NCBI GenBank assembly: GCA_903893815.1
Contig: CAITNS010000066.1
Span: forward strand, 1-64,000
Origin: an uncultured Bacteroidota bacterium
Lineage (GTDB): Bacteria > Bacteroidota > Bacteroidia > B-17B0 > Aurantibacillaceae
DNA length: 64,000 nucleotides
Direction: 5' to 3'
Shown: positions 1 to 64,000 of the stretch, one piece after another
Layout of the letters: each line of letters opens with the position of its first letter
Position numbering within the stretch: position 1 is the first letter of the stretch
Notes under the pieces: generated by a model
Told to the model about the DNA's origin: nothing
Seen by the model: the letters and a program-made list of their open reading frames with translations, nothing else
Database searches by the model: none
Program-made: the position numbers and the translations under genes

Positions 1-174
1 AAGGCTTTTCATTTTTCGTGGTAAATCATATTGCTGATTAGTTGCTCTCCAGCAGAGCTAATTTACTCTTCTGACTTACGGGACTAGTATAACAATTATT
101 TTTATCAAAAACACCAACTATTTTTGGCACCATTACCTTAAAGATTATAATAAGGTTCTATCCTTTAAATTAAT

Positions 175-3100
175 TTACAATCTTATTCCAATAACAAGTA
201 AGTCATCAACCTGTTCAGTATCTCGCATCCAAGTATTAATGGTGTTTTTTAAAATTAGTTCCTGTTCAATAACGTCTTTTTTAGAAATTGACATGATCAA
301 TTTTTTGAAATTTTTAGTCATATATTTTTTATTTCCGGATCCCCCAAATTGGTCTGGAAAACCATCTGTACTCATATATAACTGGTCGCCAGGACTAAGG
401 TTAAATTTATGTTCTTGATAAGTAAAATTATATTCAGTTGTACTAGCTATACTTCCCTTAGTTGGTTTAATATCTTCTATGTCCATGGCATCTTTTTTTA
501 ATACCCATAAAAATCGGTTAGCGCCAGCATAAATAATGGTTTTTGTTTGAATGTTTAAATGTAATAAAGCGATTTCCATTCCATCTTTTGAACCACCTAT
601 TATTTGGCCTTGCGATAAACTATCTTTAACTGAGTTGTTTGCATGAAATAAAATTTCTCCTGGCTTATGACTAATTCTACTTGCATCTTTTAAAGCACCT
701 GAACAAATCATGCTCATAAATCCCCCAGGAACCCCGTGACCTGTGCAATCTGCACTTGCAATCAAAAACTCATAATCATTTATTTTTTTAAACCAATAAA
801 AATCACCACTCACAATGTCTTTAGGTTGGTAAAAAATAAATAAATTTTTCCAAACTTCCTTTATTTCAGATACGCTTGGCAATATTGAAAATTGTATACG
901 TTTGGCGTAATTTATAGAGTCAGTAATTTCAGTATTTTTATGTTGAAGTTCTTGTTTTTGTTCTAAAATTGTTTTTGTTCTTTCTTTTATATTATTTTCT
1001 AATTTTATATTTGCTTCTTTTAAACGTTTAGTATTTAAATGAATTAATAATATAATCGAGCATACAACAAATCCAGTATAAGCAAGGTAAGACCAAATAG
1101 TTCGGTACCAAGGAGGCAATATGATAAAACTTAAAGAAATAGGGTCGCTTATATTTCCTAAATTATCTTTTGCTTTTAAATAAAAAGTATAATAACCTTC
1201 TTTTAAATCGCTGTAATCTATGTGTTCATTTTTTACCCAATTGCCGTAATCTTCTTCTTTCCCTAATAAATAATACGAAAATTCAATTTTACTATTATCT
1301 CCATAAAAATTAGTAGCTGTAGGTAATATGTGTAATTGGTTGTATCTATATATCAATTCAGTAGGATAGTTATATTTAGTTTCGGAAAAATTTTGTAACC
1401 TATAGTTAGTGTCAGCATCATTTCCAAAATGTAATTTGTAGAGAATGGCATAAAAAGTCGATCTTAATTCAGGTTTGCTTTCATCAGCACAAAATAAACC
1501 TTGGTTAGTTGAGATGAAAATTTGATTAGAATCATTAAAAAAATGCCTTGCTCCAATACCGTTTATTCGTTTTAAATAACTTGTGTTTTCATAATATTTA
1601 CCCTTTTTCAATGATATTTTATTTATTCTGGTATTACTATTAGGATCTGTATCTATTCCGTTTTCTGTAAACCAAATAGAGTTATTAATGAATGTACTTT
1701 TTGTAATGGATGATTTTCTAATTAGTTTGTTGTATTCAGCTGAATAACAAACGGTATTAGGGTTTTTATGCGACCATTCATAAAAACCTGAATCTGTTCC
1801 AATAACAATTTTATTATTGACATTAAAAACAAAATTTTCATTATTACTTGGTAACCCATTTTCTTTTTTTAACTGAGTTATTTTTAATTCAGCATCAATA
1901 ACATAAATTCCATCTGCCTCATTGCCAATAACAATAAATCCTTCTTTGTTTTTCGCTATTGAACGAATATTGCCAGTTACATCATAATGCTTACTTATAT
2001 TAAATTTTGTATTTGTATATGTATATGAGACTAACGTATTTTCACCACCTAAATAAAATAAGCGGTTAGCCTCATCTACAAAAATTGTAAAAATCTCCCC
2101 TTGGTACAATAAATTAGTTTCATCATTATTGTTTATTGAATAAAATCCAGTTATTGTTGAAGCAAATAATTTATTATTATAAACTTTTAGATCCCAGGCT
2201 TGTTCTGTAATTTTTGTAGGTTCAAATTTATTTGTGAGTTTATTATTTTTAAATACTCCTTTATCAGTTGCAATATATATTGTACCCTCATATTTAGCAC
2301 TAGATTCTACTACGCCATTAATTCCGTCTTGCTTTGTCCATTTTGATATTGGAGAGTTTACTTCACACATTGCTATACCAGAATTGAGAGATAGCCAAAG
2401 ATTGTTGTTTATATCACTGTAAATAGCTTTTACATTATCATCCATTAAACCAACGTTAGTATTAACAAGTGATTTTAATTTTTGGGTTTCGCTTAGTATT
2501 AGGATGCCATTTTTGGAACTTCCAAAAGCAAATGAATTGCTATTTAATTTTGTTCCACAAGTTACCTCGCTTTCAATAAACCACTCGTCGTTTTCGTTTT
2601 TAAGTTTTTTAAAGATAGATTTTGTGGGATATTTTTCATTATGATACAATTTGTATAAACCCTTTCTAGTGGCAACAATAAATTCTTTATCTGAAAGTTG
2701 AAGTATAGCATAAACCTTTACATTTTGAAAAATAGAACTGCTATCAACCATCTCTAAATTTTCATTAATCATAACTTTAAAACCAATACCTTGTTCTTTA
2801 ACATATAAATGGTTATTGATATTAAAAAAGGTATGAAACTTTTCTCCTACTGGTAGATAACTTTTAATCTCCTTATTATTATAACAAAAAAGTTTGTTGT
2901 TGGAACAAAAATAAATTTTATTTTTAGTTTCAATAATTGTCCAAACTTCCTGAAAGCTATTCTGATCTTCTTTTTTTAATAAATGAATTAGAGAAGTATA
3001 ATAAATTTCTCCTTTCTGATTTATCGATAAATAACCAAATTCACCTGTTCCCCCTACATATATTGTTCCTGCTGATGACTTTAATAACGAGTAGGCAGAG

Positions 3101-3324
3101 CCTGAATTAGGTAATGGAGCCTGTTGCCAGTATTTACCATCATAAATAAAAACACCATTTAAATTAGCCACATAGATTCTGCCATTTTTATCCTGTGTTA
3201 TTGATCTATTTTGGTCGCTACTACTAAAAATGTTCGACGGGTAATTTGTAATAAATGGATTACCTGTTTGCGAGTAAATGCAAAATTGTAAAATAAATAG
3301 AAAATATGTATATAATACTTTTAT
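175..3324 (-). CDS. Two-component-like sensor with propeller ectodomain and PP2C/SpoIIE phosphatase output
   Basis: The protein probably senses a periplasmic signal and dephosphorylates a cytoplasmic serine/threonine phosphoprotein. Reading from the N terminus there is a signal peptide ending IYSQ, a long region of ligand-binding-type propeller repeats, a Y_Y_Y-type domain near residues 690-740, one membrane helix near 745-764, a coiled coil, the linker EITDSINYAKRIQ (799-811), and a PP2C/SpoIIE domain (812-1049). Acidic metal motifs SADCTGHG, STDGFPDQF and QVDD are present. The nearest standard start is GTG at 3171, but the frame stays open for 51 more codons. Those codons encode a convincing signal peptide starting at ATA (3322-3324), so I extend to there; a mutated or miscalled ATG is equally possible. 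The domain calls are strong; the substrate is unknown. Confidence 0.85.
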   Translation of the reverse strand: MKVLYTYFLFILQFCIYSQTGNPFITNYPSNIFSSSDQNRSITQDKNGRIYVANLNGVFIYDGKYWQQAPLPNSGSAYSLLKSSAGTIYVGGTGEFGYLSINQKGEIYYTSLIHLLKKEDQNSFQEVWTIIETKNKIYFCSNNKLFCYNNKEIKSYLPVGEKFHTFFNINNHLYVKEQGIGFKVMINENLEMVDSSSIFQNVKVYAILQLSDKEFIVATRKGLYKLYHNEKYPTKSIFKKLKNENDEWFIESEVTCGTKLNSNSFAFGSSKNGILILSETQKLKSLVNTNVGLMDDNVKAIYSDINNNLWLSLNSGIAMCEVNSPISKWTKQDGINGVVESSAKYEGTIYIATDKGVFKNNKLTNKFEPTKITEQAWDLKVYNNKLFASTITGFYSINNNDETNLLYQGEIFTIFVDEANRLFYLGGENTLVSYTYTNTKFNISKHYDVTGNIRSIAKNKEGFIVIGNEADGIYVIDAELKITQLKKENGLPSNNENFVFNVNNKIVIGTDSGFYEWSHKNPNTVCYSAEYNKLIRKSSITKSTFINNSIWFTENGIDTDPNSNTRINKISLKKGKYYENTSYLKRINGIGARHFFNDSNQIFISTNQGLFCADESKPELRSTFYAILYKLHFGNDADTNYRLQNFSETKYNYPTELIYRYNQLHILPTATNFYGDNSKIEFSYYLLGKEEDYGNWVKNEHIDYSDLKEGYYTFYLKAKDNLGNISDPISLSFIILPPWYRTIWSYLAYTGFVVCSIILLIHLNTKRLKEANIKLENNIKERTKTILEQKQELQHKNTEITDSINYAKRIQFSILPSVSEIKEVWKNLFIFYQPKDIVSGDFYWFKKINDYEFLIASADCTGHGVPGGFMSMICSGALKDASRISHKPGEILFHANNSVKDSLSQGQIIGGSKDGMEIALLHLNIQTKTIIYAGANRFLWVLKKDAMDIEDIKPTKGSIASTTEYNFTYQEHKFNLSPGDQLYMSTDGFPDQFGGSGNKKYMTKNFKKLIMSISKKDVIEQELILKNTINTWMRDTEQVDDLLVIGIRL

Positions 3325-3394
3325 AAAAAGGTTTTGTTAATTATTAAAGTTAGTTCAAATAACATTAAAAGGTGTCTTATTAGGAAAATAATAC

Positions 3395-3402
3395 TAAATT
3401 TG
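3395..3402 (+). promoter_or_regulatory. Bacteroidota -7 promoter element for the NHL-repeat gene
   Basis: TAAATTTG matches the Bacteroidota -7 consensus TAnnTTTG and lies 27 bases before the ATG at 3429. No clear TTG -33 element is visible at the right distance. Confidence 0.5.
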
Positions 3403-3428
3403 ATTAAATATACAATTATTTGATAATC

Positions 3429-6359
3429 ATGAAAAAAATATTCCTATTCCTATTTTTATTAAATAATATAAGTCAAGCCCAAATCATCAATTCTATTGCT
3501 GGAGGCGGTATTTTAGCAACTAATATACAGGCTACTCAAGCGCAATTAAATCAGCCTTCGGGTTTAACAATCGACGCAAATGGCAATATTTATTTTACCG
3601 ATCCAGCATTCAGTATTGTAAGGAAAATAGCTACTTCTGGTATTTTAACAACATATGCTGGTAATGGTACCGTTGGTAATTCAGGCATGGGAGGACAAGC
3701 TACACAGGCAACTCTTAATGGTCCTTTGGGTATTGTGAGGGATGGTATTGGAAATACCTATTTTGCCGATTCTCCTAATAATTTAATTTATAAAGTGAGT
3801 GCAACAGGTATTATAAATATTTTTGCAGGAACTGGTGTCGCAAGTTTTAGCGGGGACAGTGGGCCAGCAACACTAGCTACTTTAAATTATCCTCAGGGGT
3901 TAGCAATAGATTTAAGTGGTAATATTTATGTCGCAGATAATAAAAACAATCGGATTAGAAAAATAAGCACTTCTGGTATTATATCTACAGTTGCTGGAAA
4001 CGGAACATTTGGTTATTCTGGTAATGGTGGTTTGGCTACTGCTGCTGCGTTAAAGGAACCATTTGGGGTAAATGTGGATAAATATGGAAATATTTATATT
4101 GCCGATACTTACAATTACAGAATACGTAAAGTTAATACGTCTGGTATTATTAGTAATATTGCTGGAACTGGATTTCCTGCTTCTTCTGGTGATGGAGGAA
4201 ATGCCTTATCAGCAGCATTAATTCCTATTGCTGTTTTCACTGATTCTGTATCAGGGAGTTTATTTCTTTCTGATTTTGCTGGAAATAAAATAAGAAAGAT
4301 TAATACTTCAAACATAATTTCAAATGTTGCTGGCACTGGCATAGCAGGTTTTAGTGGTGATGGTGGTTTAGCAACTAACGCAAAATTAAATTTCCCACGA
4401 CAGGTTGTGGTCAAAGCTAATGGAGAAGTGTATTTTAGTGATGGGCAAAATCAACGAATTAGAAAAGTGAGCACCAGTGGAATTATTACAACTATCGCCG
4501 GAAAAACGCCGGATTTGTTCCAGTATGCAAATAATGCCAGACTTCAGCCATTTATGCTCTCATTAAACAGGTCAAACGGAGCAGTTTATTTCAGTGATTA
4601 TTATTCTTATACGATTAGAAAAATTGATCAAAGCAGCGGTCTTTTATTTACTGCTGCTGGAAACGGAACAAGAGGATTTAGTGGTGATGGCGGTTTGGCA
4701 ACAGCCGCTCAATTGGACACTATAAATGGTGTTCATGCAGACACTTCTGGAATATATATTTGTGACGCCGGTAATGGCAGGATTAGAAAAGTAAATAAAA
4801 ACGGTATTATTAGTACAATTGTTGGAACAGGTACCAAAGGTTATAGTGGAGATAATGGACTAGCCACAAGTGCTAAAATAAGGGAGCCCTGGGATTTGAA
4901 AATTTATAATAATCAATTGTATTTTATAGATCGCCAAAATTTTAGAGTCCGTAAAGTCGATTTATCTTCGGGGATAATAACTACGATTTTTGGAACTGGT
5001 GTATATTCATATTCAGGTGATGGGGGGCTTGCTATTAACGCCAGTTTTAAAAACTTTGTAGCAATGGATATTGATAATAATGGGAATTTGTATTTTGCTG
5101 ATGCGGATGCAGATGTTATTCGTAAAATAAATACTGCCGGTATTGTTACAACTATCGCTGGTACAGGCGTAGCAGGATTTAGTGGCGATAACGGGTTGGC
5201 TACAGCTGCTAAATTGCAAGAGCCAACAGGTGTAACGGTTGACGATTTTGCAAATATATATATCACAGATCAGAATAATTATAGAATTAGAAAAATAAAT
5301 TCGGCAGGAATAATTGAGACAATATGTGGTAATGGTGTAAATATTAATACTGGTGATGGAGGCAGCGCCATTTTAGCAGAAATTTCAGTTCCTTGGTCAA
5401 TAAGAGTTGATGCAAATAGTAATTCTATAATTTTTGTTGATCAAGGTTCCAATAAAGTAAGGATGATATCAAACGTCGCAATACCAGATATTTGCGTGGT
5501 TGGTTCAGATTCTCTAACTAATTATAATCAAATCACATGGGAAAAGAGTAATTATTTTAATGTGGATAGTTTTATAATTTACAGAGAAGTAAGTTCGAGC
5601 CCGATTCAATATTTTAAAGTGGGAGCTTTATCTAACTCAGCTTATAGCGAATTTAATGATACCAATAGAGTTTTTTTTACAAGTAACGCTCTACCTAATG
5701 GCGACCCAAAAATAACAACATATAAATACAAGATAAAAATACGTGACAATCAAAATAATTTTAGTTTTTTGAGTAATTACCATAATACAGTGTATATAAA
5801 TGATTTAGGAAATGGTTCATTTCAATGGAACTTGTATAATATTGAGAATACTCCTAACCCAATTAGTAATTACAATTTATTGAGAGATACTATAGGTAAT
5901 GGTTCATGGCATATAGTTGGTACAACTACGGGAAGTCAAAATTTATTAGTTGACCCATTATATTCAACTTATCAAAATAGAGCTAATTGGAGGGTAGATG
6001 GTGTCGGATTAAGCTGTAATCCTACATTAAAACCATCTAACGTTTTAGTAGTAAAAAATAAAACAAAATCAAATACTAAAGATAATTTTACTATTTTGAC
6101 GGGATTAAATAATCAGCTTTTATCAAATTCAATTCAATTTTTTCCTAATCCATCAACTGATTTTGTTAATATACGTAGTTCAGTATTAATGCAAAAAATC
6201 AACATCTACAATAGCTTAGGAGAGTTAGTTCTAACTCGATTAATAAATAATCAATCTCAAGTCAAAATTAATTTGCAAGAGTTAAGTACTGGAATTTATA
6301 GTATTGAGGTACTAAGTAAACAAGGTAGATTTGTAGATAAATTGTCTATTAGTAAATAA
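3429..6359 (+). CDS. Secreted NHL-repeat double propeller protein with T9SS sorting domain
   Basis: A signal peptide ending SQAQ is followed by twelve repeats of about 55 residues. Their core pattern is SGDGGLAT, then GNIYxAD, NxRIRK, and SGIIxTIAG. Twelve units fit two six-bladed beta-propellers. Residues about 690-890 look like fibronectin-type or linker sequence. The last 75 or so residues (IQFFPNPSTDFVNI onward) are a type A T9SS sorting domain, so the protein should cross the outer membrane and be anchored or released at the surface. Binding partners cannot be predicted. I start at the ATG at 3429 rather than the TTG at 3420 because MKKIFLFLFLL is a normal signal start. It is transcribed alone, divergent from the sensor-phosphatase, with a strong terminator behind it. 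Confidence 0.88.
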   Translation: MKKIFLFLFLLNNISQAQIINSIAGGGILATNIQATQAQLNQPSGLTIDANGNIYFTDPAFSIVRKIATSGILTTYAGNGTVGNSGMGGQATQATLNGPLGIVRDGIGNTYFADSPNNLIYKVSATGIINIFAGTGVASFSGDSGPATLATLNYPQGLAIDLSGNIYVADNKNNRIRKISTSGIISTVAGNGTFGYSGNGGLATAAALKEPFGVNVDKYGNIYIADTYNYRIRKVNTSGIISNIAGTGFPASSGDGGNALSAALIPIAVFTDSVSGSLFLSDFAGNKIRKINTSNIISNVAGTGIAGFSGDGGLATNAKLNFPRQVVVKANGEVYFSDGQNQRIRKVSTSGIITTIAGKTPDLFQYANNARLQPFMLSLNRSNGAVYFSDYYSYTIRKIDQSSGLLFTAAGNGTRGFSGDGGLATAAQLDTINGVHADTSGIYICDAGNGRIRKVNKNGIISTIVGTGTKGYSGDNGLATSAKIREPWDLKIYNNQLYFIDRQNFRVRKVDLSSGIITTIFGTGVYSYSGDGGLAINASFKNFVAMDIDNNGNLYFADADADVIRKINTAGIVTTIAGTGVAGFSGDNGLATAAKLQEPTGVTVDDFANIYITDQNNYRIRKINSAGIIETICGNGVNINTGDGGSAILAEISVPWSIRVDANSNSIIFVDQGSNKVRMISNVAIPDICVVGSDSLTNYNQITWEKSNYFNVDSFIIYREVSSSPIQYFKVGALSNSAYSEFNDTNRVFFTSNALPNGDPKITTYKYKIKIRDNQNNFSFLSNYHNTVYINDLGNGSFQWNLYNIENTPNPISNYNLLRDTIGNGSWHIVGTTTGSQNLLVDPLYSTYQNRANWRVDGVGLSCNPTLKPSNVLVVKNKTKSNTKDNFTILTGLNNQLLSNSIQFFPNPSTDFVNIRSSVLMQKINIYNSLGELVLTRLINNQSQVKINLQELSTGIYSIEVLSKQGRFVDKLSISK

Positions 6360-6416
6360 ATAATGCCATAAGTAAAAAATTAGACTACGGTAATTTAGAC
6401 AGATAGTCATTATTTA

Positions 6417-6447
6417 AAAGGGTTCACACGATGTGAGCCCTTTTTTT
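6417..6447 (+). terminator. Rho-independent terminator after the NHL-repeat gene
   Basis: Stem GGGTTCACA / TGTGAGCCC with a CGA loop is followed by a run of seven T. Confidence 0.85.
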
Positions 6448-6492
6448 GTTGATAAAATGTGTTATTTTATAGATTTACGAGGTATTAGTTTC

Positions 6493-6522
6493 TTGTTTAT
6501 TAAAAGAAGACTCTTACTTTTG
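6493..6522 (+). promoter_or_regulatory. Bacteroidota promoter for the lipoprotein gene
   Basis: TTG at 6493-6495, a 19-base spacer, and TACTTTTG at 6515-6522 fit the Bacteroidota TTG-n19-TAnnTTTG layout. The ATG is 24 bases downstream. Confidence 0.65.
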
Positions 6523-6546
6523 TGTAACTTTTTAAAATTCTAAAAA

Positions 6547-7398
6547 ATGAACAAATTATTTCTTGCCACAGGCATTTCTTTATCAGTAATATTTACAGCA
6601 TGCGGAGATAATGCAACCGAAGAAACTGCTGAAAATATTGTTGCTGAAACTCCAAAGGATACAACTCCTATTACTGTTAACGAAGAAACAAAATTCAAAT
6701 TTGATTTTGCTATTGCTAATATTCCCTCTCCAGTGGGTAGTATTAATGAATTATCTAGTTGGGGTGTTGATTATAATAACGAATTACTAGTAGATTCTAA
6801 AAAACAAATTTCAGCAAATAGTGAGTTTTCAAAAGCTTTAGCATTAGGTGTTTACAATATAGATATGTCTTATGCCATGGTAAATAATAAAGGCGAAGAT
6901 ATTTTAAAATACATGAAAACTGTAGTTAAAACTTCTGATGATTTAGGTTTAAAAGGTGCAGTAGATCAAATGGTTGGAAAACGTGCAGAGAAAAATTTAT
7001 CTAATAAGGATTCATTATTAGCCATTTTAGATGAGATTTTCGTAAAAAGTGATTCTTATTTAAGAACCAATGAGCGTATTTATACTGCATCTTCTTTATT
7101 TGCTGGGTCTTGGGTTGAGAGTTTATATTTAACTTGTAAAATCACTGAAAGTGCTACTGATGCTTCTGCAAAAGAAAAAGGATACAAACATTTATGGGAT
7201 CAACGTTTTTATTTAAAAAACTTAACGGATTTATTAAATGATTATAAAGACAAAAAAGAGTGTGTTACTTTAAATGATGAATTGAAAAAAATACATGCTG
7301 AAATAGATGCTATTAAAGATCCTAAAGAAATGAAGGAAGCTAATTTTAAAACTATTTCTGGAAAGATTTACGCCTTAAGAGCTTCTTTAATTAAGTAA
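6547..7398 (+). CDS. Predicted lipoprotein of unknown function
   Basis: The N terminus is a lipoprotein signal with lipobox FTAC (Cys19), followed by an acidic, Thr/Glu-rich linker. This predicts a lipid-anchored periplasmic or outer-membrane protein. The remaining 220 residues look largely alpha-helical, with several Lys/Asp-rich helices and a conserved-looking stretch KHLWDQRFYLKNLTDLLNDY. I know similar helical lipoproteins as hypothetical proteins in Bacteroidota but cannot assign a role. It is monocistronic, with its own promoter and terminator. The reading frame is certain; the function is not. Confidence 0.85.
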   Translation: MNKLFLATGISLSVIFTACGDNATEETAENIVAETPKDTTPITVNEETKFKFDFAIANIPSPVGSINELSSWGVDYNNELLVDSKKQISANSEFSKALALGVYNIDMSYAMVNNKGEDILKYMKTVVKTSDDLGLKGAVDQMVGKRAEKNLSNKDSLLAILDEIFVKSDSYLRTNERIYTASSLFAGSWVESLYLTCKITESATDASAKEKGYKHLWDQRFYLKNLTDLLNDYKDKKECVTLNDELKKIHAEIDAIKDPKEMKEANFKTISGKIYALRASLIK

Positions 7399-7417
7399 TC
7401 TTCAATACTATTTAAGG

Positions 7418-7447
7418 AGCCCTTCGATTATATCGAGGGGCTTTTTG
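7418..7447 (+). terminator. Rho-independent terminator after the lipoprotein gene
   Basis: AGCCCTTCGAT / ATCGAGGGGCT stem (one G-T pair) with a short TAT loop and a T run. Confidence 0.85.
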
Positions 7448-7461
7448 TTTTATGGAATAAT

Positions 7462-7515
7462 AGAACGCAGATAACGCAGATCGACTATGATTATTTATGA
7501 TTTTTAATTAATCAT
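7462..7515 (+). repeat. Half copy of an inverted-repeat dispersed element (copy A)
   Basis: It begins AGAACGCAGATAACGCAGAT, the same arm as the copies at 7561 and 58262, but no matching right arm is seen before copy B starts. Elements with this kind of arm are common between genes in Bacteroidota. This whole gene-free stretch (7399-7775) holds the terminator, this half copy, the full copy B and nothing else recognisable. Confidence 0.6.
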
Positions 7516-7560
7516 TTATTTCTCTAACACTTTTCTCTATTTTAAAATGATGAAAAAACA

Positions 7561-7648
7561 GAACGCAGATAACACAGATTTAACAGGATTAAAACTGATT
7601 TCTTCTTAAAATCTTAATTATCCGCTTCCTCAGCGTCATCAGTGTTCC
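7561..7648. repeat. Full copy of an inverted-repeat dispersed element (copy B)
   Basis: The left arm GAACGCAGATAACACAGATT and the right arm ending CAGCGTCATCAGTGTTC are imperfect inverted repeats of each other with GAAC/GTTC ends. The unit is about 88 bases and contains no ORF. It resembles a MITE or large REP-type repeat. It lies just upstream of a broken restriction-modification gene. Confidence 0.65.
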
Positions 7649-7775
7649 ATGTTATTGATGTAAATAGCTGTTAGCAATTGCATCAATACTGGCGATTATT
7701 TTTTTATATTTAAGCAATACAATTCTTTTACCATAATTTCAAAATCACACCATAAAACACGCACAAAAACTAGTA

Positions 7776-8107
7776 ATGAAATACAAAAATATAAGAGAAG
7801 AAGAATTAAAAAATAAAGTTGGTGCCGATTGGTTTAAACAATTTGATACAACCGAAATTTTAGGAAATATTGATTTTACCGTTTTTCCAAAACAAGATTC
7901 TATTTTTGGAAGAACACCGCTACTTTGGGTAGAAGCAAAAACCGGTAATTTTGATATCTCAACCATGTTTGTGCAATTCGTGCTCACTATCGGTAAAGCA
8001 CGGACGCCATTTATTCCAAACTCATAAGTGAATTAAGAAACAACTTAACTCTTTTAGCCAACAAAATAAAACCTAAAGTTTACGAGTACGAATTTTTAAA
8101 AGAGTAA
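7776..8107 (+). pseudogene. Remnant of a type II restriction-modification enzyme, internally deleted
   Basis: The first 75 codons (NIREEELKNKVGADWFKQFD, then GNIDFTVF, LLWVEAKTG, QFVLTIGKAR) match the start of large Eco57I/type IIG-like restriction-methylase proteins as I know them. After KAR the reading frame ends quickly at 8027. The -1 frame, in the same position, reads TDAIYSKLISELRNN and continues through KPKVYEYEFLKE to a stop at 8105-8107, which looks like the tail of such an enzyme. So about 1000 codons, including the methylase and target-recognition domains, seem to be deleted with a junction near 7996-8003. This is a dead gene. The family call rests on pattern memory of the N terminus. 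Confidence 0.6.
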
Positions 8108-8188
8108 TTTAGTAGCAACACCAAAATTGGCGTAAATAATATATGGTTCTAAAATTTTATAAACTATATCTAAAATAATTTAATTTAA

Positions 8189-9166
8189 ATGAAGAATATT
8201 CTTGTTATATTTTTTTACGTTGTTGGATGTAATGTTTTATTGTCTCAGGATAAATTAGCAATAAAAATTGAACACCTCGAAATTCCAAAACTTAAACATA
8301 ACGAGCAAGTAGTAAAACATATTGCTTATGCATTGTCATATAACGAGAAACATGAACAGGCAAATTGGGTTGCTTATGAACTTACTAATAATGAAACAAA
8401 CAGTGTTATTAAAAGAGGTAATAAATTTATTGTTGATCCATTAGTTGCAACTGAATCTGCAAATAATAATGAATATTTAGCAAGCGGTTTTGATAGAGGG
8501 CATTTAGCACCTGCTGCTGATATGGGTTGGTCGGGTGCCACTATGGAAGAATCTTTTTATTACAGTAATATGTCGCCACAAATACCAGCTTTTAATAGAG
8601 GTATTTGGAAACGCACCGAAGAGTTAGTAAGAAAATGGGCAAAGATATATTCATCAATATATATTGTTACGGGACCCGTTTTAACGGATAGTTTACCAAC
8701 TATTGGTTTAAATAAAGTAAGTATTCCAAAATATTATTACAAAGTTGTACTCGATTATAATCACTCACATGCTAAGGCTATAGGCTTTGTAATGCCCAAT
8801 GAAGGATCGGTTGAAGAGTTAGAACATTTTGCAATTAGTATTGATAGTGTTGAAAAAATAACGGGCCTTGATTTTTTTCCTCTATTACCTGATGAGCAAG
8901 AAGATAGTATTGAAAGAACAACTAATATTAACGATTGGAGTTGGTCACCTCTAAAACAATATGATACAAAAAGTTTAACTCAGCATTCCAACTCAGCAGA
9001 TACTTTGCATAAACATAATTTAAATGTCGTTCAAACACATGAAAATAAAGATGATGTTGAAAAAAGCAATTTGAATTCAGTGCAATGTTCTGGAAAAACA
9101 AAAAAAGGTGCTCGTTGTAAAAATTTGACAAAAAATATAAGTGGCAAATGTTATTTACATGAATAA
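8189..9166 (+). CDS. Secreted DNA/RNA non-specific endonuclease with C-terminal Cys-rich tail
   Basis: This is a sugar-non-specific nuclease of the NUC1/Serratia-nuclease (endonuclease NS) family, expected to cut both DNA and RNA outside the cytoplasm. Residues 1-20 form a signal peptide. DRGHLAP at 102-108 contains the catalytic His, and NMSPQ with a following Asn (127-136) fits the metal-binding region. The nuclease core ends near residue 250. After a polar linker, the last 26 residues form a compact Cys/His module (Cys300, Cys310, Cys321, His324; TKKGARCKN and GKCYLH), like the DUF5763-type tails found on other Bacteroidota proteins, perhaps binding zinc. Nutrient scavenging or competition are likely roles. 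No immunity gene is evident beside it. Confidence 0.85.
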   Translation: MKNILVIFFYVVGCNVLLSQDKLAIKIEHLEIPKLKHNEQVVKHIAYALSYNEKHEQANWVAYELTNNETNSVIKRGNKFIVDPLVATESANNNEYLASGFDRGHLAPAADMGWSGATMEESFYYSNMSPQIPAFNRGIWKRTEELVRKWAKIYSSIYIVTGPVLTDSLPTIGLNKVSIPKYYYKVVLDYNHSHAKAIGFVMPNEGSVEELEHFAISIDSVEKITGLDFFPLLPDEQEDSIERTTNINDWSWSPLKQYDTKSLTQHSNSADTLHKHNLNVVQTHENKDDVEKSNLNSVQCSGKTKKGARCKNLTKNISGKCYLHE

Positions 9167-9373
9167 ATAAAAAGAGTAGGCGTCGACTCACTTTTCCTTC
9201 CGAACTCCTAAGTAAATTAATGCCAAAAATTTCTCGCTTGGTTTGGTTGATTTAAAACCTTATTTGTAGTTCGACCTAATCTGTTTAAAAAATAGTTATA
9301 TTTCTAAAAATAGTTCAAAATATATAAAATTTAAAATTTATCAATTATTAAATTCAGTTTATTAACGATAAGG

Positions 9374-9727
9374 TTATTTTTTATTTCGTAAAAAAACTAT
9401 CTCTTCTTTTAATTCAGCGATTAATCTTTCATATAAATCTTTCGAATCTTCACTGTTATTAGTGAAAACCATTTTGGTTGCAGCGTTTCCGCCTTTTTGA
9501 TTATAGTTTTGCTGCAAATAAGTATTTTCTTCGCCTAATAATGTTATAAGTTCTACATCAAGAATTTTACAAAGGTCTTTTAATCTATAAAGAGCCATTG
9601 TGTCTGGATTTTTTTCCATTTGAGAATAAGCTTGCTGTGTAACTTTTAATTTTTTAGCGATGTAATCTTGGCTAAAGTTTTTGCTTTCTCTTATTAACCG
9701 GATATTGTCCGAAACTGATTTTTTCAT
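9374..9727 (-). CDS. XRE-family helix-turn-helix regulator
   Basis: The 117-residue protein has a Cro/C1-type helix-turn-helix near residues 6-62 (NIRLIRESKNFSQDYIAKKL, then VTQQAYSQME) and a helical C terminus rich in Glu/Leu that probably dimerises. It starts from ATG at 9725-9727 and diverges from the membrane methyltransferase gene. The 95-base intergene contains a perfect inverted repeat (9758-9774) that could be its operator. The target genes are unknown; autoregulation and control of the divergent gene are inferred from position only. Confidence 0.85.
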   Translation of the reverse strand: MKKSVSDNIRLIRESKNFSQDYIAKKLKVTQQAYSQMEKNPDTMALYRLKDLCKILDVELITLLGEENTYLQQNYNQKGGNAATKMVFTNNSEDSKDLYERLIAELKEEIVFLRNKK

Positions 9728-9757
9728 TTTATAAATTTACAATTATATATTGTTATT

Positions 9758-9774
9758 TACAAATTACATTTGTA
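9758..9774. promoter_or_regulatory. Candidate operator between XRE regulator and membrane methyltransferase
   Basis: TACAAAT-TAC-ATTTGTA is a perfect 7+3+7 inverted repeat located between the divergent genes, just upstream of the -7 element TAAGTTTG. The size and position suit an XRE dimer site. Binding is inferred. Confidence 0.45.
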
Positions 9775-9784
9775 TGTATTCATG

Positions 9785-9792
9785 TAAGTTTG
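9785..9792 (+). promoter_or_regulatory. Bacteroidota -7 element for the membrane methyltransferase gene
   Basis: TAAGTTTG matches TAnnTTTG, 30 bases before the ATG at 9823. Confidence 0.5.
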
Positions 9793-9822
9793 TTTAAATT
9801 TTAATAACATAATAAAACTAAT

Positions 9823-10320
9823 ATGAATTTTTTAAAAAAACAATTTGACGCCTTAATTTATCTTTTTATAGGGCCATTTACTATTTTATATATAACTCCA
9901 TTATTTTTTAGAAAGTTAGAATCAAATTTTTTTATTCTTCCTAAATATGATCTTTTAGTTATAATAGGCGTAATTTTTATGAATTTTGGTGCTGTTTTGG
10001 CAATTATTTGTAGTCTTATGATGTTTATAAATAAATATGGTTCGGCTATACCATTTGTTAAACCTACCAAATTAGTAAATATGGGACCATATAAATTAGT
10101 AAGGCATCCAATGATGTGGGCATTATTTTTTGTTTTAATAGGTGAAAGTTTAGCTTATAGTTCCTTATTTACTGTTGGATGGTTAGTTATATGGGCTAGG
10201 TTTTCGTCTATATATATAAATAACTATGAAGAGCCATTTCTGATTAGACACTTTGGGCAAGAATACATTGATTATACTAAAAAAGTTCCTAGATGGATTC
10301 CATTTACTAAGCCAAACTAG
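9823..10320 (+). CDS. Isoprenylcysteine/phospholipid methyltransferase family membrane protein
   Basis: The 165-residue integral membrane protein has about four hydrophobic segments. It carries the signature of the ICMT/PEMT methyltransferase family: GPYKLVRHP at 89-97, and a Glu-Glu-Pro motif (136-138) followed by FGQEYIDYTKKVPRWIPF. These form the SAM-binding site in the known family structures. Bacterial members methylate small lipophilic or thiol substrates, and the substrate here is unknown. It stands alone downstream of the divergent XRE regulator and is followed by a short AT-rich gap before the C45 gene. Confidence 0.8.
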   Translation: MNFLKKQFDALIYLFIGPFTILYITPLFFRKLESNFFILPKYDLLVIIGVIFMNFGAVLAIICSLMMFINKYGSAIPFVKPTKLVNMGPYKLVRHPMMWALFFVLIGESLAYSSLFTVGWLVIWARFSSIYINNYEEPFLIRHFGQEYIDYTKKVPRWIPFTKPN

Positions 10321-10420
10321 GACTTTATTTTATCAAAATTGAAAATAATTTTTTATATAAAAACCTTTAAATGATTTTTTTCAGTAGTATATAATTGTGA
10401 TTTATGTTAAATTTACGATT

Positions 10421-12109
10421 ATGTCTCCTAGATTTCTTAAAAAATTATTTAAAATTGGATTAGTATTCACTCTACTAATTCTCGTAATTTTAATATATTT
10501 TATCATCGCCATTCAAATTGAGGTTCCTCAAATTAAAAATGACAAAACTCTTAATTGGAAGAGGGAAACCATAAGCGAAGATTTTTATAAAGTAAACCAA
10601 AATTGGTTAAAGCATAGCAAAAGTGGTTTGTGGGAATTATATGTAGAAGGTGATGCTTATGAGCGCGGTATTGCTAATGGTATGCTTACTAAAGAACTTA
10701 GTGCTTTTCAGGAAGAAGCCTTTTTTCGTCAGATACAATTATTAGTGCCGAATTTAAATTATTTAAAATTCTTAAAGTATTTTGTTGGTTATTTTAATCG
10801 TCATTTACCTGACCATATTACCGAAGAATACAAAGAAGAAATTTTAGGGATCTCTAAATACGCGAGTGATGAATATGATTTTATCGCACCAAAATATCAT
10901 CGCATCCTAAATTATCATGGTGCACATGATATTGGCCATGCTTTGCAAGATAAGAACATGACAGTGGGTTGCACATCTTTTTCTGTCTGGGATAAAAAAA
11001 GTGCTGATGGTAAATTATTAGTGGCACGTAATTTTGATTTTTATAGCGGTGATGATTTTGCTAAAAATAAAATCGTTCAGTTTACTAATCCTACAAAGGG
11101 CTACAAGTTTGCGACTGTAACATGGAGTGGTTTTATAGGCGCTTGTAGTGGCATGAACGATCAAGGATTAACTGTCACTATTAATGCGGCTAAAAGTTCT
11201 ATTCCTACAGATGCCGCCACGCCTATTGCCTTATTAGCAAGAGAAATTTTACAATATTCTAAAAATATAAATGAAGCAATTGCAATTGCTAAAAAACGAG
11301 ATGTATTTGTATCTGAAAGTATTTTAGTAGGAAGTGCATCGGATAATAAAACGATTAGCATCGAGAAATCACCTGCTAAAATGGATGTGTATGAAGTGCC
11401 AAATTCAAATCAAATCATTTGTCCGAATCATTACCAAGGTAAAGATTATGAAAATGATATTGCTAATTTGAATAACCAAATTGAAAGCTCTTCTTTATAT
11501 AGAAACATTCGTTTAAAACAATTACTAAGCAATAGTGATACAATTAACTATTTGCAAGCAGCAGCTATTTTAAGAAACCAAAAAGGATTAAATAATAAGA
11601 ACATTGGTTTAACTAATGAGAAAGGTTTGAATCAATTACTAGCGCATCACGCGGTTATTTTTAAACCCAAAGATAAATTAATGTGGGTAAGCGCAAATCC
11701 GTTTCAGTGTGGCAAATTTATTTGTTATAATTTGGATAGTGTATTTGCTAATGCCAAATCATTAAGTACTAATAAAGAAATCAATGTTGTTAGTTTAACT
11801 ATACAAGAAGACCCATTTTTGAAAACTCAAGGCTATAAAAACTTTTTATTATTTAAGCAGATTAAAAACTACGTACAGTACATTACAAAAAAATCAGAGA
11901 AAATAGAACTATCTGAAAATATTGAGAATGCTTTTATTCATTCAAATCCCGAAAGTTATTTCATGTATCAAATTTTAGGTGATTATTTTGCATCAAGAAA
12001 AAATAATACAATAGCTATAAAATATTATAATTTAGCTTTAACAAAAGAAATTGCTACACTTAAAGAAGAAAAACAAATTAAGGAGAGTATTGAAAACTGC
12101 AAAAAATAA
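10421..12109 (+). CDS. Membrane-anchored C45-family autoproteolytic acyltransferase/hydrolase
   Basis: An N-terminal membrane helix (residues about 9-32) precedes a domain related to peptidase family C45 (acyl-CoA:6-aminopenicillanic acid acyltransferase type). These Ntn hydrolases cleave themselves to expose an N-terminal Cys. TVGCTSFSVWD places the likely nucleophile at Cys184, followed by LLVARNFDFY and SGMNDQGLTVTINA, both typical. Bacteroidota homologues are thought to act on N-acyl compounds, but the substrate here is unknown. Residues about 430-562 form a helical TPR-like C terminus. I chose ATG at 10421 over GTG at 10397 because the upstream GTG overlaps the likely promoter. It is followed after 2 bases by a small gene, so the pair is probably cotranscribed. 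Confidence 0.8.
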   Translation: MSPRFLKKLFKIGLVFTLLILVILIYFIIAIQIEVPQIKNDKTLNWKRETISEDFYKVNQNWLKHSKSGLWELYVEGDAYERGIANGMLTKELSAFQEEAFFRQIQLLVPNLNYLKFLKYFVGYFNRHLPDHITEEYKEEILGISKYASDEYDFIAPKYHRILNYHGAHDIGHALQDKNMTVGCTSFSVWDKKSADGKLLVARNFDFYSGDDFAKNKIVQFTNPTKGYKFATVTWSGFIGACSGMNDQGLTVTINAAKSSIPTDAATPIALLAREILQYSKNINEAIAIAKKRDVFVSESILVGSASDNKTISIEKSPAKMDVYEVPNSNQIICPNHYQGKDYENDIANLNNQIESSSLYRNIRLKQLLSNSDTINYLQAAAILRNQKGLNNKNIGLTNEKGLNQLLAHHAVIFKPKDKLMWVSANPFQCGKFICYNLDSVFANAKSLSTNKEINVVSLTIQEDPFLKTQGYKNFLLFKQIKNYVQYITKKSEKIELSENIENAFIHSNPESYFMYQILGDYFASRKNNTIAIKYYNLALTKEIATLKEEKQIKESIENCKK

Positions 12110-12111
12110 TT

Positions 12112-12354
12112 ATGGAAACTTTAAAATGGTATAAAAGTAAAAGAAAGTTGGATGATTTATTAACGATGGTTTTGATAGATGATATAATGACCTATTACGC
12201 CAAAGAAAGTACTACTGATCAAACTAAACTGTACTCTGCTTTAGGTAATTATTACATTAAAACAACTGATTTTAATAGATTATTACCTTACTTGGGAGGT
12301 ACCGTTTTTGAGGAATGTAAGAAGCCTGCTAGGAAAAATTTGTCGCCTCTCTAA
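12112..12354 (+). CDS. Small unknown protein translationally linked to the C45 gene
   Basis: The 80-residue frame starts with ATG 2 bases after the stop of the C45 gene, so it is probably translated from the same message. It is charged and soluble with two likely helices (KLDDLLTMVLIDDIMTYYAK and LYSALGNYYIKTTDF) and ends in a basic tail. I do not recognise a family. Its stop overlaps the end of the convergent TPR-phosphatase gene by 4 bases. A small partner subunit or a decayed fragment of a longer protein are both possible. Confidence 0.55.
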   Translation: METLKWYKSKRKLDDLLTMVLIDDIMTYYAKESTTDQTKLYSALGNYYIKTTDFNRLLPYLGGTVFEECKKPARKNLSPL

Positions 12355-14588
12355 ATCTTTATACCAATTAAAGTTACATCATCTACTTGTTCTAAATCAC
12401 CAACCCAGTTGTTAAAAGTGTTATCTAATAACTCTTTTTGCTGTTGCATTGGTAAATGAGCGTTTGCAATTAATAACTCTTTTAAATTTTTGCTCATGAA
12501 CTTTTTGCCTTTCTCACCACCAAATTGGTCTGGGAATCCGTCGGTAAGGGTGTAAATAATATCTCCTTCATTTATGTCAATAGTGTGCGCTGTAAATCCT
12601 TCCTGATCTCTATCATGTTTTCCTACTGGCATTTTATCAGGTTTTATTTCTATTAATTCGTTACCACGAACAATCCAAACAGGATTATTGGCGGCAGCAA
12701 TATGTAATTGTTTGTTTTTAATGTCAAAGATTATCAATGAACAATCCATCCCGTCTTTTCCACCTTCTGCGCTGCCATCTCGCTTTAAACGTTTAATAAT
12801 GGTTTGGCGTGTATGATTCAAAATTTGAGCTGGATCTGATAAATGTTCAATGGCTTTTTCTAAACTTGTAATATTTAGTAAACTCATAATGGCTCCTGGC
12901 ACACCATGTCCTGTACTATCAGCGGTTGCTAAAACAAAATTGCCATTAGGCAATGTATCAGCCCAATAAAAATCGCCGCTAACTACGTCTTTGGGTTTGA
13001 ATAAAATGAAGTAATTATGTAAGTGTTGATTTAATAAATCATTTGAGGCCAAAAATGTTTTTTGTATTCTTTCTGCATAATTAATACTGTCGGTAATTTC
13101 TTTGTGTTTTTCTTCAACGATGTGTTTTTGGTGTTCTATAATTCCTTTTTGCTTATTGGTTAATCTGAAACGTTTGAATAATAAGGCTGAAAAAATTAAA
13201 ACTATTAAAAGAACAAAGGCTACCGAGCCAATAATTAGTTGTTGCTTCTGCTTTTCCTCTTTTGCTAGAACATCTTTTTTATCTTGCTCTGCTTTGCTGG
13301 ATAGTTTTTGTTTTTCTAAATCGGATTGAAATTTTTCTTTCGCGGCTGCTTGATGAACTATATCATTGCTAAGTTTTGTTTTATAGAATAAATATTTTTG
13401 AAAGTGATCAAATGCATCTTTGTAATTATTAGTTGCTGAATCAACTTGGTAGGCTAATTTTTCCGCATTTAGTAAATCGGGAACGTAACGATTTTTATTT
13501 GCTATTCTTAATAACCTTGAAGAGTAAAATTTCGCTTTTATATAATCTTTTTTAAGAAAGTAATCGTTTGCTATATGAGAAGAAACAAAATACACTTGAG
13601 ATTCAAAATTAAAATATTCATAAATTTCCAAAACAAATTGGTGATTTTCTATCGCTTTGTCATATTCTTTTTCAAGACAATAAACGTCACCAATTCCAAC
13701 TTTTGATACACCAATGTATTCTAAGTTGTTTTTATTTGCTTTGGCTAAATCGAGACATATGTTAAAGTACTTATGGGCATTTACAAGATCATATTTGTTT
13801 TTGTAAACATAGCCTAACTGATAATAAATATCTAATAATTGAGCTGTATCATTTGCTATTTTATATATTTTTTCGGCTATATCAAAGTTTTTTATGGCTT
13901 TACCCCATTGTTTTATATCTGCATAGAATCTTGCTCTTGTAAAATATGCTCTTGAAATCCTACTTGAATCTCCAATTTCTTTTTCTAATATTTCTGCTTT
14001 TTCAACATATTTTATTGCTAGTGTTGTATCTCCATATTCTGAATAAAAAAAAGCTAACTTAATAATGAATCTGGCTTCTCCTTTTTTGTAATTGAGTGTT
14101 TTCATTAATGCTTCGCCCTGTTTTAAACAATTCAATCTTTTCATTAAGTCGCCTCTGCCATTATAGTCGTCAGCGATCGCTAGTAAACATTCGATTATTC
14201 CAATTGGATCCTTATATTTTAAGCAAATATTAAGGTGTGTATTATAAGCATCTAATATCTTTAATGAGTTGCGTCCTTCTGTTTTATTATAATAATAAAC
14301 TATGAAATCAACCGCTTTAAATCTGGCGTCTAATAATTTACGTTTAGTAACACTGTCTTTTGTATCTGCTAATAATTTATCAGATAACTGTATTATTGGA
14401 TTTGCATATTTGAGATTGTCTTTAACTTCGCAAGTATTTGCGAGTTCAATTAAAATATTTATTTTATCAATATCGAATTTTGTATTTTTTAAGACTAAAT
14501 TCAAAGAATCTATCGTTCTGTTTTGTCCCCACACATTTTGTTGGCAAACGCAGAAAATAATAAATATAATAAATAGTGCCTTTTTCAT
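12351..14588 (-). CDS. TPR sensor with PP2C/SpoIIE serine phosphatase output
   Basis: A signal peptide (ending VWGQ) is followed by a periplasmic array of tetratricopeptide repeats (about residues 60-410), a coiled coil rich in Lys/Gln, one membrane helix (LIIGSVAFVLLIVLIFSALL, near 460-480), the linker EITDSINYAERIQ and a C-terminal PP2C/SpoIIE domain of about 230 residues. The metal-binding motifs TADSTGHGVPGAIMS, LTDGFPDQFGG and QVDDVTLIGI are intact. It should detect a periplasmic event and reverse a cytoplasmic serine phosphorylation such as that of an anti-sigma antagonist. Its output domain and linker closely parallel the sensor at 175-3324, which implies duplication with sensor swapping. 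The gene is monocistronic. Confidence 0.88.
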   Translation of the reverse strand: MKKALFIIFIIFCVCQQNVWGQNRTIDSLNLVLKNTKFDIDKINILIELANTCEVKDNLKYANPIIQLSDKLLADTKDSVTKRKLLDARFKAVDFIVYYYNKTEGRNSLKILDAYNTHLNICLKYKDPIGIIECLLAIADDYNGRGDLMKRLNCLKQGEALMKTLNYKKGEARFIIKLAFFYSEYGDTTLAIKYVEKAEILEKEIGDSSRISRAYFTRARFYADIKQWGKAIKNFDIAEKIYKIANDTAQLLDIYYQLGYVYKNKYDLVNAHKYFNICLDLAKANKNNLEYIGVSKVGIGDVYCLEKEYDKAIENHQFVLEIYEYFNFESQVYFVSSHIANDYFLKKDYIKAKFYSSRLLRIANKNRYVPDLLNAEKLAYQVDSATNNYKDAFDHFQKYLFYKTKLSNDIVHQAAAKEKFQSDLEKQKLSSKAEQDKKDVLAKEEKQKQQLIIGSVAFVLLIVLIFSALLFKRFRLTNKQKGIIEHQKHIVEEKHKEITDSINYAERIQKTFLASNDLLNQHLHNYFILFKPKDVVSGDFYWADTLPNGNFVLATADSTGHGVPGAIMSLLNITSLEKAIEHLSDPAQILNHTRQTIIKRLKRDGSAEGGKDGMDCSLIIFDIKNKQLHIAAANNPVWIVRGNELIEIKPDKMPVGKHDRDQEGFTAHTIDINEGDIIYTLTDGFPDQFGGEKGKKFMSKNLKELLIANAHLPMQQQKELLDNTFNNWVGDLEQVDDVTLIGIKI

Positions 14589-14674
14589 AATATTTTATCT
14601 TCACTATAATTCATTATAATGTGAATCTAATTTAATAAAAAAATAGAATGTGGGAAATAAATTATTGTTATAGC

Positions 14675-15808
14675 TTAAATCCCAGCTGCAATGACTTCCT
14701 TATACAATTTTTCATACATCGGAAGTATAGCTTCAATGTCAAATTTCTTTGCTTGTTCAAAGGCATTTTCTCTAAACTGTTGAAATTTCTTTTCGTCTGA
14801 TAATAAAGTAATGGTGTTTTTTGCCATATCTTGATAATCTCCTACATTACTCATATATCCTGTTTTTCCATGAATGTTTAGTTCAGGTATTCCACCAGTG
14901 TTAGATGATATAACAGGTATCTTTAAAGCCATTGCTTCTAATGCTGATAAACCAAAACTTTCTGTTTCTGACGGAAGAATAAACAAATCTGAAATAGATA
15001 ATACTTCTTTAGGATTGGCAATTTTACCTAACGATATAATATCGCTACACGTATTTAGTTCTCTGCATAATTTATCAATAGCTGGTCTTTCTGGGCCATC
15101 ACCCACTAATATTAATTTGCAAGGAATTTCTTTTCTCACAATATCAAATACCCTCAAAACATCCTCCACACGTTTTACTTTCCTAAAATTAGAAACATGT
15201 ATCAAAATTTTTTCGTTTGGTGCTGCAAAGTTTTTTCGATGACATTGCATTTCTGGTTGATGCTGATAGTCTTCTATTTTAATAAAATTCGGAATTACTT
15301 TTACATCATTGGCGATTTTAAAAGTCTTTAAAGTGTCTTTTCTTAAACTTTCAGAAACGGACGTAATGGCATTACTATTATTTAAAGAGAAAAAAATGAC
15401 TGGTTCAAAAGAGGGATCTTGTCCCACTAAAGTAATATCAGTTCCATGTAAAGTTGTAATGTATGGAAGATTTATTTTTCGTGATTTTAAAATTTGTTGT
15501 GCCAAGTAAGCAACAGATGCATGAGGTATAGCATAATGTACATGCAATACATCTAAGCGCTCGTAAATGGCAACATCTACAATTTTACTGGCTAGTACAC
15601 TTTCATACGGTTGATAATCGAATAAGGGATAATCATTGACGTTAACTTCATGATAAAATAAATTCTCGTTAAACTGATTTAATCTAAATGGTTGCGAGTA
15701 AGTAATAAAATGCACTTTATGTCCTTTATGAGCCAACGCTATTCCTAATTCAGTAGCAACAACACCACTTCCGCCAAAGGTTGGGTAACATACAATTCCT
15801 ATATTCAT
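14675..15808 (-). CDS. bshA: N-acetyl-alpha-D-glucosaminyl L-malate synthase (bacillithiol step 1)
   Basis: BshA joins UDP-GlcNAc and L-malate in the first step of bacillithiol synthesis, in the cytoplasm. The start MNIGIVCYPTFGGSGVVATE and the following HKVHFITYSQPFR are diagnostic of BshA among GT4 glycosyltransferases. The C-terminal Rossmann domain carries the sugar-nucleotide motif SETESFGLSALEAM. At 377 residues the length is normal. The other steps (bshB, bshC) are not in this window. It lies between two unrelated minus-strand genes and has a short repeat-rich gap upstream. Confidence 0.93.
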   Translation of the reverse strand: MNIGIVCYPTFGGSGVVATELGIALAHKGHKVHFITYSQPFRLNQFNENLFYHEVNVNDYPLFDYQPYESVLASKIVDVAIYERLDVLHVHYAIPHASVAYLAQQILKSRKINLPYITTLHGTDITLVGQDPSFEPVIFFSLNNSNAITSVSESLRKDTLKTFKIANDVKVIPNFIKIEDYQHQPEMQCHRKNFAAPNEKILIHVSNFRKVKRVEDVLRVFDIVRKEIPCKLILVGDGPERPAIDKLCRELNTCSDIISLGKIANPKEVLSISDLFILPSETESFGLSALEAMALKIPVISSNTGGIPELNIHGKTGYMSNVGDYQDMAKNTITLLSDEKKFQQFRENAFEQAKKFDIEAILPMYEKLYKEVIAAGI

Positions 15809-15844
15809 TTTTTTTAATTCGATAATTAGTTAATGAGTCAATTC

Positions 15845-15895
15845 GACAATGAAAGAAGATAATTTGACTAATAATAAATTCATTGTCAAATTATC
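15845..15895. repeat. Short interleaved inverted repeats upstream of bshA
   Basis: GACAATGAA (15845) pairs with TTCATTGTC (15879), and GATAATTTGAC (15858) pairs with GTCAAATTATC (15885). The arms are crossed rather than nested, so they do not make one simple hairpin. Similar GTCAAATT-rich fragments lie between genes in many Bacteroidota and are probably extragenic repeats. Confidence 0.5.
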
Positions 15896-15910
15896 TAATT
15901 GTCATATTGT

Positions 15911-18784
15911 CTAATTTACTTTGTTTCCATTTACATCTAACTCGATAATTTCATAACCAAGTTTTGATAATTTTTCGAAGTTAGTTGCTTTATCACCAAC
16001 AATTAAAATAACCATGTTATTATATGGTAAATTCTTTTTAGCTAAAGCATCAATTTCTGCTTTGGTAATGGTTTTAATAATTTCTCCTTGTTTAGCTACA
16101 TAGCTTTTATCTAAATTATAATCTAATATACGTTTAACGAATCCTAATTTTTGTTGAGGCGATTCATATTTTAAAGCATCAGCTTGAGCCATAGCATTTT
16201 TAGTGAATTCTAATTCTTCAGCAGTAATGCCGCCTTCGCAGTATTTTTTTAATTCATCCATGATGATAACTAGAGAACTATCTGTTGTGTTAGCTTTTAC
16301 ACCAGCACCAATTGTATATGGTGCTACAAATTTATTTCCACTAAAACCACCACGCGCACCATAAGTAAAACCTTTTACTTCACGCAAGATAAAATTCACT
16401 CTACTATTAAATGCCCCAGCAAAAGAATAGTTCATGATATTGGATTTAAAAAATTCTTCTGTTGCATCATATGGTAATGATAAATTACCAACTCTAATTT
16501 CGGATTGTGGCGCTCCTTTTTTATCTACGAAATAGATGCGAGTTTTGTCAATTTCTGGTAACTTATATTTTGCCTGAGGCATAGTATTAACAGATTGTAG
16601 TTTATTTAAAAAGCTTAATTTCTTTAATGCGTTTACTTGGTCAATATCTCCACTAACAGCTAATACAGAGTTAAAGCCAGAGAAATTTTTGTAATAAGCT
16701 TTTACATCATCTAAAGTAATCGAAGAAACAGATTCAGTGTTACCATTTGCAGAGATGGATAAATTTGAACCTTCTCCATATAATAGTTTTGCATACACGT
16801 TACTAGCAATAGCAGTTGCTTGAGTTAACGAGTTAGTGATACCGTCTAATTGTTCTTTCTTTACCAAGTCAAAATCTTCTTGATCAAATTTTGGCATGAA
16901 TAACATTTCTTCTGCAATTTTTAAAGTGGAATCTAAATTTTGTTTTAATGCAGAAATATACAGTCCCACTTCATTGTCATTTGCGTAAAAAGAAACTTCA
17001 CTACCCAAGCGTTCTAATATGCTTCCTATTTCTTCCGCACTATGCTTTTGTGTTGATTCTTCCATTAAAGAAGTTAATAAAACCGCTAAGCCTAATTTTG
17101 GTTCGTAACGGTGACCAATAGGCATAGTAAATTGAATGTTTACTTTTGGAATATCATTATTATTAATGCCAATTGCTTTAATGCCGTTTTTGAAATTAGA
17201 AGTCCAATAGTTTGGTAATGGAACCAATTTAGCTCCTTTAGCTGCAGGTATTTTGCTTCTATTAAAATTATCTTTAGGCTCATTGTATGATAAGTTTTTG
17301 TATTCAGCGCTTTCTTCTTCAATTGTTCTTTCATACATTTTCCAAGTATCTGTTTTTGCTGATAAATCAGATTTTCCTTTTGGTACACAACTTAAAATTA
17401 CTCCGAATTTTCCTTTGATATAAGTGTTATAAACACGCATCACATCTTCTTTAGTAACCTTTAAATTATTTGCCATTTCGATTTTTAAATAATTTGGATT
17501 GTTAGCATACGTTTGGTAAGCTGCCAACTGAGCGCCCTTTCCTTGAACCGTAGCTAAACTACTATATAAATTACTTTGATAGGATACTTTATATTTTTTA
17601 ATATCATCGTTTGTTGCTCCAGTTTTTTCCCATTCTGCTAACGATTGATTTAACATAGCTTCGATATCTGCTAATTTTGTTCCAGCATTTGCGCGAATCA
17701 GTATTTCAAACTGTCCTGCTAATTCTCTACTGTAATTATATGCGTTTGCTGATACGGCTTTTTGCGATTTAATAAATGTATTGTATAATGGTGAACTTTT
17801 TGAAGATGATAATATTTCGCCTAGCACATCTAAAGCTACTTCGTCTTTATCCATTGAAGGAACGGTAGGGTAGGTTACTTTATACATTGGGAATTTAATA
17901 TTGTCTTCGTAAGAAATATATCTGTTTTCTGTTAAGACAGCAACTTGTTTAGTCATATTTTTAACTTCTGGTCCGCGAGGAATTGAACCAAAATATTTGT
18001 CGGCTAACTTTATAACTTCAGCAGTATTAACATCGCCAGATACAGTAAGCACAGCGTTATTAGGTCCATACCAACGCATATAAAAACGTTTCAAATCATT
18101 TACATCTACTCTGTTTAAGTCTTCAATATAACCAATCGTAGTCCAAGAGTAGGGGTGACCTTTAGGGAATAATGCTTCGCCAGTTTTTTCTCCAACTAAA
18201 CCATAGGGTTTATTGTCGTAATTTTGTCCGCGTTCGTTTTTTACAGTAGCACGTTGTACTTCAAATTTCTTCTGTGTTACAGAGTCTAATAAAAAGCCCA
18301 TTCTATCTGCCTCTAACCAAAGCATTTTTTCTAATTGATTGGAAGGAACCGTTTCAAAATAATTCGTTCTATCAGAGTTAGTAGAGCCATTTAATGTTCC
18401 ACCAGCTTCTGTAATAATTTTAAAATGTTGTTCATCTGCTACATTTTTAGAACCTTGAAACATCATGTGTTCAAAGAAATGTGCAAAGCCAGAACGCCCT
18501 TGTTGTTCTCTGTTTGAACCAACATGGTATGTTACATCAACATAAGCAATTGGATCACTATGATCTTCGTGCACAACGATTGTTAAGCCATTTGCTAACA
18601 CATATTTTTTATAAGGTATCGAAATTTCATTACCAACTTTTGCAACCGTTTGTAATAATTTAGGCGCAGTAGCTGAAGGTTTTACATTTGCTTTAGTTGT
18701 TGGCGCTTTGGTGGTAGCCGTTTTTACTTGCGCATTCATAGATAATGATGCTATTGCAAGTAGTGATAAAATGTATTTGTTCAT
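15911..18784 (-). CDS. Secreted M16-family zinc metalloprotease (insulinase type, two halves)
   Basis: The protein has a signal peptide (MNKYILSLLAIA... ending MNAQ) and two tandem M16 clamshell halves. The first holds the inverted zinc motif HFFEH (102-106) with the distal Glu in NERGQNYD, and the second half lacks a zinc site, as in pitrilysin-type enzymes. M16 proteases of this layout degrade peptides in the periplasm; the large chamber selects short, unfolded substrates. I start at the internal Met (18784), because upstream codons to 18838 add a polar N terminus that would block the signal peptide. It is the only gene between bshA and the engB pair, and the downstream side carries the extragenic repeat. 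Confidence 0.9.
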   Translation of the reverse strand: MNKYILSLLAIASLSMNAQVKTATTKAPTTKANVKPSATAPKLLQTVAKVGNEISIPYKKYVLANGLTIVVHEDHSDPIAYVDVTYHVGSNREQQGRSGFAHFFEHMMFQGSKNVADEQHFKIITEAGGTLNGSTNSDRTNYFETVPSNQLEKMLWLEADRMGFLLDSVTQKKFEVQRATVKNERGQNYDNKPYGLVGEKTGEALFPKGHPYSWTTIGYIEDLNRVDVNDLKRFYMRWYGPNNAVLTVSGDVNTAEVIKLADKYFGSIPRGPEVKNMTKQVAVLTENRYISYEDNIKFPMYKVTYPTVPSMDKDEVALDVLGEILSSSKSSPLYNTFIKSQKAVSANAYNYSRELAGQFEILIRANAGTKLADIEAMLNQSLAEWEKTGATNDDIKKYKVSYQSNLYSSLATVQGKGAQLAAYQTYANNPNYLKIEMANNLKVTKEDVMRVYNTYIKGKFGVILSCVPKGKSDLSAKTDTWKMYERTIEEESAEYKNLSYNEPKDNFNRSKIPAAKGAKLVPLPNYWTSNFKNGIKAIGINNNDIPKVNIQFTMPIGHRYEPKLGLAVLLTSLMEESTQKHSAEEIGSILERLGSEVSFYANDNEVGLYISALKQNLDSTLKIAEEMLFMPKFDQEDFDLVKKEQLDGITNSLTQATAIASNVYAKLLYGEGSNLSISANGNTESVSSITLDDVKAYYKNFSGFNSVLAVSGDIDQVNALKKLSFLNKLQSVNTMPQAKYKLPEIDKTRIYFVDKKGAPQSEIRVGNLSLPYDATEEFFKSNIMNYSFAGAFNSRVNFILREVKGFTYGARGGFSGNKFVAPYTIGAGVKANTTDSSLVIIMDELKKYCEGGITAEELEFTKNAMAQADALKYESPQQKLGFVKRILDYNLDKSYVAKQGEIIKTITKAEIDALAKKNLPYNNMVILIVGDKATNFEKLSKLGYEIIELDVNGNKVN

Positions 18785-18872
18785 GTTATTTTTAATTTGA
18801 ATATTAAATGTAATAAATTGATTGTAGTTTTTTTTCAAAAAAGGATAAATGGTAAAATAGCTTTATATGTAT

Positions 18873-19208
18873 TTATTCGCCAAAAAAATCAATTCGTTTA
18901 AAGTAATCAATCAAGGCATCATTCATTAATTTGCTTTGGCTCTTTGGCTCTAAAAAAGGTATCTTTTCTTTTAGTTCCCAGTGCGGCCAATCATCATCAT
19001 CTCTGCCTTTGTATTCATAAAAACCATAAGGTGCTAACACAGTACAAACGCCTATATGCATGACCTCTAATTTTTCGTCTTTTTTATATGTTTTATAAGG
19101 CTTATCTAATTCTTGTAAGCCAATCATAAATAAAATAGCATCATGATCCATTTCTGAACCAAAACGTTCTTTCAATTTATTTTGCAATTGTTGCCACTCA
19201 GATACCAT
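18873..19208 (-). CDS. Conserved unknown protein overlapping engB
   Basis: About 111 residues starting MVSEWQQLQNKL, with a conserved-looking core MDHDAILFMIGLQELDKPY, LAPYGFYEYKG and DDDDWPHWE. The start overlaps the end of engB by 11 bases, which implies translational coupling. I know this as an uncharacterised protein found in several Bacteroidota, in several cases near engB, but give that only from memory. Earlier in-frame codons up to 19307 merely read the engB tail in another frame, so they are excluded. A ribosome-related role is possible from context only. Confidence 0.75.
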   Translation of the reverse strand: MVSEWQQLQNKLKERFGSEMDHDAILFMIGLQELDKPYKTYKKDEKLEVMHIGVCTVLAPYGFYEYKGRDDDDWPHWELKEKIPFLEPKSQSKLMNDALIDYFKRIDFFGE

Positions 19209-19878
19209 CATTGTCGTTTTCATATTCTTCATCAAACTCATCATCGTCATCGTTGGTCGCTTTAACTCCTTTTGGAGGTGGAATAAAATATTGCATGTTT
19301 TCGCCAATGTATTCTAAAATAGTTTCTTTACCTTGTCTTTTTTCTGCACTAGTTTCAAATATCTGAGGTAACTCTCCCCAATAATCCATTAAGCGTTTTT
19401 TATATTTCATAAAATTACTAGCCCACTGATTTTTACCTAGTTTATCAATTTTAGTAAATGCTAAGCAAAATGGAATTTCATGTTGTGTACACCAATCCAT
19501 AAATTCGCCATCAATAGGTTGTAATTCTAAACGACTATCTATTAAAATAATGACACAAATTAAATTTTTTCGTTTCGTTATATAATTACTAATTAACTCT
19601 TCGAATTTATCTAAATTGGTTTTACTTGTTTTAGCATAACCGTAACCAGGTAAATCCACTAAGTACCATTTATTATCTATAATAAAATGATTAATTAATT
19701 GTGTTTTACCGGGTTTTGAAGAAGTTTTTGCTAAGTTTTTTTCGTTGCAAAGCATATTGATTAACGAAGATTTACCAACGTTACTTCGTCCAATAAAAGC
19801 AAACTCTGGCTTATCGGGTGGGGGACAGTGTTTGTTATTAGAACTGCTTTTTAAAAATTTAGCGTTTTTTATTTCCAT
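19198..19878 (-). CDS. engB: Ribosome biogenesis GTP-binding protein
   Basis: EngB (YsxC/YihA) is a small GTPase needed for assembly of the large ribosomal subunit. G1 GRSNVGKSS (30-38), G2-region Thr residues, G3 DLPGYG (75-80) and G4 TKID (140-143) are all present. Unlike the usual family member of about 200 residues, this one has an extra acidic tail (DDDDEFDEEYENDND) near 209-224. It is followed by, and overlaps, the small unknown gene. Confidence 0.95.
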   Translation of the reverse strand: MEIKNAKFLKSSSNNKHCPPPDKPEFAFIGRSNVGKSSLINMLCNEKNLAKTSSKPGKTQLINHFIIDNKWYLVDLPGYGYAKTSKTNLDKFEELISNYITKRKNLICVIILIDSRLELQPIDGEFMDWCTQHEIPFCLAFTKIDKLGKNQWASNFMKYKKRLMDYWGELPQIFETSAEKRQGKETILEYIGENMQYFIPPPKGVKATNDDDDEFDEEYENDNDGI

Positions 19879-19922
19879 TTTGTTTAATTTAGAATGATGA
19901 TTTTGGATTTAGGAATTGCGAG

Positions 19923-19958
19923 GTACGAATTACGATTTTAAAATTAGAGCATTCGTAC
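19923..19958. repeat. Small inverted repeat upstream of engB
   Basis: GTACGAAT (19923-19930) pairs with ATTCGTAC (19951-19958) around an AT-rich 20-base loop. It lies in the 106-base gap between engB and the acyltransferase gene and resembles an extragenic repeat; a weak bidirectional terminator is also possible. Confidence 0.4.
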
Positions 19959-19984
19959 TTCAAAATTCGTCAATCGAACTTCAA

Positions 19985-20926
19985 TCAACTTCTTTCTCTT
20001 AATTCTTTGTTGTAAGTTTCAATATGTCTATCCGATTTGCTTTTGTAAATATCTGCAATTGTTACCAAAATCCCTGTTTCTTCAACACCACCAAAGGTAG
20101 GATTAACAGCAGTTCCAAAAGATAGCATCGTGCTTGACAAGTTACTATATGCGTTTACCATTGGAGGAATATTTTCTCCTAAGGATCTCACATGTTTATT
20201 TAAAATAGCGTGGCCAGCTTTGTAGTCTTTACCTTCAATCTCATTAAAAAATGCTGATACATCTGTTTTGATTTCAACAGCATGAATAGGTGTAACCAAT
20301 TTTTGAGGATCTGGGAAATAATATCTTAAAAATGATAAAATATAATCACGGGCTTCCACATTAAAATCAGTGTACATGGTTACTTTGCCGTAATAATATT
20401 TCATATCAGGATTATCCACTACAATAGCACCCAATCCGTCCCATAAATTATCTAAACTAAATAGTCCTTTTCTAAATTGTTCGGATGGTTGATATTGAGG
20501 CTGAATAAAAGAACGGCCTAATTCGATAGTATAAGGCAAATAGGTTTTATAAAACTCAGGAGAGAAATCAAATAATTCGGTTGTAGCCAATAATACTTTT
20601 CCATCTTTATATTCAGCATCTCTACATAAAATAAAACGATAAGCACCTACTATTTCTTTTTCAATTGGATCCCAAACTAATAATTGTTTGTAAGGATGTT
20701 CGCCAATGTCAAATTCATCTAGGTCGCAAGCTAAGCCTGTGCCGCCGCCAGCATGACGGAAGCTGACTTCTCTCAAACGACCGATTTCTTTCATCGTGTT
20801 TGGTGAATCGTGGTGAGTAATAATGTAAATTTCATTATCACCGTTATTGGTTTTACGTATGTAGCGATCCTTAGTTAACTCGCTTAATAATGCTTCACGA
20901 GGTATTTTTGCTATGATGTCTTGCAT
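19985..20926 (-). CDS. OlsB/GlsB-like N-acyltransferase (ornithine or glycine lipid synthesis)
   Basis: The 313-residue protein matches the hemolysin-like acyltransferase family (Acetyltransf_5) that contains OlsB and Bacteroides GlsB, which N-acylate ornithine or glycine with a 3-hydroxy fatty acid. Diagnostic stretches are GGGTGLACDLDEFD, VGAYRFILCRD and YTIELGRSFIQPQYQ. The C-terminal third is less conserved and longer than in typical OlsB. It probably makes an amino-acid-containing lipid of the outer membrane. No matching O-acyltransferase is adjacent; a PlsC-like gene lies at 27.4 kb. The headgroup amino acid cannot be read from sequence. Confidence 0.8.
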   Translation of the reverse strand: MQDIIAKIPREALLSELTKDRYIRKTNNGDNEIYIITHHDSPNTMKEIGRLREVSFRHAGGGTGLACDLDEFDIGEHPYKQLLVWDPIEKEIVGAYRFILCRDAEYKDGKVLLATTELFDFSPEFYKTYLPYTIELGRSFIQPQYQPSEQFRKGLFSLDNLWDGLGAIVVDNPDMKYYYGKVTMYTDFNVEARDYILSFLRYYFPDPQKLVTPIHAVEIKTDVSAFFNEIEGKDYKAGHAILNKHVRSLGENIPPMVNAYSNLSSTMLSFGTAVNPTFGGVEETGILVTIADIYKSKSDRHIETYNKELRERS

Positions 20927-21076
20927 AAATAATATTAAGGCAACAAGATAGCAAAAAATGAGGATTATTGTTGATTTTTAAAGGGTTTTGAATGTTAAAA
21001 GATATTAACGTTCAGGTATTTAAAATAATAATTTTTTAATTCAAAATTTAGGTTGCCTTCACTTTATCTTTAAAGT

Positions 21077-22564
21077 ATGTCGCCATTACTTATTATTTCA
21101 TGCATAGGCTTATATTTTGGAGGATTGCTCCTAATTGCCTACTTAACTTCTAAGAATTCAACAGCCGAAAGTTATTTTTCTGGTAATCACACTTCGCCTT
21201 GGTATGCCGTAGCTTTTGGGATGATTGGTGATTCGTTAAGTGGCGTTACTTATATTTCTGTTCCTGGTAAAGTAGGAGGTGCCAATTTCTCGTATTTACA
21301 ATTGGTTCTTGGCTATTTTGTAGGTTATTTCATTATTTCTAAAGTGTTGCTACCTATTTATTACAAAATGAATTTGGTTTCTATTTATACGTATTTAGAA
21401 ACTCGTTTTGGACGACATACACAAAAAACAGGTGCTTTCTTTTTTATATTATCACGTATTTTAGGAGCTTCAGGAAGATTATATTTAGCCGCAGGTGTGA
21501 TTCAGTTTTTTGTATTCGACCAAATAAAAAGTGTACATGTGCCTTTTTGGTTAAGTGTTTCGGTGATTTTAGTATTAATGTTATTATACACTTACAAAGG
21601 TGGTATTAAAACATTGGTATGGACAGATACATTTCAATCTTTATTTTTAGTGCTAGGTGTAGTTGTTTCAATAGCAATTATTATTGATAAAATGGATATT
21701 GGTTTTGGACAAGCCATTACGAATATTGCGAGTTCAGACTATTCAAAAACATTTTTTTGGGATTGGCATAAACCTAATTTTTTTGTGAAAGAATTTATTG
21801 GTGGGATTTTTATTGCTGTTGCTATGACAGGACTTGACCAAAACATGATGCAGAAAAATTTAAGTTGTAAATCATTAGCTGACGCACAAAAAAATATTTT
21901 TTGGTTTAGTATCGTGATGGTGATTGTTAATATTTTCTTTTTATCACTGGGTGTTTTATTGTATCAATATTATGCTCACGCTGCTATCGATTTGCCAATG
22001 AATGCTGAAACAGGAAAAATTATTACTGATAAAGTATTTCCCAATTTGGCATTGAATCATTTGGGTATGTTTGCAGGTTTAATTTTTATTATTGGTTTAA
22101 CTGCAGCTACATTTAGCAGTGCTGATAGTGTTCTCACAACCTTAACAACTTCTACATATATTGATATGTTGGAGTATGATAGAAACACAAAATTAACAGA
22201 TGAACAAAAATCAAAACGTAGAACCTTTATCCATATTGGTTTTGCAGTGATTTTATGGTTAGTGATTATTGTATTTGATATTTTAAATCAGAGGGCTATT
22301 ATTGATACGATTTTGATGTTGGCGGGTTATACTTACGGACCATTACTTGGTTTATTTGCTATTGGATTATTTACGAAGCACAACTTAAATGATAAGTTAG
22401 TGCCAGTTGTTTGTGTTGTAGCTCCAATCATTACTTACATATTAGCAAATTATGTAGTTAAAACCATGACGACTTATGAAATTGGAAATGAATTGATTTT
22501 AATAAATGCTGGTATTACAATACTAGGACTTATGTTTGTGAAGAAGAGAATTGCAATCGCTTAA
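21077..22564 (+). CDS. Sodium:solute symporter family protein
   Basis: A 495-residue inner-membrane protein with about 13 hydrophobic helices and an SSS-family layout. The early motif is AESYFSGNHTSPWYAVAFGM, and a later one is GLTAATFSSADSVLTTLTT, where the paired Ser residues resemble the sodium site of the family. The substrate is unknown; sugars, amino acids and organic acids are all possible. The start ATG at 21077 has a good N terminus (MSPLLIISCIGLYFGG). Its stop overlaps the end of the converging methyltransferase gene by 4 bases. Confidence 0.9.
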   Translation: MSPLLIISCIGLYFGGLLLIAYLTSKNSTAESYFSGNHTSPWYAVAFGMIGDSLSGVTYISVPGKVGGANFSYLQLVLGYFVGYFIISKVLLPIYYKMNLVSIYTYLETRFGRHTQKTGAFFFILSRILGASGRLYLAAGVIQFFVFDQIKSVHVPFWLSVSVILVLMLLYTYKGGIKTLVWTDTFQSLFLVLGVVVSIAIIIDKMDIGFGQAITNIASSDYSKTFFWDWHKPNFFVKEFIGGIFIAVAMTGLDQNMMQKNLSCKSLADAQKNIFWFSIVMVIVNIFFLSLGVLLYQYYAHAAIDLPMNAETGKIITDKVFPNLALNHLGMFAGLIFIIGLTAATFSSADSVLTTLTTSTYIDMLEYDRNTKLTDEQKSKRRTFIHIGFAVILWLVIIVFDILNQRAIIDTILMLAGYTYGPLLGLFAIGLFTKHNLNDKLVPVVCVVAPIITYILANYVVKTMTTYEIGNELILINAGITILGLMFVKKRIAIA

Positions 22565-23328
22565 ATTTTCTCTACTTCCACCGTACAAAACAACCCCAAT
22601 TGTTTACTAAATGGTTTACATAACCATTCAATACCTTTTGCAAAGCCATACATAAAATAGGGGAGCATGGCGCTTCGAGAAACACCACCGCTTAACACAT
22701 ACATAAATGGCGAGTGATAAGTGATTTTATTAATTTTAAGTTTCGGAAAGTCTTTAGCGAATTGTTCTAAATCTCTTTCAAAATAAATATGAGGCAATGC
22801 TTGGTTCGAATTACTTAATGGATTTCCTGGTTTTATTTCGCGAGGTCCATTTTCTTCAAAAGGTTCGTGATGAAAGCGTTTATAAATGAATCTTCCTAAC
22901 GCAGAATTAGCAGGCTCAATCATAATAATTTTTCCGCCAGAGATTAATGTTCGTTCTGCTTCTTGCAAAAATAAATAGGGACGAGGGATGTGATGAAATA
23001 CATTCAGCATCATAATGCAACCTAATTCATTTTCTTTATATGGCATTTCTTCTGCACTAAATACTTTATCAACTACTGGTAAATCTAAAATATCAGAAGT
23101 TACTACTTCAGGAAACTCATCCTTTAAAAATCCACCACCAGAGCCAATTTCCAAGTAAATGCCTTCGCCAACTTCTTTACTTTTTTCAATAAAAATTTTA
23201 TACCAATCTTGATACAAACGTTTTAAAAAAGGTTTTCGTAAAATAATATCTCTATGCGCCAAGGTTGCTCTTGGATCATCTAAATCAAATGCTATGGTAT
23301 ATTTTTTAAACACGGTCTTTACTTGCAA
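22561..23328 (-). CDS. Class I SAM-dependent methyltransferase
   Basis: A 255-residue soluble methyltransferase with motif I LEIGSGGGF near residues 58-66, motif II-like VTSDILDLP, and LNVFHHIPRP. The fold is the Methyltransf_11/25 type. It lies last in a three-gene minus-strand operon behind an FkbM methyltransferase and a GT39-type gene, with a 23-base overlap. Context suggests modification of a glycan or a lipid-linked sugar, but the acceptor is unknown. Confidence 0.85.
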   Translation of the reverse strand: MQVKTVFKKYTIAFDLDDPRATLAHRDIILRKPFLKRLYQDWYKIFIEKSKEVGEGIYLEIGSGGGFLKDEFPEVVTSDILDLPVVDKVFSAEEMPYKENELGCIMMLNVFHHIPRPYLFLQEAERTLISGGKIIMIEPANSALGRFIYKRFHHEPFEENGPREIKPGNPLSNSNQALPHIYFERDLEQFAKDFPKLKINKITYHSPFMYVLSGGVSRSAMLPYFMYGFAKGIEWLCKPFSKQLGLFCTVEVEKI

Positions 23329-24055
23329 AAATATTCATGTAAGTGGTTTCTGGTAAATCCAAAAACGTTTTTACTTTCTCTTCAGTTAATTCAGTTAATT
23401 GATTATTATCAATTAAATAAATATAAAAATGGTTTTGTTTTAAGAAATGAAAATACTCTAAAACATTGGTTCCGGCTTTGCGCATACCGTAAGGCCAAAA
23501 TTCTGAAAGCATTTTTAAATGAGGACTTTGCAATGTTTTTGTCATGCCATTTACAGCGCTCATTTCAAAACCTTGAATGTCCATTTTAATGAAATTTATT
23601 TCAGATGTTGTTGATTGTAGATACTCATCCACTGCTATTGCATGAATATCAATTTCTTGATCGTACTCATCAGGCTTGTATGTTCTGTGATCTACATTTA
23701 ATTTTTTAGAAGTGTAAATTTTTATGGTTTCTGTTTTATCTGAAACGGCTTTGTTATTGATGGTTACATTTGGTAAATGTTTACTTCTACTTTCTAAATG
23801 TTTAAAGTTAGTTGTGTCAGGTTCAAAACAATGTACATTCCCTTTTTCTCCAACGATGCCAGATAATATTTCTGCGTAAAAACCAATATTAGCGCCAATA
23901 TCCAAAACAGTATCTCCTGTTTTGATGTATTTTTTCATTAACGAAATCTCAAAGGCGTCTTGTTTTTCTTTGAATGATTTATAGGTTAATTTATAAATAG
24001 GGAAACAGTTCTTGTACAAAAAATTACCAAGTGCTATGCTTAAAGATGATGCCAT
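23306..24055 (-). CDS. FkbM-family methyltransferase
   Basis: A 249-residue SAM methyltransferase of the FkbM type, which usually O-methylates sugars or polyketides. The SAM-binding motif TVLDIGANIGFYAE is near residue 50, followed by VHCFEPD and INFIKMDIQGFE, both FkbM hallmarks. Its ATG shares one base with the stop of the upstream glycosyltransferase, so the genes are coupled. This points to methylation of a surface polysaccharide or glycolipid. Confidence 0.88.
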   Translation of the reverse strand: MASSLSIALGNFLYKNCFPIYKLTYKSFKEKQDAFEISLMKKYIKTGDTVLDIGANIGFYAEILSGIVGEKGNVHCFEPDTTNFKHLESRSKHLPNVTINNKAVSDKTETIKIYTSKKLNVDHRTYKPDEYDQEIDIHAIAVDEYLQSTTSEINFIKMDIQGFEMSAVNGMTKTLQSPHLKMLSEFWPYGMRKAGTNVLEYFHFLKQNHFYIYLIDNNQLTELTEEKVKTFLDLPETTYMNIFASKDRV

Positions 24056-25773
24056 TATTTTGTAATTTCAAAAATATAAGATTGTTCAGATAAACCTTCG
24101 GTATGTACTAATTTTAATTTATTAGGATACTTTTGAAAGATAGGTTGAACAATGTTATGAACTGTATTAATCACATCTCCACTATTAATTTTTGGATTAA
24201 TTCTCAAACTTCCAACCATGATATGTGTCACACCTTTAGAAGCAAAAAAGGCTAAAGCACTATCTGGATTAGATTGTTGAGTTAGAGAATCTTTAACAAT
24301 AACGCTATAAATAGGGAAGAATTTTTTTCCTTTTCCATACACAAAACTCATCGGCGCTTTTCTACTAGCCACTAAAGTATTTGCAGGTAAACTATCTGAG
24401 CACCATTGGCTACATTTTAAAAAGTTTTGCCAATCTGGTGTGTAGCCATAATAAATATTACCAGATAAATTTTTCTTTACAATAGGTAAATTTTCTGAGC
24501 CACGTTTAAAAGATGACATTAAAACAGATGCCGATATGATGCCAACAATCACTAAATAAATGCCTTGCCCCATGCCTGATTTTTTTACTGTATTAAAAAA
24601 TAAATAATACATTAAGATTAACATTATTGGCATACATATTAAAACAATACGAGGCTGGTCCCATCGTGCCTGAAGGATAACAAATGATAATAGTAATTGA
24701 GCGCCAGTAAATAATCCAAAAAACACTAAAGGTTTATTTTTTTGTTTAAATACTTGAAATAGGGCAATTAGGATAATCACTACTATAAAAAATGCCAAGT
24801 ATTTATATTCGCTTTGTAATTTATCGGCTTGTAATTGAGTTTCAACTGGTTTGGTATACTCTTCTCTTAAGCCTAGTAATTCGTAAAAACGTTTCCCTAA
24901 ATACAAATTACAGTTGTCGAAAAAACGACCAATAAAACCAGCAACATCATCATTTCCTAAAGCTTTGTCGTAAGGATCTTTTAATAATAGAATTTTACTT
25001 TGTCCGCTAAATTGATTTTGAGAACCCCAAATTAATTTAACCAATAACTCGTATGGAACTTTAAAAACTAAATATGCACCTAAAGCAAATCCTACATTCT
25101 TCCATTGTTTTTCGATTACGAAATAAAACATTAAAACGGGAACAGCAACAATAGCAACACTTTTGCAGGTAGCAATCAAAAAGGTAAACAAGCCTACCAT
25201 TAACCATAGTTTATAGTGTTTATTGGCATTAGGCTCCAATTGCAGTGCATCATACAATTTAAAAAACCAAAAGAAAAATAAGGATTGTAAGAATAAATAA
25301 AACGCTTCTGTAAATGTCATACTCGCATAATACTGTATTAAGTGATTACAACTCACAAAAATCATTACTGGAATAAATACTACAAATGGAATTCTTTTAA
25401 AGAATGTTTTATAAAAAAAGAAGACCGCAAAAAAATTGAAAACGACGTTAAATAGTTTAAATAATAAAAGCTTAAAACCAAATAGTTTTGTTAGTATGCC
25501 TAAAAACAAAACATACAATGGTGCATTTTGTGTGTAGAAAAAATTCGGAAACTCATTCACGTAACGCCATCCTCCTTCTAAATATAGAGCATCATCGTGT
25601 GCTTCACTAATACGAGCGTTAAAAAGCATGAAAGAAAAAAATAAGGATAAGCCAAGAAAGGTAAAAAGTAGTTTATTATTATTGTTTTCGCCCCATGCAT
25701 CTATTTTGTCAAATAAGGTTTTATTATTTAACGAACTAGAAGCAGTGTTTTTTGATGTAGTCGTTTTTGCCAT
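24055..25773 (-). CDS. GT-C/GT39-type membrane glycosyltransferase
   Basis: A 572-residue integral membrane protein with roughly ten to twelve helices and a C-terminal periplasmic domain. The first periplasmic loop carries SEAHDDALYLEGG, an acidic Asp-Asp motif as in GT39/ArnT-type enzymes that use lipid-linked sugar donors. It heads a three-gene set with two methyltransferases, consistent with glycosylation of a surface component. Donor and acceptor are unknown. An N-terminal Ser/Thr/Lys-rich cytoplasmic tail of about 30 residues precedes the first helix. Confidence 0.8.
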   Translation of the reverse strand: MAKTTTSKNTASSSLNNKTLFDKIDAWGENNNNKLLFTFLGLSLFFSFMLFNARISEAHDDALYLEGGWRYVNEFPNFFYTQNAPLYVLFLGILTKLFGFKLLLFKLFNVVFNFFAVFFFYKTFFKRIPFVVFIPVMIFVSCNHLIQYYASMTFTEAFYLFLQSLFFFWFFKLYDALQLEPNANKHYKLWLMVGLFTFLIATCKSVAIVAVPVLMFYFVIEKQWKNVGFALGAYLVFKVPYELLVKLIWGSQNQFSGQSKILLLKDPYDKALGNDDVAGFIGRFFDNCNLYLGKRFYELLGLREEYTKPVETQLQADKLQSEYKYLAFFIVVIILIALFQVFKQKNKPLVFFGLFTGAQLLLSFVILQARWDQPRIVLICMPIMLILMYYLFFNTVKKSGMGQGIYLVIVGIISASVLMSSFKRGSENLPIVKKNLSGNIYYGYTPDWQNFLKCSQWCSDSLPANTLVASRKAPMSFVYGKGKKFFPIYSVIVKDSLTQQSNPDSALAFFASKGVTHIMVGSLRINPKINSGDVINTVHNIVQPIFQKYPNKLKLVHTEGLSEQSYIFEITK

Positions 25774-25846
25774 AGTATATTACTCAGAATCACAAAAATA
25801 ACAAATTAATTATGCTAATCTCATTTTATAACAGCATGATTTTGCG

Positions 25847-25854
25847 TATTTTTG
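25847..25854 (+). promoter_or_regulatory. Bacteroidota -7 element for the 25.9 kb methyltransferase
   Basis: TATTTTTG matches TAnnTTTG and lies 44 bases before the ATG at 25899. Confidence 0.4.
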
Positions 25855-25898
25855 ACAAATTTGAGATAAGAAATTTATTAAATTATAATTATAGATAG

Positions 25899-26660
25899 AT
25901 GTTCCATTTTATACTTCGCACCATCCCTCGTCCCATACTTATTAAACTGAGTTTAATTTTCAGTAAAATAGCGCCAATATTATACTACGGTAACAGATTT
26001 GAAGATCCTATTAGTGGTAAAACTTACCGTAAATTTTTACCCTATGGTTACAGTAAAAATGTTGCTCGCGAAAATGCACTTTGTCCAGGTAGTTTGTCTT
26101 TAGAAAGACATCGTTTATTATGGTTATATCTAAAAGAAAAAACTAATTTTTTTAACGCGAAACATAAATTATTGCATATTGCACCAGAGCAATGCTTTTA
26201 CAAGTTATTTAAAGCGATGCCTAATTTAGAATATGTAACAGGAGATTATAATTCGCCTATTGCCGATCATCACTTTGATTTACATAAAGCTCCTTTTGCT
26301 GATAATACGTTTGATGTGATTTTTTGTCATCATGTGCTAGAGCATGTGGAAGATGCCGACCAATGTATGCGCGAATTATATCGTATGATGAAACCAGGAG
26401 GATTTGGTATTTTTCAAATACCTCAGGATGTCAATCGTTACGAAACATATGAGGATAAAAACATTACTAGTGAAAAAGACCGTGAAATTCATTTTTGGCA
26501 AAAAGATCACGTACGATTATTTGGTTTAGATTACAAAGATAAATTAGCGGCAGCTGGCTTTAATGTAACAGTAGAAGACTATACTAAAGAAATTAGCCCA
26601 GAATTAGTTGAAAGATATCGGTTACCAAAAGGAGAATTGCTTTATTTATGTAGGAAATAA
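25899..26660 (+). CDS. Class I SAM-dependent methyltransferase
   Basis: A 253-residue methyltransferase with an N-terminal basic/hydrophobic segment and a Methyltransf_11-like core: LLHIAPEQCFYKLF, then FDVIFCHHVLEHVEDAD and MKPGGFGIFQIP. Motif I is unusual, with APEQ in place of the glycine-rich loop, so the SAM pocket may be altered. It diverges from the GT39 operon and may belong to the same surface-modification locus. The acceptor is unknown. Confidence 0.85.
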   Translation: MFHFILRTIPRPILIKLSLIFSKIAPILYYGNRFEDPISGKTYRKFLPYGYSKNVARENALCPGSLSLERHRLLWLYLKEKTNFFNAKHKLLHIAPEQCFYKLFKAMPNLEYVTGDYNSPIADHHFDLHKAPFADNTFDVIFCHHVLEHVEDADQCMRELYRMMKPGGFGIFQIPQDVNRYETYEDKNITSEKDREIHFWQKDHVRLFGLDYKDKLAAAGFNVTVEDYTKEISPELVERYRLPKGELLYLCRK

Positions 26661-26693
26661 TAGTTGAACATTTTTAAATTCAATTATTTGTAT

Positions 26694-26701
26694 TAGTTTT
26701 G
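26694..26701 (+). promoter_or_regulatory. Bacteroidota -7 element for the secreted protein gene
   Basis: TAGTTTTG matches TAnnTTTG, 22 bases before the ATG at 26724. Confidence 0.5.
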
Positions 26702-26723
26702 TGTATAACTTTAAAAAGAAATT

Positions 26724-27392
26724 ATGAAAAAAACGATCTATTTAGCTTTATTATCAATTACTTCTGCTACTGGCATGTTTGCCCAAATGTCAATAGGTGG
26801 AAATTCTGGAGGTGGATCTGCACCAATGGCTGCCTTAAACTCTGGTGATATTAATGCTTTAACAACTGTAAAAAGCGTTAATATTGTTTATACTTACAAT
26901 GATTTAGGTGTAGGTGCTTTTAGAAAAGAAGAAGATTACCTTAATAAGAAATGTGAGGAACTTAAGAAAAAAGATGCTTCTGCTTGTGATAAATTTAGAA
27001 AGGATTGGGTTGAAGGAAGAAAAACAAAATTTGAGCCTAAATTTGAGGAATTGTTTACTAAATATGGTGAAAAAACAGCTTTCATGACAGGTGTTAATAA
27101 TAGCACTAATAATGAAATTACTTTAGAGGTGCATACATTATTTATTGAGCCAGGTTTTAATATTGGTATTGCTAAAAAACCAGCATATATTGATATTGAA
27201 TTTACTTTTAAAGATAAGACAGGAAAAGCATTATGTATTTTCTATATTAAGAATGCAGTTGGTGCACAAATGATGGGTTTTGATTATGATGTAACTTCAC
27301 GTTTAGTTGAAAGTTATGCGAAATCTGCTAAAATGTTAACCGGAGTTATTAAGAAAGAAAGAAAGAAAGCTAAAATTAAAATTGAAGGATAA
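26724..27392 (+). CDS. Secreted protein of unknown function
   Basis: A clear signal peptide (MKKTIYLALLSITSATGMFA, cleaved near AQM) precedes a short Gly/Ser-rich stretch and a mixed alpha/beta domain. The middle contains two Cys (in KKCEELKKKDASACDKF) that could form a disulphide, and the end is very basic (KKERKKAKIKIEG). It has its own promoter and terminator. I recognise it only as a conserved hypothetical of Bacteroidota. No sorting domain is present, so it is probably periplasmic. Confidence 0.8.
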   Translation: MKKTIYLALLSITSATGMFAQMSIGGNSGGGSAPMAALNSGDINALTTVKSVNIVYTYNDLGVGAFRKEEDYLNKKCEELKKKDASACDKFRKDWVEGRKTKFEPKFEELFTKYGEKTAFMTGVNNSTNNEITLEVHTLFIEPGFNIGIAKKPAYIDIEFTFKDKTGKALCIFYIKNAVGAQMMGFDYDVTSRLVESYAKSAKMLTGVIKKERKKAKIKIEG

Positions 27393-27406
27393 TAAGATAA
27401 TCAATT

Positions 27407-27436
27407 AAAAAAATCCCCTTTAATCATGCATTAAAG
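27407..27436. terminator. Bidirectional terminator
   Basis: AAAATCCCCTTTAA / TTAAAGGGGATTTT around TCATGCA is flanked by A on one side and T on the other. It serves both the secreted protein gene and the converging acyltransferase gene. Confidence 0.85.
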
Positions 27437-27444
27437 GGGATTTT

Positions 27445-28623
27445 TTATTTTAGTTTATTAAACAATGGATTTGCATAAAGAGTTAAAAATAAATTTTTTA
27501 AAACTTCTGGTTCGCCAGTCATATCTTTTATTTTTGAATCGATATAATTTAAAAAGGATTCTTTTTCTGCCTTATTATAATTGCGTTCAAATACATCTGT
27601 TTTATTTAATAAATCATACGCAACGTAGTTGATTGGATTTAACTTATAGTTTTGATAAATACATTTATCAATATATGAGGCTAGTAGTTTTATTTTTTCA
27701 TTTTCATTGGCAGTTTTATCAATCTCCACTAAATCATTTGCTGTAATTAGTTTCCCAAACGCAACGTGTATTTTTCCTTTAGGTTGCTTAACACCTGTTA
27801 AAATGCTATTTAAATCTTCTCCAGGTGCTTTTACATATTTTGTGTGTAGCGATGATAAATATAATTCCTGCACTTTTAAATGATCGCAAGGCTCGTATTC
27901 AAAACTAATAGTAAGAGGAACGATGTTTAATTCAGCAAAACTTTTTTTGAAATCAGCATCACCACTTAGGTTTAACATTTTTAATAAACCAGTTTGCGTC
28001 ATGTCGTTACCATCTTTGGTTCTACCATTGCGCTGTGCTATCCAAACACTTGTATTTTTATCCAAAATTACATGACGAATGTATGCGCTTAAATGACGAG
28101 AAATATCATATAGCTCTTTTACATTTCCTTCACGTTTTACGGTAAACATTCGATTCATTCTTCCAAAGTCAGTAATAAAGCCTTGATCCATTAAGTTAGA
28201 TCCAAAGGTTATTTCCGACGTTTCAAAATCTTCTTTATCTAAAATAATTTGAAGAATAGCGCTATCTAATAAAATATCTCGGTGGTTTGCAATATATAAA
28301 TAGGCATTATCTCTATCTAAATGTTCGATCCCATTCCAGCTTAAACCTGCAGATGTTGAGTTTACTATTTTCCAAATAGCCTCACTCATATAACCTGTTT
28401 GAAATTCGTAAGGAGATTTTGTGTTTAGTGCTTTTTCAATAACTTCTTCTTTGCTCATTTCTGGCCATAAATAGGCCATGGCTTTGTGATAAGAATCGTA
28501 TTGAGCAATGCGTTCCATCACTCCATCCGACTCATTGTCGTAATAAGGTCTTAATAATTCGAAATTAAATTCTTTAGCAAAGTCGCTAATTTTATTTGGT
28601 GGTGCTGATATGTATTTTTTCAT
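27445..28623 (-). CDS. PlsC-like acyltransferase family protein
   Basis: A 392-residue soluble or peripheral-membrane protein related to glycerolipid acyltransferases. NHRDILLD at 113-120 occupies the place of the catalytic HX4D box, but has one extra residue between His and the last Asp. SVWIAQRNGRTKDG near 205 resembles the later glycine-containing block. It is larger than a plain PlsC, with extra N- and C-terminal helical regions. It may O-acylate a lipid, possibly the partner of the OlsB-like gene at 20 kb, but this is inference. It starts 2 bases after the stop of the CoA-ligase-like gene, so the two form an operon. Confidence 0.75.
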   Translation of the reverse strand: MKKYISAPPNKISDFAKEFNFELLRPYYDNESDGVMERIAQYDSYHKAMAYLWPEMSKEEVIEKALNTKSPYEFQTGYMSEAIWKIVNSTSAGLSWNGIEHLDRDNAYLYIANHRDILLDSAILQIILDKEDFETSEITFGSNLMDQGFITDFGRMNRMFTVKREGNVKELYDISRHLSAYIRHVILDKNTSVWIAQRNGRTKDGNDMTQTGLLKMLNLSGDADFKKSFAELNIVPLTISFEYEPCDHLKVQELYLSSLHTKYVKAPGEDLNSILTGVKQPKGKIHVAFGKLITANDLVEIDKTANENEKIKLLASYIDKCIYQNYKLNPINYVAYDLLNKTDVFERNYNKAEKESFLNYIDSKIKDMTGEPEVLKNLFLTLYANPLFNKLK

Positions 28624-28625
28624 TA

Positions 28626-29924
28626 CTATTTTCTTCTATCTATAAATGTAATGGGCTTTCTGCTCATTTCAGGATTTTGTCGTTTGCTTATTGTTTCAGG
28701 AGTTTCTAAAACTATTGCTGGAGCCACTCTTAGTTTTGCTCTAAAATGATCTTTTAAATCTTTGTCAAAATTTTCAGGAGGATTGATGGCGCCAATATTA
28801 ATGACTATTTCATCAGTACCGATATCGTTTGTGAAAACTTCAATAATAAAATTTTTAATGTAAGGCACGGTGTTTAAAATATCATATAAAGAAGGTGGAT
28901 ATAAACTAGTTCCTTTAAATTTTATCATTTGTTGCTTACGACCTAAAATAGGACTAATTCGCATTGTCGTTCTCCCACAATTACAAACATCATCATGTGC
29001 TTTGCAAATATCGCCAGTTTTAAAACGAATTAATGGCATGCCTTCTAAGTCTAAAGTGGTTACCGTTAATTCACCTGCCTCTCCTTTTTCAACGGGATTG
29101 TTATTGTCATCTAAAAACTCAACAATTAATAATTCAGGATGATGATGCCCACCTTTTCCTGCTTCGCATTCGGTAAAAGCGGCGCCCATTTCGGTTGATG
29201 CATAGGTACTGAATAATTGCAAAGGCCATTTATCAGTTATACGTTTACCTAAAGTGTTGTAGGAAAAATCTTCGTTGCGAATTGGTTCACCAATACAAAC
29301 TACTTTTTTAATACTGCAATTTTTATAATCAATATTATTTTGTTCGGCAAACTCAATTAGTTTTAATAAAAAAGAAGGAACTGCAATGGCAATGGTTGGC
29401 TTTAATCGTTTAATGGTATCCCACTGAAATTCTGGCATACCATTTCCAACTCTCACAACACCGGCTCCCATTTGTTTTAATCCCAAAAAATAAGCCATGC
29501 CTGCCATAAAACGCCTATCAATAGTTGTCATTAATTGATAGATGTCGTTTTTAGTTCCTCCAGCGCATGCTAGCGAAATATGTTCGTTGTAGGCTAGTCT
29601 ATCTAAATCTTTATTCGTTAATACAAAAGTTAAAGGGTCGCCTAAAGTCCCACTCGTTGTTACATAATCAATAATTTTATCGGGTGTAACGCAAATAAAA
29701 TCTTGGTTGTTATGATATAAATCGTCTTTTGACGTAACAGGGATTTTTTGTAAATCTTGTATCGTTTTAATTGTTGAAATGTCAATATTATTTTCTTTAA
29801 AACGAGATTGATAAAATTTAGAATGTGTATTTACATAAGATAATAAATCAGCTAATTTTTTTTCTTGAAATTGTTCAATTTCTTTGGATGATTTAGTCTC
29901 TATTTCGGGTAACAAGCCACTCAT
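28626..29924 (-). CDS. Phenylacetate-CoA ligase-like adenylate-forming enzyme
   Basis: A 432-residue AMP-forming ligase of the PaaK type. The P-loop-like motif is TTSGTLGDPL, with an adenylation motif STYASTEMGAA and the hinge-region stretch LIRFKTGDICKA. CNCG occurs in the C-terminal third. It would activate a carboxylic acid to an acyl-adenylate and then pass it to CoA or to a downstream acceptor. The coupled acyltransferase suggests activate-then-transfer chemistry on a lipid, not aromatic degradation. No other paa genes are here. Confidence 0.82.
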   Translation of the reverse strand: MSGLLPEIETKSSKEIEQFQEKKLADLLSYVNTHSKFYQSRFKENNIDISTIKTIQDLQKIPVTSKDDLYHNNQDFICVTPDKIIDYVTTSGTLGDPLTFVLTNKDLDRLAYNEHISLACAGGTKNDIYQLMTTIDRRFMAGMAYFLGLKQMGAGVVRVGNGMPEFQWDTIKRLKPTIAIAVPSFLLKLIEFAEQNNIDYKNCSIKKVVCIGEPIRNEDFSYNTLGKRITDKWPLQLFSTYASTEMGAAFTECEAGKGGHHHPELLIVEFLDDNNNPVEKGEAGELTVTTLDLEGMPLIRFKTGDICKAHDDVCNCGRTTMRISPILGRKQQMIKFKGTSLYPPSLYDILNTVPYIKNFIIEVFTNDIGTDEIVINIGAINPPENFDKDLKDHFRAKLRVAPAIVLETPETISKRQNPEMSRKPITFIDRRK

Positions 29925-30047
29925 AAATATTCAGTAAATTTATACGAGTTTACATATAATTTGATAAAACACAAAGCTATTTTAAAATTTACTTATATTT
30001 ATTTTTTATTGCTAAATAGTAATATATATTATTTTCGATTTGTTTGA

Positions 30048-30590
30048 ATGAAGCATCTTAAACTTAATCTAAAAAACGAGCTATTGCCCGATATACGTGA
30101 ATTTAAGGCGCCTGCTTTAGCTCAAAAAATTATTAATAACAATCAAATAGCTGAGTTAGTTTCATTAGCATTTGAAAAAGACCATTTATTAAGCAGCAGA
30201 GCAATGTGGGTTTTAGGACATTGTAGTGATTTGGATTATGATTGCACCAAGCCTTATCATATTAAGTTGGTTAATAATTTAAAACAAAATAGTTTACATA
30301 ATGGCGTTATAAGAAATACGTTGAGATTATTTCAAAAACATCCTGTGCCTAAAAAAACAGAGTCGTTTATTTTAGATAAATGTTTTGAATATATTAAAAA
30401 TCCTTCTGAAGCCATTGCTGTTAGAGCATTTGCTATTACCGTGGTTTTTAATATTGCTAAGCCTTATCCCGAATTATTAAACGAACTTGTGATTGTTTTA
30501 AATTACTTAAGTGAAACCGAAAATGGACCAGGCATTAGAAGCCGTGTTAAAAATACCATCAAGGCAATTCATAAACTTAATAAACAGTGA
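30048..30590 (+). CDS. HEAT-like helical repeat protein
   Basis: A 180-residue all-helical protein with HEAT/armadillo-like helix pairs (for example LSSRAMWVLGHCSD and IAVRAFAITVVFNIAKPYP). Such proteins are scaffolds; no enzyme motif is seen. Its TGA overlaps the ATG of the following membrane gene (TGATG), so translation is coupled. The partner is unknown. Confidence 0.75.
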   Translation: MKHLKLNLKNELLPDIREFKAPALAQKIINNNQIAELVSLAFEKDHLLSSRAMWVLGHCSDLDYDCTKPYHIKLVNNLKQNSLHNGVIRNTLRLFQKHPVPKKTESFILDKCFEYIKNPSEAIAVRAFAITVVFNIAKPYPELLNELVIVLNYLSETENGPGIRSRVKNTIKAIHKLNKQ

Positions 30591-31618
30591 TGCGAAATTA
30601 TTTTTCTCAGGTAATTTTTAAGCATAAAGTAATTTATGAATTGTTGCTCATTATTGTTCTTATTCCTACCTATTTTATACATACTCAAAAATACCCTGAT
30701 TGGGGCGATGATTTTGCGCAATATGTATATCAAAGTCAGCAAATAATATCACCTTCGCCAATTTATAAACAGGTTTTAAATGTTGAGGAATATAGTAGCC
30801 CTAAGCGAAGCGTATTTTTTTCGGTTGTATTAAGTGTTGTCAATCCAACTATTGAAATACAACAGTACGTGAATTTAATTTCAATAAGTTACATCTTAGC
30901 AGCGGTTTGTTTTTTCTTATTCCTTACCAAACATTTTAGTCTAATCATTAGTTTTTTAGGCAGTTTATGTGTGTTTTATAATTTTTTGTTTTTGCGATTA
31001 AAGTCGGAAGTGGTGCCAGAATTTTTATTTATTAGTTTGTTTTGTTTGGTGTTATTACTGCTGTATAGTAAAAAGAATTGGGTAAGATATATTATCCCAA
31101 TTTTATTAGGTTTACTTGTTTCTGTAAGGTTTATAGGACTTTCATTATTACTAGCTTATGTTGTTCATTTGTTACTATCAAAGGGAAATAACTTTAAAGA
31201 AAAACTAAAAGAGTTGGCGATATGTTTTGGGATATTTGGAATCGTAACGCTTTGTATTAACTATTTTTTCTTAAACGCTATTAAAAATCAGGAAGTAACA
31301 TTATATGGAAATGTTGTGTTTAGTAGATTAAATGTTCACCAATTTTTTGATAATGTGAGTATGTATGCACGTTACATCACTTTGTTTTTTGAGCAAGAAA
31401 TTCCTTTTTGGATGAATACTGTGATGAAGTGTTCGGTGATTTTTTTGTTTATAAATGGTATTATTTGTTCTTTGAAAAATAAAGACAATATTCTTCATTT
31501 TGCTTTTCTGTTCTATCTGTTGTTCTTATTGGTTTATCCATACAATGGGGATACGATTAAATACTTGATTCCAATTGTGCCTTTATTTATTTATTTATTT
31601 TATGATTTATGGGTTTAA
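30590..31618 (+). CDS. GT-C-type membrane glycosyltransferase, N-terminal part, ends by frameshift
   Basis: A 342-residue membrane protein with about nine helices. The first loop carries YPDWGDDFAQYVYQ, an acidic motif like that of GT-C enzymes. The frame ends at 31618, just after a (TTTA)4 tract. The next frame at once continues with a membrane helix and a soluble domain that resembles the end of such glycosyltransferases (compare the gene at 24-25.8 kb). Removing one TTTA unit joins the two frames cleanly. The gene is therefore either phase-variable, or disrupted, or read by programmed frameshifting. Function as a glycosyltransferase is an inference from layout. Confidence 0.75.
   Translation: MRNYFSQVIFKHKVIYELLLIIVLIPTYFIHTQKYPDWGDDFAQYVYQSQQIISPSPIYKQVLNVEEYSSPKRSVFFSVVLSVVNPTIEIQQYVNLISISYILAAVCFFLFLTKHFSLIISFLGSLCVFYNFLFLRLKSEVVPEFLFISLFCLVLLLLYSKKNWVRYIIPILLGLLVSVRFIGLSLLLAYVVHLLLSKGNNFKEKLKELAICFGIFGIVTLCINYFFLNAIKNQEVTLYGNVVFSRLNVHQFFDNVSMYARYITLFFEQEIPFWMNTVMKCSVIFLFINGIICSLKNKDNILHFAFLFYLLFLLVYPYNGDTIKYLIPIVPLFIYLFYDLWV
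31582..31597 (+). repeat. Tetranucleotide tract (TTTA)4 inside the glycosyltransferase gene
   Basis: Four tandem TTTA units precede TTTTATG exactly where the reading frame breaks. Change by one unit shifts the frame, as in slipped-strand phase variation. Confidence 0.8.
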
Positions 31619-32024
31619 TAAAATTATGGAAAAAATAAATTTCAAGCATAAACCTATTTTTATCGTAGGCTTTTTATGCTCAATATTATTAAGTAATAGT
31701 AAAACTATTTGGTTGGCAGTAAATCATCAGTCAGCTCAAATTGGACCATATAATACAGAGGCGCTGAAAGATTTGGAAAAAGTTAAGGGATTAGTTCCGG
31801 CTAAAAAAACAATTGCTTTTGGTAAGCCATTTGTCATTAATTTATTGTGCGATAGACATAGTTATTTTGTAGGAAATAAAAATTATGCTGACGTTTTTTC
31901 TAAAGCAGATTATTTTTTATCGCCCAAACAAACCGTACAAGAATTGTATCCAAAAATAAATGGCATTAAACTAGCAAAAGGCGATACGATTGATCTAACG
32001 TATTTTTATTTGATAAAGTTATAG
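31602..32024 (+). CDS. C-terminal part of the split GT-C-type glycosyltransferase
   Basis: This frame lies +1 relative to the preceding gene. It reads MIYGFNKIMEKINF, a membrane helix near IFIVGFLCSILLS, then a soluble tail containing KLAKGDTIDLTYFYLIKL. No good independent start is obvious: the ATG at 31602 and the ATG at 31626 are both inside the presumed single protein. It is best read as the continuation of the upstream gene after a frameshift in the TTTA tract. If expressed alone, it would be a small single-helix protein. Confidence 0.6.
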   Translation: MIYGFNKIMEKINFKHKPIFIVGFLCSILLSNSKTIWLAVNHQSAQIGPYNTEALKDLEKVKGLVPAKKTIAFGKPFVINLLCDRHSYFVGNKNYADVFSKADYFLSPKQTVQELYPKINGIKLAKGDTIDLTYFYLIKL

Positions 32025-32963
32025 ATAGTTGCCCTCTAATTTTTTAATAATCAAATTATATTCTGCCACTATTTCATCCACCACTTCTTTAACCGTTTGT
32101 ATTTTATCAATAGCACCAGAAACCTGACCAATTTCTAATTCACCTTCTATTAAATCACCTTCAAACATGCCTTTTTTGGCGCGACCTCGTCCTAACAAAT
32201 TAGATAATTCTTCAACACTGGCTCCTTTTTTTTCTAATTCGCTCACTTTTTCTGAAAAAGGATTTTTTAATAATCTAACAGGCGTTAATTGTTTTAGTGA
32301 TAATTGGGTATCACCTTCTTTAGCTTCAACAATGGCATTTTTAAAATTGATATGTGCCGATGATTCTTGGGTAGTTACAAAACGACTACCAATTTGAACC
32401 CCTTCCGCACCTAATGCGAAGGCGGCTGTCATGGCTTTACCAGAGCCAATCCCACCAGCTGCAATGAGAGGAATAGTAATGGCTTTTTTAACTTGTGGAA
32501 TTAAAACTAATGTTGTTGTTTCTTCTCGTCCGTTATGTCCACCAGCTTCAAAACCTTCTGCTACAATAGCATCAACTCCAGCTTCTTGGCATTTAGTAGC
32601 AAATTTAACATTTGAAACTACGTGAACCACAGTAATTCCATGTGATTTTAAGTGATTTGTCCATGTTTTTGGGTTTCCGGCAGAGGTAAAAACAATTTTA
32701 ACACCTTCTTCGATGATAATTTTGATATGTTCCTCAATATTTGGATAGAGTAGAGGTATGTTAACACCAAACGGATTGTTAGTAGCTTGTTTACATTTTT
32801 TGATTTGTTCTCTTAAAACATCTGGATACATAGATCCTGAGCCTATAAGTCCCAGCCCACCTGCATTTGAAACTGCTGCAGCTAATTCCCAACCACTGCA
32901 CCAAATCATTCCGCCCTGCACAATGGGGTATTTTATGTTAAATAATCGCTTAATTGTATCCAT
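32019..32963 (-). CDS. Nitronate monooxygenase / FabK-like flavin oxidoreductase
   Basis: A 314-residue TIM-barrel FMN enzyme of the nitronate monooxygenase/2-nitropropane dioxygenase family. Conserved stretches are YPIVQGGMIWCSG, NPFGVNIPLLYPN, VAEGFEAGGHNGR and PLIAAGGIGSGKAM followed by EGVQIGSRF, which form the FMN phosphate site. Some relatives are enoyl-ACP reductases (FabK), so the exact reaction is uncertain. It converges with the split glycosyltransferase gene, overlapping it by 6 bases, and diverges from the PorG-like gene. Confidence 0.87.
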   Translation of the reverse strand: MDTIKRLFNIKYPIVQGGMIWCSGWELAAAVSNAGGLGLIGSGSMYPDVLREQIKKCKQATNNPFGVNIPLLYPNIEEHIKIIIEEGVKIVFTSAGNPKTWTNHLKSHGITVVHVVSNVKFATKCQEAGVDAIVAEGFEAGGHNGREETTTLVLIPQVKKAITIPLIAAGGIGSGKAMTAAFALGAEGVQIGSRFVTTQESSAHINFKNAIVEAKEGDTQLSLKQLTPVRLLKNPFSEKVSELEKKGASVEELSNLLGRGRAKKGMFEGDLIEGELEIGQVSGAIDKIQTVKEVVDEIVAEYNLIIKKLEGNYL

Positions 32964-32975
32964 TGTGGTATATTT

Positions 32976-33008
32976 TTTGGCGTAAAGTTAAAGATTTTAT
33001 TATTTTTG
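32976..33008 (+). promoter_or_regulatory. Bacteroidota promoter of the PorG-like gene
   Basis: TTTG at 32976-32979, a 21-base spacer and TATTTTTG at 33001-33008 give a full Bacteroidota promoter. It decides the start: the ATG at 33032 lies downstream of it, whereas an in-frame ATG at 32954 lies upstream. Confidence 0.7.
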
Positions 33009-33031
33009 TATGCTTTAATACGTTTAGTTCA

Positions 33032-33946
33032 ATGAAAAATATTTTCATCTTAATTTTTGTTTTATGTTTAACCACCGCTTCTAAGGCTCAATGGCTTTGG
33101 GACTATGGCTTTTCGCTAGGTGTTTCTAACTATTTGGGTGATATTGGAGGGAAAGAAAAAACACGAAGAGACTTTATTTCTGACATGAAAATGGCAAAAA
33201 CTCGCTGGAATGTGGGTGGTTTTGCTCGTTATAGAGTTCATTCAAAAATTTCAGTAAAATTAGCTTTAGATTATTTACGTATTGAAGGTAACGATAAATT
33301 ATCTACAAATCCAGGCCGTAACGCTCGTAACTTAAATTTCAGAAATGATATGTTTGATTTGGCAGTAACAGGCCAAGTGTTTTTTTATGAAGATAATGAT
33401 TTAGGAAATACTTACAGATATAGAAACGGCTTTAGAGCATACTTTTTTGCTGGAATTGGTGGTTTTTATTCTAATCCAAAAACTTTAGATGGAGGTGTAA
33501 ATCTTCGCCCTTTACAAACTGAAGGGGTAAGATACTCACCAATTGGAATTAATATACCTGCAGGTGTTGGTTTTTATTTTACAATTCACAAAAAACACCG
33601 TATTGGTTATGAATTAAATTATAGAACAACCTTTACTGATTATTTAGATGACGTTAGTGGTAATTATGCCGATCCATCTACTCAAACTGCTGAAGCTGCT
33701 GCCTTAGGAAATAGAACAGGAGAATTAGATTTAGATCCAGCTTTTGCTAAAAACTTTGGATATAATAATGAGTTAAAGGAAGGAAATAAACGTGGTGATA
33801 AAACGCATAAGGATGGTTACATGACTATGAGTTTAAGCTACAGTTATGTATTAAGAGGTAAATCAAGTTTTTATAGAGGACGTTACGGCCACTTTTTTGG
33901 TAAAAAACGTAGAGGTAAAGTTCGTAAGATTAGAGCGAAGTTTTAA
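33032..33946 (+). CDS. DUF6089/PorG-like outer-membrane beta-barrel protein
   Basis: A 304-residue secreted protein with a signal peptide ending SKAQ. WLWDYGFSLGVSNYLGDIGG opens a beta-barrel typical of the DUF6089 family, which includes P. gingivalis PorG, a part of the T9SS. Alternating aromatic and polar strands (RTTFTDYLDDVSGNY; MTMSLSYSYVLRGK) and a basic C terminus support an outer-membrane position. It stands alone, about 4.5 kb from the porV/porU cluster. Membership of T9SS is inferred from the family. Confidence 0.75.
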   Translation: MKNIFILIFVLCLTTASKAQWLWDYGFSLGVSNYLGDIGGKEKTRRDFISDMKMAKTRWNVGGFARYRVHSKISVKLALDYLRIEGNDKLSTNPGRNARNLNFRNDMFDLAVTGQVFFYEDNDLGNTYRYRNGFRAYFFAGIGGFYSNPKTLDGGVNLRPLQTEGVRYSPIGINIPAGVGFYFTIHKKHRIGYELNYRTTFTDYLDDVSGNYADPSTQTAEAAALGNRTGELDLDPAFAKNFGYNNELKEGNKRGDKTHKDGYMTMSLSYSYVLRGKSSFYRGRYGHFFGKKRRGKVRKIRAKF

Positions 33947-33966
33947 TACAAAATAAAAGCAGATAT

Positions 33967-33998
33967 TAAAAAAGCATTCACTAAGTGGATGCTTTTTT
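33967..33998 (+). terminator. Terminator of the PorG-like gene
   Basis: AAAAAAGCATTCAC / GTGGATGCTTTTTT around TAA with a T run. Confidence 0.8.
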
Positions 33999-34025
33999 GT
34001 TTTATGTGTATCATTTGAAGAGAAA

Positions 34026-34056
34026 AAAAATCCCGCCATCTTTATAGCGGGATTCT
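34026..34056 (-). terminator. Terminator of enolase gene
   Basis: On the minus strand, AATCCCGC / GCGGGATT with a 10-base loop is followed by a long T run. Confidence 0.8.
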
Positions 34057-34074
34057 TAATTCAATTTGTGTTTA

Positions 34075-35376
<1,302 letters not shown>

Positions 35377-35456
35377 TTAAATGGTTTTATGGGCGTTAAA
35401 ATTAATTATTTATTTTTTATTGGAGGTTGAATTTTTTTCAATAGTAATTAAAAATG

Positions 35457-36332
35457 TTAATGACGTTTATCTATTCCCCAAAGCAGCTTATTACGAAGGG
35501 TTTCAAAAAAGTGCTGCCCTTCCAAATTAATCATATTAAATCTAAAGTCTGCTTTTTTAATAATGAGTTCAGATAAATTTTTGATGGTTTGTGAACGTGA
35601 GTCTAGCGATACATTAAAACTATCACTTCGTCCGCTTACTTTAAAGCTTAAGGTTTTGTTATTTGAAATTACAATAGGTCGCACATTTAAATTATGCGGA
35701 GCAATTGGGGTAATAATAAAATTATCTGAATCAGGAACCATAATTGGTCCTCCACAACTTAAAGAGTAGGCGGTAGATCCAGTTGGCGTCGATACAATTA
35801 ATCCATCGGCAAAATAGGAGTTTAAAAAAATGTCATCCACATAAGTGTCAATGTTAATCATAGCACTCGACTCTTTTTTATGAATTGTGAATTCATTCAA
35901 GGCATAATTCACTTCATTAAAATAAGTGGTTTTATCTAACTCAATTAACTCTCGTTTATCTAAAGTAAATTTTTCTTTAGTTAGTAATTGAATGGATTTT
36001 GCAAAATCTTCTTTATAAACTGTTGCTAAAAAACCTAAACGACCAGTGTTTACACCTAAAACAGGAATACCTGAGCGCCTTACATATTCAAGGGTTTCAA
36101 GCATGGTGCCATCACCACCTAAAGAAATCACATAATCTGCTTTAGCAATTAATTCTTCTGAATTTGAAAATGTGTTAAGCGTTAAAGGTTTATCGGCATC
36201 TTTATTTAAAAATTCTAAATATGGCTTAAATACAACAATTTTAAATTTTTCTATTTCCGCTAGCGCTATTAATTGTTCGAGGTAAATCGAAAAATTATCT
36301 TTGGTATTACGCGCGTAAACAGCTATTGTCAT
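35457..36332 (-). CDS. nadK: NAD kinase
   Basis: Phosphorylates NAD to NADP. The 291-residue protein has the GGDGT motif (72-76), the NE/D-type stretch LNEFTIHKKESS, and SPTGSTAYSLSCGGP. It lies 15 bases downstream of a CBS-domain gene on the same strand, an arrangement common in Bacteroidota. Confidence 0.97.
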   Translation of the reverse strand: MTIAVYARNTKDNFSIYLEQLIALAEIEKFKIVVFKPYLEFLNKDADKPLTLNTFSNSEELIAKADYVISLGGDGTMLETLEYVRRSGIPVLGVNTGRLGFLATVYKEDFAKSIQLLTKEKFTLDKRELIELDKTTYFNEVNYALNEFTIHKKESSAMINIDTYVDDIFLNSYFADGLIVSTPTGSTAYSLSCGGPIMVPDSDNFIITPIAPHNLNVRPIVISNNKTLSFKVSGRSDSFNVSLDSRSQTIKNLSELIIKKADFRFNMINLEGQHFFETLRNKLLWGIDKRH

Positions 36333-36347
36333 ATCACTTTTTAAAAT

Positions 36348-37010
36348 CTAAATATGAAGAAAGTGTAAAAATTCATCTAGTTTATTTTTCATTCCGCTTT
36401 CAAAATCACTGTTTTGAAAAGAGGCTTTTACTACATAATTGTAACGGTAAAACGTTTGCAAAATTCGAGATAAATCTTCTTTATTTACTTTTAATGTAAC
36501 TTCTACTTTAGTGCTATCAGGAACCGATGAAACATGAGCACTTAAAATTTTGGCTTCGTTACCTTCAATTATACTAGCAATTTGTGTTAACGAATAATCA
36601 GCTTGATTTACTTCTAATACAATAACTCCGCCCAAATTTTGAACAGATGCCATCGTTGAAATATTTTGTAACAAGCCTTTTAAGGTGATGCAACCTTTGT
36701 ATTGTTCTTTGTCATCTAATACCGCAATAAGCGTTAAGTTAAACGACATCATTAGTTTTAATAAATCGTATGTGTGTTGATAGTTGTGAATAATAGGTTT
36801 TAATAAAGGAGCCTTAAGTTCGTTTATTTTTTCTTCTGGATGATTATAATCCATGAGTTCGTGTTCCGAAACTAAACCTATTAATTCTCTATCTTTTACA
36901 ACGGCTAAATGAGATACTTTAAATTGTTCCATCCAATCCAAAGCCATTTCAACCGTATCGGTATGTTTTAATGGAGGGATTTCGTCTGTTATTAAATCGG
37001 CAACTAGCAT
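36348..37010 (-). CDS. CBS-domain protein
   Basis: A 220-residue protein with a pair of CBS motifs in the first half (VEMALDWMEQFKVSHLAVVKD and LLKLMMSFNLTLIAVLDD), which usually bind adenosyl ligands. A C-terminal alpha/beta domain (VIVLEVNQADYSLTQIASI) looks ACT-like. It is likely a regulatory module acting with the adjacent NAD kinase; the ligand is unknown. ATG at 37010 is preferred over the TTG two codons upstream. Confidence 0.85.
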   Translation of the reverse strand: MLVADLITDEIPPLKHTDTVEMALDWMEQFKVSHLAVVKDRELIGLVSEHELMDYNHPEEKINELKAPLLKPIIHNYQHTYDLLKLMMSFNLTLIAVLDDKEQYKGCITLKGLLQNISTMASVQNLGGVIVLEVNQADYSLTQIASIIEGNEAKILSAHVSSVPDSTKVEVTLKVNKEDLSRILQTFYRYNYVVKASFQNSDFESGMKNKLDEFLHFLHI

Positions 37011-37145
37011 AAACAAAAGTACTATTTTTATTATAAAACGATTGTATTGAAAGTATATTGTTTCATAATGGTAATCAGTGTTTTACAAAATATCACTATT
37101 TTAAACTTTCTGAGTAAAGTCAAGTTTCTTTAGCTATAAAACCTT

Positions 37146-37153
37146 TATATTTG
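37146..37153 (+). promoter_or_regulatory. Bacteroidota -7 element of the proline dehydrogenase gene
   Basis: TATATTTG ends 15 bases before the ATG at 37169. It overlaps an in-frame TTG (37151), which is therefore unlikely to be the start. Confidence 0.5.
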
Positions 37154-37168
37154 AGCTTAAATTTGTTT

Positions 37169-38332
37169 ATGGTTTCTTTTGATAATACTGAAAATGCTTT
37201 TAAAGCAAAATCCAATAGTGATTTAAATCGTTCTTATTGGTTATTTAAAATGGTTGGTAATCCAACAGTTGTAAATTTTGGCGCAAAAGTAGCGCCAATT
37301 GGTTTAGCAATTGGGTTTAAAGGACTCATAAAAAATACCATATTTAAACAATTTGTTGGCGGCGAAAACATAAATGAGTGTGATAAAACCATAGCAGAAC
37401 TTGGTAAATATAATATTGGAACTATTTTAGATTATAGTGTTGAGGGCAAAGAAAGTGAAACTGATTTTGATGCTTGCTGTAAAGAAACCATTGAAACTAT
37501 TCATAAAGCTAAAAATGATAACTTAATTCCGTTTTGTGTTTTTAAAGTTACTGGTTTAGCGCGTTTTGATTTATTAGAAAAAGTAAGCGCTAATGCAAAG
37601 TTGACAGATACAGAAAAAACAGAATACGATAAAGTAAAACAACGCGTTTATTTAATTTGTAAGGAAGCTTCTGATGCTAATCAGCCTTTATTTATCGATG
37701 CCGAAGAAAGTTGGATTCAACCTGCTATTGATTCATTAGCTGATGAAAATATGGCTAAATTTAATAAAGAAAAAGCGATTGTTTATAATACATTTCAATT
37801 ATACAGAAAAGATAGATTAACCTTTTTAAAACAAACGATTGCTCGCGCCAAAGCCAATGGATTTAAAGTAGGAGCAAAGTTGGTGCGTGGTGCTTATATG
37901 GAAAAAGAAAGAGCTAGAGCAATTGAAAAAAATTATCCTTCGCCTATTCAAGAAACTAAAGAAGATTCAGACATTGATTATAATTTAGCTTTAGAGGAAT
38001 GTGTAAAAAACCTCGATATGATGGGACTTTGCGCTGGAACTCATAACGAAAAAAGTAGTTTATATTTAGTGGAGTTAATGCATAAATATGCCATTTCAAG
38101 TTCCGATAAACGTATTTATTTTTCTCAGTTATTAGGTATGAGCGATCATATTAGCTACAATTTAACTTTATCTAATTACAACGTAGCTAAATATGTTCCT
38201 TATGGTCCAGTAAAAGAAGTGCTGCCATACTTGATGCGTAGAGCACAGGAAAATACTTCTGTTAAAGGTCAAACTGGACGAGAGTTAAGTTTGATTATTA
38301 AAGAGAAAGAGAGAAGGAGTAAGCTTAAATAA
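37169..38332 (+). CDS. Proline dehydrogenase
   Basis: A 387-residue FAD enzyme of the PRODH family, oxidising proline to 1-pyrroline-5-carboxylate. It is a stand-alone PRODH, not fused to the aldehyde dehydrogenase of PutA. Conserved barrel motifs are KVGAKLVRGAYMEKERARA, AGTHNEKSSLY and PYGPVKEVLPYLMRRAQEN, with the terminal YLMRR region that contacts proline. It lies between the CBS gene (divergent) and porV (convergent). Confidence 0.93.
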   Translation: MVSFDNTENAFKAKSNSDLNRSYWLFKMVGNPTVVNFGAKVAPIGLAIGFKGLIKNTIFKQFVGGENINECDKTIAELGKYNIGTILDYSVEGKESETDFDACCKETIETIHKAKNDNLIPFCVFKVTGLARFDLLEKVSANAKLTDTEKTEYDKVKQRVYLICKEASDANQPLFIDAEESWIQPAIDSLADENMAKFNKEKAIVYNTFQLYRKDRLTFLKQTIARAKANGFKVGAKLVRGAYMEKERARAIEKNYPSPIQETKEDSDIDYNLALEECVKNLDMMGLCAGTHNEKSSLYLVELMHKYAISSSDKRIYFSQLLGMSDHISYNLTLSNYNVAKYVPYGPVKEVLPYLMRRAQENTSVKGQTGRELSLIIKEKERRSKLK

Positions 38333-38344
38333 AAAAATGATTTC

Positions 38345-38388
38345 AAAAAAAATCCCATCCGCTTTCTGGCGGATGGGATTTTTTTTAG
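38345..38388. terminator. Strong bidirectional terminator
   Basis: AATCCCATCCGC / GCGGATGGGATT with a CTTTCTG-type loop, flanked by A run and T run, between the converging proline dehydrogenase and porV genes. Confidence 0.9.
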
Positions 38389-38397
38389 TTTTTTATG

Positions 38398-39669
38398 TTA
38401 TGGGTTTGGTGTTACCGGAGTAGTATCTTTATTTTGATCTTTAAAAGCATCAAAATCAAAAGATAAAGTAAAACGTAATGTGTTTTGTAATGGATTACGT
38501 TGCGTAATAGGCACTAAATAAGCAAAGTCAATACCAAATACATTGTATCTTAATCCTAAACCAACTGTAAAATATTTACGGTTACCTTTTGTTTTCGCCT
38601 CATTAAAATAACCAGCTCTAATTGCTAATGTTTTAGCGTACCAATATTCAAAACCAATACTGTAATTAATTTCTTTAAACTCTTCTTTTCCTCCACCTGG
38701 CGCATCACCAAACGATTGCAACATACCTTTTGCAATACCTACATTTGGATCTTTACCAGCTTCAATTATTTTTTCGTTGGTGGAGTTGTTAATTGAATCG
38801 GTTCCAGTAACTGTTTTTAAATAAACGGGTTGGGTTGGTACTAATAATTTATTAACGTCAGCGTAAATACCAAATGTATTATAATCGTCGATAATTGTTT
38901 TTAAGCCACCACCTACACGTAAGTTAATTGGAATAAAATCTCTTTTAACTGAATAAGAAACTTTCGATCCAATATTACTAACTACTAAACCTAAACTTGC
39001 AACGGCTTTTTTATCGTTTATTTTTAATTTTTTTGATTGGTAATATAAGCCAACATCCACAGCTGTTGATGTGCCTGGTTTTGTAGGCTGTCCATTGCTT
39101 AAAGTGTAGTTACCAGTTAAGTTAGAACGAATATAACGAACCGCTAATCCAGCAGAAAACGTTTCAGATAATTTTTGAGAGTATGCTAAATCTAATGCAA
39201 ATTCATTTGGTCTAAACTGTCCGGTTGTATTCCCAACGATATCAGTAAATGTAATATTACCTAATGAGAAATAACGAAGAGAAGCTCCAATAGCTTGAGT
39301 TTTACTTATTTTGCCGTAACCAGCAACATAGTATAAATAAATATCGGGTACTAACTGCTTAAGCCAAGGTGTAACTGAAATAGCAGCGCCACCTTTTTTT
39401 TCTGAGAAAGCCATTTTTGCTACATTCCAATGGATGCTATTTCCATCCGCAGGAGTAGCCGCACCAACTTCACCCATCCCACCTTGTTTAGAGTCGGGAG
39501 CAATCATTAAAAAAGGTACAGCAGTAGTAATTGTATTTACTCGCCCACTTAGTTCTTGTGTAGTTAAATTCGAAGAACTTGTTTGTGCCACTGCTTGAGC
39601 AGATAACATAACACCAGTTCCAATAGTTCCTATAATTCGTTTTTGCATTGTTTTAAAATCTTTTTTCAT
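38398..39669 (-). CDS. porV: T9SS outer-membrane protein PorV (LptO)
   Basis: PorV is the outer-membrane shuttle barrel of the type IX system that carries cargo from the translocon to the PorU attachment complex. The signal peptide ends AVAQ. The conserved early block FLMIAPDSKQGGMGEVGAAT is the family hallmark. The C terminus is a barrel strand pattern with IDFAYLVPITQRNPLQNTLRF. It lies 25 bases downstream of porU on the same strand, so the two are cotranscribed. Start at 39669; the Met at 39648 is an alternative that leaves the same signal peptide. Confidence 0.93.
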   Translation of the reverse strand: MKKDFKTMQKRIIGTIGTGVMLSAQAVAQTSSSNLTTQELSGRVNTITTAVPFLMIAPDSKQGGMGEVGAATPADGNSIHWNVAKMAFSEKKGGAAISVTPWLKQLVPDIYLYYVAGYGKISKTQAIGASLRYFSLGNITFTDIVGNTTGQFRPNEFALDLAYSQKLSETFSAGLAVRYIRSNLTGNYTLSNGQPTKPGTSTAVDVGLYYQSKKLKINDKKAVASLGLVVSNIGSKVSYSVKRDFIPINLRVGGGLKTIIDDYNTFGIYADVNKLLVPTQPVYLKTVTGTDSINNSTNEKIIEAGKDPNVGIAKGMLQSFGDAPGGGKEEFKEINYSIGFEYWYAKTLAIRAGYFNEAKTKGNRKYFTVGLGLRYNVFGIDFAYLVPITQRNPLQNTLRFTLSFDFDAFKDQNKDTTPVTPNP

Positions 39670-39694
39670 TAAAAAGAGAGCATCAAAGATATAA

Positions 39695-42600
39695 CTAATT
39701 TAGAATTACCAACTTTTCTATTTTATCAGCCTTTTTCTTTGAGCCATCTGTAACTGAAACCTTGTAAATATAAACGCCACGGGCCAATTTATCCCCAAAT
39801 TCGTCTTTTCCATCCCATTCAATACCATCTAAACGAAAACCTTCGTTATTTATTGTTTGATTTATCGATTTTACCACTTTTCCTGTGATTGTATATATCT
39901 GAATTAACACTTTTAAGCTAACGCAGCATTGGTTATGCTCAATAAAAAACTTAGTTTTTGTAGTAAATGGATTTGGATAATTTAAAATATGGGTTAAAGC
40001 TAAATCAGCCTGATTAGCCACTACAAAATCAGTATAAGATGAAGAAGAGTTATTTTGCACATCCCATACTTTTAAAGTTAATGTATGATTACCTTCGGGT
40101 AATTCGTTTAGTGGGTAACGTATTTTACCAGATTGATAGGTGTTTAAATCCGAAACATAATAATCGTTTAATATAATTGCATCTTTTGTATTCTCATCTA
40201 GTATAGCAACAATGTCATGCCCTATACCTGCTCCAATTGTATTAATTCCACTAATATCTGAAATTTTTGCATACACTTTTGGATTTTCGTTGGTTACTCC
40301 TCCTGAAACGAATTTTTCATCGTTCATGAATAAACTAATTGAAGGACCTTGATTATCGTTAATTGCATTGGGATTTGATCCTCCGATAACAATTTTATCA
40401 TAATAGCCATTGGCATCATTTACTCCGTTATGAGCATAATAGCTTATTTTTCCTATTCCATAGTTGTATGAAATATCTTTTGGAACTAAAAACGAAAATG
40501 TAAAATCTCCATTTATAACTTCTGATTTTCCTTTGTAAATAATGTTTTTTTGCAGTAAAAAAGGTAAAGGGTTTGATGACGCATCGTTAGCAACAGTTGT
40601 AACTGTAACTGCTTTATCAAATACTGTTGGATAAACAATGCCATTAAAATTGGTTAATTTATTTCCATTAGCATCACCTATATAACCAGTAATTGATAAA
40701 AGAGATAAAGCACTCAGGGTGTCAATAGAAGTAGTTGTTACAGCTTGAGAATTAATAGTAGAGGTAAAAACTCTTTGTTGTGGATATGCTAACTTTAATG
40801 CAGGATCTCCTAAAATAACAAAGTTCATATACTGAGAGTTACCAGGAGCTAGGTCTCGTTTTGTTAAACGATATAGGTCGCCAATATGCGGCATTTTACC
40901 ATTAGGCATTGGGCTTAAAGCGTGATTATAAAATTTATCGTTTAAAATATAATTCAGTCCAGAGAAAGCTAGTCTAACCGTTGTCATTAAACCTATAGCG
41001 CCACCATTCTCATTTAATAAACAATATTCACCAGCCGATGTTCGGTCAGGATCATCAAATCTACTGAACTCACAAGTAGCCGTTACAAACAATGGCATAT
41101 TGTTTTTATTTTTCCAATTTAAAATTTGAGGAACATCTACAATTCGCTCTTCAGCTAATCCTAATTCTCCACCATGCCCTGTGTAATTTAAAATTAAAGC
41201 ACCCTTTTCAATTCTTCTTTCTAGGTCTTCAACAGCTAACGGATATCTGCTTCCACCCGGAGTAGATTCTTGCACGTAGGCATCAATAAATATTTTATCA
41301 ACGTTATAGTACTTATTTCCATTATAAGTTTTGTTTGCTAAATTGTTTGCTTGATTGATATGCTCATTGCTATCTTCATCATCTGCTACAAAACATACCC
41401 AATTTCTCCAGTCGCCTTGCGGGTAATCATTTTCGGCAGTAACGCAAGATGATTCAATCGCATTTGGATTAAATCCATAGTTTAGTTTGTAATAATTTTC
41501 AACTTTATTGGTTACTGCAATTGCTTCGGCTTTGTTTTTTACTGGAAATCTTCCAACGCCTATATCCACTAAATCTGGACCGCCAGAAAGTAGGTCTCCC
41601 TCATTATTATCCATCATCGCAAAATAGTCATCAGTGATAAAAGAGTTTGTGTAGGAAGTAGAAATGGCTGTTTCATAAGCAGGAATTAACGCCGTATTTC
41701 CACTCAGATTAATGTCTTTGTTTTTGTATGACGCATCACCAAGTAGCAATAAATATTTAGTTGCCTCATTAGGATCTGTTGGTCTTTTGTAAAGCATTTT
41801 AACAAAATCTCTAATTCCACCAATATCTGGTGTACCAGATGAAAATTCGTTATATACTTCTTGTGTTGTGGCAATGGCATAAGTTAATGTGTCGTATAGC
41901 TGATGAATATTAGCAATACGTTGAGCTTCTGCTAAAAACGAAGGATGAGTTACAATTACAAAATCTGCCTGTTGTATGCCATGTAAATTTTGATTTGGAA
42001 TAGAACCATATCCTTTTGGTGTAAACGCTTGAGTGGGAGTAAAAATTGTAAATTGTTTTAATGAATCAGAAGTAGCAGTAAAATCTAAAATATTGGCTGA
42101 AACATTATATTGTTGCTCCTTAATATCAAATGGGTTAGTTACATCCCAAATGGTTGGAGAAATAGCATTATTATTTGTGAGGATATATTTCGCAAATGTA
42201 TTTGGACCTACAACAGTTTTCCTGTCTCTAAAATCAAATTGAGTTTGATTGAAAATTAAATTTCTTCTTGCATTGTAAACAATATTATCTAACCAGCCAG
42301 TTGCGTTAGCAGTTAATTTTGATACAGAAACTGATAAAAAAGTAGAGTTAAGTATGGCGCCCTTAGAGTCTTCGCCTAGATATCCAACATCAGCTAAGTA
42401 TGAGTTTACATTGGTTGCAGGACAAGTAAAATTAAAAGAATTTGAATTAAAATTTACTCCAAAACTTGACGGACCAACTGTTGCAGCATCACTTCTTCCT
42501 AAAACACTTGCATTCACATAAACGCTATCGCCAATAGCAGCATCTGGAATCAAAAACGAAAAAGAGTATGTTGTTGTTAAGTCAAATTTTTCACCATAAA

Positions 42601-43624
42601 ATTCTCTTCCGCTTTTTACAAGATTAGTCGTATTTTGTTCATGAAATCCATAATAATCTTGTTTACTAGTGGTTGTATTTGGGCTATTTGAAAGAGAACT
42701 TTGTGAAGTAATTCTTTTACCAGTTCCTAAATCAGCAGTAATAAAATAAAATGAGGTATCGCTAAAATAATGTATTTGATGATCGAATTGCATTTTTGAG
42801 CCAGCCACTCGTTTCCATGTGTCTGTGCTTTGTCCGTAAAAAAGAATGTAATCGCCTGCATCAAAAACACCATCATTTTCGCCAACAACGCTAATTGCAT
42901 TTTCATTCAAGTCATCAAATCTAAAAGCGGCATTTTTTTCTGGCATTAATTTTCCTCCGTTACCATAAATTCTAATATTTCTTGGATCGGTGTTCGCAAC
43001 ATCTAAACCTAAGTTAGTTAAAAATGTTTTGTCTATTTTATAAACCCCATCTTTAGTAACGCCTATTTTATACCATGCCCCAGAAGCTAAAACAGAAGAG
43101 TTGGCGGCAGTAATTTTTTTAATTTGTTTAAATGTAGAATTAGATAGAGTAGTATTGTTATTTTGTAAATCCCAAGTAGGAGTATAGCTCTCTAAAAATT
43201 CATATTTGTTAGTTGATGCATTTAATCTAACGGAAGTTATTTTTGCATAGACTAAACTTTCATGTCTTGATTGCCCTATGTAATTTATAATTTCAAATTC
43301 TGAAGAAATATATTTTTTAAAATCAGTAATTTGTTCTAATTCTTTTTGAGTTAATTCTCTAACAACACTGTTTTCAATTTTAAATGAAGGAATGTTGTTA
43401 TTTCCAATAATCGAATTATCTAAATAATAAGGTAAATTACCTTTTTTAATATCACGATGAACATGACTTAAAAATGATTCTGCTTTTTCTTCAGAAATAA
43501 CGCTCGGGTTTTTGATTTCGAGTCCGTTTTTAACATTTTGTTTATTTATCTGAGAATAACCTGAAAAATAGCTGGAAAATAAAAAAACTAAAATTATTAG
43601 TTTAGATTTAGTGATACAAAGCAT
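39695..43624 (-). CDS. porU: T9SS sortase-like C25 peptidase PorU
   Basis: PorU cleaves the C-terminal sorting domain of T9SS cargo and joins the mature protein to anionic lipopolysaccharide or a related anchor. The C25 (gingipain) domain runs from about residue 480 to 920. The catalytic pair is visible: His817 in NYTGHGGELGL and Cys851 in TATCEFSRFDDPD. The C terminus (NYPNPFTTKTKFFIEHNQC to LVILN) is itself a sorting-domain fold, as in known PorU. The signal peptide (ending GYSQ) supports the ATG at 43624; ATGs at 43654 and 43705 are possible but lengthen the N region. Confidence 0.93.
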   Translation of the reverse strand: MLCITKSKLIILVFLFSSYFSGYSQINKQNVKNGLEIKNPSVISEEKAESFLSHVHRDIKKGNLPYYLDNSIIGNNNIPSFKIENSVVRELTQKELEQITDFKKYISSEFEIINYIGQSRHESLVYAKITSVRLNASTNKYEFLESYTPTWDLQNNNTTLSNSTFKQIKKITAANSSVLASGAWYKIGVTKDGVYKIDKTFLTNLGLDVANTDPRNIRIYGNGGKLMPEKNAAFRFDDLNENAISVVGENDGVFDAGDYILFYGQSTDTWKRVAGSKMQFDHQIHYFSDTSFYFITADLGTGKRITSQSSLSNSPNTTTSKQDYYGFHEQNTTNLVKSGREFYGEKFDLTTTYSFSFLIPDAAIGDSVYVNASVLGRSDAATVGPSSFGVNFNSNSFNFTCPATNVNSYLADVGYLGEDSKGAILNSTFLSVSVSKLTANATGWLDNIVYNARRNLIFNQTQFDFRDRKTVVGPNTFAKYILTNNNAISPTIWDVTNPFDIKEQQYNVSANILDFTATSDSLKQFTIFTPTQAFTPKGYGSIPNQNLHGIQQADFVIVTHPSFLAEAQRIANIHQLYDTLTYAIATTQEVYNEFSSGTPDIGGIRDFVKMLYKRPTDPNEATKYLLLLGDASYKNKDINLSGNTALIPAYETAISTSYTNSFITDDYFAMMDNNEGDLLSGGPDLVDIGVGRFPVKNKAEAIAVTNKVENYYKLNYGFNPNAIESSCVTAENDYPQGDWRNWVCFVADDEDSNEHINQANNLANKTYNGNKYYNVDKIFIDAYVQESTPGGSRYPLAVEDLERRIEKGALILNYTGHGGELGLAEERIVDVPQILNWKNKNNMPLFVTATCEFSRFDDPDRTSAGEYCLLNENGGAIGLMTTVRLAFSGLNYILNDKFYNHALSPMPNGKMPHIGDLYRLTKRDLAPGNSQYMNFVILGDPALKLAYPQQRVFTSTINSQAVTTTSIDTLSALSLLSITGYIGDANGNKLTNFNGIVYPTVFDKAVTVTTVANDASSNPLPFLLQKNIIYKGKSEVINGDFTFSFLVPKDISYNYGIGKISYYAHNGVNDANGYYDKIVIGGSNPNAINDNQGPSISLFMNDEKFVSGGVTNENPKVYAKISDISGINTIGAGIGHDIVAILDENTKDAIILNDYYVSDLNTYQSGKIRYPLNELPEGNHTLTLKVWDVQNNSSSSYTDFVVANQADLALTHILNYPNPFTTKTKFFIEHNQCCVSLKVLIQIYTITGKVVKSINQTINNEGFRLDGIEWDGKDEFGDKLARGVYIYKVSVTDGSKKKADKIEKLVILN

Positions 43625-43716
43625 TTGCTTGATTTTTTTAGAAGTTATATTCATTAAAACGACAAAGAAAATGAAATATTGTTGTATAAAAGTTTTTATT
43701 TTCAAAATTAGACTGT

Positions 43717-43724
43717 TATATTTG
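43717..43724 (+). promoter_or_regulatory. Bacteroidota -7 element of the porP/sprF gene
   Basis: TATATTTG lies 32 bases before the ATG at 43757 and overlaps an in-frame GTG (43724), which argues against that earlier start. Confidence 0.5.
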
Positions 43725-43756
43725 TGATTAGGAATAGATTAAGTAAAATAACTTAC

Positions 43757-44710
43757 ATGGCGAAGAAACTGATATTATTACTCACAATTGTTTGTGCTAC
43801 TGGCATTTGGCAAGATGTATATGCTCAAGATCCTCAATTTACGCAGTTTTATGCGAATCCTTTATATTTAAATCCAGCGTTTGCTGGTACAGCAAGATGT
43901 CCACGTATTTGTATGAATTATAGAAATCAATGGCCGAATTTATCAGGAACTTATGTAACTTACAGTGCATCTTACGATCAGCATATCGATGCTATCAGCG
44001 GTGGTTTGGGTTTAATTGTTACTCAAGATGATCAAGCTCGTGGAACTTTAAAATCTACCCAAGCTAGCATAGTTTATTCTTATTTATTACCTGTTACACG
44101 TGAATTTTCTATCAAAGCAGGATTGCAAGCAGGTTTCTTCCAAAAATCGTTAGATAGAACAAAATTAAATTTTGGCGATATGATTGATGCAAGAAGAGGT
44201 TTTGTTTGGAATACAAATGAAATTATACCAGCTCAAACTAAAACAAACTTAGATTTTTCGGCAGGTTTATTAGGATATAGCAAGCGTTATTTCGTAGGTT
44301 TTGCCGCACATCATATTACTCAACCAGATGAGGGTTTACAAGGTCCTTCTAAATTACCATTAAAAATTACAGGTCACGCAGGTGCTATTATTCCTTTAGA
44401 AAAAGGAAATGAGTCTTTTATCTCTCCAAATGTATTATTTCAACAACAACAAAACTTTACTCAGTTAAATTTAGGTTTATACTTTGTAAAAGGAAATTTT
44501 GTTGGTGGTTTATGGTATAGAAACTCAGATGCTTTTATCGTATTAATTGGTGTTCAAACAGATCACTTAAAAGTAGGATATAGTTATGATGTTACTGTAT
44601 CTAAATTAGCTAGTAATACAGCAGGTTCTCACGAGGTATCTTTACAGATTCAATTCGAATGTAGACCTAAGAAAAAGAAGTATCGAACAATTAGTTGCCC
44701 ATCTTTCTAA
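43757..44710 (+). CDS. T9SS membrane protein of the PorP/SprF family
   Basis: A 317-residue outer-membrane protein. The signal peptide ends VYAQ and is followed by the family hallmark DPQFTQFYANPLYLNPAFAGT, then NYRNQWP. PorP/SprF proteins assist T9SS secretion of surface adhesins; many genomes hold several copies and each often pairs with one cargo. Here it sits between porU and gldJ, transcribed with gldJ. The paralogue identity (core PorP or cargo-specific SprF) cannot be decided. Confidence 0.92.
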   Translation: MAKKLILLLTIVCATGIWQDVYAQDPQFTQFYANPLYLNPAFAGTARCPRICMNYRNQWPNLSGTYVTYSASYDQHIDAISGGLGLIVTQDDQARGTLKSTQASIVYSYLLPVTREFSIKAGLQAGFFQKSLDRTKLNFGDMIDARRGFVWNTNEIIPAQTKTNLDFSAGLLGYSKRYFVGFAAHHITQPDEGLQGPSKLPLKITGHAGAIIPLEKGNESFISPNVLFQQQQNFTQLNLGLYFVKGNFVGGLWYRNSDAFIVLIGVQTDHLKVGYSYDVTVSKLASNTAGSHEVSLQIQFECRPKKKKYRTISCPSF

Positions 44711-44770
44711 AAATAAATTGTAACCTTTTCATATAAATTTCGTTATAGCCTTACATTAAAACCCAAAACC

Positions 44771-46417
44771 ATGAAGTTTAATTTCATAAAAAGTCCCAAA
44801 TCACTAGCAATCATCTTATCTATTGTTGCTGTATCATGTGGAACAGAGCGTTCTCCAGTTACAGGATGGTCATATAATGACCCTGATAATGGTGGTTTTG
44901 AAAAAATGCCCTATGAAGAACAAGAAACAGGCCCTGGATTAGTTCTTATTGAAGGTGGTTCGTTTTCTATGGGGCGAAACGAAACAGATGTTACTTACGA
45001 ATGGAACAATGTACCACGTCGTGTAACTGTTTCTTCTTTTTATATGGATGAAACAGAAGTTAGTAACTTCTCTTATTTAGAATATTTATGGTGGACAAAT
45101 CGTGTATTTGGACCAACTTTCCCAGATATTTATTATAAAGCACTTCCTGATACATTAGTATGGAGAGAGAAATTAGCTTATAACGAACCTTACGTTGAAT
45201 ATTATTTACGTCACCCTTCTTATAGAGATTATCCTGTAGTTGGTATTAACTGGTTACAAGCAAATGAGTTTTGTGCTTGGAGAACTGACCGTGTTAATGA
45301 GTTTATCTTAATTCGTGAAGGTTTATTAGACCACTTTCCAAATCCTTCTGATCAAGATTATTTCAGTACAGAAGCTTATTTATCTGGAAAATGGCAAGGA
45401 CAATTAAAACAAAAATTACCTTCATTTGATGATCAAAATCCAGAAAGAGATGTTAAAATGGAAGATGGTATATTTTTACCAAAATACCGTTTACCAACAG
45501 AAGCTGAGTGGGAATATGCTGCTTATGGTTTAATTGGAAACACAATCGGTGAGCGTATTACAGATAGAAGAATTTATCCTTGGAATGGCCATGGTGTTCG
45601 TAATTCTGATGAAAAATACATTGGTCAAATTGCAGCTAACTTTGTTAGAGGAAGTGGTGATATGATGGGAACTGCTGGTTTCTTAAATGATAACGCCGAT
45701 GTAACTGCTCCAGTTTATTCTTATTGGCCAAATGATTACGGTTTGTATAATATGGCTGGTAACGTTTCGGAATGGGTTATGGACGTTTACAGAGCGAGTA
45801 CGGCGCAAGATGCGGATGAATTTAGACCTTTCCGTGGTAACGTATTTGTTACTCAAGTTAAAGATAGCACTGATGGAACAATTGCAACAAATATTGATGG
45901 ACCTGTTTTCCAAAAATTCATTCATAAAGTTAACCCTCCTACAGCGCATGGTGTATCTGGCGAAACAATTGAAATTACGGATAGTGTATTAACTGTTTTA
46001 ACAGCAGATGCTCAAAATTATAAAAACGCACCTTCTGATGGTAAATCAGATATCCCAGGCCGTGTAAAATGGAGAGAAGTAACTTCTGCTATTGCATCAG
46101 ATAATTTAGATGAGCGTAGAAACTACAAAACGTCTGACTACATCAGTTATTTAGATGGTGATGTTAACTCATCTTTATACTATACCGAAGGTGAAGATGC
46201 TTATGGTGATAAAGCAAATAGCTTAATGTACGAATATGCAAAAACATCTTTAATTAATGATAAAGCTCGTGTTTACAAAGGCGGTAGCTGGAGAGATAGA
46301 GCTTACTGGTTAAACCCTGGTACTCGTCGTTATTTAGATCAAAGACAAGCAACTGCTTATTTAGGATTTAGATGTGCGATGGTGAGAGTAGGTAGCCCAG
46401 TTGGTTTAGGAAAATAA
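44771..46417 (+). CDS. gldJ: Gliding motility/T9SS lipoprotein GldJ
   Basis: GldJ is a lipoprotein required for gliding and for stability of the T9SS motor in Flavobacterium. The lipobox is VSC with Cys23. The remainder is a formylglycine-generating-enzyme-like (sulfatase-modifying factor) fold: ETEVSNFSYLEYLWW, LPTEAEWEYAA, NMAGNVSEWV, GGSWRDRAYW and LGFRCAMV. It lacks the catalytic Cys pair as a structural homologue does. It lies 60 bases after the porP/sprF gene, and murF follows. Confidence 0.93.
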   Translation: MKFNFIKSPKSLAIILSIVAVSCGTERSPVTGWSYNDPDNGGFEKMPYEEQETGPGLVLIEGGSFSMGRNETDVTYEWNNVPRRVTVSSFYMDETEVSNFSYLEYLWWTNRVFGPTFPDIYYKALPDTLVWREKLAYNEPYVEYYLRHPSYRDYPVVGINWLQANEFCAWRTDRVNEFILIREGLLDHFPNPSDQDYFSTEAYLSGKWQGQLKQKLPSFDDQNPERDVKMEDGIFLPKYRLPTEAEWEYAAYGLIGNTIGERITDRRIYPWNGHGVRNSDEKYIGQIAANFVRGSGDMMGTAGFLNDNADVTAPVYSYWPNDYGLYNMAGNVSEWVMDVYRASTAQDADEFRPFRGNVFVTQVKDSTDGTIATNIDGPVFQKFIHKVNPPTAHGVSGETIEITDSVLTVLTADAQNYKNAPSDGKSDIPGRVKWREVTSAIASDNLDERRNYKTSDYISYLDGDVNSSLYYTEGEDAYGDKANSLMYEYAKTSLINDKARVYKGGSWRDRAYWLNPGTRRYLDQRQATAYLGFRCAMVRVGSPVGLGK

Positions 46418-46438
46418 ATTTGTTGAAAACTATATAGG

Positions 46439-46469
46439 AAGCCCCTTATCAAACGATAAGGGGCTTTTT
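46439..46469 (+). terminator. Terminator after gldJ
   Basis: AGCCCCTTATC / GATAAGGGGCT with an AAAC loop and a T run. The next ATG (murF) is only 12 bases on, so read-through or an internal promoter must supply murF. Confidence 0.85.
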
Positions 46470-46480
46470 AATTTTATAGC

Positions 46481-47800
46481 ATGAAGAAACACGTTACTAT
46501 AGAAGAATTATATCGATTGTTTATCAATTGTAATCAAAAAATAACAACCGATACTCGTAAGCTTGAGCAAGGAGCCATATTTTTTGCGCTAAAAGGTGAT
46601 AATTTTGATGCTAATACCTTTGCCAAACAAGCTGTTAATGCTGGTTGTGCATACTCAATTGTCGATTCAGAAACGGTAAGTAATGAAACTACTATTTTAT
46701 TGGTAAATGACGTTTTGGAAGCCTTGCAGCAATTAGCGAAGCATCATCGTCAACAATTAAAATTTCCTGTGATTGGCATTACTGGTAGCAATGGAAAAAC
46801 AACTAATAAAGAATTAATCCATGCTGTACTTTCTAAAAAATATAATACGTATGCCACAAAAGGAAATTTAAATAATCACATTGGAGTTCCTTTAACCCTA
46901 TTGGCATTAACAAACGAACATGAAATGGCCATCGTTGAAATGGGCGCAAATCACCAGGGAGAAATTGCGATGTTAAGCGATTTATCAGATCCTGATTATG
47001 GAATGATTACTAATATAGGAAAAGCGCACCTAGAAGGTTTTGGCGGATTAGAAGGCGTTAAAAAAGGAAAAAGCGAATTGTATAAACACATCAAACAAAA
47101 AAAAGGTAAAATATTTATGAATGGGAATGACTCTGTTTTGACGGAGCTAAGTAATGATTTGGATAAAATTTATTATGGCGAAAATTCCAACTTTGATGTG
47201 CACGGAAAATTATTTTTAAATTCTGAGTTTGTTGAATTTAAATGGAATATTAAGAGTGAGAGCCTAGATAATCAGCCATTGGTAAAGACTCACATGTTTG
47301 GACAGTATAATTTTATTAATTTATTATGCGCTGCATGTATTGGTAATTATTTTGGAGTAAAAGAAACTGATATTAATGATGCACTGGCTTCATACATGCC
47401 AGAAATGAATCGTTCGCAAGTAAAAAAAACAGAATCTAATACGCTTATTTTGGATGCGTATAATGCAAATCCAAGTAGTATGAGCTTGGCAATTGATAAT
47501 TTTAATAAACAAGTTTTTGAAAATAAAATTGTGATATTGGGAGATATGCTTGAATTAGGAGAGTATAGTGAACAAGAACATGAAAAAATAATTAAGCAAA
47601 TCGAAAATTGTACGTTTAAAAAAGTTGTATTTGTAGGAATACAATTTTTTAGATTAAAAAACAAATTTAATCGTTATTATTTTTATGAAAATATTGAAGA
47701 TTTTAAGAAAGATGATACTACTAATAGAATCAGTGGTTCTAACATTTTAATTAAAGGTTCAAGAGGAATTCAATTAGAGAAAATTGTAAATATTCTGTAG
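46481..47800 (+). CDS. murF: UDP-N-acetylmuramoyl-tripeptide--D-alanyl-D-alanine ligase
   Basis: The last cytoplasmic step of peptidoglycan precursor synthesis, adding D-Ala-D-Ala. The P-loop ITGSNGKTTNKELI is at 100-113, followed by the Mur-ligase blocks AIVEMGANHQGEI and NIGKAHLEGFGG, and LILDAYNANPSSM in the third domain. The 439-residue length is normal. It follows gldJ, an association also seen in other Bacteroidota. Confidence 0.96.
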   Translation: MKKHVTIEELYRLFINCNQKITTDTRKLEQGAIFFALKGDNFDANTFAKQAVNAGCAYSIVDSETVSNETTILLVNDVLEALQQLAKHHRQQLKFPVIGITGSNGKTTNKELIHAVLSKKYNTYATKGNLNNHIGVPLTLLALTNEHEMAIVEMGANHQGEIAMLSDLSDPDYGMITNIGKAHLEGFGGLEGVKKGKSELYKHIKQKKGKIFMNGNDSVLTELSNDLDKIYYGENSNFDVHGKLFLNSEFVEFKWNIKSESLDNQPLVKTHMFGQYNFINLLCAACIGNYFGVKETDINDALASYMPEMNRSQVKKTESNTLILDAYNANPSSMSLAIDNFNKQVFENKIVILGDMLELGEYSEQEHEKIIKQIENCTFKKVVFVGIQFFRLKNKFNRYYFYENIEDFKKDDTTNRISGSNILIKGSRGIQLEKIVNIL

Positions 47801-47843
47801 TATTTTTTTTGTTAAATGATTAGTTAATCTATTAATAAATCAT

Positions 47844-47851
47844 TAAATTTG
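47844..47851 (+). promoter_or_regulatory. Bacteroidota -7 element of the T9SS cargo gene
   Basis: TAAATTTG matches TAnnTTTG, 34 bases before the ATG at 47886. Confidence 0.5.
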
Positions 47852-47885
47852 TGATATGTTGTTTAATTAAAAACCAAAATATATC

Positions 47886-49859
47886 ATGAAAAAACAGTTA
47901 CTATTAGCCACAAGTATTTTCGCTACCGGGATATTATGTGCACAAGTTGCAAATAAAGCAGCTACTACAAAAAGCAGAATTCCTGCTCATTTGGCAAATA
48001 TTGCAGTTAAAAAAAATGCTGTAGATGTAGATCAAATGTACACAGGAGTTCCATTCCAAACACAAGCTCAAAAACAAGTTGCATCTAACTCTACTAGTTT
48101 AAAGACAGCAGCAACTACTACAGCAATTATTGGAAACACGTTATACGATTTACAATCTAACAGTAGTGTTGGAGATAGAATTGTTGTAAACGCTGATGGA
48201 TCTATTGCTACTTGTTGGACAATTGAACCAACTGATGGTTCTGGATCTTATGCAAATAGAGGTACAGGTTATAATTACTATAATGGTTCAACGTGGGGTG
48301 CAGCGCCAACTGCAAGAATTGAGAATGCAAGAGTTGGGTGGGGAAATATTGCTGATACACGTACACAAGGAGAAGTAGTTATTTCTCATGCTGGTGGAGC
48401 TAGTAAACTTCATGTTGCAACAAGACCAACAAAAGGGACAGGTACTTGGACAAATAGTCAAACTTCATTCCCAAGTTATGCTGGTGGTAACTGGTGGCCA
48501 AGAATGGTAACTTCACATCCTGCTGGTGGAGATACAATTTATTCAATTTCAATTACAAATTCTGGTGTTGTTAATGGATTAGACGGATGTTTATTCTTTT
48601 CTCGTTCATTTGATGGCGGTTTAACTTGGAGTGCTATTACTCAGCCTACAGGATTTACTTCAGCAACTTATACAGGGTTTGGTGGAGATGCTTATGCTAT
48701 TGCTGCTAAGGGAAGCACTGTAGCTATCGTTGCTGGTGATTCTGACTCTGATGTTGGTTTAGCTAAATCTACAGATGGTGGAGTTACTTGGACATATTCA
48801 ACAGTTTATGATTTCCCTTTACCTTTATGGGATTTCACAACTACAAGTTCTGATGTAGACGGTGATGCAGTAGCTGATACTATTAATACAAATGATGGTA
48901 ACTTTGCAGTTGCACTAGATAATAACGGAAAAGCTTATGTTTCTTTTGGAGCTTACCGTTTATTAAACGATGCTCCTTCTGCATCTGGATATAGCTATTT
49001 CCCATATACTGATGGTTTAATTTTATGGAGTGAAGGAGTAACGCCTTTAACGCATGCAAACAACGCAACTTGGAGCTATGTAGCAGCTATTGAAGATTTA
49101 TATGGTGATAACAATATTTTCTTCCCAACGCCTTCAGTTGCAGGTGATTTAGCATTCGGAAGATGGGGTTGTTCTTTAACATCATACCCAAGCATGGCTT
49201 TTGATATCAATAATAATTTATACTTATCTTATTCTTCAATTGTTGATAGTTTAAGTTCAGTAACAAATGCTGAAAAATTAGTAAGACATCAGTATGTAAT
49301 GAAAAGCATTATTTTAACTCCTGGCTCAGAGGTTTTCTCTTGTCCTATTGATATTGTTGAGCAATCTGCAAGCGCACCATACGAAGGTATTTTTGGTTCA
49401 ATGGCTAAAAATATCGACGGAAATGTTCATATTATTTACCAAAGAGATTTTTACCCAGGTAATGGTATTCCTGCTGCATCTGGTACAAATCCAGATGCAG
49501 ATAACTTAGGAAATCCTAACGATATCGTTTACACAAAAATTCCAGTTAATGATTTTTTACCTTGTGTAACAGGATTATACAGTTCAATTAAATCTAATTC
49601 AGTTGCTAATTTAAATTTCTATCCTAACCCAGCTTCTAACAACGCTACAATTGATGTAGCTTTAACTGAAACTGCTAAGTTAGATATCGCAATTTTAAAT
49701 ACAGTTGGACAAACTATTTACACAACTTCAGTTAACGGAAACGTTGGAAGTAACAAAGTAGATGTTAACTTAACTAACTTAAGCGCTGGTTTATATTTCT
49801 ATCAAGTTAAAGTTGGTAATAGCAAAGCTATCACTAAGAAATTTGCTGTAGAAAAATAA
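47886..49859 (+). CDS. T9SS-secreted protein with Asp-box sialidase-like repeats
   Basis: A 657-residue exported protein: signal peptide ending LCAQ, an Ala/Lys/Thr-rich segment, then a propeller-like region with Asp-box (BNR) motifs SFDGGLTWSA and STDGGVTWTY. The last 80 residues (LNFYPNPASNNATIDV to FAVEK) are a type A sorting domain. The Asp-box fold is shared with sialidases, but no catalytic triad is evident, so it is likely adhesive or structural. Codon use leans to few preferred codons, as for a highly expressed protein. Its position after the T9SS block makes it a plausible main client. Confidence 0.88.
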   Translation: MKKQLLLATSIFATGILCAQVANKAATTKSRIPAHLANIAVKKNAVDVDQMYTGVPFQTQAQKQVASNSTSLKTAATTTAIIGNTLYDLQSNSSVGDRIVVNADGSIATCWTIEPTDGSGSYANRGTGYNYYNGSTWGAAPTARIENARVGWGNIADTRTQGEVVISHAGGASKLHVATRPTKGTGTWTNSQTSFPSYAGGNWWPRMVTSHPAGGDTIYSISITNSGVVNGLDGCLFFSRSFDGGLTWSAITQPTGFTSATYTGFGGDAYAIAAKGSTVAIVAGDSDSDVGLAKSTDGGVTWTYSTVYDFPLPLWDFTTTSSDVDGDAVADTINTNDGNFAVALDNNGKAYVSFGAYRLLNDAPSASGYSYFPYTDGLILWSEGVTPLTHANNATWSYVAAIEDLYGDNNIFFPTPSVAGDLAFGRWGCSLTSYPSMAFDINNNLYLSYSSIVDSLSSVTNAEKLVRHQYVMKSIILTPGSEVFSCPIDIVEQSASAPYEGIFGSMAKNIDGNVHIIYQRDFYPGNGIPAASGTNPDADNLGNPNDIVYTKIPVNDFLPCVTGLYSSIKSNSVANLNFYPNPASNNATIDVALTETAKLDIAILNTVGQTIYTTSVNGNVGSNKVDVNLTNLSAGLYFYQVKVGNSKAITKKFAVEK

Positions 49860-49876
49860 TATTTAGTTTTTATATT

Positions 49877-49910
49877 AAAACCCGCAAAATCATTGATTTT
49901 GCGGGTTTTT
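49877..49910 (+). terminator. Terminator after the T9SS cargo gene
   Basis: AACCCGCAAAATCA / TGATTTTGCGGGTT with a T run. Confidence 0.9.
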
Positions 49911-49959
49911 TATTTTAGGTTGGTTTAACTAAGCGTAAAAAATCAAATATTGAGAATAA

Positions 49960-49987
49960 AAAAAGCCTTTCATTTCTGAAAGGCTTT
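49960..49987 (-). terminator. Terminator of tRNA-Pro
   Basis: On the minus strand, AAAGCCTTTCA / TGAAATGAAAGGCTTT-type hairpin is followed directly by a T run, just past the tRNA 3' end. Confidence 0.85.
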
Positions 49988-49988
49988 G

Positions 49989-50062
49989 TCGGGGTGGCCA
50001 GATTCGAACTGACGGCCTCCACGTCCCAAACGTGGCGCGATACCGGGCTACGCTACACCCCG
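49989..50062 (-). tRNA. tRNA-Pro (anticodon TGG)
   Basis: The minus strand folds as a cloverleaf: acceptor CGGGGTG / CACCCCG, D arm, anticodon stem CCACG / CGTGG around TTTGGGA (anticodon TGG) and T arm with GTTCGAATC. CCA is not encoded. Confidence 0.97.
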
Positions 50063-50194
50063 ATTTTTTATAAATTGCTTAAATAAAACCTTTATAAAAA
50101 ATTAGAGTGCAAAGATACACTTTTTTCTATTCTAAAAAAGAAATTATTTGTTTTTTTTCAGAAATATTGAATTTACTGATGTATTCTACAGCTA

Positions 50195-51073
50195 TTATTT
50201 CTTTTTCATTTTATCATACAAATCATGCACAATACCATCTGATAAACCGATTTGAGGAATGAAAATATCTTCAATCTCAGCAACTTTCATAATTGTTGTA
50301 TATATTTTTGCAGCATGAACAATAACATCAGCTCTATCAGGTTTTAAACCAAACAAATCAATCCTTTCTTCATATGTGTATGAATTAAGCATATCATGAA
50401 TGCCTTTTAATTTATTATAACTTAAATTTTTATTTTCTTTTTTGGTCATTTTAAATATCTTATTGATATTTCCCCCTGAACCAATGGCGTGTAAAGGACT
50501 ATAGCTGTATGTGGATTTTTTGATCCAATCTTTCATTAATTCCCATTCATCTTTTTCTACTTTATTTAAAAGCATTCTAACAGTTCCAATATTAAAGGAT
50601 TTAGCGGCAATAACTTTATGATTACTGTAAAGCGTCAGTTCTGTGCTACCTCCACCCACATCTATATATAAATAAGAGTGTTTAGGGTTTAATAGTTCTT
50701 CAATATGATTTGAAAATACTAATTGAGCTTCTAGTTTTCCATCAATAATCTCTACTTCTAAACCTGACTCTTTTTTTATGCGAGCAATAATTTCTCCGCT
50801 ATTACTTGCGTCACGCATAGCACTAGTAGCAACAGCTCTGTAGCCATCTACTTCATAAACTTTAATCAATTCTTTAAAGCCACGCATGGCTGTAATTAAT
50901 TTTTCTGCTTTTTTATCAGAAATTTTTCCATCTAAAAACACATCTTCACCCAACCGGATGGGCAAACGAATTAACTCCTCTTTACTAAAGTGCGGTTTCC
51001 CATTTACTTCATAGGCTCTGCAGAATAATAAACGCATGGCGTTACTTCCAATATCAACGGCTGCAAAAATCAT
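50195..51073 (-). CDS. Exopolyphosphatase/GppA-family phosphatase
   Basis: A 292-residue ASKHA-fold phosphatase that hydrolyses polyphosphate and/or pppGpp. Motifs AAVDIGSNAMRLLFCR (phosphate loop), ATSAMRDASNS and LYIDVGGGSTEL are intact. It contains only the N-terminal catalytic domains and lacks the HD-type C-terminal extension of long Ppx proteins. Its start overlaps the end of ppk1 by 4 bases, so synthesis and breakdown of polyphosphate are produced together. Confidence 0.92.
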   Translation of the reverse strand: MIFAAVDIGSNAMRLLFCRAYEVNGKPHFSKEELIRLPIRLGEDVFLDGKISDKKAEKLITAMRGFKELIKVYEVDGYRAVATSAMRDASNSGEIIARIKKESGLEVEIIDGKLEAQLVFSNHIEELLNPKHSYLYIDVGGGSTELTLYSNHKVIAAKSFNIGTVRMLLNKVEKDEWELMKDWIKKSTYSYSPLHAIGSGGNINKIFKMTKKENKNLSYNKLKGIHDMLNSYTYEERIDLFGLKPDRADVIVHAAKIYTTIMKVAEIEDIFIPQIGLSDGIVHDLYDKMKKK

Positions 51074-53184
51074 ATTTTAGATAGGGCTTTAGTAACAGGT
51101 TTAGTATTCAAATATAATTCTTTATCTTTTTTAAGATAATTATAAATTTCATCTTGAACCCGAATTTTACGTTCTCCAGGCTTTGCTTTTTTGTATAGGT
51201 TTTGTTGTAATCTATCTAAAATTCTAACCTTGGTGTTTCCGGAAATTTGAATATTGATAATATCTTTAATTTGTTTTTTTACATCTGCATCCAAAATAGG
51301 AACAGCAACCTCGCTTCTGCTATCTAAGTTACGGCTCATCCAATCGGCTGAGGTAATATAAATTTTTTCGTTACCACCATTTGCAAAAATAAATACACGT
51401 GCATGTTCTAAGTATTTATCTACAATACTGTAAGCTTTAATATTGTCGCTATAACCAGCAATTTCCGTTACTAACGAGCAAATTCCTCTAACAATCAATG
51501 TAATTTGAACGCCTGCTTGTGATGCTTCATATAATTTTTCAATCATATCTTTATCTACTAGGCTGTTCATTTTTAAAATCATGAACGCTTTTTTACCAGC
51601 CTTAGCGTTTGTGATTTCTTTATCAATTAAATTCACAAAAGTTTGACGCATAAAGAATGGTGCAACTGCCAAATGCTTGTAAACACCCGTTTTAAAATTG
51701 TTTGCGTAAAAATCAAACACACTCGAAATTTCATCAGTTATGTTTTTATCGGCGGTGAGTAAACTAAAGTCAGTGTAGATGCGAGCTGTTTTCTCATTAA
51801 AATTACCCGTACCTATATGAGCGTATTTAACTTCTTTACCTCTCACGCGAGTCGTAATTAAAAATAGTTTACTATGAACCTTTAATCCTGGTACACCATA
51901 AATAACGGTAGCACCTTCTTCTTGAAGTTTATTAGCCCAATAAATATTATTTTCTTCATCAAAACGAGCTTGCAATTCAACTAATACGGTAACTTTTTTT
52001 CCGTTTTTAATAGCGTTTACCAAGGCATTTGCAATTTTAGAAGAATCAGCTACACGATATAAAGTGATTTTAATGGACTCAACGGTTGGGTCAATAGAGG
52101 CTTCTCTTAATAATGTAATGGTGTGATCGTAAGTGTGATAAGGATAGTGTAATAAAATATCTTTTTGTTTGATCACATTTAAAATACTTGTATTGATATG
52201 ATATAAGTACTTATGATTTAACGGACGAGGATGCTCATACATTAATTTTTTTTCGCCAATATTTGGGAAACCAATAAAATCTTTAAAGTTGTGGTAACGA
52301 CCTCCAGGAATAGCGTTATCTTTTTTATCCATCCCTAGTTTTTTCATAATAAAGGCTAGCATTTCCTTACTCATGGTGCTGTCGTATACAAAACGAACTG
52401 GCTGACCTTTCTTTCTATCTTTAACTCCTTTTGATATTTTTTCCAACATACTTTTACTAACATCTTGGTCAATATCTAATTCAGCATCACGGGTTAGTTT
52501 AATATTGATGGCTTCTTTTGTTATGTAGCCAAATACCGAAAACATTTCATGAACGTTATATCTAATGACATCATCTAAAAGAATAATGTATTTTTTATTT
52601 TTTTCTTGAGGTAAAATAATAAAACGACTTGTTGTGCGAGAAGGAATTTCGATTAAAGCATATTTGTTTTTTTGTTTTTGAACGGTAGAGATTAAACGAA
52701 CAAATAAATATCCCGATTTATCTTTCATATATGGAAAAGGCTTGTTTTCGTCAACCATGATTGGAAACAAATTGGTTTCTACCTGATTGTGAAAATAGTC
52801 CTTTACATACTGTTGTTGATTTTGGTTTAATTGCTTTTCATTGATGATAAAAACATTTTGTTTTGCTAATTCATGCAACAATTCTTGATAAATTTCCTCG
52901 AAATTTTGTTGTTGTTCAATTACTTTTCGTTGTAATTTTTGTAGTAATTCTTTTGGATCGTCACCATAAATGTCGATAGCCTTTTTTCCAAGCTTAGTTA
53001 AACGATTAATAGTGGCAACGCGAACACGATAAAACTCATCTCGATTATTACTGAAAATTCCCAAAAATTTAAGACGTTCAATAAGTGGAGTAGAAGGATC
53101 AGATGCTTCTTGAAGAACACGTTCATTAAACGAAAGCCAACTTATTTCTCTGTTAATGTGCGGGATTTTTGTTTTTTTTATCAT
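51070..53184 (-). CDS. ppk1: Polyphosphate kinase 1
   Basis: Makes polyphosphate from ATP. The 704 residues follow the PPK1 layout: HINREISWLSFNERVLQEA at the start, LYRVADSSKIANALVNAIKN, then GLKVHSKLFLI with the phosphorylated His, HIGTGNFNEKTARIYTD, and DWMSRNLDSRSE near the end. I start at ATG 53184 rather than TTG at 53193. It is the first gene of the ppk1-ppx operon. Confidence 0.96.
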   Translation of the reverse strand: MIKKTKIPHINREISWLSFNERVLQEASDPSTPLIERLKFLGIFSNNRDEFYRVRVATINRLTKLGKKAIDIYGDDPKELLQKLQRKVIEQQQNFEEIYQELLHELAKQNVFIINEKQLNQNQQQYVKDYFHNQVETNLFPIMVDENKPFPYMKDKSGYLFVRLISTVQKQKNKYALIEIPSRTTSRFIILPQEKNKKYIILLDDVIRYNVHEMFSVFGYITKEAINIKLTRDAELDIDQDVSKSMLEKISKGVKDRKKGQPVRFVYDSTMSKEMLAFIMKKLGMDKKDNAIPGGRYHNFKDFIGFPNIGEKKLMYEHPRPLNHKYLYHINTSILNVIKQKDILLHYPYHTYDHTITLLREASIDPTVESIKITLYRVADSSKIANALVNAIKNGKKVTVLVELQARFDEENNIYWANKLQEEGATVIYGVPGLKVHSKLFLITTRVRGKEVKYAHIGTGNFNEKTARIYTDFSLLTADKNITDEISSVFDFYANNFKTGVYKHLAVAPFFMRQTFVNLIDKEITNAKAGKKAFMILKMNSLVDKDMIEKLYEASQAGVQITLIVRGICSLVTEIAGYSDNIKAYSIVDKYLEHARVFIFANGGNEKIYITSADWMSRNLDSRSEVAVPILDADVKKQIKDIINIQISGNTKVRILDRLQQNLYKKAKPGERKIRVQDEIYNYLKKDKELYLNTKPVTKALSKI

Positions 53185-53251
53185 AAAATTCAACCAACTA
53201 TTTTAGTTACCAAATATAAGCAATAAGCGCTAATTGTTTTTTGATTTTTCT

Positions 53252-53259
53252 TATATTTG
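53252..53259 (+). promoter_or_regulatory. Bacteroidota -7 element of the carotenoid block
   Basis: TATATTTG matches TAnnTTTG and ends 23 bases before the ATG at 53283. It makes upstream in-frame starts (53241) unlikely. Confidence 0.5.
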
Positions 53260-53282
53260 AGCTGATTTTGCTAATGCAAATA

Positions 53283-53903
53283 ATGACTTTTATCAAAAAA
53301 AATATTCCAATATTTATTATAGTTGTTTTTCACATCGTTGGTTTTGTTGGCTTCATCATAAATCCTGCATACTTTAGGTCTTTAAGCCCTATTAATTTAT
53401 TGTTATCATTTGGTTTGATAGTTTTAATGAGCCAACAAACAAAATGGAAATTTTACGGAGCTTTATGTTTAGTTACAGTGTTGGGTTTTTTTGTGGAGGT
53501 TTTAGGAGTGAAAACTGAACTCATTTTCGGGTCGTATCATTACGGACAATCTTTGGGTTATAAATGGCTGTCGGCGCCTTTATTAATTGGGATTAATTGG
53601 AGTATGTTATTGTATTGTACTTCTCAGTTATCTAAATTTAAAAATACAATTGTAAATGCTTTTTTTGGAGCCGCTTTGATGGTTGGGCTGGATTTTTTTA
53701 TAGAACAAAACGCATCAAAGTTTGATTTTTGGTATTGGAAATCGAATATTATCCCTATTCAAAATTATATTGCTTGGTTTGTGATTGCTTTTTTGTTAAA
53801 TTTACTTGTGCAAAAACATTTGGCTCAAAAACCAAATTTAACTGCTAAGGCGTTGTATTTTATACAATTAGTCTTTTTTTCGGCCCTTTATTTTTTTGTT
53901 TAA
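53283..53903 (+). CDS. CruF-like carotenoid biosynthesis membrane protein
   Basis: A roughly 206-residue integral membrane protein with about seven helices, matching the carotenoid biosynthesis protein family (DUF422) that includes CruF, a carotenoid 1',2'-hydratase. FFVEVLGVKTELIFGSYHYG, GINWSMLLYCTS and MVGLDFFIEQNASKFDFWYW are the family's charged intramembrane blocks. The next two genes are CrtZ and lycopene cyclase, which supports a carotenoid role. The start could also be ATG at 53274. Precise substrate unknown. Confidence 0.82.
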   Translation: MTFIKKNIPIFIIVVFHIVGFVGFIINPAYFRSLSPINLLLSFGLIVLMSQQTKWKFYGALCLVTVLGFFVEVLGVKTELIFGSYHYGQSLGYKWLSAPLLIGINWSMLLYCTSQLSKFKNTIVNAFFGAALMVGLDFFIEQNASKFDFWYWKSNIIPIQNYIAWFVIAFLLNLLVQKHLAQKPNLTAKALYFIQLVFFSALYFFV

Positions 53904-53933
53904 ACAAATCAAAACTTAGATTGTTATTTGGCT

Positions 53934-54413
53934 ATGGTACTAAATGTATTAATCATTATTGCAGCATTTTTGGCTATGGAATTCATGGCTTGGTTTACCC
54001 ATAAATACATTATGCATGGAGGTATGTGGCATTTTCATAAAGATCATCATGATCATAGCAATGAATCTTTTTTTGAAAAAAACGATATTTTCTTTTTAAT
54101 TTTTGCTTTGCCAAGTTGGTTAGCAATTATGTTTGGCGCTATGAATGGATTTGACTTTAAGTTTTATATTGGCATAGGCATTTTATTATATGGAATTGCT
54201 TATTTTATGGTTCATGATGTTGTTATTCATCAGCGCTTTAAATGGTTTAGTAAATCAGAAAATTGGTATGTAAAAGGTATTAAACGGGCTCACAAAATAC
54301 ATCATAAACATATAAATAAGGTTGATAGCGAAAATTTTGGAATGTTAATTGTTCCTTTTCATTATTTCAAAGAAAAATCTTCTAATCAACAAAATGTTTT
54401 AATAAACAGTTAA
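53934..54413 (+). CDS. crtZ: Beta-carotene hydroxylase (fatty-acid hydroxylase superfamily)
   Basis: A 159-residue membrane enzyme with histidine boxes HKYIMHG, HFHKDHHDH and, near the end, HKIHHKHINK. These di-iron ligands fit CrtZ, which adds 3-hydroxyls to beta-carotene rings to give zeaxanthin. ATG at 53934 is preferred to the TTG two codons earlier. It lies 30 bases after the CruF-like gene and 27 bases before the cyclase. Confidence 0.92.
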   Translation: MVLNVLIIIAAFLAMEFMAWFTHKYIMHGGMWHFHKDHHDHSNESFFEKNDIFFLIFALPSWLAIMFGAMNGFDFKFYIGIGILLYGIAYFMVHDVVIHQRFKWFSKSENWYVKGIKRAHKIHHKHINKVDSENFGMLIVPFHYFKEKSSNQQNVLINS

Positions 54414-54440
54414 TTGTATCTTTAAGGCAATTAATATTTC

Positions 54441-55130
54441 ATGAACTCACATTACACGTATTTAGTGCTTGATATTGCTAGTGTTTTATTTCCCTTAGCT
54501 TTAAGCTTTGATAAAAAAGTAGCATTTTATAAACTATGGAAATATTTGTTTCCTGCCATGGTTATTTCAGGAGCTTTTTTTATTTTGTGGGATGTGTTAT
54601 TTACTGCACAAGGAGTTTGGGGCTTTAATCCAAAATATATTACTGGAATAAACGTATTTAATCTTCCTATTGAGGAAGTATTGTTTTTTGTATGCGTGCC
54701 ATATTCTTGTGTGTTTATTTATGAAGTGTTTAACGCTTATGTGAAACGTGATGTGCTTGGAACTTGTGGTAAAAGAATAAGCATTTTAATTTCTATAATT
54801 AGTTTAATTGCATGCATTTTATTTTATAATAAAACCTATACTATTGTTAATGCTGGTATTTGTTTAGCTTTAGTTTTATTTGTCACTTTCCCCTACAGAT
54901 TTAGAAATTTAGGGCGTTTTTATTTAGCCTATTTTGTATCCTTAATTCCTTTTTTAATTTGTAACGGTATTTTAACGGCTTTACCAATAGTTACTTATAA
55001 TGACGAAGAAAATATGGCGATTCGTTTGTTTACTATCCCGTTAGAGGATGTATTTTATTGTTTGAGTTTATTACTGAGTACGGTTTTACTAATGGATTAT
55101 TTTAAAGAAAAAAAGACCAATCAATCATAG
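54441..55130 (+). CDS. Lycopene beta-cyclase, fused CrtYcd type
   Basis: A 229-residue membrane protein made of two similar three-helix halves. Each half holds a charged motif: NLPIEEVLFFVCVPYSCVF in the first and IPLEDVFYCLSLLL in the second. This is the fused form of the heterodimeric CrtYc/CrtYd lycopene cyclases of Actinobacteria and Bacteroidota, which close beta rings. With CrtZ next to it, the block suggests zeaxanthin-type pigment. Early genes (crtE, crtB, crtI) are not in this window. Confidence 0.92.
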   Translation: MNSHYTYLVLDIASVLFPLALSFDKKVAFYKLWKYLFPAMVISGAFFILWDVLFTAQGVWGFNPKYITGINVFNLPIEEVLFFVCVPYSCVFIYEVFNAYVKRDVLGTCGKRISILISIISLIACILFYNKTYTIVNAGICLALVLFVTFPYRFRNLGRFYLAYFVSLIPFLICNGILTALPIVTYNDEENMAIRLFTIPLEDVFYCLSLLLSTVLLMDYFKEKKTNQS

Positions 55131-55131
55131 T

Positions 55132-55785
55132 ATGGAAACAACCTTTAAATTTTTAAAACAATTACCTAAAAATAATAATAAAGAGTGGTTTGATGTTAAT
55201 CGTAAAACATACGAAACCGCTAAAGAAGAGTTTACCGAAGTTGTAAAAAAAGTAATTGATAAATCGGTTGCTTTTGATCCGAAATTAGCAGGTTTAGAAG
55301 CGAAAAAGTGTTTGTTCAGAATAAATAAAGATATTCGTTTTAGTAAGGATAAATCACCATACAAATTAAATATGGGTGCAAGTATTAACCCAGGAGGAAA
55401 AAAAGAAATGGGGGCTGGTTATTATCTACACATCGAACCAGGAAAATGTTTTTTAGCAGGAGGTTGTTATATGCCGCCACCAGATTTATTAGCCAAACTA
55501 AGACAAGAAATTGATTACAATACAGCAGACTTTAAAAAGATTTTGAATGCGAAAGATTTTAAAACGTATTTCAAAGAATTGTCGCAAGACGATAAATTAA
55601 AAACTGCCCCTAAAGGTTATCCAAAAGATCATCCAGAATTAAATTTATTACAGCACAAGCATTTTATTGTTATGCATCCTTTAAAAGATAGCGAAGTCAT
55701 GGATAAAAACTTCCCAGCATATGCTGCTAAAGTTTTTAAAGCCATGTTTCCAATGAATGAGTTTTTAAGAGCTTGTATGGAATAG
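55132..55785 (+). CDS. DUF2461-family protein
   Basis: A 217-residue protein matching the DUF2461/TIGR02453 family: LKQLPKNNNKEWFDVNRKTY, then FRINKDIRFSKDKSPYK and GAGYYLHIEPGKCFLAGGCY. The family is widespread and uncharacterised. It begins 1 base after the stop of the lycopene cyclase gene, so it is cotranscribed, although I know no pathway link. Confidence 0.9.
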   Translation: METTFKFLKQLPKNNNKEWFDVNRKTYETAKEEFTEVVKKVIDKSVAFDPKLAGLEAKKCLFRINKDIRFSKDKSPYKLNMGASINPGGKKEMGAGYYLHIEPGKCFLAGGCYMPPPDLLAKLRQEIDYNTADFKKILNAKDFKTYFKELSQDDKLKTAPKGYPKDHPELNLLQHKHFIVMHPLKDSEVMDKNFPAYAAKVFKAMFPMNEFLRACME

Positions 55786-55786
55786 C

Positions 55787-56431
55787 TTATTGAGCAATCT
55801 CCAACAACGACTTTACACTATAATCTGCAATAGCAAACTTAGGATTGTTATAGTTAAGCTCTTCAGGTATGGCTAATACTTTCATTTGAGCGGCCTTACC
55901 AGCAATAATACCATTAACGGAATCTTCAATCACTAAGCAATGTAAAGAATCTACGCCAAGTTTTTCGGCACAAGTTAAATATACTTGGGGATGTGGTTTA
56001 CCATATTGCATATGTTCAGCCGAGCACAATTCATTAAAATAAGGTCTGATATTCAATACATCAACAACAGTATTCATTAAACGTTCGTTGGATGAGGTTC
56101 CAATACCAATTTTTAAGCCTTTTGCTTTAAAAAAAATTAAAGCTTCTAAAACACCTTTCATGGTTTTGCCTTCTTTGCTAATTAAATCACATAGACGATT
56201 AATAACCAATTCATCAAATTCATCAACCGAAATATGAGTTATTCCATGTTTAGTAAACCAAAATTCAGCCACTTCTTTAAAGCGCAATCCAGTGGTAATT
56301 CGACAATGTTCATCGCTAAAAGGAATGCCAATTTCGGTAAAACTTTGTATCATGGCTCTGCGCCATAGTGGTTCAGAGTCGATAATAACTCCATCCATGT
56401 CAAAAATAACGGCTTTTATCTCTGCTAGCAT
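55787..56431 (-). CDS. HAD-superfamily hydrolase, beta-phosphoglucomutase/HxpB-like
   Basis: A 214-residue HAD phosphatase with motif I VIFDMDGVIIDSEPLW, motif II IGTSSNERL, motif III Lys in GKPHPQVYL and motif IV EDSVNGIIAGKAA. The cap type fits sugar-phosphate phosphatases such as HxpB or phosphatases of 2-deoxyglucose-6-phosphate. The substrate is unknown. It converges with the DUF2461 gene and diverges from the glycosyltransferase. Confidence 0.9.
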   Translation of the reverse strand: MLAEIKAVIFDMDGVIIDSEPLWRRAMIQSFTEIGIPFSDEHCRITTGLRFKEVAEFWFTKHGITHISVDEFDELVINRLCDLISKEGKTMKGVLEALIFFKAKGLKIGIGTSSNERLMNTVVDVLNIRPYFNELCSAEHMQYGKPHPQVYLTCAEKLGVDSLHCLVIEDSVNGIIAGKAAQMKVLAIPEELNYNNPKFAIADYSVKSLLEIAQ

Positions 56432-56475
56432 TGTTAATTTCTTTGTTTAATAAAAGCAAAGATAACCGATTTATC

Positions 56476-57645
56476 ATGCCATTAGCATGGTATTTTTGCT
56501 ACATGTATTTTCCTGATTTTGTTGAAATAGGGGTAGACGAACTCTTGTTAGTTACCTTTTTTGTGTCGTTGATTGGCATTGTAATTCATTACGTGGTTAA
56601 TGTTTTGCCATTGGCTAATTTAAAAACCAATTCATTAGAACCAACTCGTTCTTCTGAGCCCGTTTCAATTATTATTTGTGCTCGTAACGAAGATGATAAT
56701 TTAACCGAATTTCTGCCAAAAGTTTTAGTTCAGGATTATCCTGATTTTGAAGTGGTAGTGGTAAACGACTGCTCTATTGACAGTACAGAAAATGTAATTG
56801 ACGAATTTGCAAAGATTTTTCCTAACCTTAAAAAGGTTACTATTAAAGAAGACGATTACTATAAACATGGTAAAAAGTTTGCTGTAATGGTTGGTATTAA
56901 AGGTGCTAAATACGAAAACTTATTATTTACCGATGCAGATTGCTTTCCTGCCAACGAAAATTGGTTAAAGGAAATGAGCTCCGGTTTCGTTAATAAAAGA
57001 GAGATTGTTTTAGGTTATGGAGCATACAAAAAAGAAGCAGGTTTCTTAAATAAAATAATTCGTTTCGATACCTTTTTAATTGCTCTTAACTATTTATCTG
57101 CTGCCATCAAAGGCAAAGCATATATGGGAGTGGGAAGAAATTTAGCCTATAAAAAAGATTTATTCTACAAACAAAAAGGCTTTTCAAAACATTATCATAT
57201 TACATCTGGCGACGATGATTTATTTATCAATCAAGCTTGTAACAATGAAAATACGAACGTGGCGGTGTCGCATGATGCCATCACTTATTCCTTAGCAAAA
57301 ACTAACTTTAGCGACTGGAAACGTCAAAAACAAAGACATTTAACAACGGCTCCTCATTATAATTCAAGTAGTAAAACAAAAATTACCTTAGGCTATATGT
57401 CTCAATATACCTTTCATTTTCTGTTTTTGAGTTTGTTTTTATTTAAAACAACTATGTTAGCTGCTTTAGTTGGTTTGGTGTTGAAAATATGCATACAAAT
57501 GATTATCTTTAAAAAAGCGTCGGAGAAACTAAACGAGAAAGATTTGTGGGCTTTATCATTTTTTTACGAAATTGTATTATTAACGGTGTACCCAATATTT
57601 CATATTAGTAAAATGTTTCATAAACCAAATAAATGGAAGAGTTAG
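56476..57645 (+). CDS. Family 2 glycosyltransferase, membrane-bound
   Basis: A roughly 389-residue GT2 enzyme flanked by membrane helices. The nucleotide-sugar site is PVSIIICARNEDDNLTEFLP, with the metal motif FTDADCFP and the acceptor block SGDDDLFINQ. The C-terminal QKRHLTTAPHYNS corresponds to the QXXRW-like motif of processive enzymes. It probably builds a surface polysaccharide or lipid glycan. Its end overlaps the sigma-factor gene by 13 bases. ATG at 56503 is another possible start. Confidence 0.87.
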   Translation: MPLAWYFCYMYFPDFVEIGVDELLLVTFFVSLIGIVIHYVVNVLPLANLKTNSLEPTRSSEPVSIIICARNEDDNLTEFLPKVLVQDYPDFEVVVVNDCSIDSTENVIDEFAKIFPNLKKVTIKEDDYYKHGKKFAVMVGIKGAKYENLLFTDADCFPANENWLKEMSSGFVNKREIVLGYGAYKKEAGFLNKIIRFDTFLIALNYLSAAIKGKAYMGVGRNLAYKKDLFYKQKGFSKHYHITSGDDDLFINQACNNENTNVAVSHDAITYSLAKTNFSDWKRQKQRHLTTAPHYNSSSKTKITLGYMSQYTFHFLFLSLFLFKTTMLAALVGLVLKICIQMIIFKKASEKLNEKDLWALSFFYEIVLLTVYPIFHISKMFHKPNKWKS

Positions 57646-58253
57646 ACCCATCGGATAAACTAACAACAAAGGCAGTTTATGATTATAAACTCATTCAGTT
57701 AGCTTTGCATAAAGGTGATCAAAAAGCCTATGCAGAGTTATTGCATCGTTATCGCGAATCGGTTTATTTTACCATGTTACGCATGTGTAACAATAAAGAT
57801 GATGCTGAAGATTTAACTATTGAAGCATTTGGACGTGCATTTAAGCGATTAGAACAATACACGCCAACATACGCCTTTAGTACATGGTTATTTAAAATTG
57901 CTAGTAATAATGCTATTGATTTTTTAAGGAATAAGAAAAAGAATTCTGCTTTATCGTTAGATACTAAAATGGAAAATGATGAAGGACAAGAGTTCTCTAA
58001 AAACATTAAATCTCAAACACTCGACCCAGAAGAACATATTATAAAAAAACAAAAGGTAGAGATGTTGCGTGATGTAGTAGATAAATTAAAACCTCGTTAC
58101 AAAGAGTTGGTGAAGATGCGTTACTACGAAGAATTAAGTTATGAAGAAATTGCGGTTAAGTTAGACTTGCCAGTAGGTACAGTAAAAGCACAGTTATTTA
58201 GAGCACGAGACTTTTTGTATAATATTTTAAAAAATCAGGAAAATAGAATGTAA
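57633..58253 (+). CDS. ECF-type sigma factor
   Basis: A 206-residue sigma-70 family protein with region 2 (CNNKDDAEDLTIEAFGRAFK, YAFSTWLFKIASNNAIDFLR) and region 4 (MRYYEELSYEEIAVKLDLPV, GTVKAQLFRARDFL). Region 2 and 4 are separated by a 40-residue linker. No anti-sigma factor gene follows; the next feature is a dispersed repeat. It overlaps the glycosyltransferase gene by 13 bases and is probably cotranscribed with it. The regulon is unknown. Confidence 0.93.
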   Translation: MEELDPSDKLTTKAVYDYKLIQLALHKGDQKAYAELLHRYRESVYFTMLRMCNNKDDAEDLTIEAFGRAFKRLEQYTPTYAFSTWLFKIASNNAIDFLRNKKKNSALSLDTKMENDEGQEFSKNIKSQTLDPEEHIIKKQKVEMLRDVVDKLKPRYKELVKMRYYEELSYEEIAVKLDLPVGTVKAQLFRARDFLYNILKNQENRM

Positions 58254-58261
58254 TATTAATA

Positions 58262-58372
58262 GAACGCAGATGACACAGATTGTTATGATGCGTTATGATA
58301 ATAAAAATATAATATTTCACTTATCTAATTAAAAATCATATTAATCTTAATTAATCCGCAATATCAGCGTTC
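58262..58372. repeat. Full copy of the inverted-repeat dispersed element (copy C)
   Basis: The left arm GAACGCAGATGACACAGATT and the right arm TTAATCCGCAATATCAGCGTTC are inverted repeats of each other, with the same GAAC/GTTC ends as copy B near 7.6 kb. It ends 9 bases before the rsmG start codon, so it occupies the whole rsmG leader. Confidence 0.65.
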
Positions 58373-58381
58373 CATAAAATT

Positions 58382-59008
58382 TTGAAGCCCGACATCATCC
58401 TAAAATATTTCCCAGAGATTACAGCTTATCAAAAACAGCAATTTGAGAAATTGTATGATTTGTATATACATTGGAACGCTCAAATTAATGTTATTTCCCG
58501 TAAGGATAGTGATGAACTTTACGAACATCATGTGTTACATTCATTAGGAATTGCTAAAGTCATGCAATTTAAACCAGGCACTAAAATATTGGATGTTGGT
58601 TGTGGCGGCGGATTTCCTGGAATTCCTTTAGCTATTTTATTTCCCGAATCAACTTTTCACTTAGTTGATTCTATTGGTAAAAAAATTAAAGTCGTAACCG
58701 AAGTAGCAGCAGGTATTGGTTTGACTAATTTAACTGCTGAACACGAACGAGCTGAAAAAATTAACGATAAATATCATTTTATTGTAAGTCGCGCCGTAAC
58801 CGCTTTTCCTGAATTTTATAACTGGATTTCAAAGAAAATATTGAAAGAAAATTTTAACGATTTGCCAAATGGTATTCTTTATCTAAAAGGTGGAGACCTA
58901 CGCGAAGAATTTGGTAAACATTATGATAAGGCTGTTTTTTATGATTTGAAAAATTACTTTGACGAGGAGTTTTTTGAGACTAAGAAAGTAGTGTCTTATA
59001 AACTTTAA
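58382..59008 (+). CDS. rsmG: 16S rRNA (guanine(527)-N7)-methyltransferase
   Basis: RsmG methylates G527 of 16S rRNA. The 208 residues contain HWNAQINVISRKD, the SAM site LDVGCGGGFPGIPLAI, and FIVSRAVTAFPEF. The start is TTG; no ATG fits, and the protein begins MKPDIILKYFPEIT, aligned with family starts. The dispersed element just upstream may have replaced the original leader. A terminator-like stem follows. Confidence 0.95.
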   Translation: MKPDIILKYFPEITAYQKQQFEKLYDLYIHWNAQINVISRKDSDELYEHHVLHSLGIAKVMQFKPGTKILDVGCGGGFPGIPLAILFPESTFHLVDSIGKKIKVVTEVAAGIGLTNLTAEHERAEKINDKYHFIVSRAVTAFPEFYNWISKKILKENFNDLPNGILYLKGGDLREEFGKHYDKAVFYDLKNYFDEEFFETKKVVSYKL

Positions 59009-59039
59009 AAAAAAGCCCCTACATTATCTGTAGAGGCTT
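59007..59039 (-). terminator. Terminator of the transaldolase gene
   Basis: On the minus strand, AAGCCTCTACA / TGTAGGGGCTT around GATAA is followed by a run of eight T. It also lies at the end of rsmG and may act in both directions. Confidence 0.8.
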
Positions 59040-59058
59040 CTCATAAAATTAATTCAAA

Positions 59059-59706
59059 TTATTTCTTAGCATCCGCTAAAAATTGAGCTAAACCTTTATC
59101 CGTTAAAGGATGATTTAATAAAGCTGCAATAGCACTTAATGGAGCTGTAATCACATCAGCACCAATTTTAGCACATTGTATAATATGCATTGGGTGACGA
59201 ACAGAAGCCGCTAAAATCTCAGTTTCGTAGCCATAGTTATCATAAATTGTTCTAATATCATCAATTAAATCCATGCCATCTTGGCTAATATCGTCTAAAC
59301 GACCAACAAATGGAGATACATAAGTTGCACCAGCTTTAGCCGCTAATAATGCTTGTCCCGCAGAAAAAACCAACGTACAATTAGTTTTAATGCCTTTATC
59401 AGCAAAGTATTTTATAGCTTTTACGCCTTCTTTAATCATTGGGATTTTAACAACAATACGAGGGTGTAAATCTGCTAACATTTCGCCTTCTCTTACCATT
59501 CCTTCAAAATCTGTCGAAATTACCTCAGCGCTTACGTCGCCAGTAGTAATATTACAAATATCCACGTAGTGTTTTAGGATATTATCTTGTCCTTTAATGC
59601 CTTCTTTAGCCATTAACGATGGGTTAGTCGTTACGCCATCCAATACGCCAAGGTCTTGTGCTTCTTTAATTTGTGCTAAATTTGCTGTATCAATAAAAAA
59701 TTTCAT
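59059..59706 (-). CDS. Transaldolase, short FSA/TalC type
   Basis: A 215-residue TIM-barrel aldolase of the pentose phosphate pathway, in the short class related to fructose-6-phosphate aldolase. The catalytic Lys-containing block is [11 protein letters not shown], with [14 protein letters not shown] and [20 protein letters not shown]. It acts in the cytoplasm on sugar phosphates. It stands alone with its own terminator. Confidence 0.95.
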
Positions 59707-59796
59707 AGTGGGTTGTTTTTTTTGTAAATTTAGGATAAGCTAAACTATAATTTACACTTGTTTGTAGTTTGTTTAAAGTTTATTTTTATCCCGTTA

Positions 59797-60492
59797 ATGA
59801 AGAAAAAAAAGATAGTTGTTTTTAGTGGAGCTGGAATGAGTGCCGAAAGTGGTATTAAAACTTTTAGGGACACTGGTGGCTTGTGGGAAGAATATAAAAT
59901 TGAGGATGTTGCTACGTTTGAAGCCTGGATAAAGAATCAACCTTTAGTGCTTGATTTCTATAACCAGCGCCGCAAACAGGTAATGAACGCTCAGCCTAAC
60001 GAAGCTCATTTTTTTGTAGCTGAATTACAAAAGCATTTTGATGTACAAGTTATTACTCAAAATATTGATGATTTGCACGAAAGAGCGGGCAGTAAAAAAG
60101 TGTTGCATTTGCATGGTGAAATCATGAAAAGTAGAAGTTCGGTGAGGCAGGATTTAGTTTACGAATTAAAACACTGGGAAATAAAAAAAGGAGATGTGTG
60201 TGAAATAGGATCTCAGTTAAGACCACATATTGTTTGGTTTGGAGAGGCGGTTCCAGAAATGGATAAAGCGTCCGAATTAGCAGAAAAAGCTGATATATTT
60301 ATTACCATAGGAACTTCCTTAAATGTCTATCCCGCAGCTAATTTAATCAATGTGATTGAAGGGCATATTCCTAAGTTTTTGGTAGATCCAGGAGATTTCA
60401 ACTTAGATTATATTAAAAACCTGACTATTATTAAAGCTACGGCTGTAGAGGGAATGAAAGTTCTATCCAAAAAATTAAACGAATTAATATAG
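59797..60492 (+). CDS. cobB: NAD-dependent protein deacylase, Sir2 family (class III-like)
   Basis: Removes acyl groups from lysine using NAD. The 231 residues contain GAGMSAESGI (11-20), FRDTGGLW, TQNIDDLHERAG and HLHGE (catalytic His), then VWFGEAVPEMDKA. The zinc-finger pairs of cysteines found in most sirtuins are missing; the region between HLHGE and VWFGE has only one Cys. ATG at 59797 is used in preference to the TTG at 59758. Confidence 0.92.
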   Translation: MKKKKIVVFSGAGMSAESGIKTFRDTGGLWEEYKIEDVATFEAWIKNQPLVLDFYNQRRKQVMNAQPNEAHFFVAELQKHFDVQVITQNIDDLHERAGSKKVLHLHGEIMKSRSSVRQDLVYELKHWEIKKGDVCEIGSQLRPHIVWFGEAVPEMDKASELAEKADIFITIGTSLNVYPAANLINVIEGHIPKFLVDPGDFNLDYIKNLTIIKATAVEGMKVLSKKLNELI

Positions 60493-60526
60493 ATGATTGC
60501 CTTTTGGCAAATCCAAATAATACAAA

Positions 60527-61789
60527 ATGAGTAATTCATCCACAGTAAAATGTCCTAATTGCAAAACTGAATTTCAGTTAGGGGATGCTATATCTTCTGA
60601 AATAGAAGCTAAAATAAAAGCGCGCTATGTTGAGCGTTTCAATAAAGATCAGAAAGATTTAGCAGACAAAGAAAAACAATACGAATTGCAATTAGAGCAA
60701 TTAAAAAAGCAACAGGAAGAACAAGAAAAAATTATTGCTGAAAAAGTAAAATTGCAAAAAGGTGCATTAGAGCAAGAGGCTATTAAAAAGGCGGCTTCCG
60801 AAATGCAATTGCAAATGGAAATGCTGAACAAAGAACTTTCTGAAAAAGAAACTAAATTAAAAGACAGTCAGGCAAAGGAATTGCAGTTTTTATTAAAGGC
60901 AAAAGAGTTACAAGAAAAAGAAGCGCAGTTTGAATTAACGCTTCAACAAAAGCTTCAAGCCGAAAGAGAATTGTTGTCTGAACAGATTAAAAAACAAGAA
61001 TTAGAAAAAAATTCCATCAAAGAAAAAGATCATCAACTACAAATGATGGAATTAAAAAAACAACTCGAAGACCAAAAGAAGTTAACTGAAGAGATGGTGC
61101 GAAAGCAAGGACAAGGTTCGATGCAAATGCAAGGCGAAGTACAAGAGTTAATTTTAGAAGAATTATTAAGAAGCACTTTTCCATTCGATTCGATTGATGA
61201 AGTAGGGAAGGGTGTGAAAGGAGCAGATGCTATTCACACAGTGCGAAATCCATTAGGTCAGGTTTGTGGGAAAATTATTTATGAAAGTAAAAATACCAAA
61301 GCTTTTGGCGGCGACTGGATTGATAAGTTAAAACATGATATGCGTTCCTCGCAAGCCGATATCGCAGTAATTGTTACTGAGACCATGCCAAAAGATATGG
61401 AGCGTTTTGGAATGAAAGATGGCGTGTGGATTTGTAACTATACTGAAATAAAATCACTAGCGTTTGTGTTGCGCGATAGTTTAATTAAAGTTCACGCGGC
61501 CCAAGCAAGTCAAGAAAATAAAGGTGATAAAATGAGTCTCTTATATTCTTATTTAACAGGAACCGAATTTAGACAACAAATAGAAGCGATTGTTGAAGGA
61601 TTCACTGAGTTGCAATACGGCATACAAAAAGAAAAAAATGCCATGCAAAAGATATGGAAAGAGCGCGAAAAACAATTAGAGAAAGTATTACTTAATACCA
61701 CTAACTTCTATGGCTCTGTAAAAGGCATAGCAGGTAATGCTATTGGCGATATTAAATTGTTAGAACTTGGGGGAGAAGACGAAGTTTAG
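60527..61789 (+). CDS. DUF2130-family protein with coiled coil and nuclease-like domain
   Basis: A 420-residue protein: an N-terminal CPNCKTEF half zinc knuckle, a long Gln/Glu/Lys-rich coiled coil (about 30-205), then a globular domain with KGADAIHTV and GKIIYESKNTK, which resembles a PD-(D/E)XK nuclease core, and SQADIAVIVTETMPKDMERFG. The function of DUF2130 is not established. It starts 34 bases after the sirtuin gene and is likely cotranscribed with it. Confidence 0.88.
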   Translation: MSNSSTVKCPNCKTEFQLGDAISSEIEAKIKARYVERFNKDQKDLADKEKQYELQLEQLKKQQEEQEKIIAEKVKLQKGALEQEAIKKAASEMQLQMEMLNKELSEKETKLKDSQAKELQFLLKAKELQEKEAQFELTLQQKLQAERELLSEQIKKQELEKNSIKEKDHQLQMMELKKQLEDQKKLTEEMVRKQGQGSMQMQGEVQELILEELLRSTFPFDSIDEVGKGVKGADAIHTVRNPLGQVCGKIIYESKNTKAFGGDWIDKLKHDMRSSQADIAVIVTETMPKDMERFGMKDGVWICNYTEIKSLAFVLRDSLIKVHAAQASQENKGDKMSLLYSYLTGTEFRQQIEAIVEGFTELQYGIQKEKNAMQKIWKEREKQLEKVLLNTTNFYGSVKGIAGNAIGDIKLLELGGEDEV

Positions 61790-61812
61790 CGATATGAGAT
61801 AGTTATTTATCT

Positions 61813-61849
61813 AAAAGCCTGTCAGAATTTAATTCTGACAGGCTTTTTA
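61813..61849 (+). terminator. Terminator after the DUF2130 gene
   Basis: AAAGCCTGTCAGAATT / AATTCTGACAGGCTTT with a T run. Confidence 0.9.
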
Positions 61850-61880
61850 TTTACCGAAATTTTAATGAAAGCTACCACTT

Positions 61881-61907
61881 ATTGGTAAAAGCCAACCAGT
61901 TACCAAT
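61881..61907. promoter_or_regulatory. Inverted repeat upstream of the small membrane protein
   Basis: ATTGGTAA (61881-61888) and TTACCAAT (61900-61907) face each other across 11 bases, about 75 bases before the small gene. It could be an operator or an RNA structure; no regulator is identified. Confidence 0.35.
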
Positions 61908-61985
61908 TGGCAATAACCTTTGGCATTTGTGGCGGTATAATTGTTTAGAATACGATAACAATCAAACCTTTTAAAATCATACGTT

Positions 61986-62195
61986 ATGAAAACTTCAAAT
62001 TCAAACCAAAAAAATACCAGAACAAGCATTTTAGTTTGTTTGATTTTGTTAGCGATTTCTTCTCCTGTTTTTTCTCAAAATAAATTAGTAAGCATAGTCT
62101 CTTCTGTAAATCCGAGTTTTGCTATATCGGTTGTATTTGTATTTGGTTTAGCTGTGTTTTTATTTATTGCTTTTATGAAGCAAAAAAATCATTAA
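61986..62195 (+). CDS. Small two-helix membrane protein
   Basis: A 69-residue protein with an N-terminal polar stretch, a first hydrophobic segment ILVCLILLAISSPVFSQ that may be a signal peptide, a short Asn/Ser loop and a second helix AISVVFVFGLAVFLFIAF ending in KQKNH. I do not recognise a family. It has its own terminator and lies alone between DUF2130 and tetR. Confidence 0.65.
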   Translation: MKTSNSNQKNTRTSILVCLILLAISSPVFSQNKLVSIVSSVNPSFAISVVFVFGLAVFLFIAFMKQKNH

Positions 62196-62218
62196 GGCTT
62201 GTGTTTTGTTTTGTTTGG

Positions 62219-62258
62219 GAAACCTAGTTGGATTAGTGCTCCAGCTAGGTTTTTTTAT
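62219..62258 (+). terminator. Terminator after the small membrane protein gene
   Basis: AACCTAGTTGGA / TCCAGCTAGGTT around TTAGTGC is followed by seven T. It overlaps the stop codon of the converging tetR gene. Confidence 0.85.
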
Positions 62259-62935
62259 TTAGAATTGATGGATGAAAACAATAATGACTCTAAAAATATA
62301 ATTATTTTTTTATCTCCATCATCTTTTGTGCAATCAGTGAGTGCAGGAAGGTTTTGCATGAAAAACTTTTGAGAGTGTGCCATTTCTATGAGTGTGCTTG
62401 CCATTGAATGCGCAAACTTGTATTTAGGATTGTGTTCTTTTATAATTAAAGAAATACGTTCACATAAATCTTTATAAGGCTTAAATAATCGGTCTTTATT
62501 ATCTTTACTTACATTACGAGTTAAATAGGCTTTTGAGCCTTCCCACATCATTAATTTGTAAGCTTCGTTTTCAGTAATAAAATCTGATTCAATGTGTTTT
62601 ATTGGTGGCTCTTCTACTAAAAGTTTTATGATAGTTCTTAATTTAATTTCGGTGTTAGTAATATTATTTAACCTAAAAATGGTTTTATATTCTAAATAGC
62701 TCCAATACCAATTAATTAAGTAAATTAAAAACTTGTGTTTGTTTTCAAAATAGCGATAAATACTGGCTTCTGTCGTTGAAATTTCAATGGATAGTTTTTT
62801 AAAGGTAAACTCTTCAAAGCCCAATTTGTTAATTAAAATCAAGCCATGTTTCACCATCTTCTTACCTAAAACTGATTCTTCGGGGTTTCGAAGAAATAGC
62901 TTTTCATTCATTTTTATTCTAATGTCTAATTCCAT
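62255..62935 (-). CDS. TetR/AcrR-family transcriptional regulator
   Basis: A 226-residue repressor with an N-terminal helix-turn-helix (LGFEEFTFKKLSIEISTTEA, then SIYRYFENKHKFLIYLI) and a helical ligand domain. It diverges from an ABC exporter; a palindrome lies between the two genes. This is the usual layout for a regulator controlling its own exporter. The inducer is unknown. Confidence 0.9.
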   Translation of the reverse strand: MELDIRIKMNEKLFLRNPEESVLGKKMVKHGLILINKLGFEEFTFKKLSIEISTTEASIYRYFENKHKFLIYLINWYWSYLEYKTIFRLNNITNTEIKLRTIIKLLVEEPPIKHIESDFITENEAYKLMMWEGSKAYLTRNVSKDNKDRLFKPYKDLCERISLIIKEHNPKYKFAHSMASTLIEMAHSQKFFMQNLPALTDCTKDDGDKKIIIFLESLLFSSINSK

Positions 62936-62986
62936 TAAAGTTGATTTGATAGTAAAAGTATGTTAAATATTTAATATTTGCAAATG

Positions 62987-63007
62987 AATAATAGTAATAC
63001 TATTATT
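62987..63007. promoter_or_regulatory. Candidate TetR operator
   Basis: AATAATAGT-AAT-ACTATTATT is a perfect 9+3+9 palindrome centred between tetR and the ABC gene, 30 bases upstream of the exporter's -7 element. Size and position fit a TetR dimer site; binding is inferred. Confidence 0.5.
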
Positions 63008-63036
63008 TGTATTCATTTTTTTGTTATTTTTGTTGA

Positions 63037-63044
63037 TATATTTG
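63037..63044 (+). promoter_or_regulatory. Bacteroidota -7 element of the ABC exporter gene
   Basis: TATATTTG matches TAnnTTTG, 5 bases before the ATG at 63049, so the leader is very short or the true start lies further on. Confidence 0.4.
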
Positions 63045-63048
63045 TAAT

Positions 63049-64000
63049 ATGGAAAAGAAAAAAGCTAAATTATTATTTACCTGGCTGAGTAATGAAAAGA
63101 CAATTTTAAGTAAAGTATATACTTTAGCCTTTTTACAAGGTATCATGTATATCGCTATTCCTGTTGGTATACAAGGGGTTGTAACCTATATTATGGCTGG
63201 TAGTTTTTCCGCATCACTTATTTTGCTTTGTTCCATTACAATTGTAGCAACCATATTTGTTGGTTATTTTCAAATTTGGCAAATGCGTATTAATGAAACC
63301 CTACATCAAAAAATATTTGGAAATTTAGCAACTCGAATTAGTTTGTATTTAAATAATAATACAAATACAGAGGATATTTTATTTAAACTAAATAAATATT
63401 TTGAAGTAGTTACTTTACAGAAAGGAATCAGTAAAATATTACTTGATTTTTCTTTTTCTTTAATCAGTATATTTTTTGGTGTATTATTATTGCCTTTGTA
63501 CAGTCCTTGGTTTATGTTTTTCACAATAATAATTGGGTTTTCTTTTTATTTTATTATTGCTTATTATGGTAAAAAAGGAATTGAAACTAATCTAAAAACT
63601 TCTAATGAAAAGTATAATTTAATTGAATGGTTTCAAAAAAGAGCATCTTCAAATGACACAAAGAGTGAAAATTTTATGGAACATTCGGATTTTATTTTAA
63701 ACGATTATATCATTAATAGAAAAAGTCATTTTTCTGTTCTTGAAAAACAGTTTAAAGGCATTATATTGTTTAAAGTTATTTTTGTTGGAATTTTATTGTT
63801 TTTTGGTGCTTTTTTAGTTCAAAGAGGAGACTTAAATATTGGCCAGTTTGTAGCATCGGAAATCATTATTTTTTTAGTGATTAATTCTGTTGAGAAATTG
63901 GTAAGTAGTTTAAGTACTTGTTATGATATCATTACGGCTTTATATAAAATTGAAAAAATATTTGGTGAAAAAGAAGAGTTTTCGTTTTTAAATACTCAAG
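63049..64000 (+). CDS. ABC exporter membrane domain, cut by the window edge
   Basis: The open frame from ATG 63049 runs off the right end (about 317 codons seen). It holds an ABC transporter type 1 membrane domain with about five helices (for example IPVGIQGVVTYIMAGSF, WFMFFTIIIGFSFYFIIAYYG and FKVIFVGILLFFGAFLVQRG, then NIGQFVASEIIIFLVI). The ATP-binding domain would lie beyond the edge. No N-terminal C39 peptidase is present. Together with the divergent TetR gene it suggests a regulated drug or peptide exporter. Confidence 0.8.
   Translation, partial: MEKKKAKLLFTWLSNEKTILSKVYTLAFLQGIMYIAIPVGIQGVVTYIMAGSFSASLILLCSITIVATIFVGYFQIWQMRINETLHQKIFGNLATRISLYLNNNTNTEDILFKLNKYFEVVTLQKGISKILLDFSFSLISIFFGVLLLPLYSPWFMFFTIIIGFSFYFIIAYYGKKGIETNLKTSNEKYNLIEWFQKRASSNDTKSENFMEHSDFILNDYIINRKSHFSVLEKQFKGIILFKVIFVGILLFFGAFLVQRGDLNIGQFVASEIIIFLVINSVEKLVSSLSTCYDIITALYKIEKIFGEKEEFSFLNTQ

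Follow-up and report, generated by a model that had tools for sequence, protein, structure and literature searches.

What DUF2130 proteins do is the question raised by a gene lying in the window, a 64,000-nucleotide stretch of DNA from an uncultured Bacteroidota bacterium. The family, which we take to be the same as COG4487, is spread over many bacteria, plasmids and phages. Our literature search found no functional study of DUF2130, and the papers naming the family give no function. An assignment to the PD-(D/E)XK nucleases may already exist in the literature or among the Pfam clan entries, and a 2012 survey reportedly covered that superfamily. Here we follow up a sequence-only reading of the gene by profile searches, structure prediction and comparison of its relatives and their genomic surroundings.

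The DUF2130 gene and its distribution

The sequence-only reading had called the protein DUF2130, and a profile search bears this out: PF09903 covers residues 170-414 of the 420-residue product with an E-value of 1.2e-72 (244.8 bits, the cut-off being 26.7), in an open reading frame that runs on the forward strand exactly from 60527 to 61789. Features of the locus are collected in Table 1. Searches of the same protein found no NCBIfam model above cut-off, nothing named in PHROGs, and only chance helix matches when the PDB was searched by sequence.

Table 1 Features of the DUF2130 locus, in window positions, with the basis of each assignment
Feature	Position	Strand	Basis
Sirtuin (SIR2) gene upstream of DUF2130	59797-60492	+	PF02146, E 1.6e-45; 34-bp gap
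DUF2130 gene, 420 aa + stop	60527-61789	+	ORF; PF09903 match; dN/dS
CPxC half zinc knuckle (putative zinc site), C9-P10-N11-C12	60551-60562	+	Conservation in both alignments
Long charged helix, residues 19-189 (171 residues)	60581-61093	+	AlphaFold: single helix
Predicted PD-(D/E)XK nuclease core, residues 203-303	61133-61435	+	Core model; PDB alignments
Motif I, G203-E204-V-Q-E207, first core helix	61133-61147	+	G203, E204, E207 in 33/33 rows
Motif II, putative catalytic Asp D234, start of second core strand	61226-61228	+	Invariance; model
Motif III, E253-S-K255, end of third core strand	61283-61291	+	Invariance; model
K258, near-invariant basic residue past motif III	61298-61300	+	32/33 rows
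D271, on second core helix	61337-61339	+	32/33 rows
C-terminal helices, residues 308-401	61448-61729	+	AlphaFold model (308-343, 346-401)
Inverted repeat then T run, terminator-like, just after the DUF2130 gene	61813-61849	+	Read by eye

The host genome carries a single DUF2130 copy. Compared with L012, the relative of highest identity, dN/dS was 0.013 for residues 19-189, 0.018 for residues 190-345 and 0.014 for residues 346-414, with dS about 1.1-1.3 across the compared residues 19-414, indicating strong purifying selection on the protein. The distribution of the family is patchy, with DUF2130 present in 47 of 296 Bacteroidota genomes. Among 41 relatives of the host, it was found in 18 of 20 members of the genus, 4 of 5 other members of the family and 5 of 16 other members of the class.

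Predicted nuclease core and active site

KGADAIHTV followed by IIYESKN had been read as placing acidic and E-x-K residues in the order typical of PD-(D/E)XK nucleases, with structure prediction named as a check. An AlphaFold model of the core (residues 192-345, 43 rows) reached a pLDDT of 87.1 and a pTM of 0.79, the values for the full-length model (19 rows) being 76.3 and 0.36. The core model contains helices at residues 193-217 and 263-274 and strands at 222-225, 235-240, 246-255 and 279-284. D234, within KGADAIHTV, stands just before strand 2, and strand 3 ends with E253 and K255, the E-x-K of IIYESKN. This matches PD-(D/E)XK enzymes, with an acidic motif II and a (D/E)xK motif III at the structural positions expected.

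Alignment of the core model with PDB structures by VIA-align gave as top row the nuclease McrC (6hz4; Z 10.6, rmsd 3.9, 117 residues aligned), with VC1899 (1xmx, Z 10.2), Tk-TIP26 (2czr, Z 10.0, rmsd 6.2), Cdn1/Can2 (Z 8.2-9.2) and Hjc-type resolvases (Z 7.0-8.7) also found, and EndoMS, FokI, Bax1 and several restriction enzymes listed as well. The full-length model returned a similar list, plus the unrelated chimallin at rank 50. Similarity to solved PD-(D/E)XK members spans VIA Z-scores of 7-10.7. Plain Foldseek was weak by comparison: against the PDB it gave no match at an E-value of 0.001 or better, its best matches being SPARDA (1.8e-3), the unrelated human Rep15, ranked second (2.9e-3), and Hjc (3.1e-3). 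Against viral predicted structures it gave nine matches at 0.001 or better, one of them named as an Mrr-type restriction domain.

Conservation was followed in two alignments. The first, of 33 rows, holds relatives from chromosomes, plasmids and one prophage, and comprises a window-like subfamily A (25 rows) and a subfamily B (8 rows) that are about 20% identical to each other. Invariant in all 33 rows are C12, S198, G203, E204, E207, G229, G232, D234, I250, E253, K255, R316 and F348. The second set has 51 rows (the window, 18 bacterial and 32 viral loci), overlaps partly with the first and includes near-duplicates. D234, E253, K255, K258 and D271 are kept in all 51 of these rows, and all 12 residues examined are present in 48.

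Invariant residues, predicted fold and structural neighbours agree with the order of residues that had been read from the sequence. That DUF2130 belongs to the PD-(D/E)XK nucleases and has kept its active site intact is well supported as a prediction, and naming the residues involved opens the family to direct testing.

Charged rod and CPxC motif

Ahead of the core, the model shows a single helix of 171 residues, corresponding by arithmetic to a rod of about 25 nm (0.15 nm per residue); the rod length class is 134-232 residues in the 25 A-type rows. The sequence-only reading had called this segment a long coiled coil. The helix is there, but its hydrophobic heptad periodicity is not above that of shuffled sequences: 582 of 2000 shuffles scored as high, as did 57% in a second test. 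A coiled coil was rejected for the window protein, with the global periodogram, the lag correlation and the best 42-residue window all within the range of shuffles. Across the family the signal is weak too. The mean z was 0.88 in A-type rows (25 rows, 9 above 1.64), 0.55 in the 8 B-type rows and 0.94 in 49 rows of the second set (14 above 1.64), whereas 11 RmuC proteins, serving as a control for the same test, gave a mean z of 5.4.

What the helix does show is charge pairing. Opposite charges at i,i+4 number 31 in the window helix against 15.8 expected, and none of 2000 shuffles was as high. Such pairing exceeded a z of 1.64 in 24 of the 25 A-type rows, in 7 of the 8 B-type rows and in 9 of the 11 RmuC rows, so that it is not special to DUF2130, although the excess in RmuC is milder.

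At the N-terminal end of the rod, the half zinc knuckle seen by the sequence-only reading was confirmed as a conserved CPNC at residues 9-12 with no second Cys pair, the cysteines of the window protein being only those at 9, 12, 247 and 303. In the 33-row alignment C12 is invariant and C9 is present in 32 rows, the exception being a row cut by the chosen coordinates. Both knuckle cysteines occur in 49 of the 51 rows of the second set, the other two rows being one trimmed and one truncated; the full L017 ORF carries CPNC. Zinc-ribbon models scored below every cut-off against the window protein. We infer that each of two chains may contribute a CPxC half site to a single zinc ion, giving a dimer. 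In the Rad50 zinc hook, too, a long helical rod carries a CPxC motif at one of its ends. Unlike Rad50, DUF2130 has no ATPase, bears its knuckle at the N-terminus of the chain and has a rod without heptads, and its zinc site is putative.

Comparison with RmuC and other nucleases

In PMC1189080, RmuC is described as an N-terminal membrane helix, a coiled coil, a McrC-like PD-(D/E)XK domain and a further coiled coil, and its closest reported relative is McrC. RmuC (PF02646, COG1322) and DUF2130 have in common an N-terminal element, a helical part of similar length, a core and C-terminal helices, and in both cores the first helix bears a GE motif and is followed by the pattern D...(D/E)xK. They differ at the N-terminus, where DUF2130 has its CPxC knuckle and RmuC the membrane helix; reading of the DUF2130 sequence found no N-terminal membrane helix, the CPxC segment being followed directly by the charged helix. 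They differ also in the helical part, which is strongly heptad-periodic in RmuC but not in DUF2130, so that the RmuC-type coiled coil before the core is absent by the measure given above. An hhalign comparison of the two profiles aligned GE, D and K with a probability of 19.5% and a P of 0.0012, which is not significant alone. The RmuC model found no match in the host genome, and none to the DUF2130 protein at E-values up to 1. By the tests run, DUF2130 is not a member of RmuC; by analogy, it may act like RmuC.

Replacement of RmuC by DUF2130 was considered and rejected. Among the 296 Bacteroidota genomes, RmuC occurs in 220; both families are present in 33, DUF2130 only in 14, RmuC only in 187 and neither in 62, showing neither mutual exclusion nor association (Fisher p 0.47).

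The core fold is common to the archaeal Hjc, McrC and Can2/Card1 nuclease domains and DUF2130 (Z 7-10.6), but identity to the DUF2130 core is only 10-19% over the aligned part. We know of no long helix or knuckle in Hjc. A parallel in layout is offered by the DUF1626-like families, in which, according to passages of PMC1913061, a mainly coiled-coil N-terminal helical region precedes the PD-(D/E)XK core, as a helical region does in DUF2130. Those passages describe no CPxC. In DUF1626 the motif III Lys is often replaced, whereas it is invariant in DUF2130.

DUF2130 in phages

A scan of metagenomic viral contigs with the single window sequence gave nothing, and a search with the family alignment found 32 viral contigs encoding DUF2130. 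Five near-duplicate loci (L079, L085, L087, L093 and L104) were dropped. Neighbours were scanned at 25 viral loci (144 of 164 eligible proteins), L108, skipped by the gene caller, and L109 being left out. Pfam families among the 144 neighbours included DNA_pol_A (9), PDDEXK_1 (5), helicase domains (4 and 3), SNF2 (3), Prim-Pol (3), DNA methylases (3 and 2) and ssDNA-binding proteins (2). The named PHROGs within the 25 most frequent were polymerases, helicases, primases, exonucleases and methyltransferases.

In 5 of the 25 loci (L084, L088, L096, L099 and L107), DUF2130 and the polymerase are immediate neighbours. DNA polymerase A was found in 19 of 27 viral records, in 18 of them on the same strand as DUF2130; the remaining 8 records had no polymerase A match, and one record has its polymerase A 133 kb off on the opposite strand. 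In the 14 records that span at least 25 kb, polymerase A lies nearer to DUF2130 than chance by log distance (p 0.003). It is within 5.5 kb in 8 of these 14 (2.9 expected, p 0.002), a cut-off picked after the distances were known, of which the log-distance test is independent. All 19 records with polymerase A gave p 0.0005, a set in which related contigs are not independent and inflate the count.

On a 71-row tree, 13 viral rows form one clade (support 95/85), and the viral labels require 6 changes against 21.5 in shuffles. Phage carriage is therefore no scatter of host fragments.

Several phage loci bear individual mention. Seven Helicobacter heilmannii prophage records carry DUF2130; in one of them (L050:5443-6711) the gene is labelled hypothetical and lies near a short ParA, a Mu-like morphogenesis gene and a Dam-type methylase. 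In L086, the phage DUF2130 stands beside a 111-residue protein that looks VRR-NUC-like by eye (9651-9983) and adjoins a 257-residue PDDEXK-type protein (6801-7571).

Proposed function

Since the viral relatives tend to lie among DNA-copying genes, DUF2130 probably trims DNA in copying or repair. We consider it reasonably probable that the family is a nuclease for DNA intermediates of replication and recombination, sometimes recruited to defence. D234 and E253, together with E204 or E207, would bind a divalent metal in the core, which would cut DNA. A shared zinc knuckle would make a dimer in which the two nuclease domains lie at the far ends of the ~25 nm rods, and the enzyme would, as has been proposed for RmuC, process DNA that is branched or broken while it is being replicated or recombined. 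In the host bacterium it would serve as a chromosomal upkeep gene; phages would carry it within replication modules, and plasmid-borne copies may help to restrict invading DNA. If DUF2130 does act on such intermediates, it would be a second, cytosolic family beside the RmuC type, which would explain its carriage by phages beside DNA polymerase.

A broader picture, which we put forward as speculation and hold to be doubtful, is that of a general DNA tool: a soluble single-chain nuclease on a rigid charged rod, paired by zinc, that would set two cutters at a fixed distance on branched DNA, carried in phage replication modules for long enough to have a lineage of its own there and reused against invaders on plasmids. 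Such a tool would be unlike both RmuC and Rad50-Mre11 while combining parts of both ideas.

Plasmids and defence

The main alternative, possible if on balance unlikely, is that DUF2130 is mainly an anti-phage or anti-plasmid nuclease that cuts incoming DNA, a soluble counterpart of ShdA from the Shield anti-phage system. PMC10270631 describes ShdA, which has an RmuC domain, as degrading DNA in vitro and protecting alone, and RmuC-domain ShdA in phage defence is also tabulated in PMC10952713. The likeness consists in the RmuC-like layout of DUF2130, ShdA being a single protein with in vitro nuclease activity. ShdA is, however, membrane-bound and from Pseudomonas, and the DUF2130 protein matched none of the families of PADLOC-DB 2.0.0 (2023 library) at E-values up to 1.

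A defence role would also suit the patchy distribution in Bacteroidota and the 44 plasmid records matching DUF2130. On plasmids, 14 DUF2130 regions were compared with 14 control stretches of the same plasmids by product names, scored unblinded. On a strict reading (restriction-modification, OLD plus UvrD, SIR2, NB-ARC, AbiE and DUF262), restriction or defence genes occurred in 6 of the 14 regions against 1 of 14 controls, a difference that leans towards defence but is non-significant (Fisher p 0.077), and a looser count that adds toxin-antitoxin, Fic, caspase and DNA methylase genes gave 9 against 5 of 14. In two Chryseobacterium plasmids DUF2130 directly precedes type I methylase and specificity genes, and in an Aliarcobacter plasmid it directly precedes an ATP-dependent endonuclease and a UvrD helicase. 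Separately, on Bradyrhizobium plasmids L175, L176 and L178, DUF2130 is preceded on its own strand by an AAA family ATPase gene, at a distance of about 150 bp.

Chromosomal surroundings argue against a primary role in defence. Across 38 of 40 fetched loci (the gene caller missed DUF2130 in L114 and L146), no neighbour family recurred in more than 5 of the 38, and the families that did recur were ordinary. A PADLOC scan of 120 neighbours from 20 chromosomal loci matched 93 families, against 42 for 118 proteins from 20 shifted controls (two left out, one for length), and among the matches listed there was no clear defence enrichment near chromosomal DUF2130. Those matches include at least five neighbour proteins fitting the methyltransferase-like model mad2, as well as at least one type I restriction subunit and at least one specificity subunit, these last two being in keeping with a defence nuclease. 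The presence of DUF2130 in nearly all members of the host genus and its carriage by phages themselves also speak against this alternative. 'DNA-maintenance or defence', as the sequence-only reading had put it, was the right pair of options; the viral surroundings favour replication and recombination, and the nuclease for replication and recombination intermediates is the reading that we retain.

A structural DNA tether or spacer, in which the core binds without cutting while knuckles and rods bridge two DNA segments, appears very unlikely: a long helix with an end knuckle does suggest bridging, and the rod length class is conserved enough for a spacer, but the full conservation of the active-site D, E and K, with the near-invariant K258 and D271, is hard to explain without catalysis.

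The upstream sirtuin

The gene had also been described as cotranscribed with a NAD-using deacylase. A sirtuin gene does lie on the same strand immediately upstream, and the order transaldolase, sirtuin, DUF2130 is found in 10 of the 11 nearest loci, within what the contigs cover (L005 shows only the end of the sirtuin; L007 keeps DUF2130 without it). Sirtuin and DUF2130 HMM matches are separated by less than 770 bp in 13 of the 18 members of the genus that carry DUF2130, and in 1 of the 4 such family members from other genera. Co-transcription is thus probable in the host lineage, the order being confined to the host's bacterial family. No support was found for a functional link with the deacylase outside that lineage: the order is found in none of 8 more distant loci (L013-L020), and by listed coordinates the pairing occurs in none of the 5 DUF2130 genomes outside the family. 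That DUF2130 is a partner of the sirtuin, deacylated by it or acting in the same pathway, is accordingly highly improbable, for all the short gap and the shared order among near relatives, given these distant loci, the DUF2130 gene of L007 and the occurrence of sirtuins in 37 of 41 relatives whatever their DUF2130 status.

Sirtuins usually carry four zinc-binding cysteines. These are absent from the window sirtuin, which has a single Cys (residue 135), and the nine syntenic relatives compared have one or two.

Two N-terminal types of DUF2130 occur in close relatives. Residues 1-80 of L005:115-1371 resemble L006 (6001-7257) at 85-100% per 20-residue block and the window protein at 30-65%, and the later L005 blocks resemble the window at 85-100%; this mosaic could stem from a chimeric metagenome contig. 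Genomes G091, G176 and G338 each contain two copies of DUF2130 whose profile scores differ clearly, showing that two forms of the gene can coexist.
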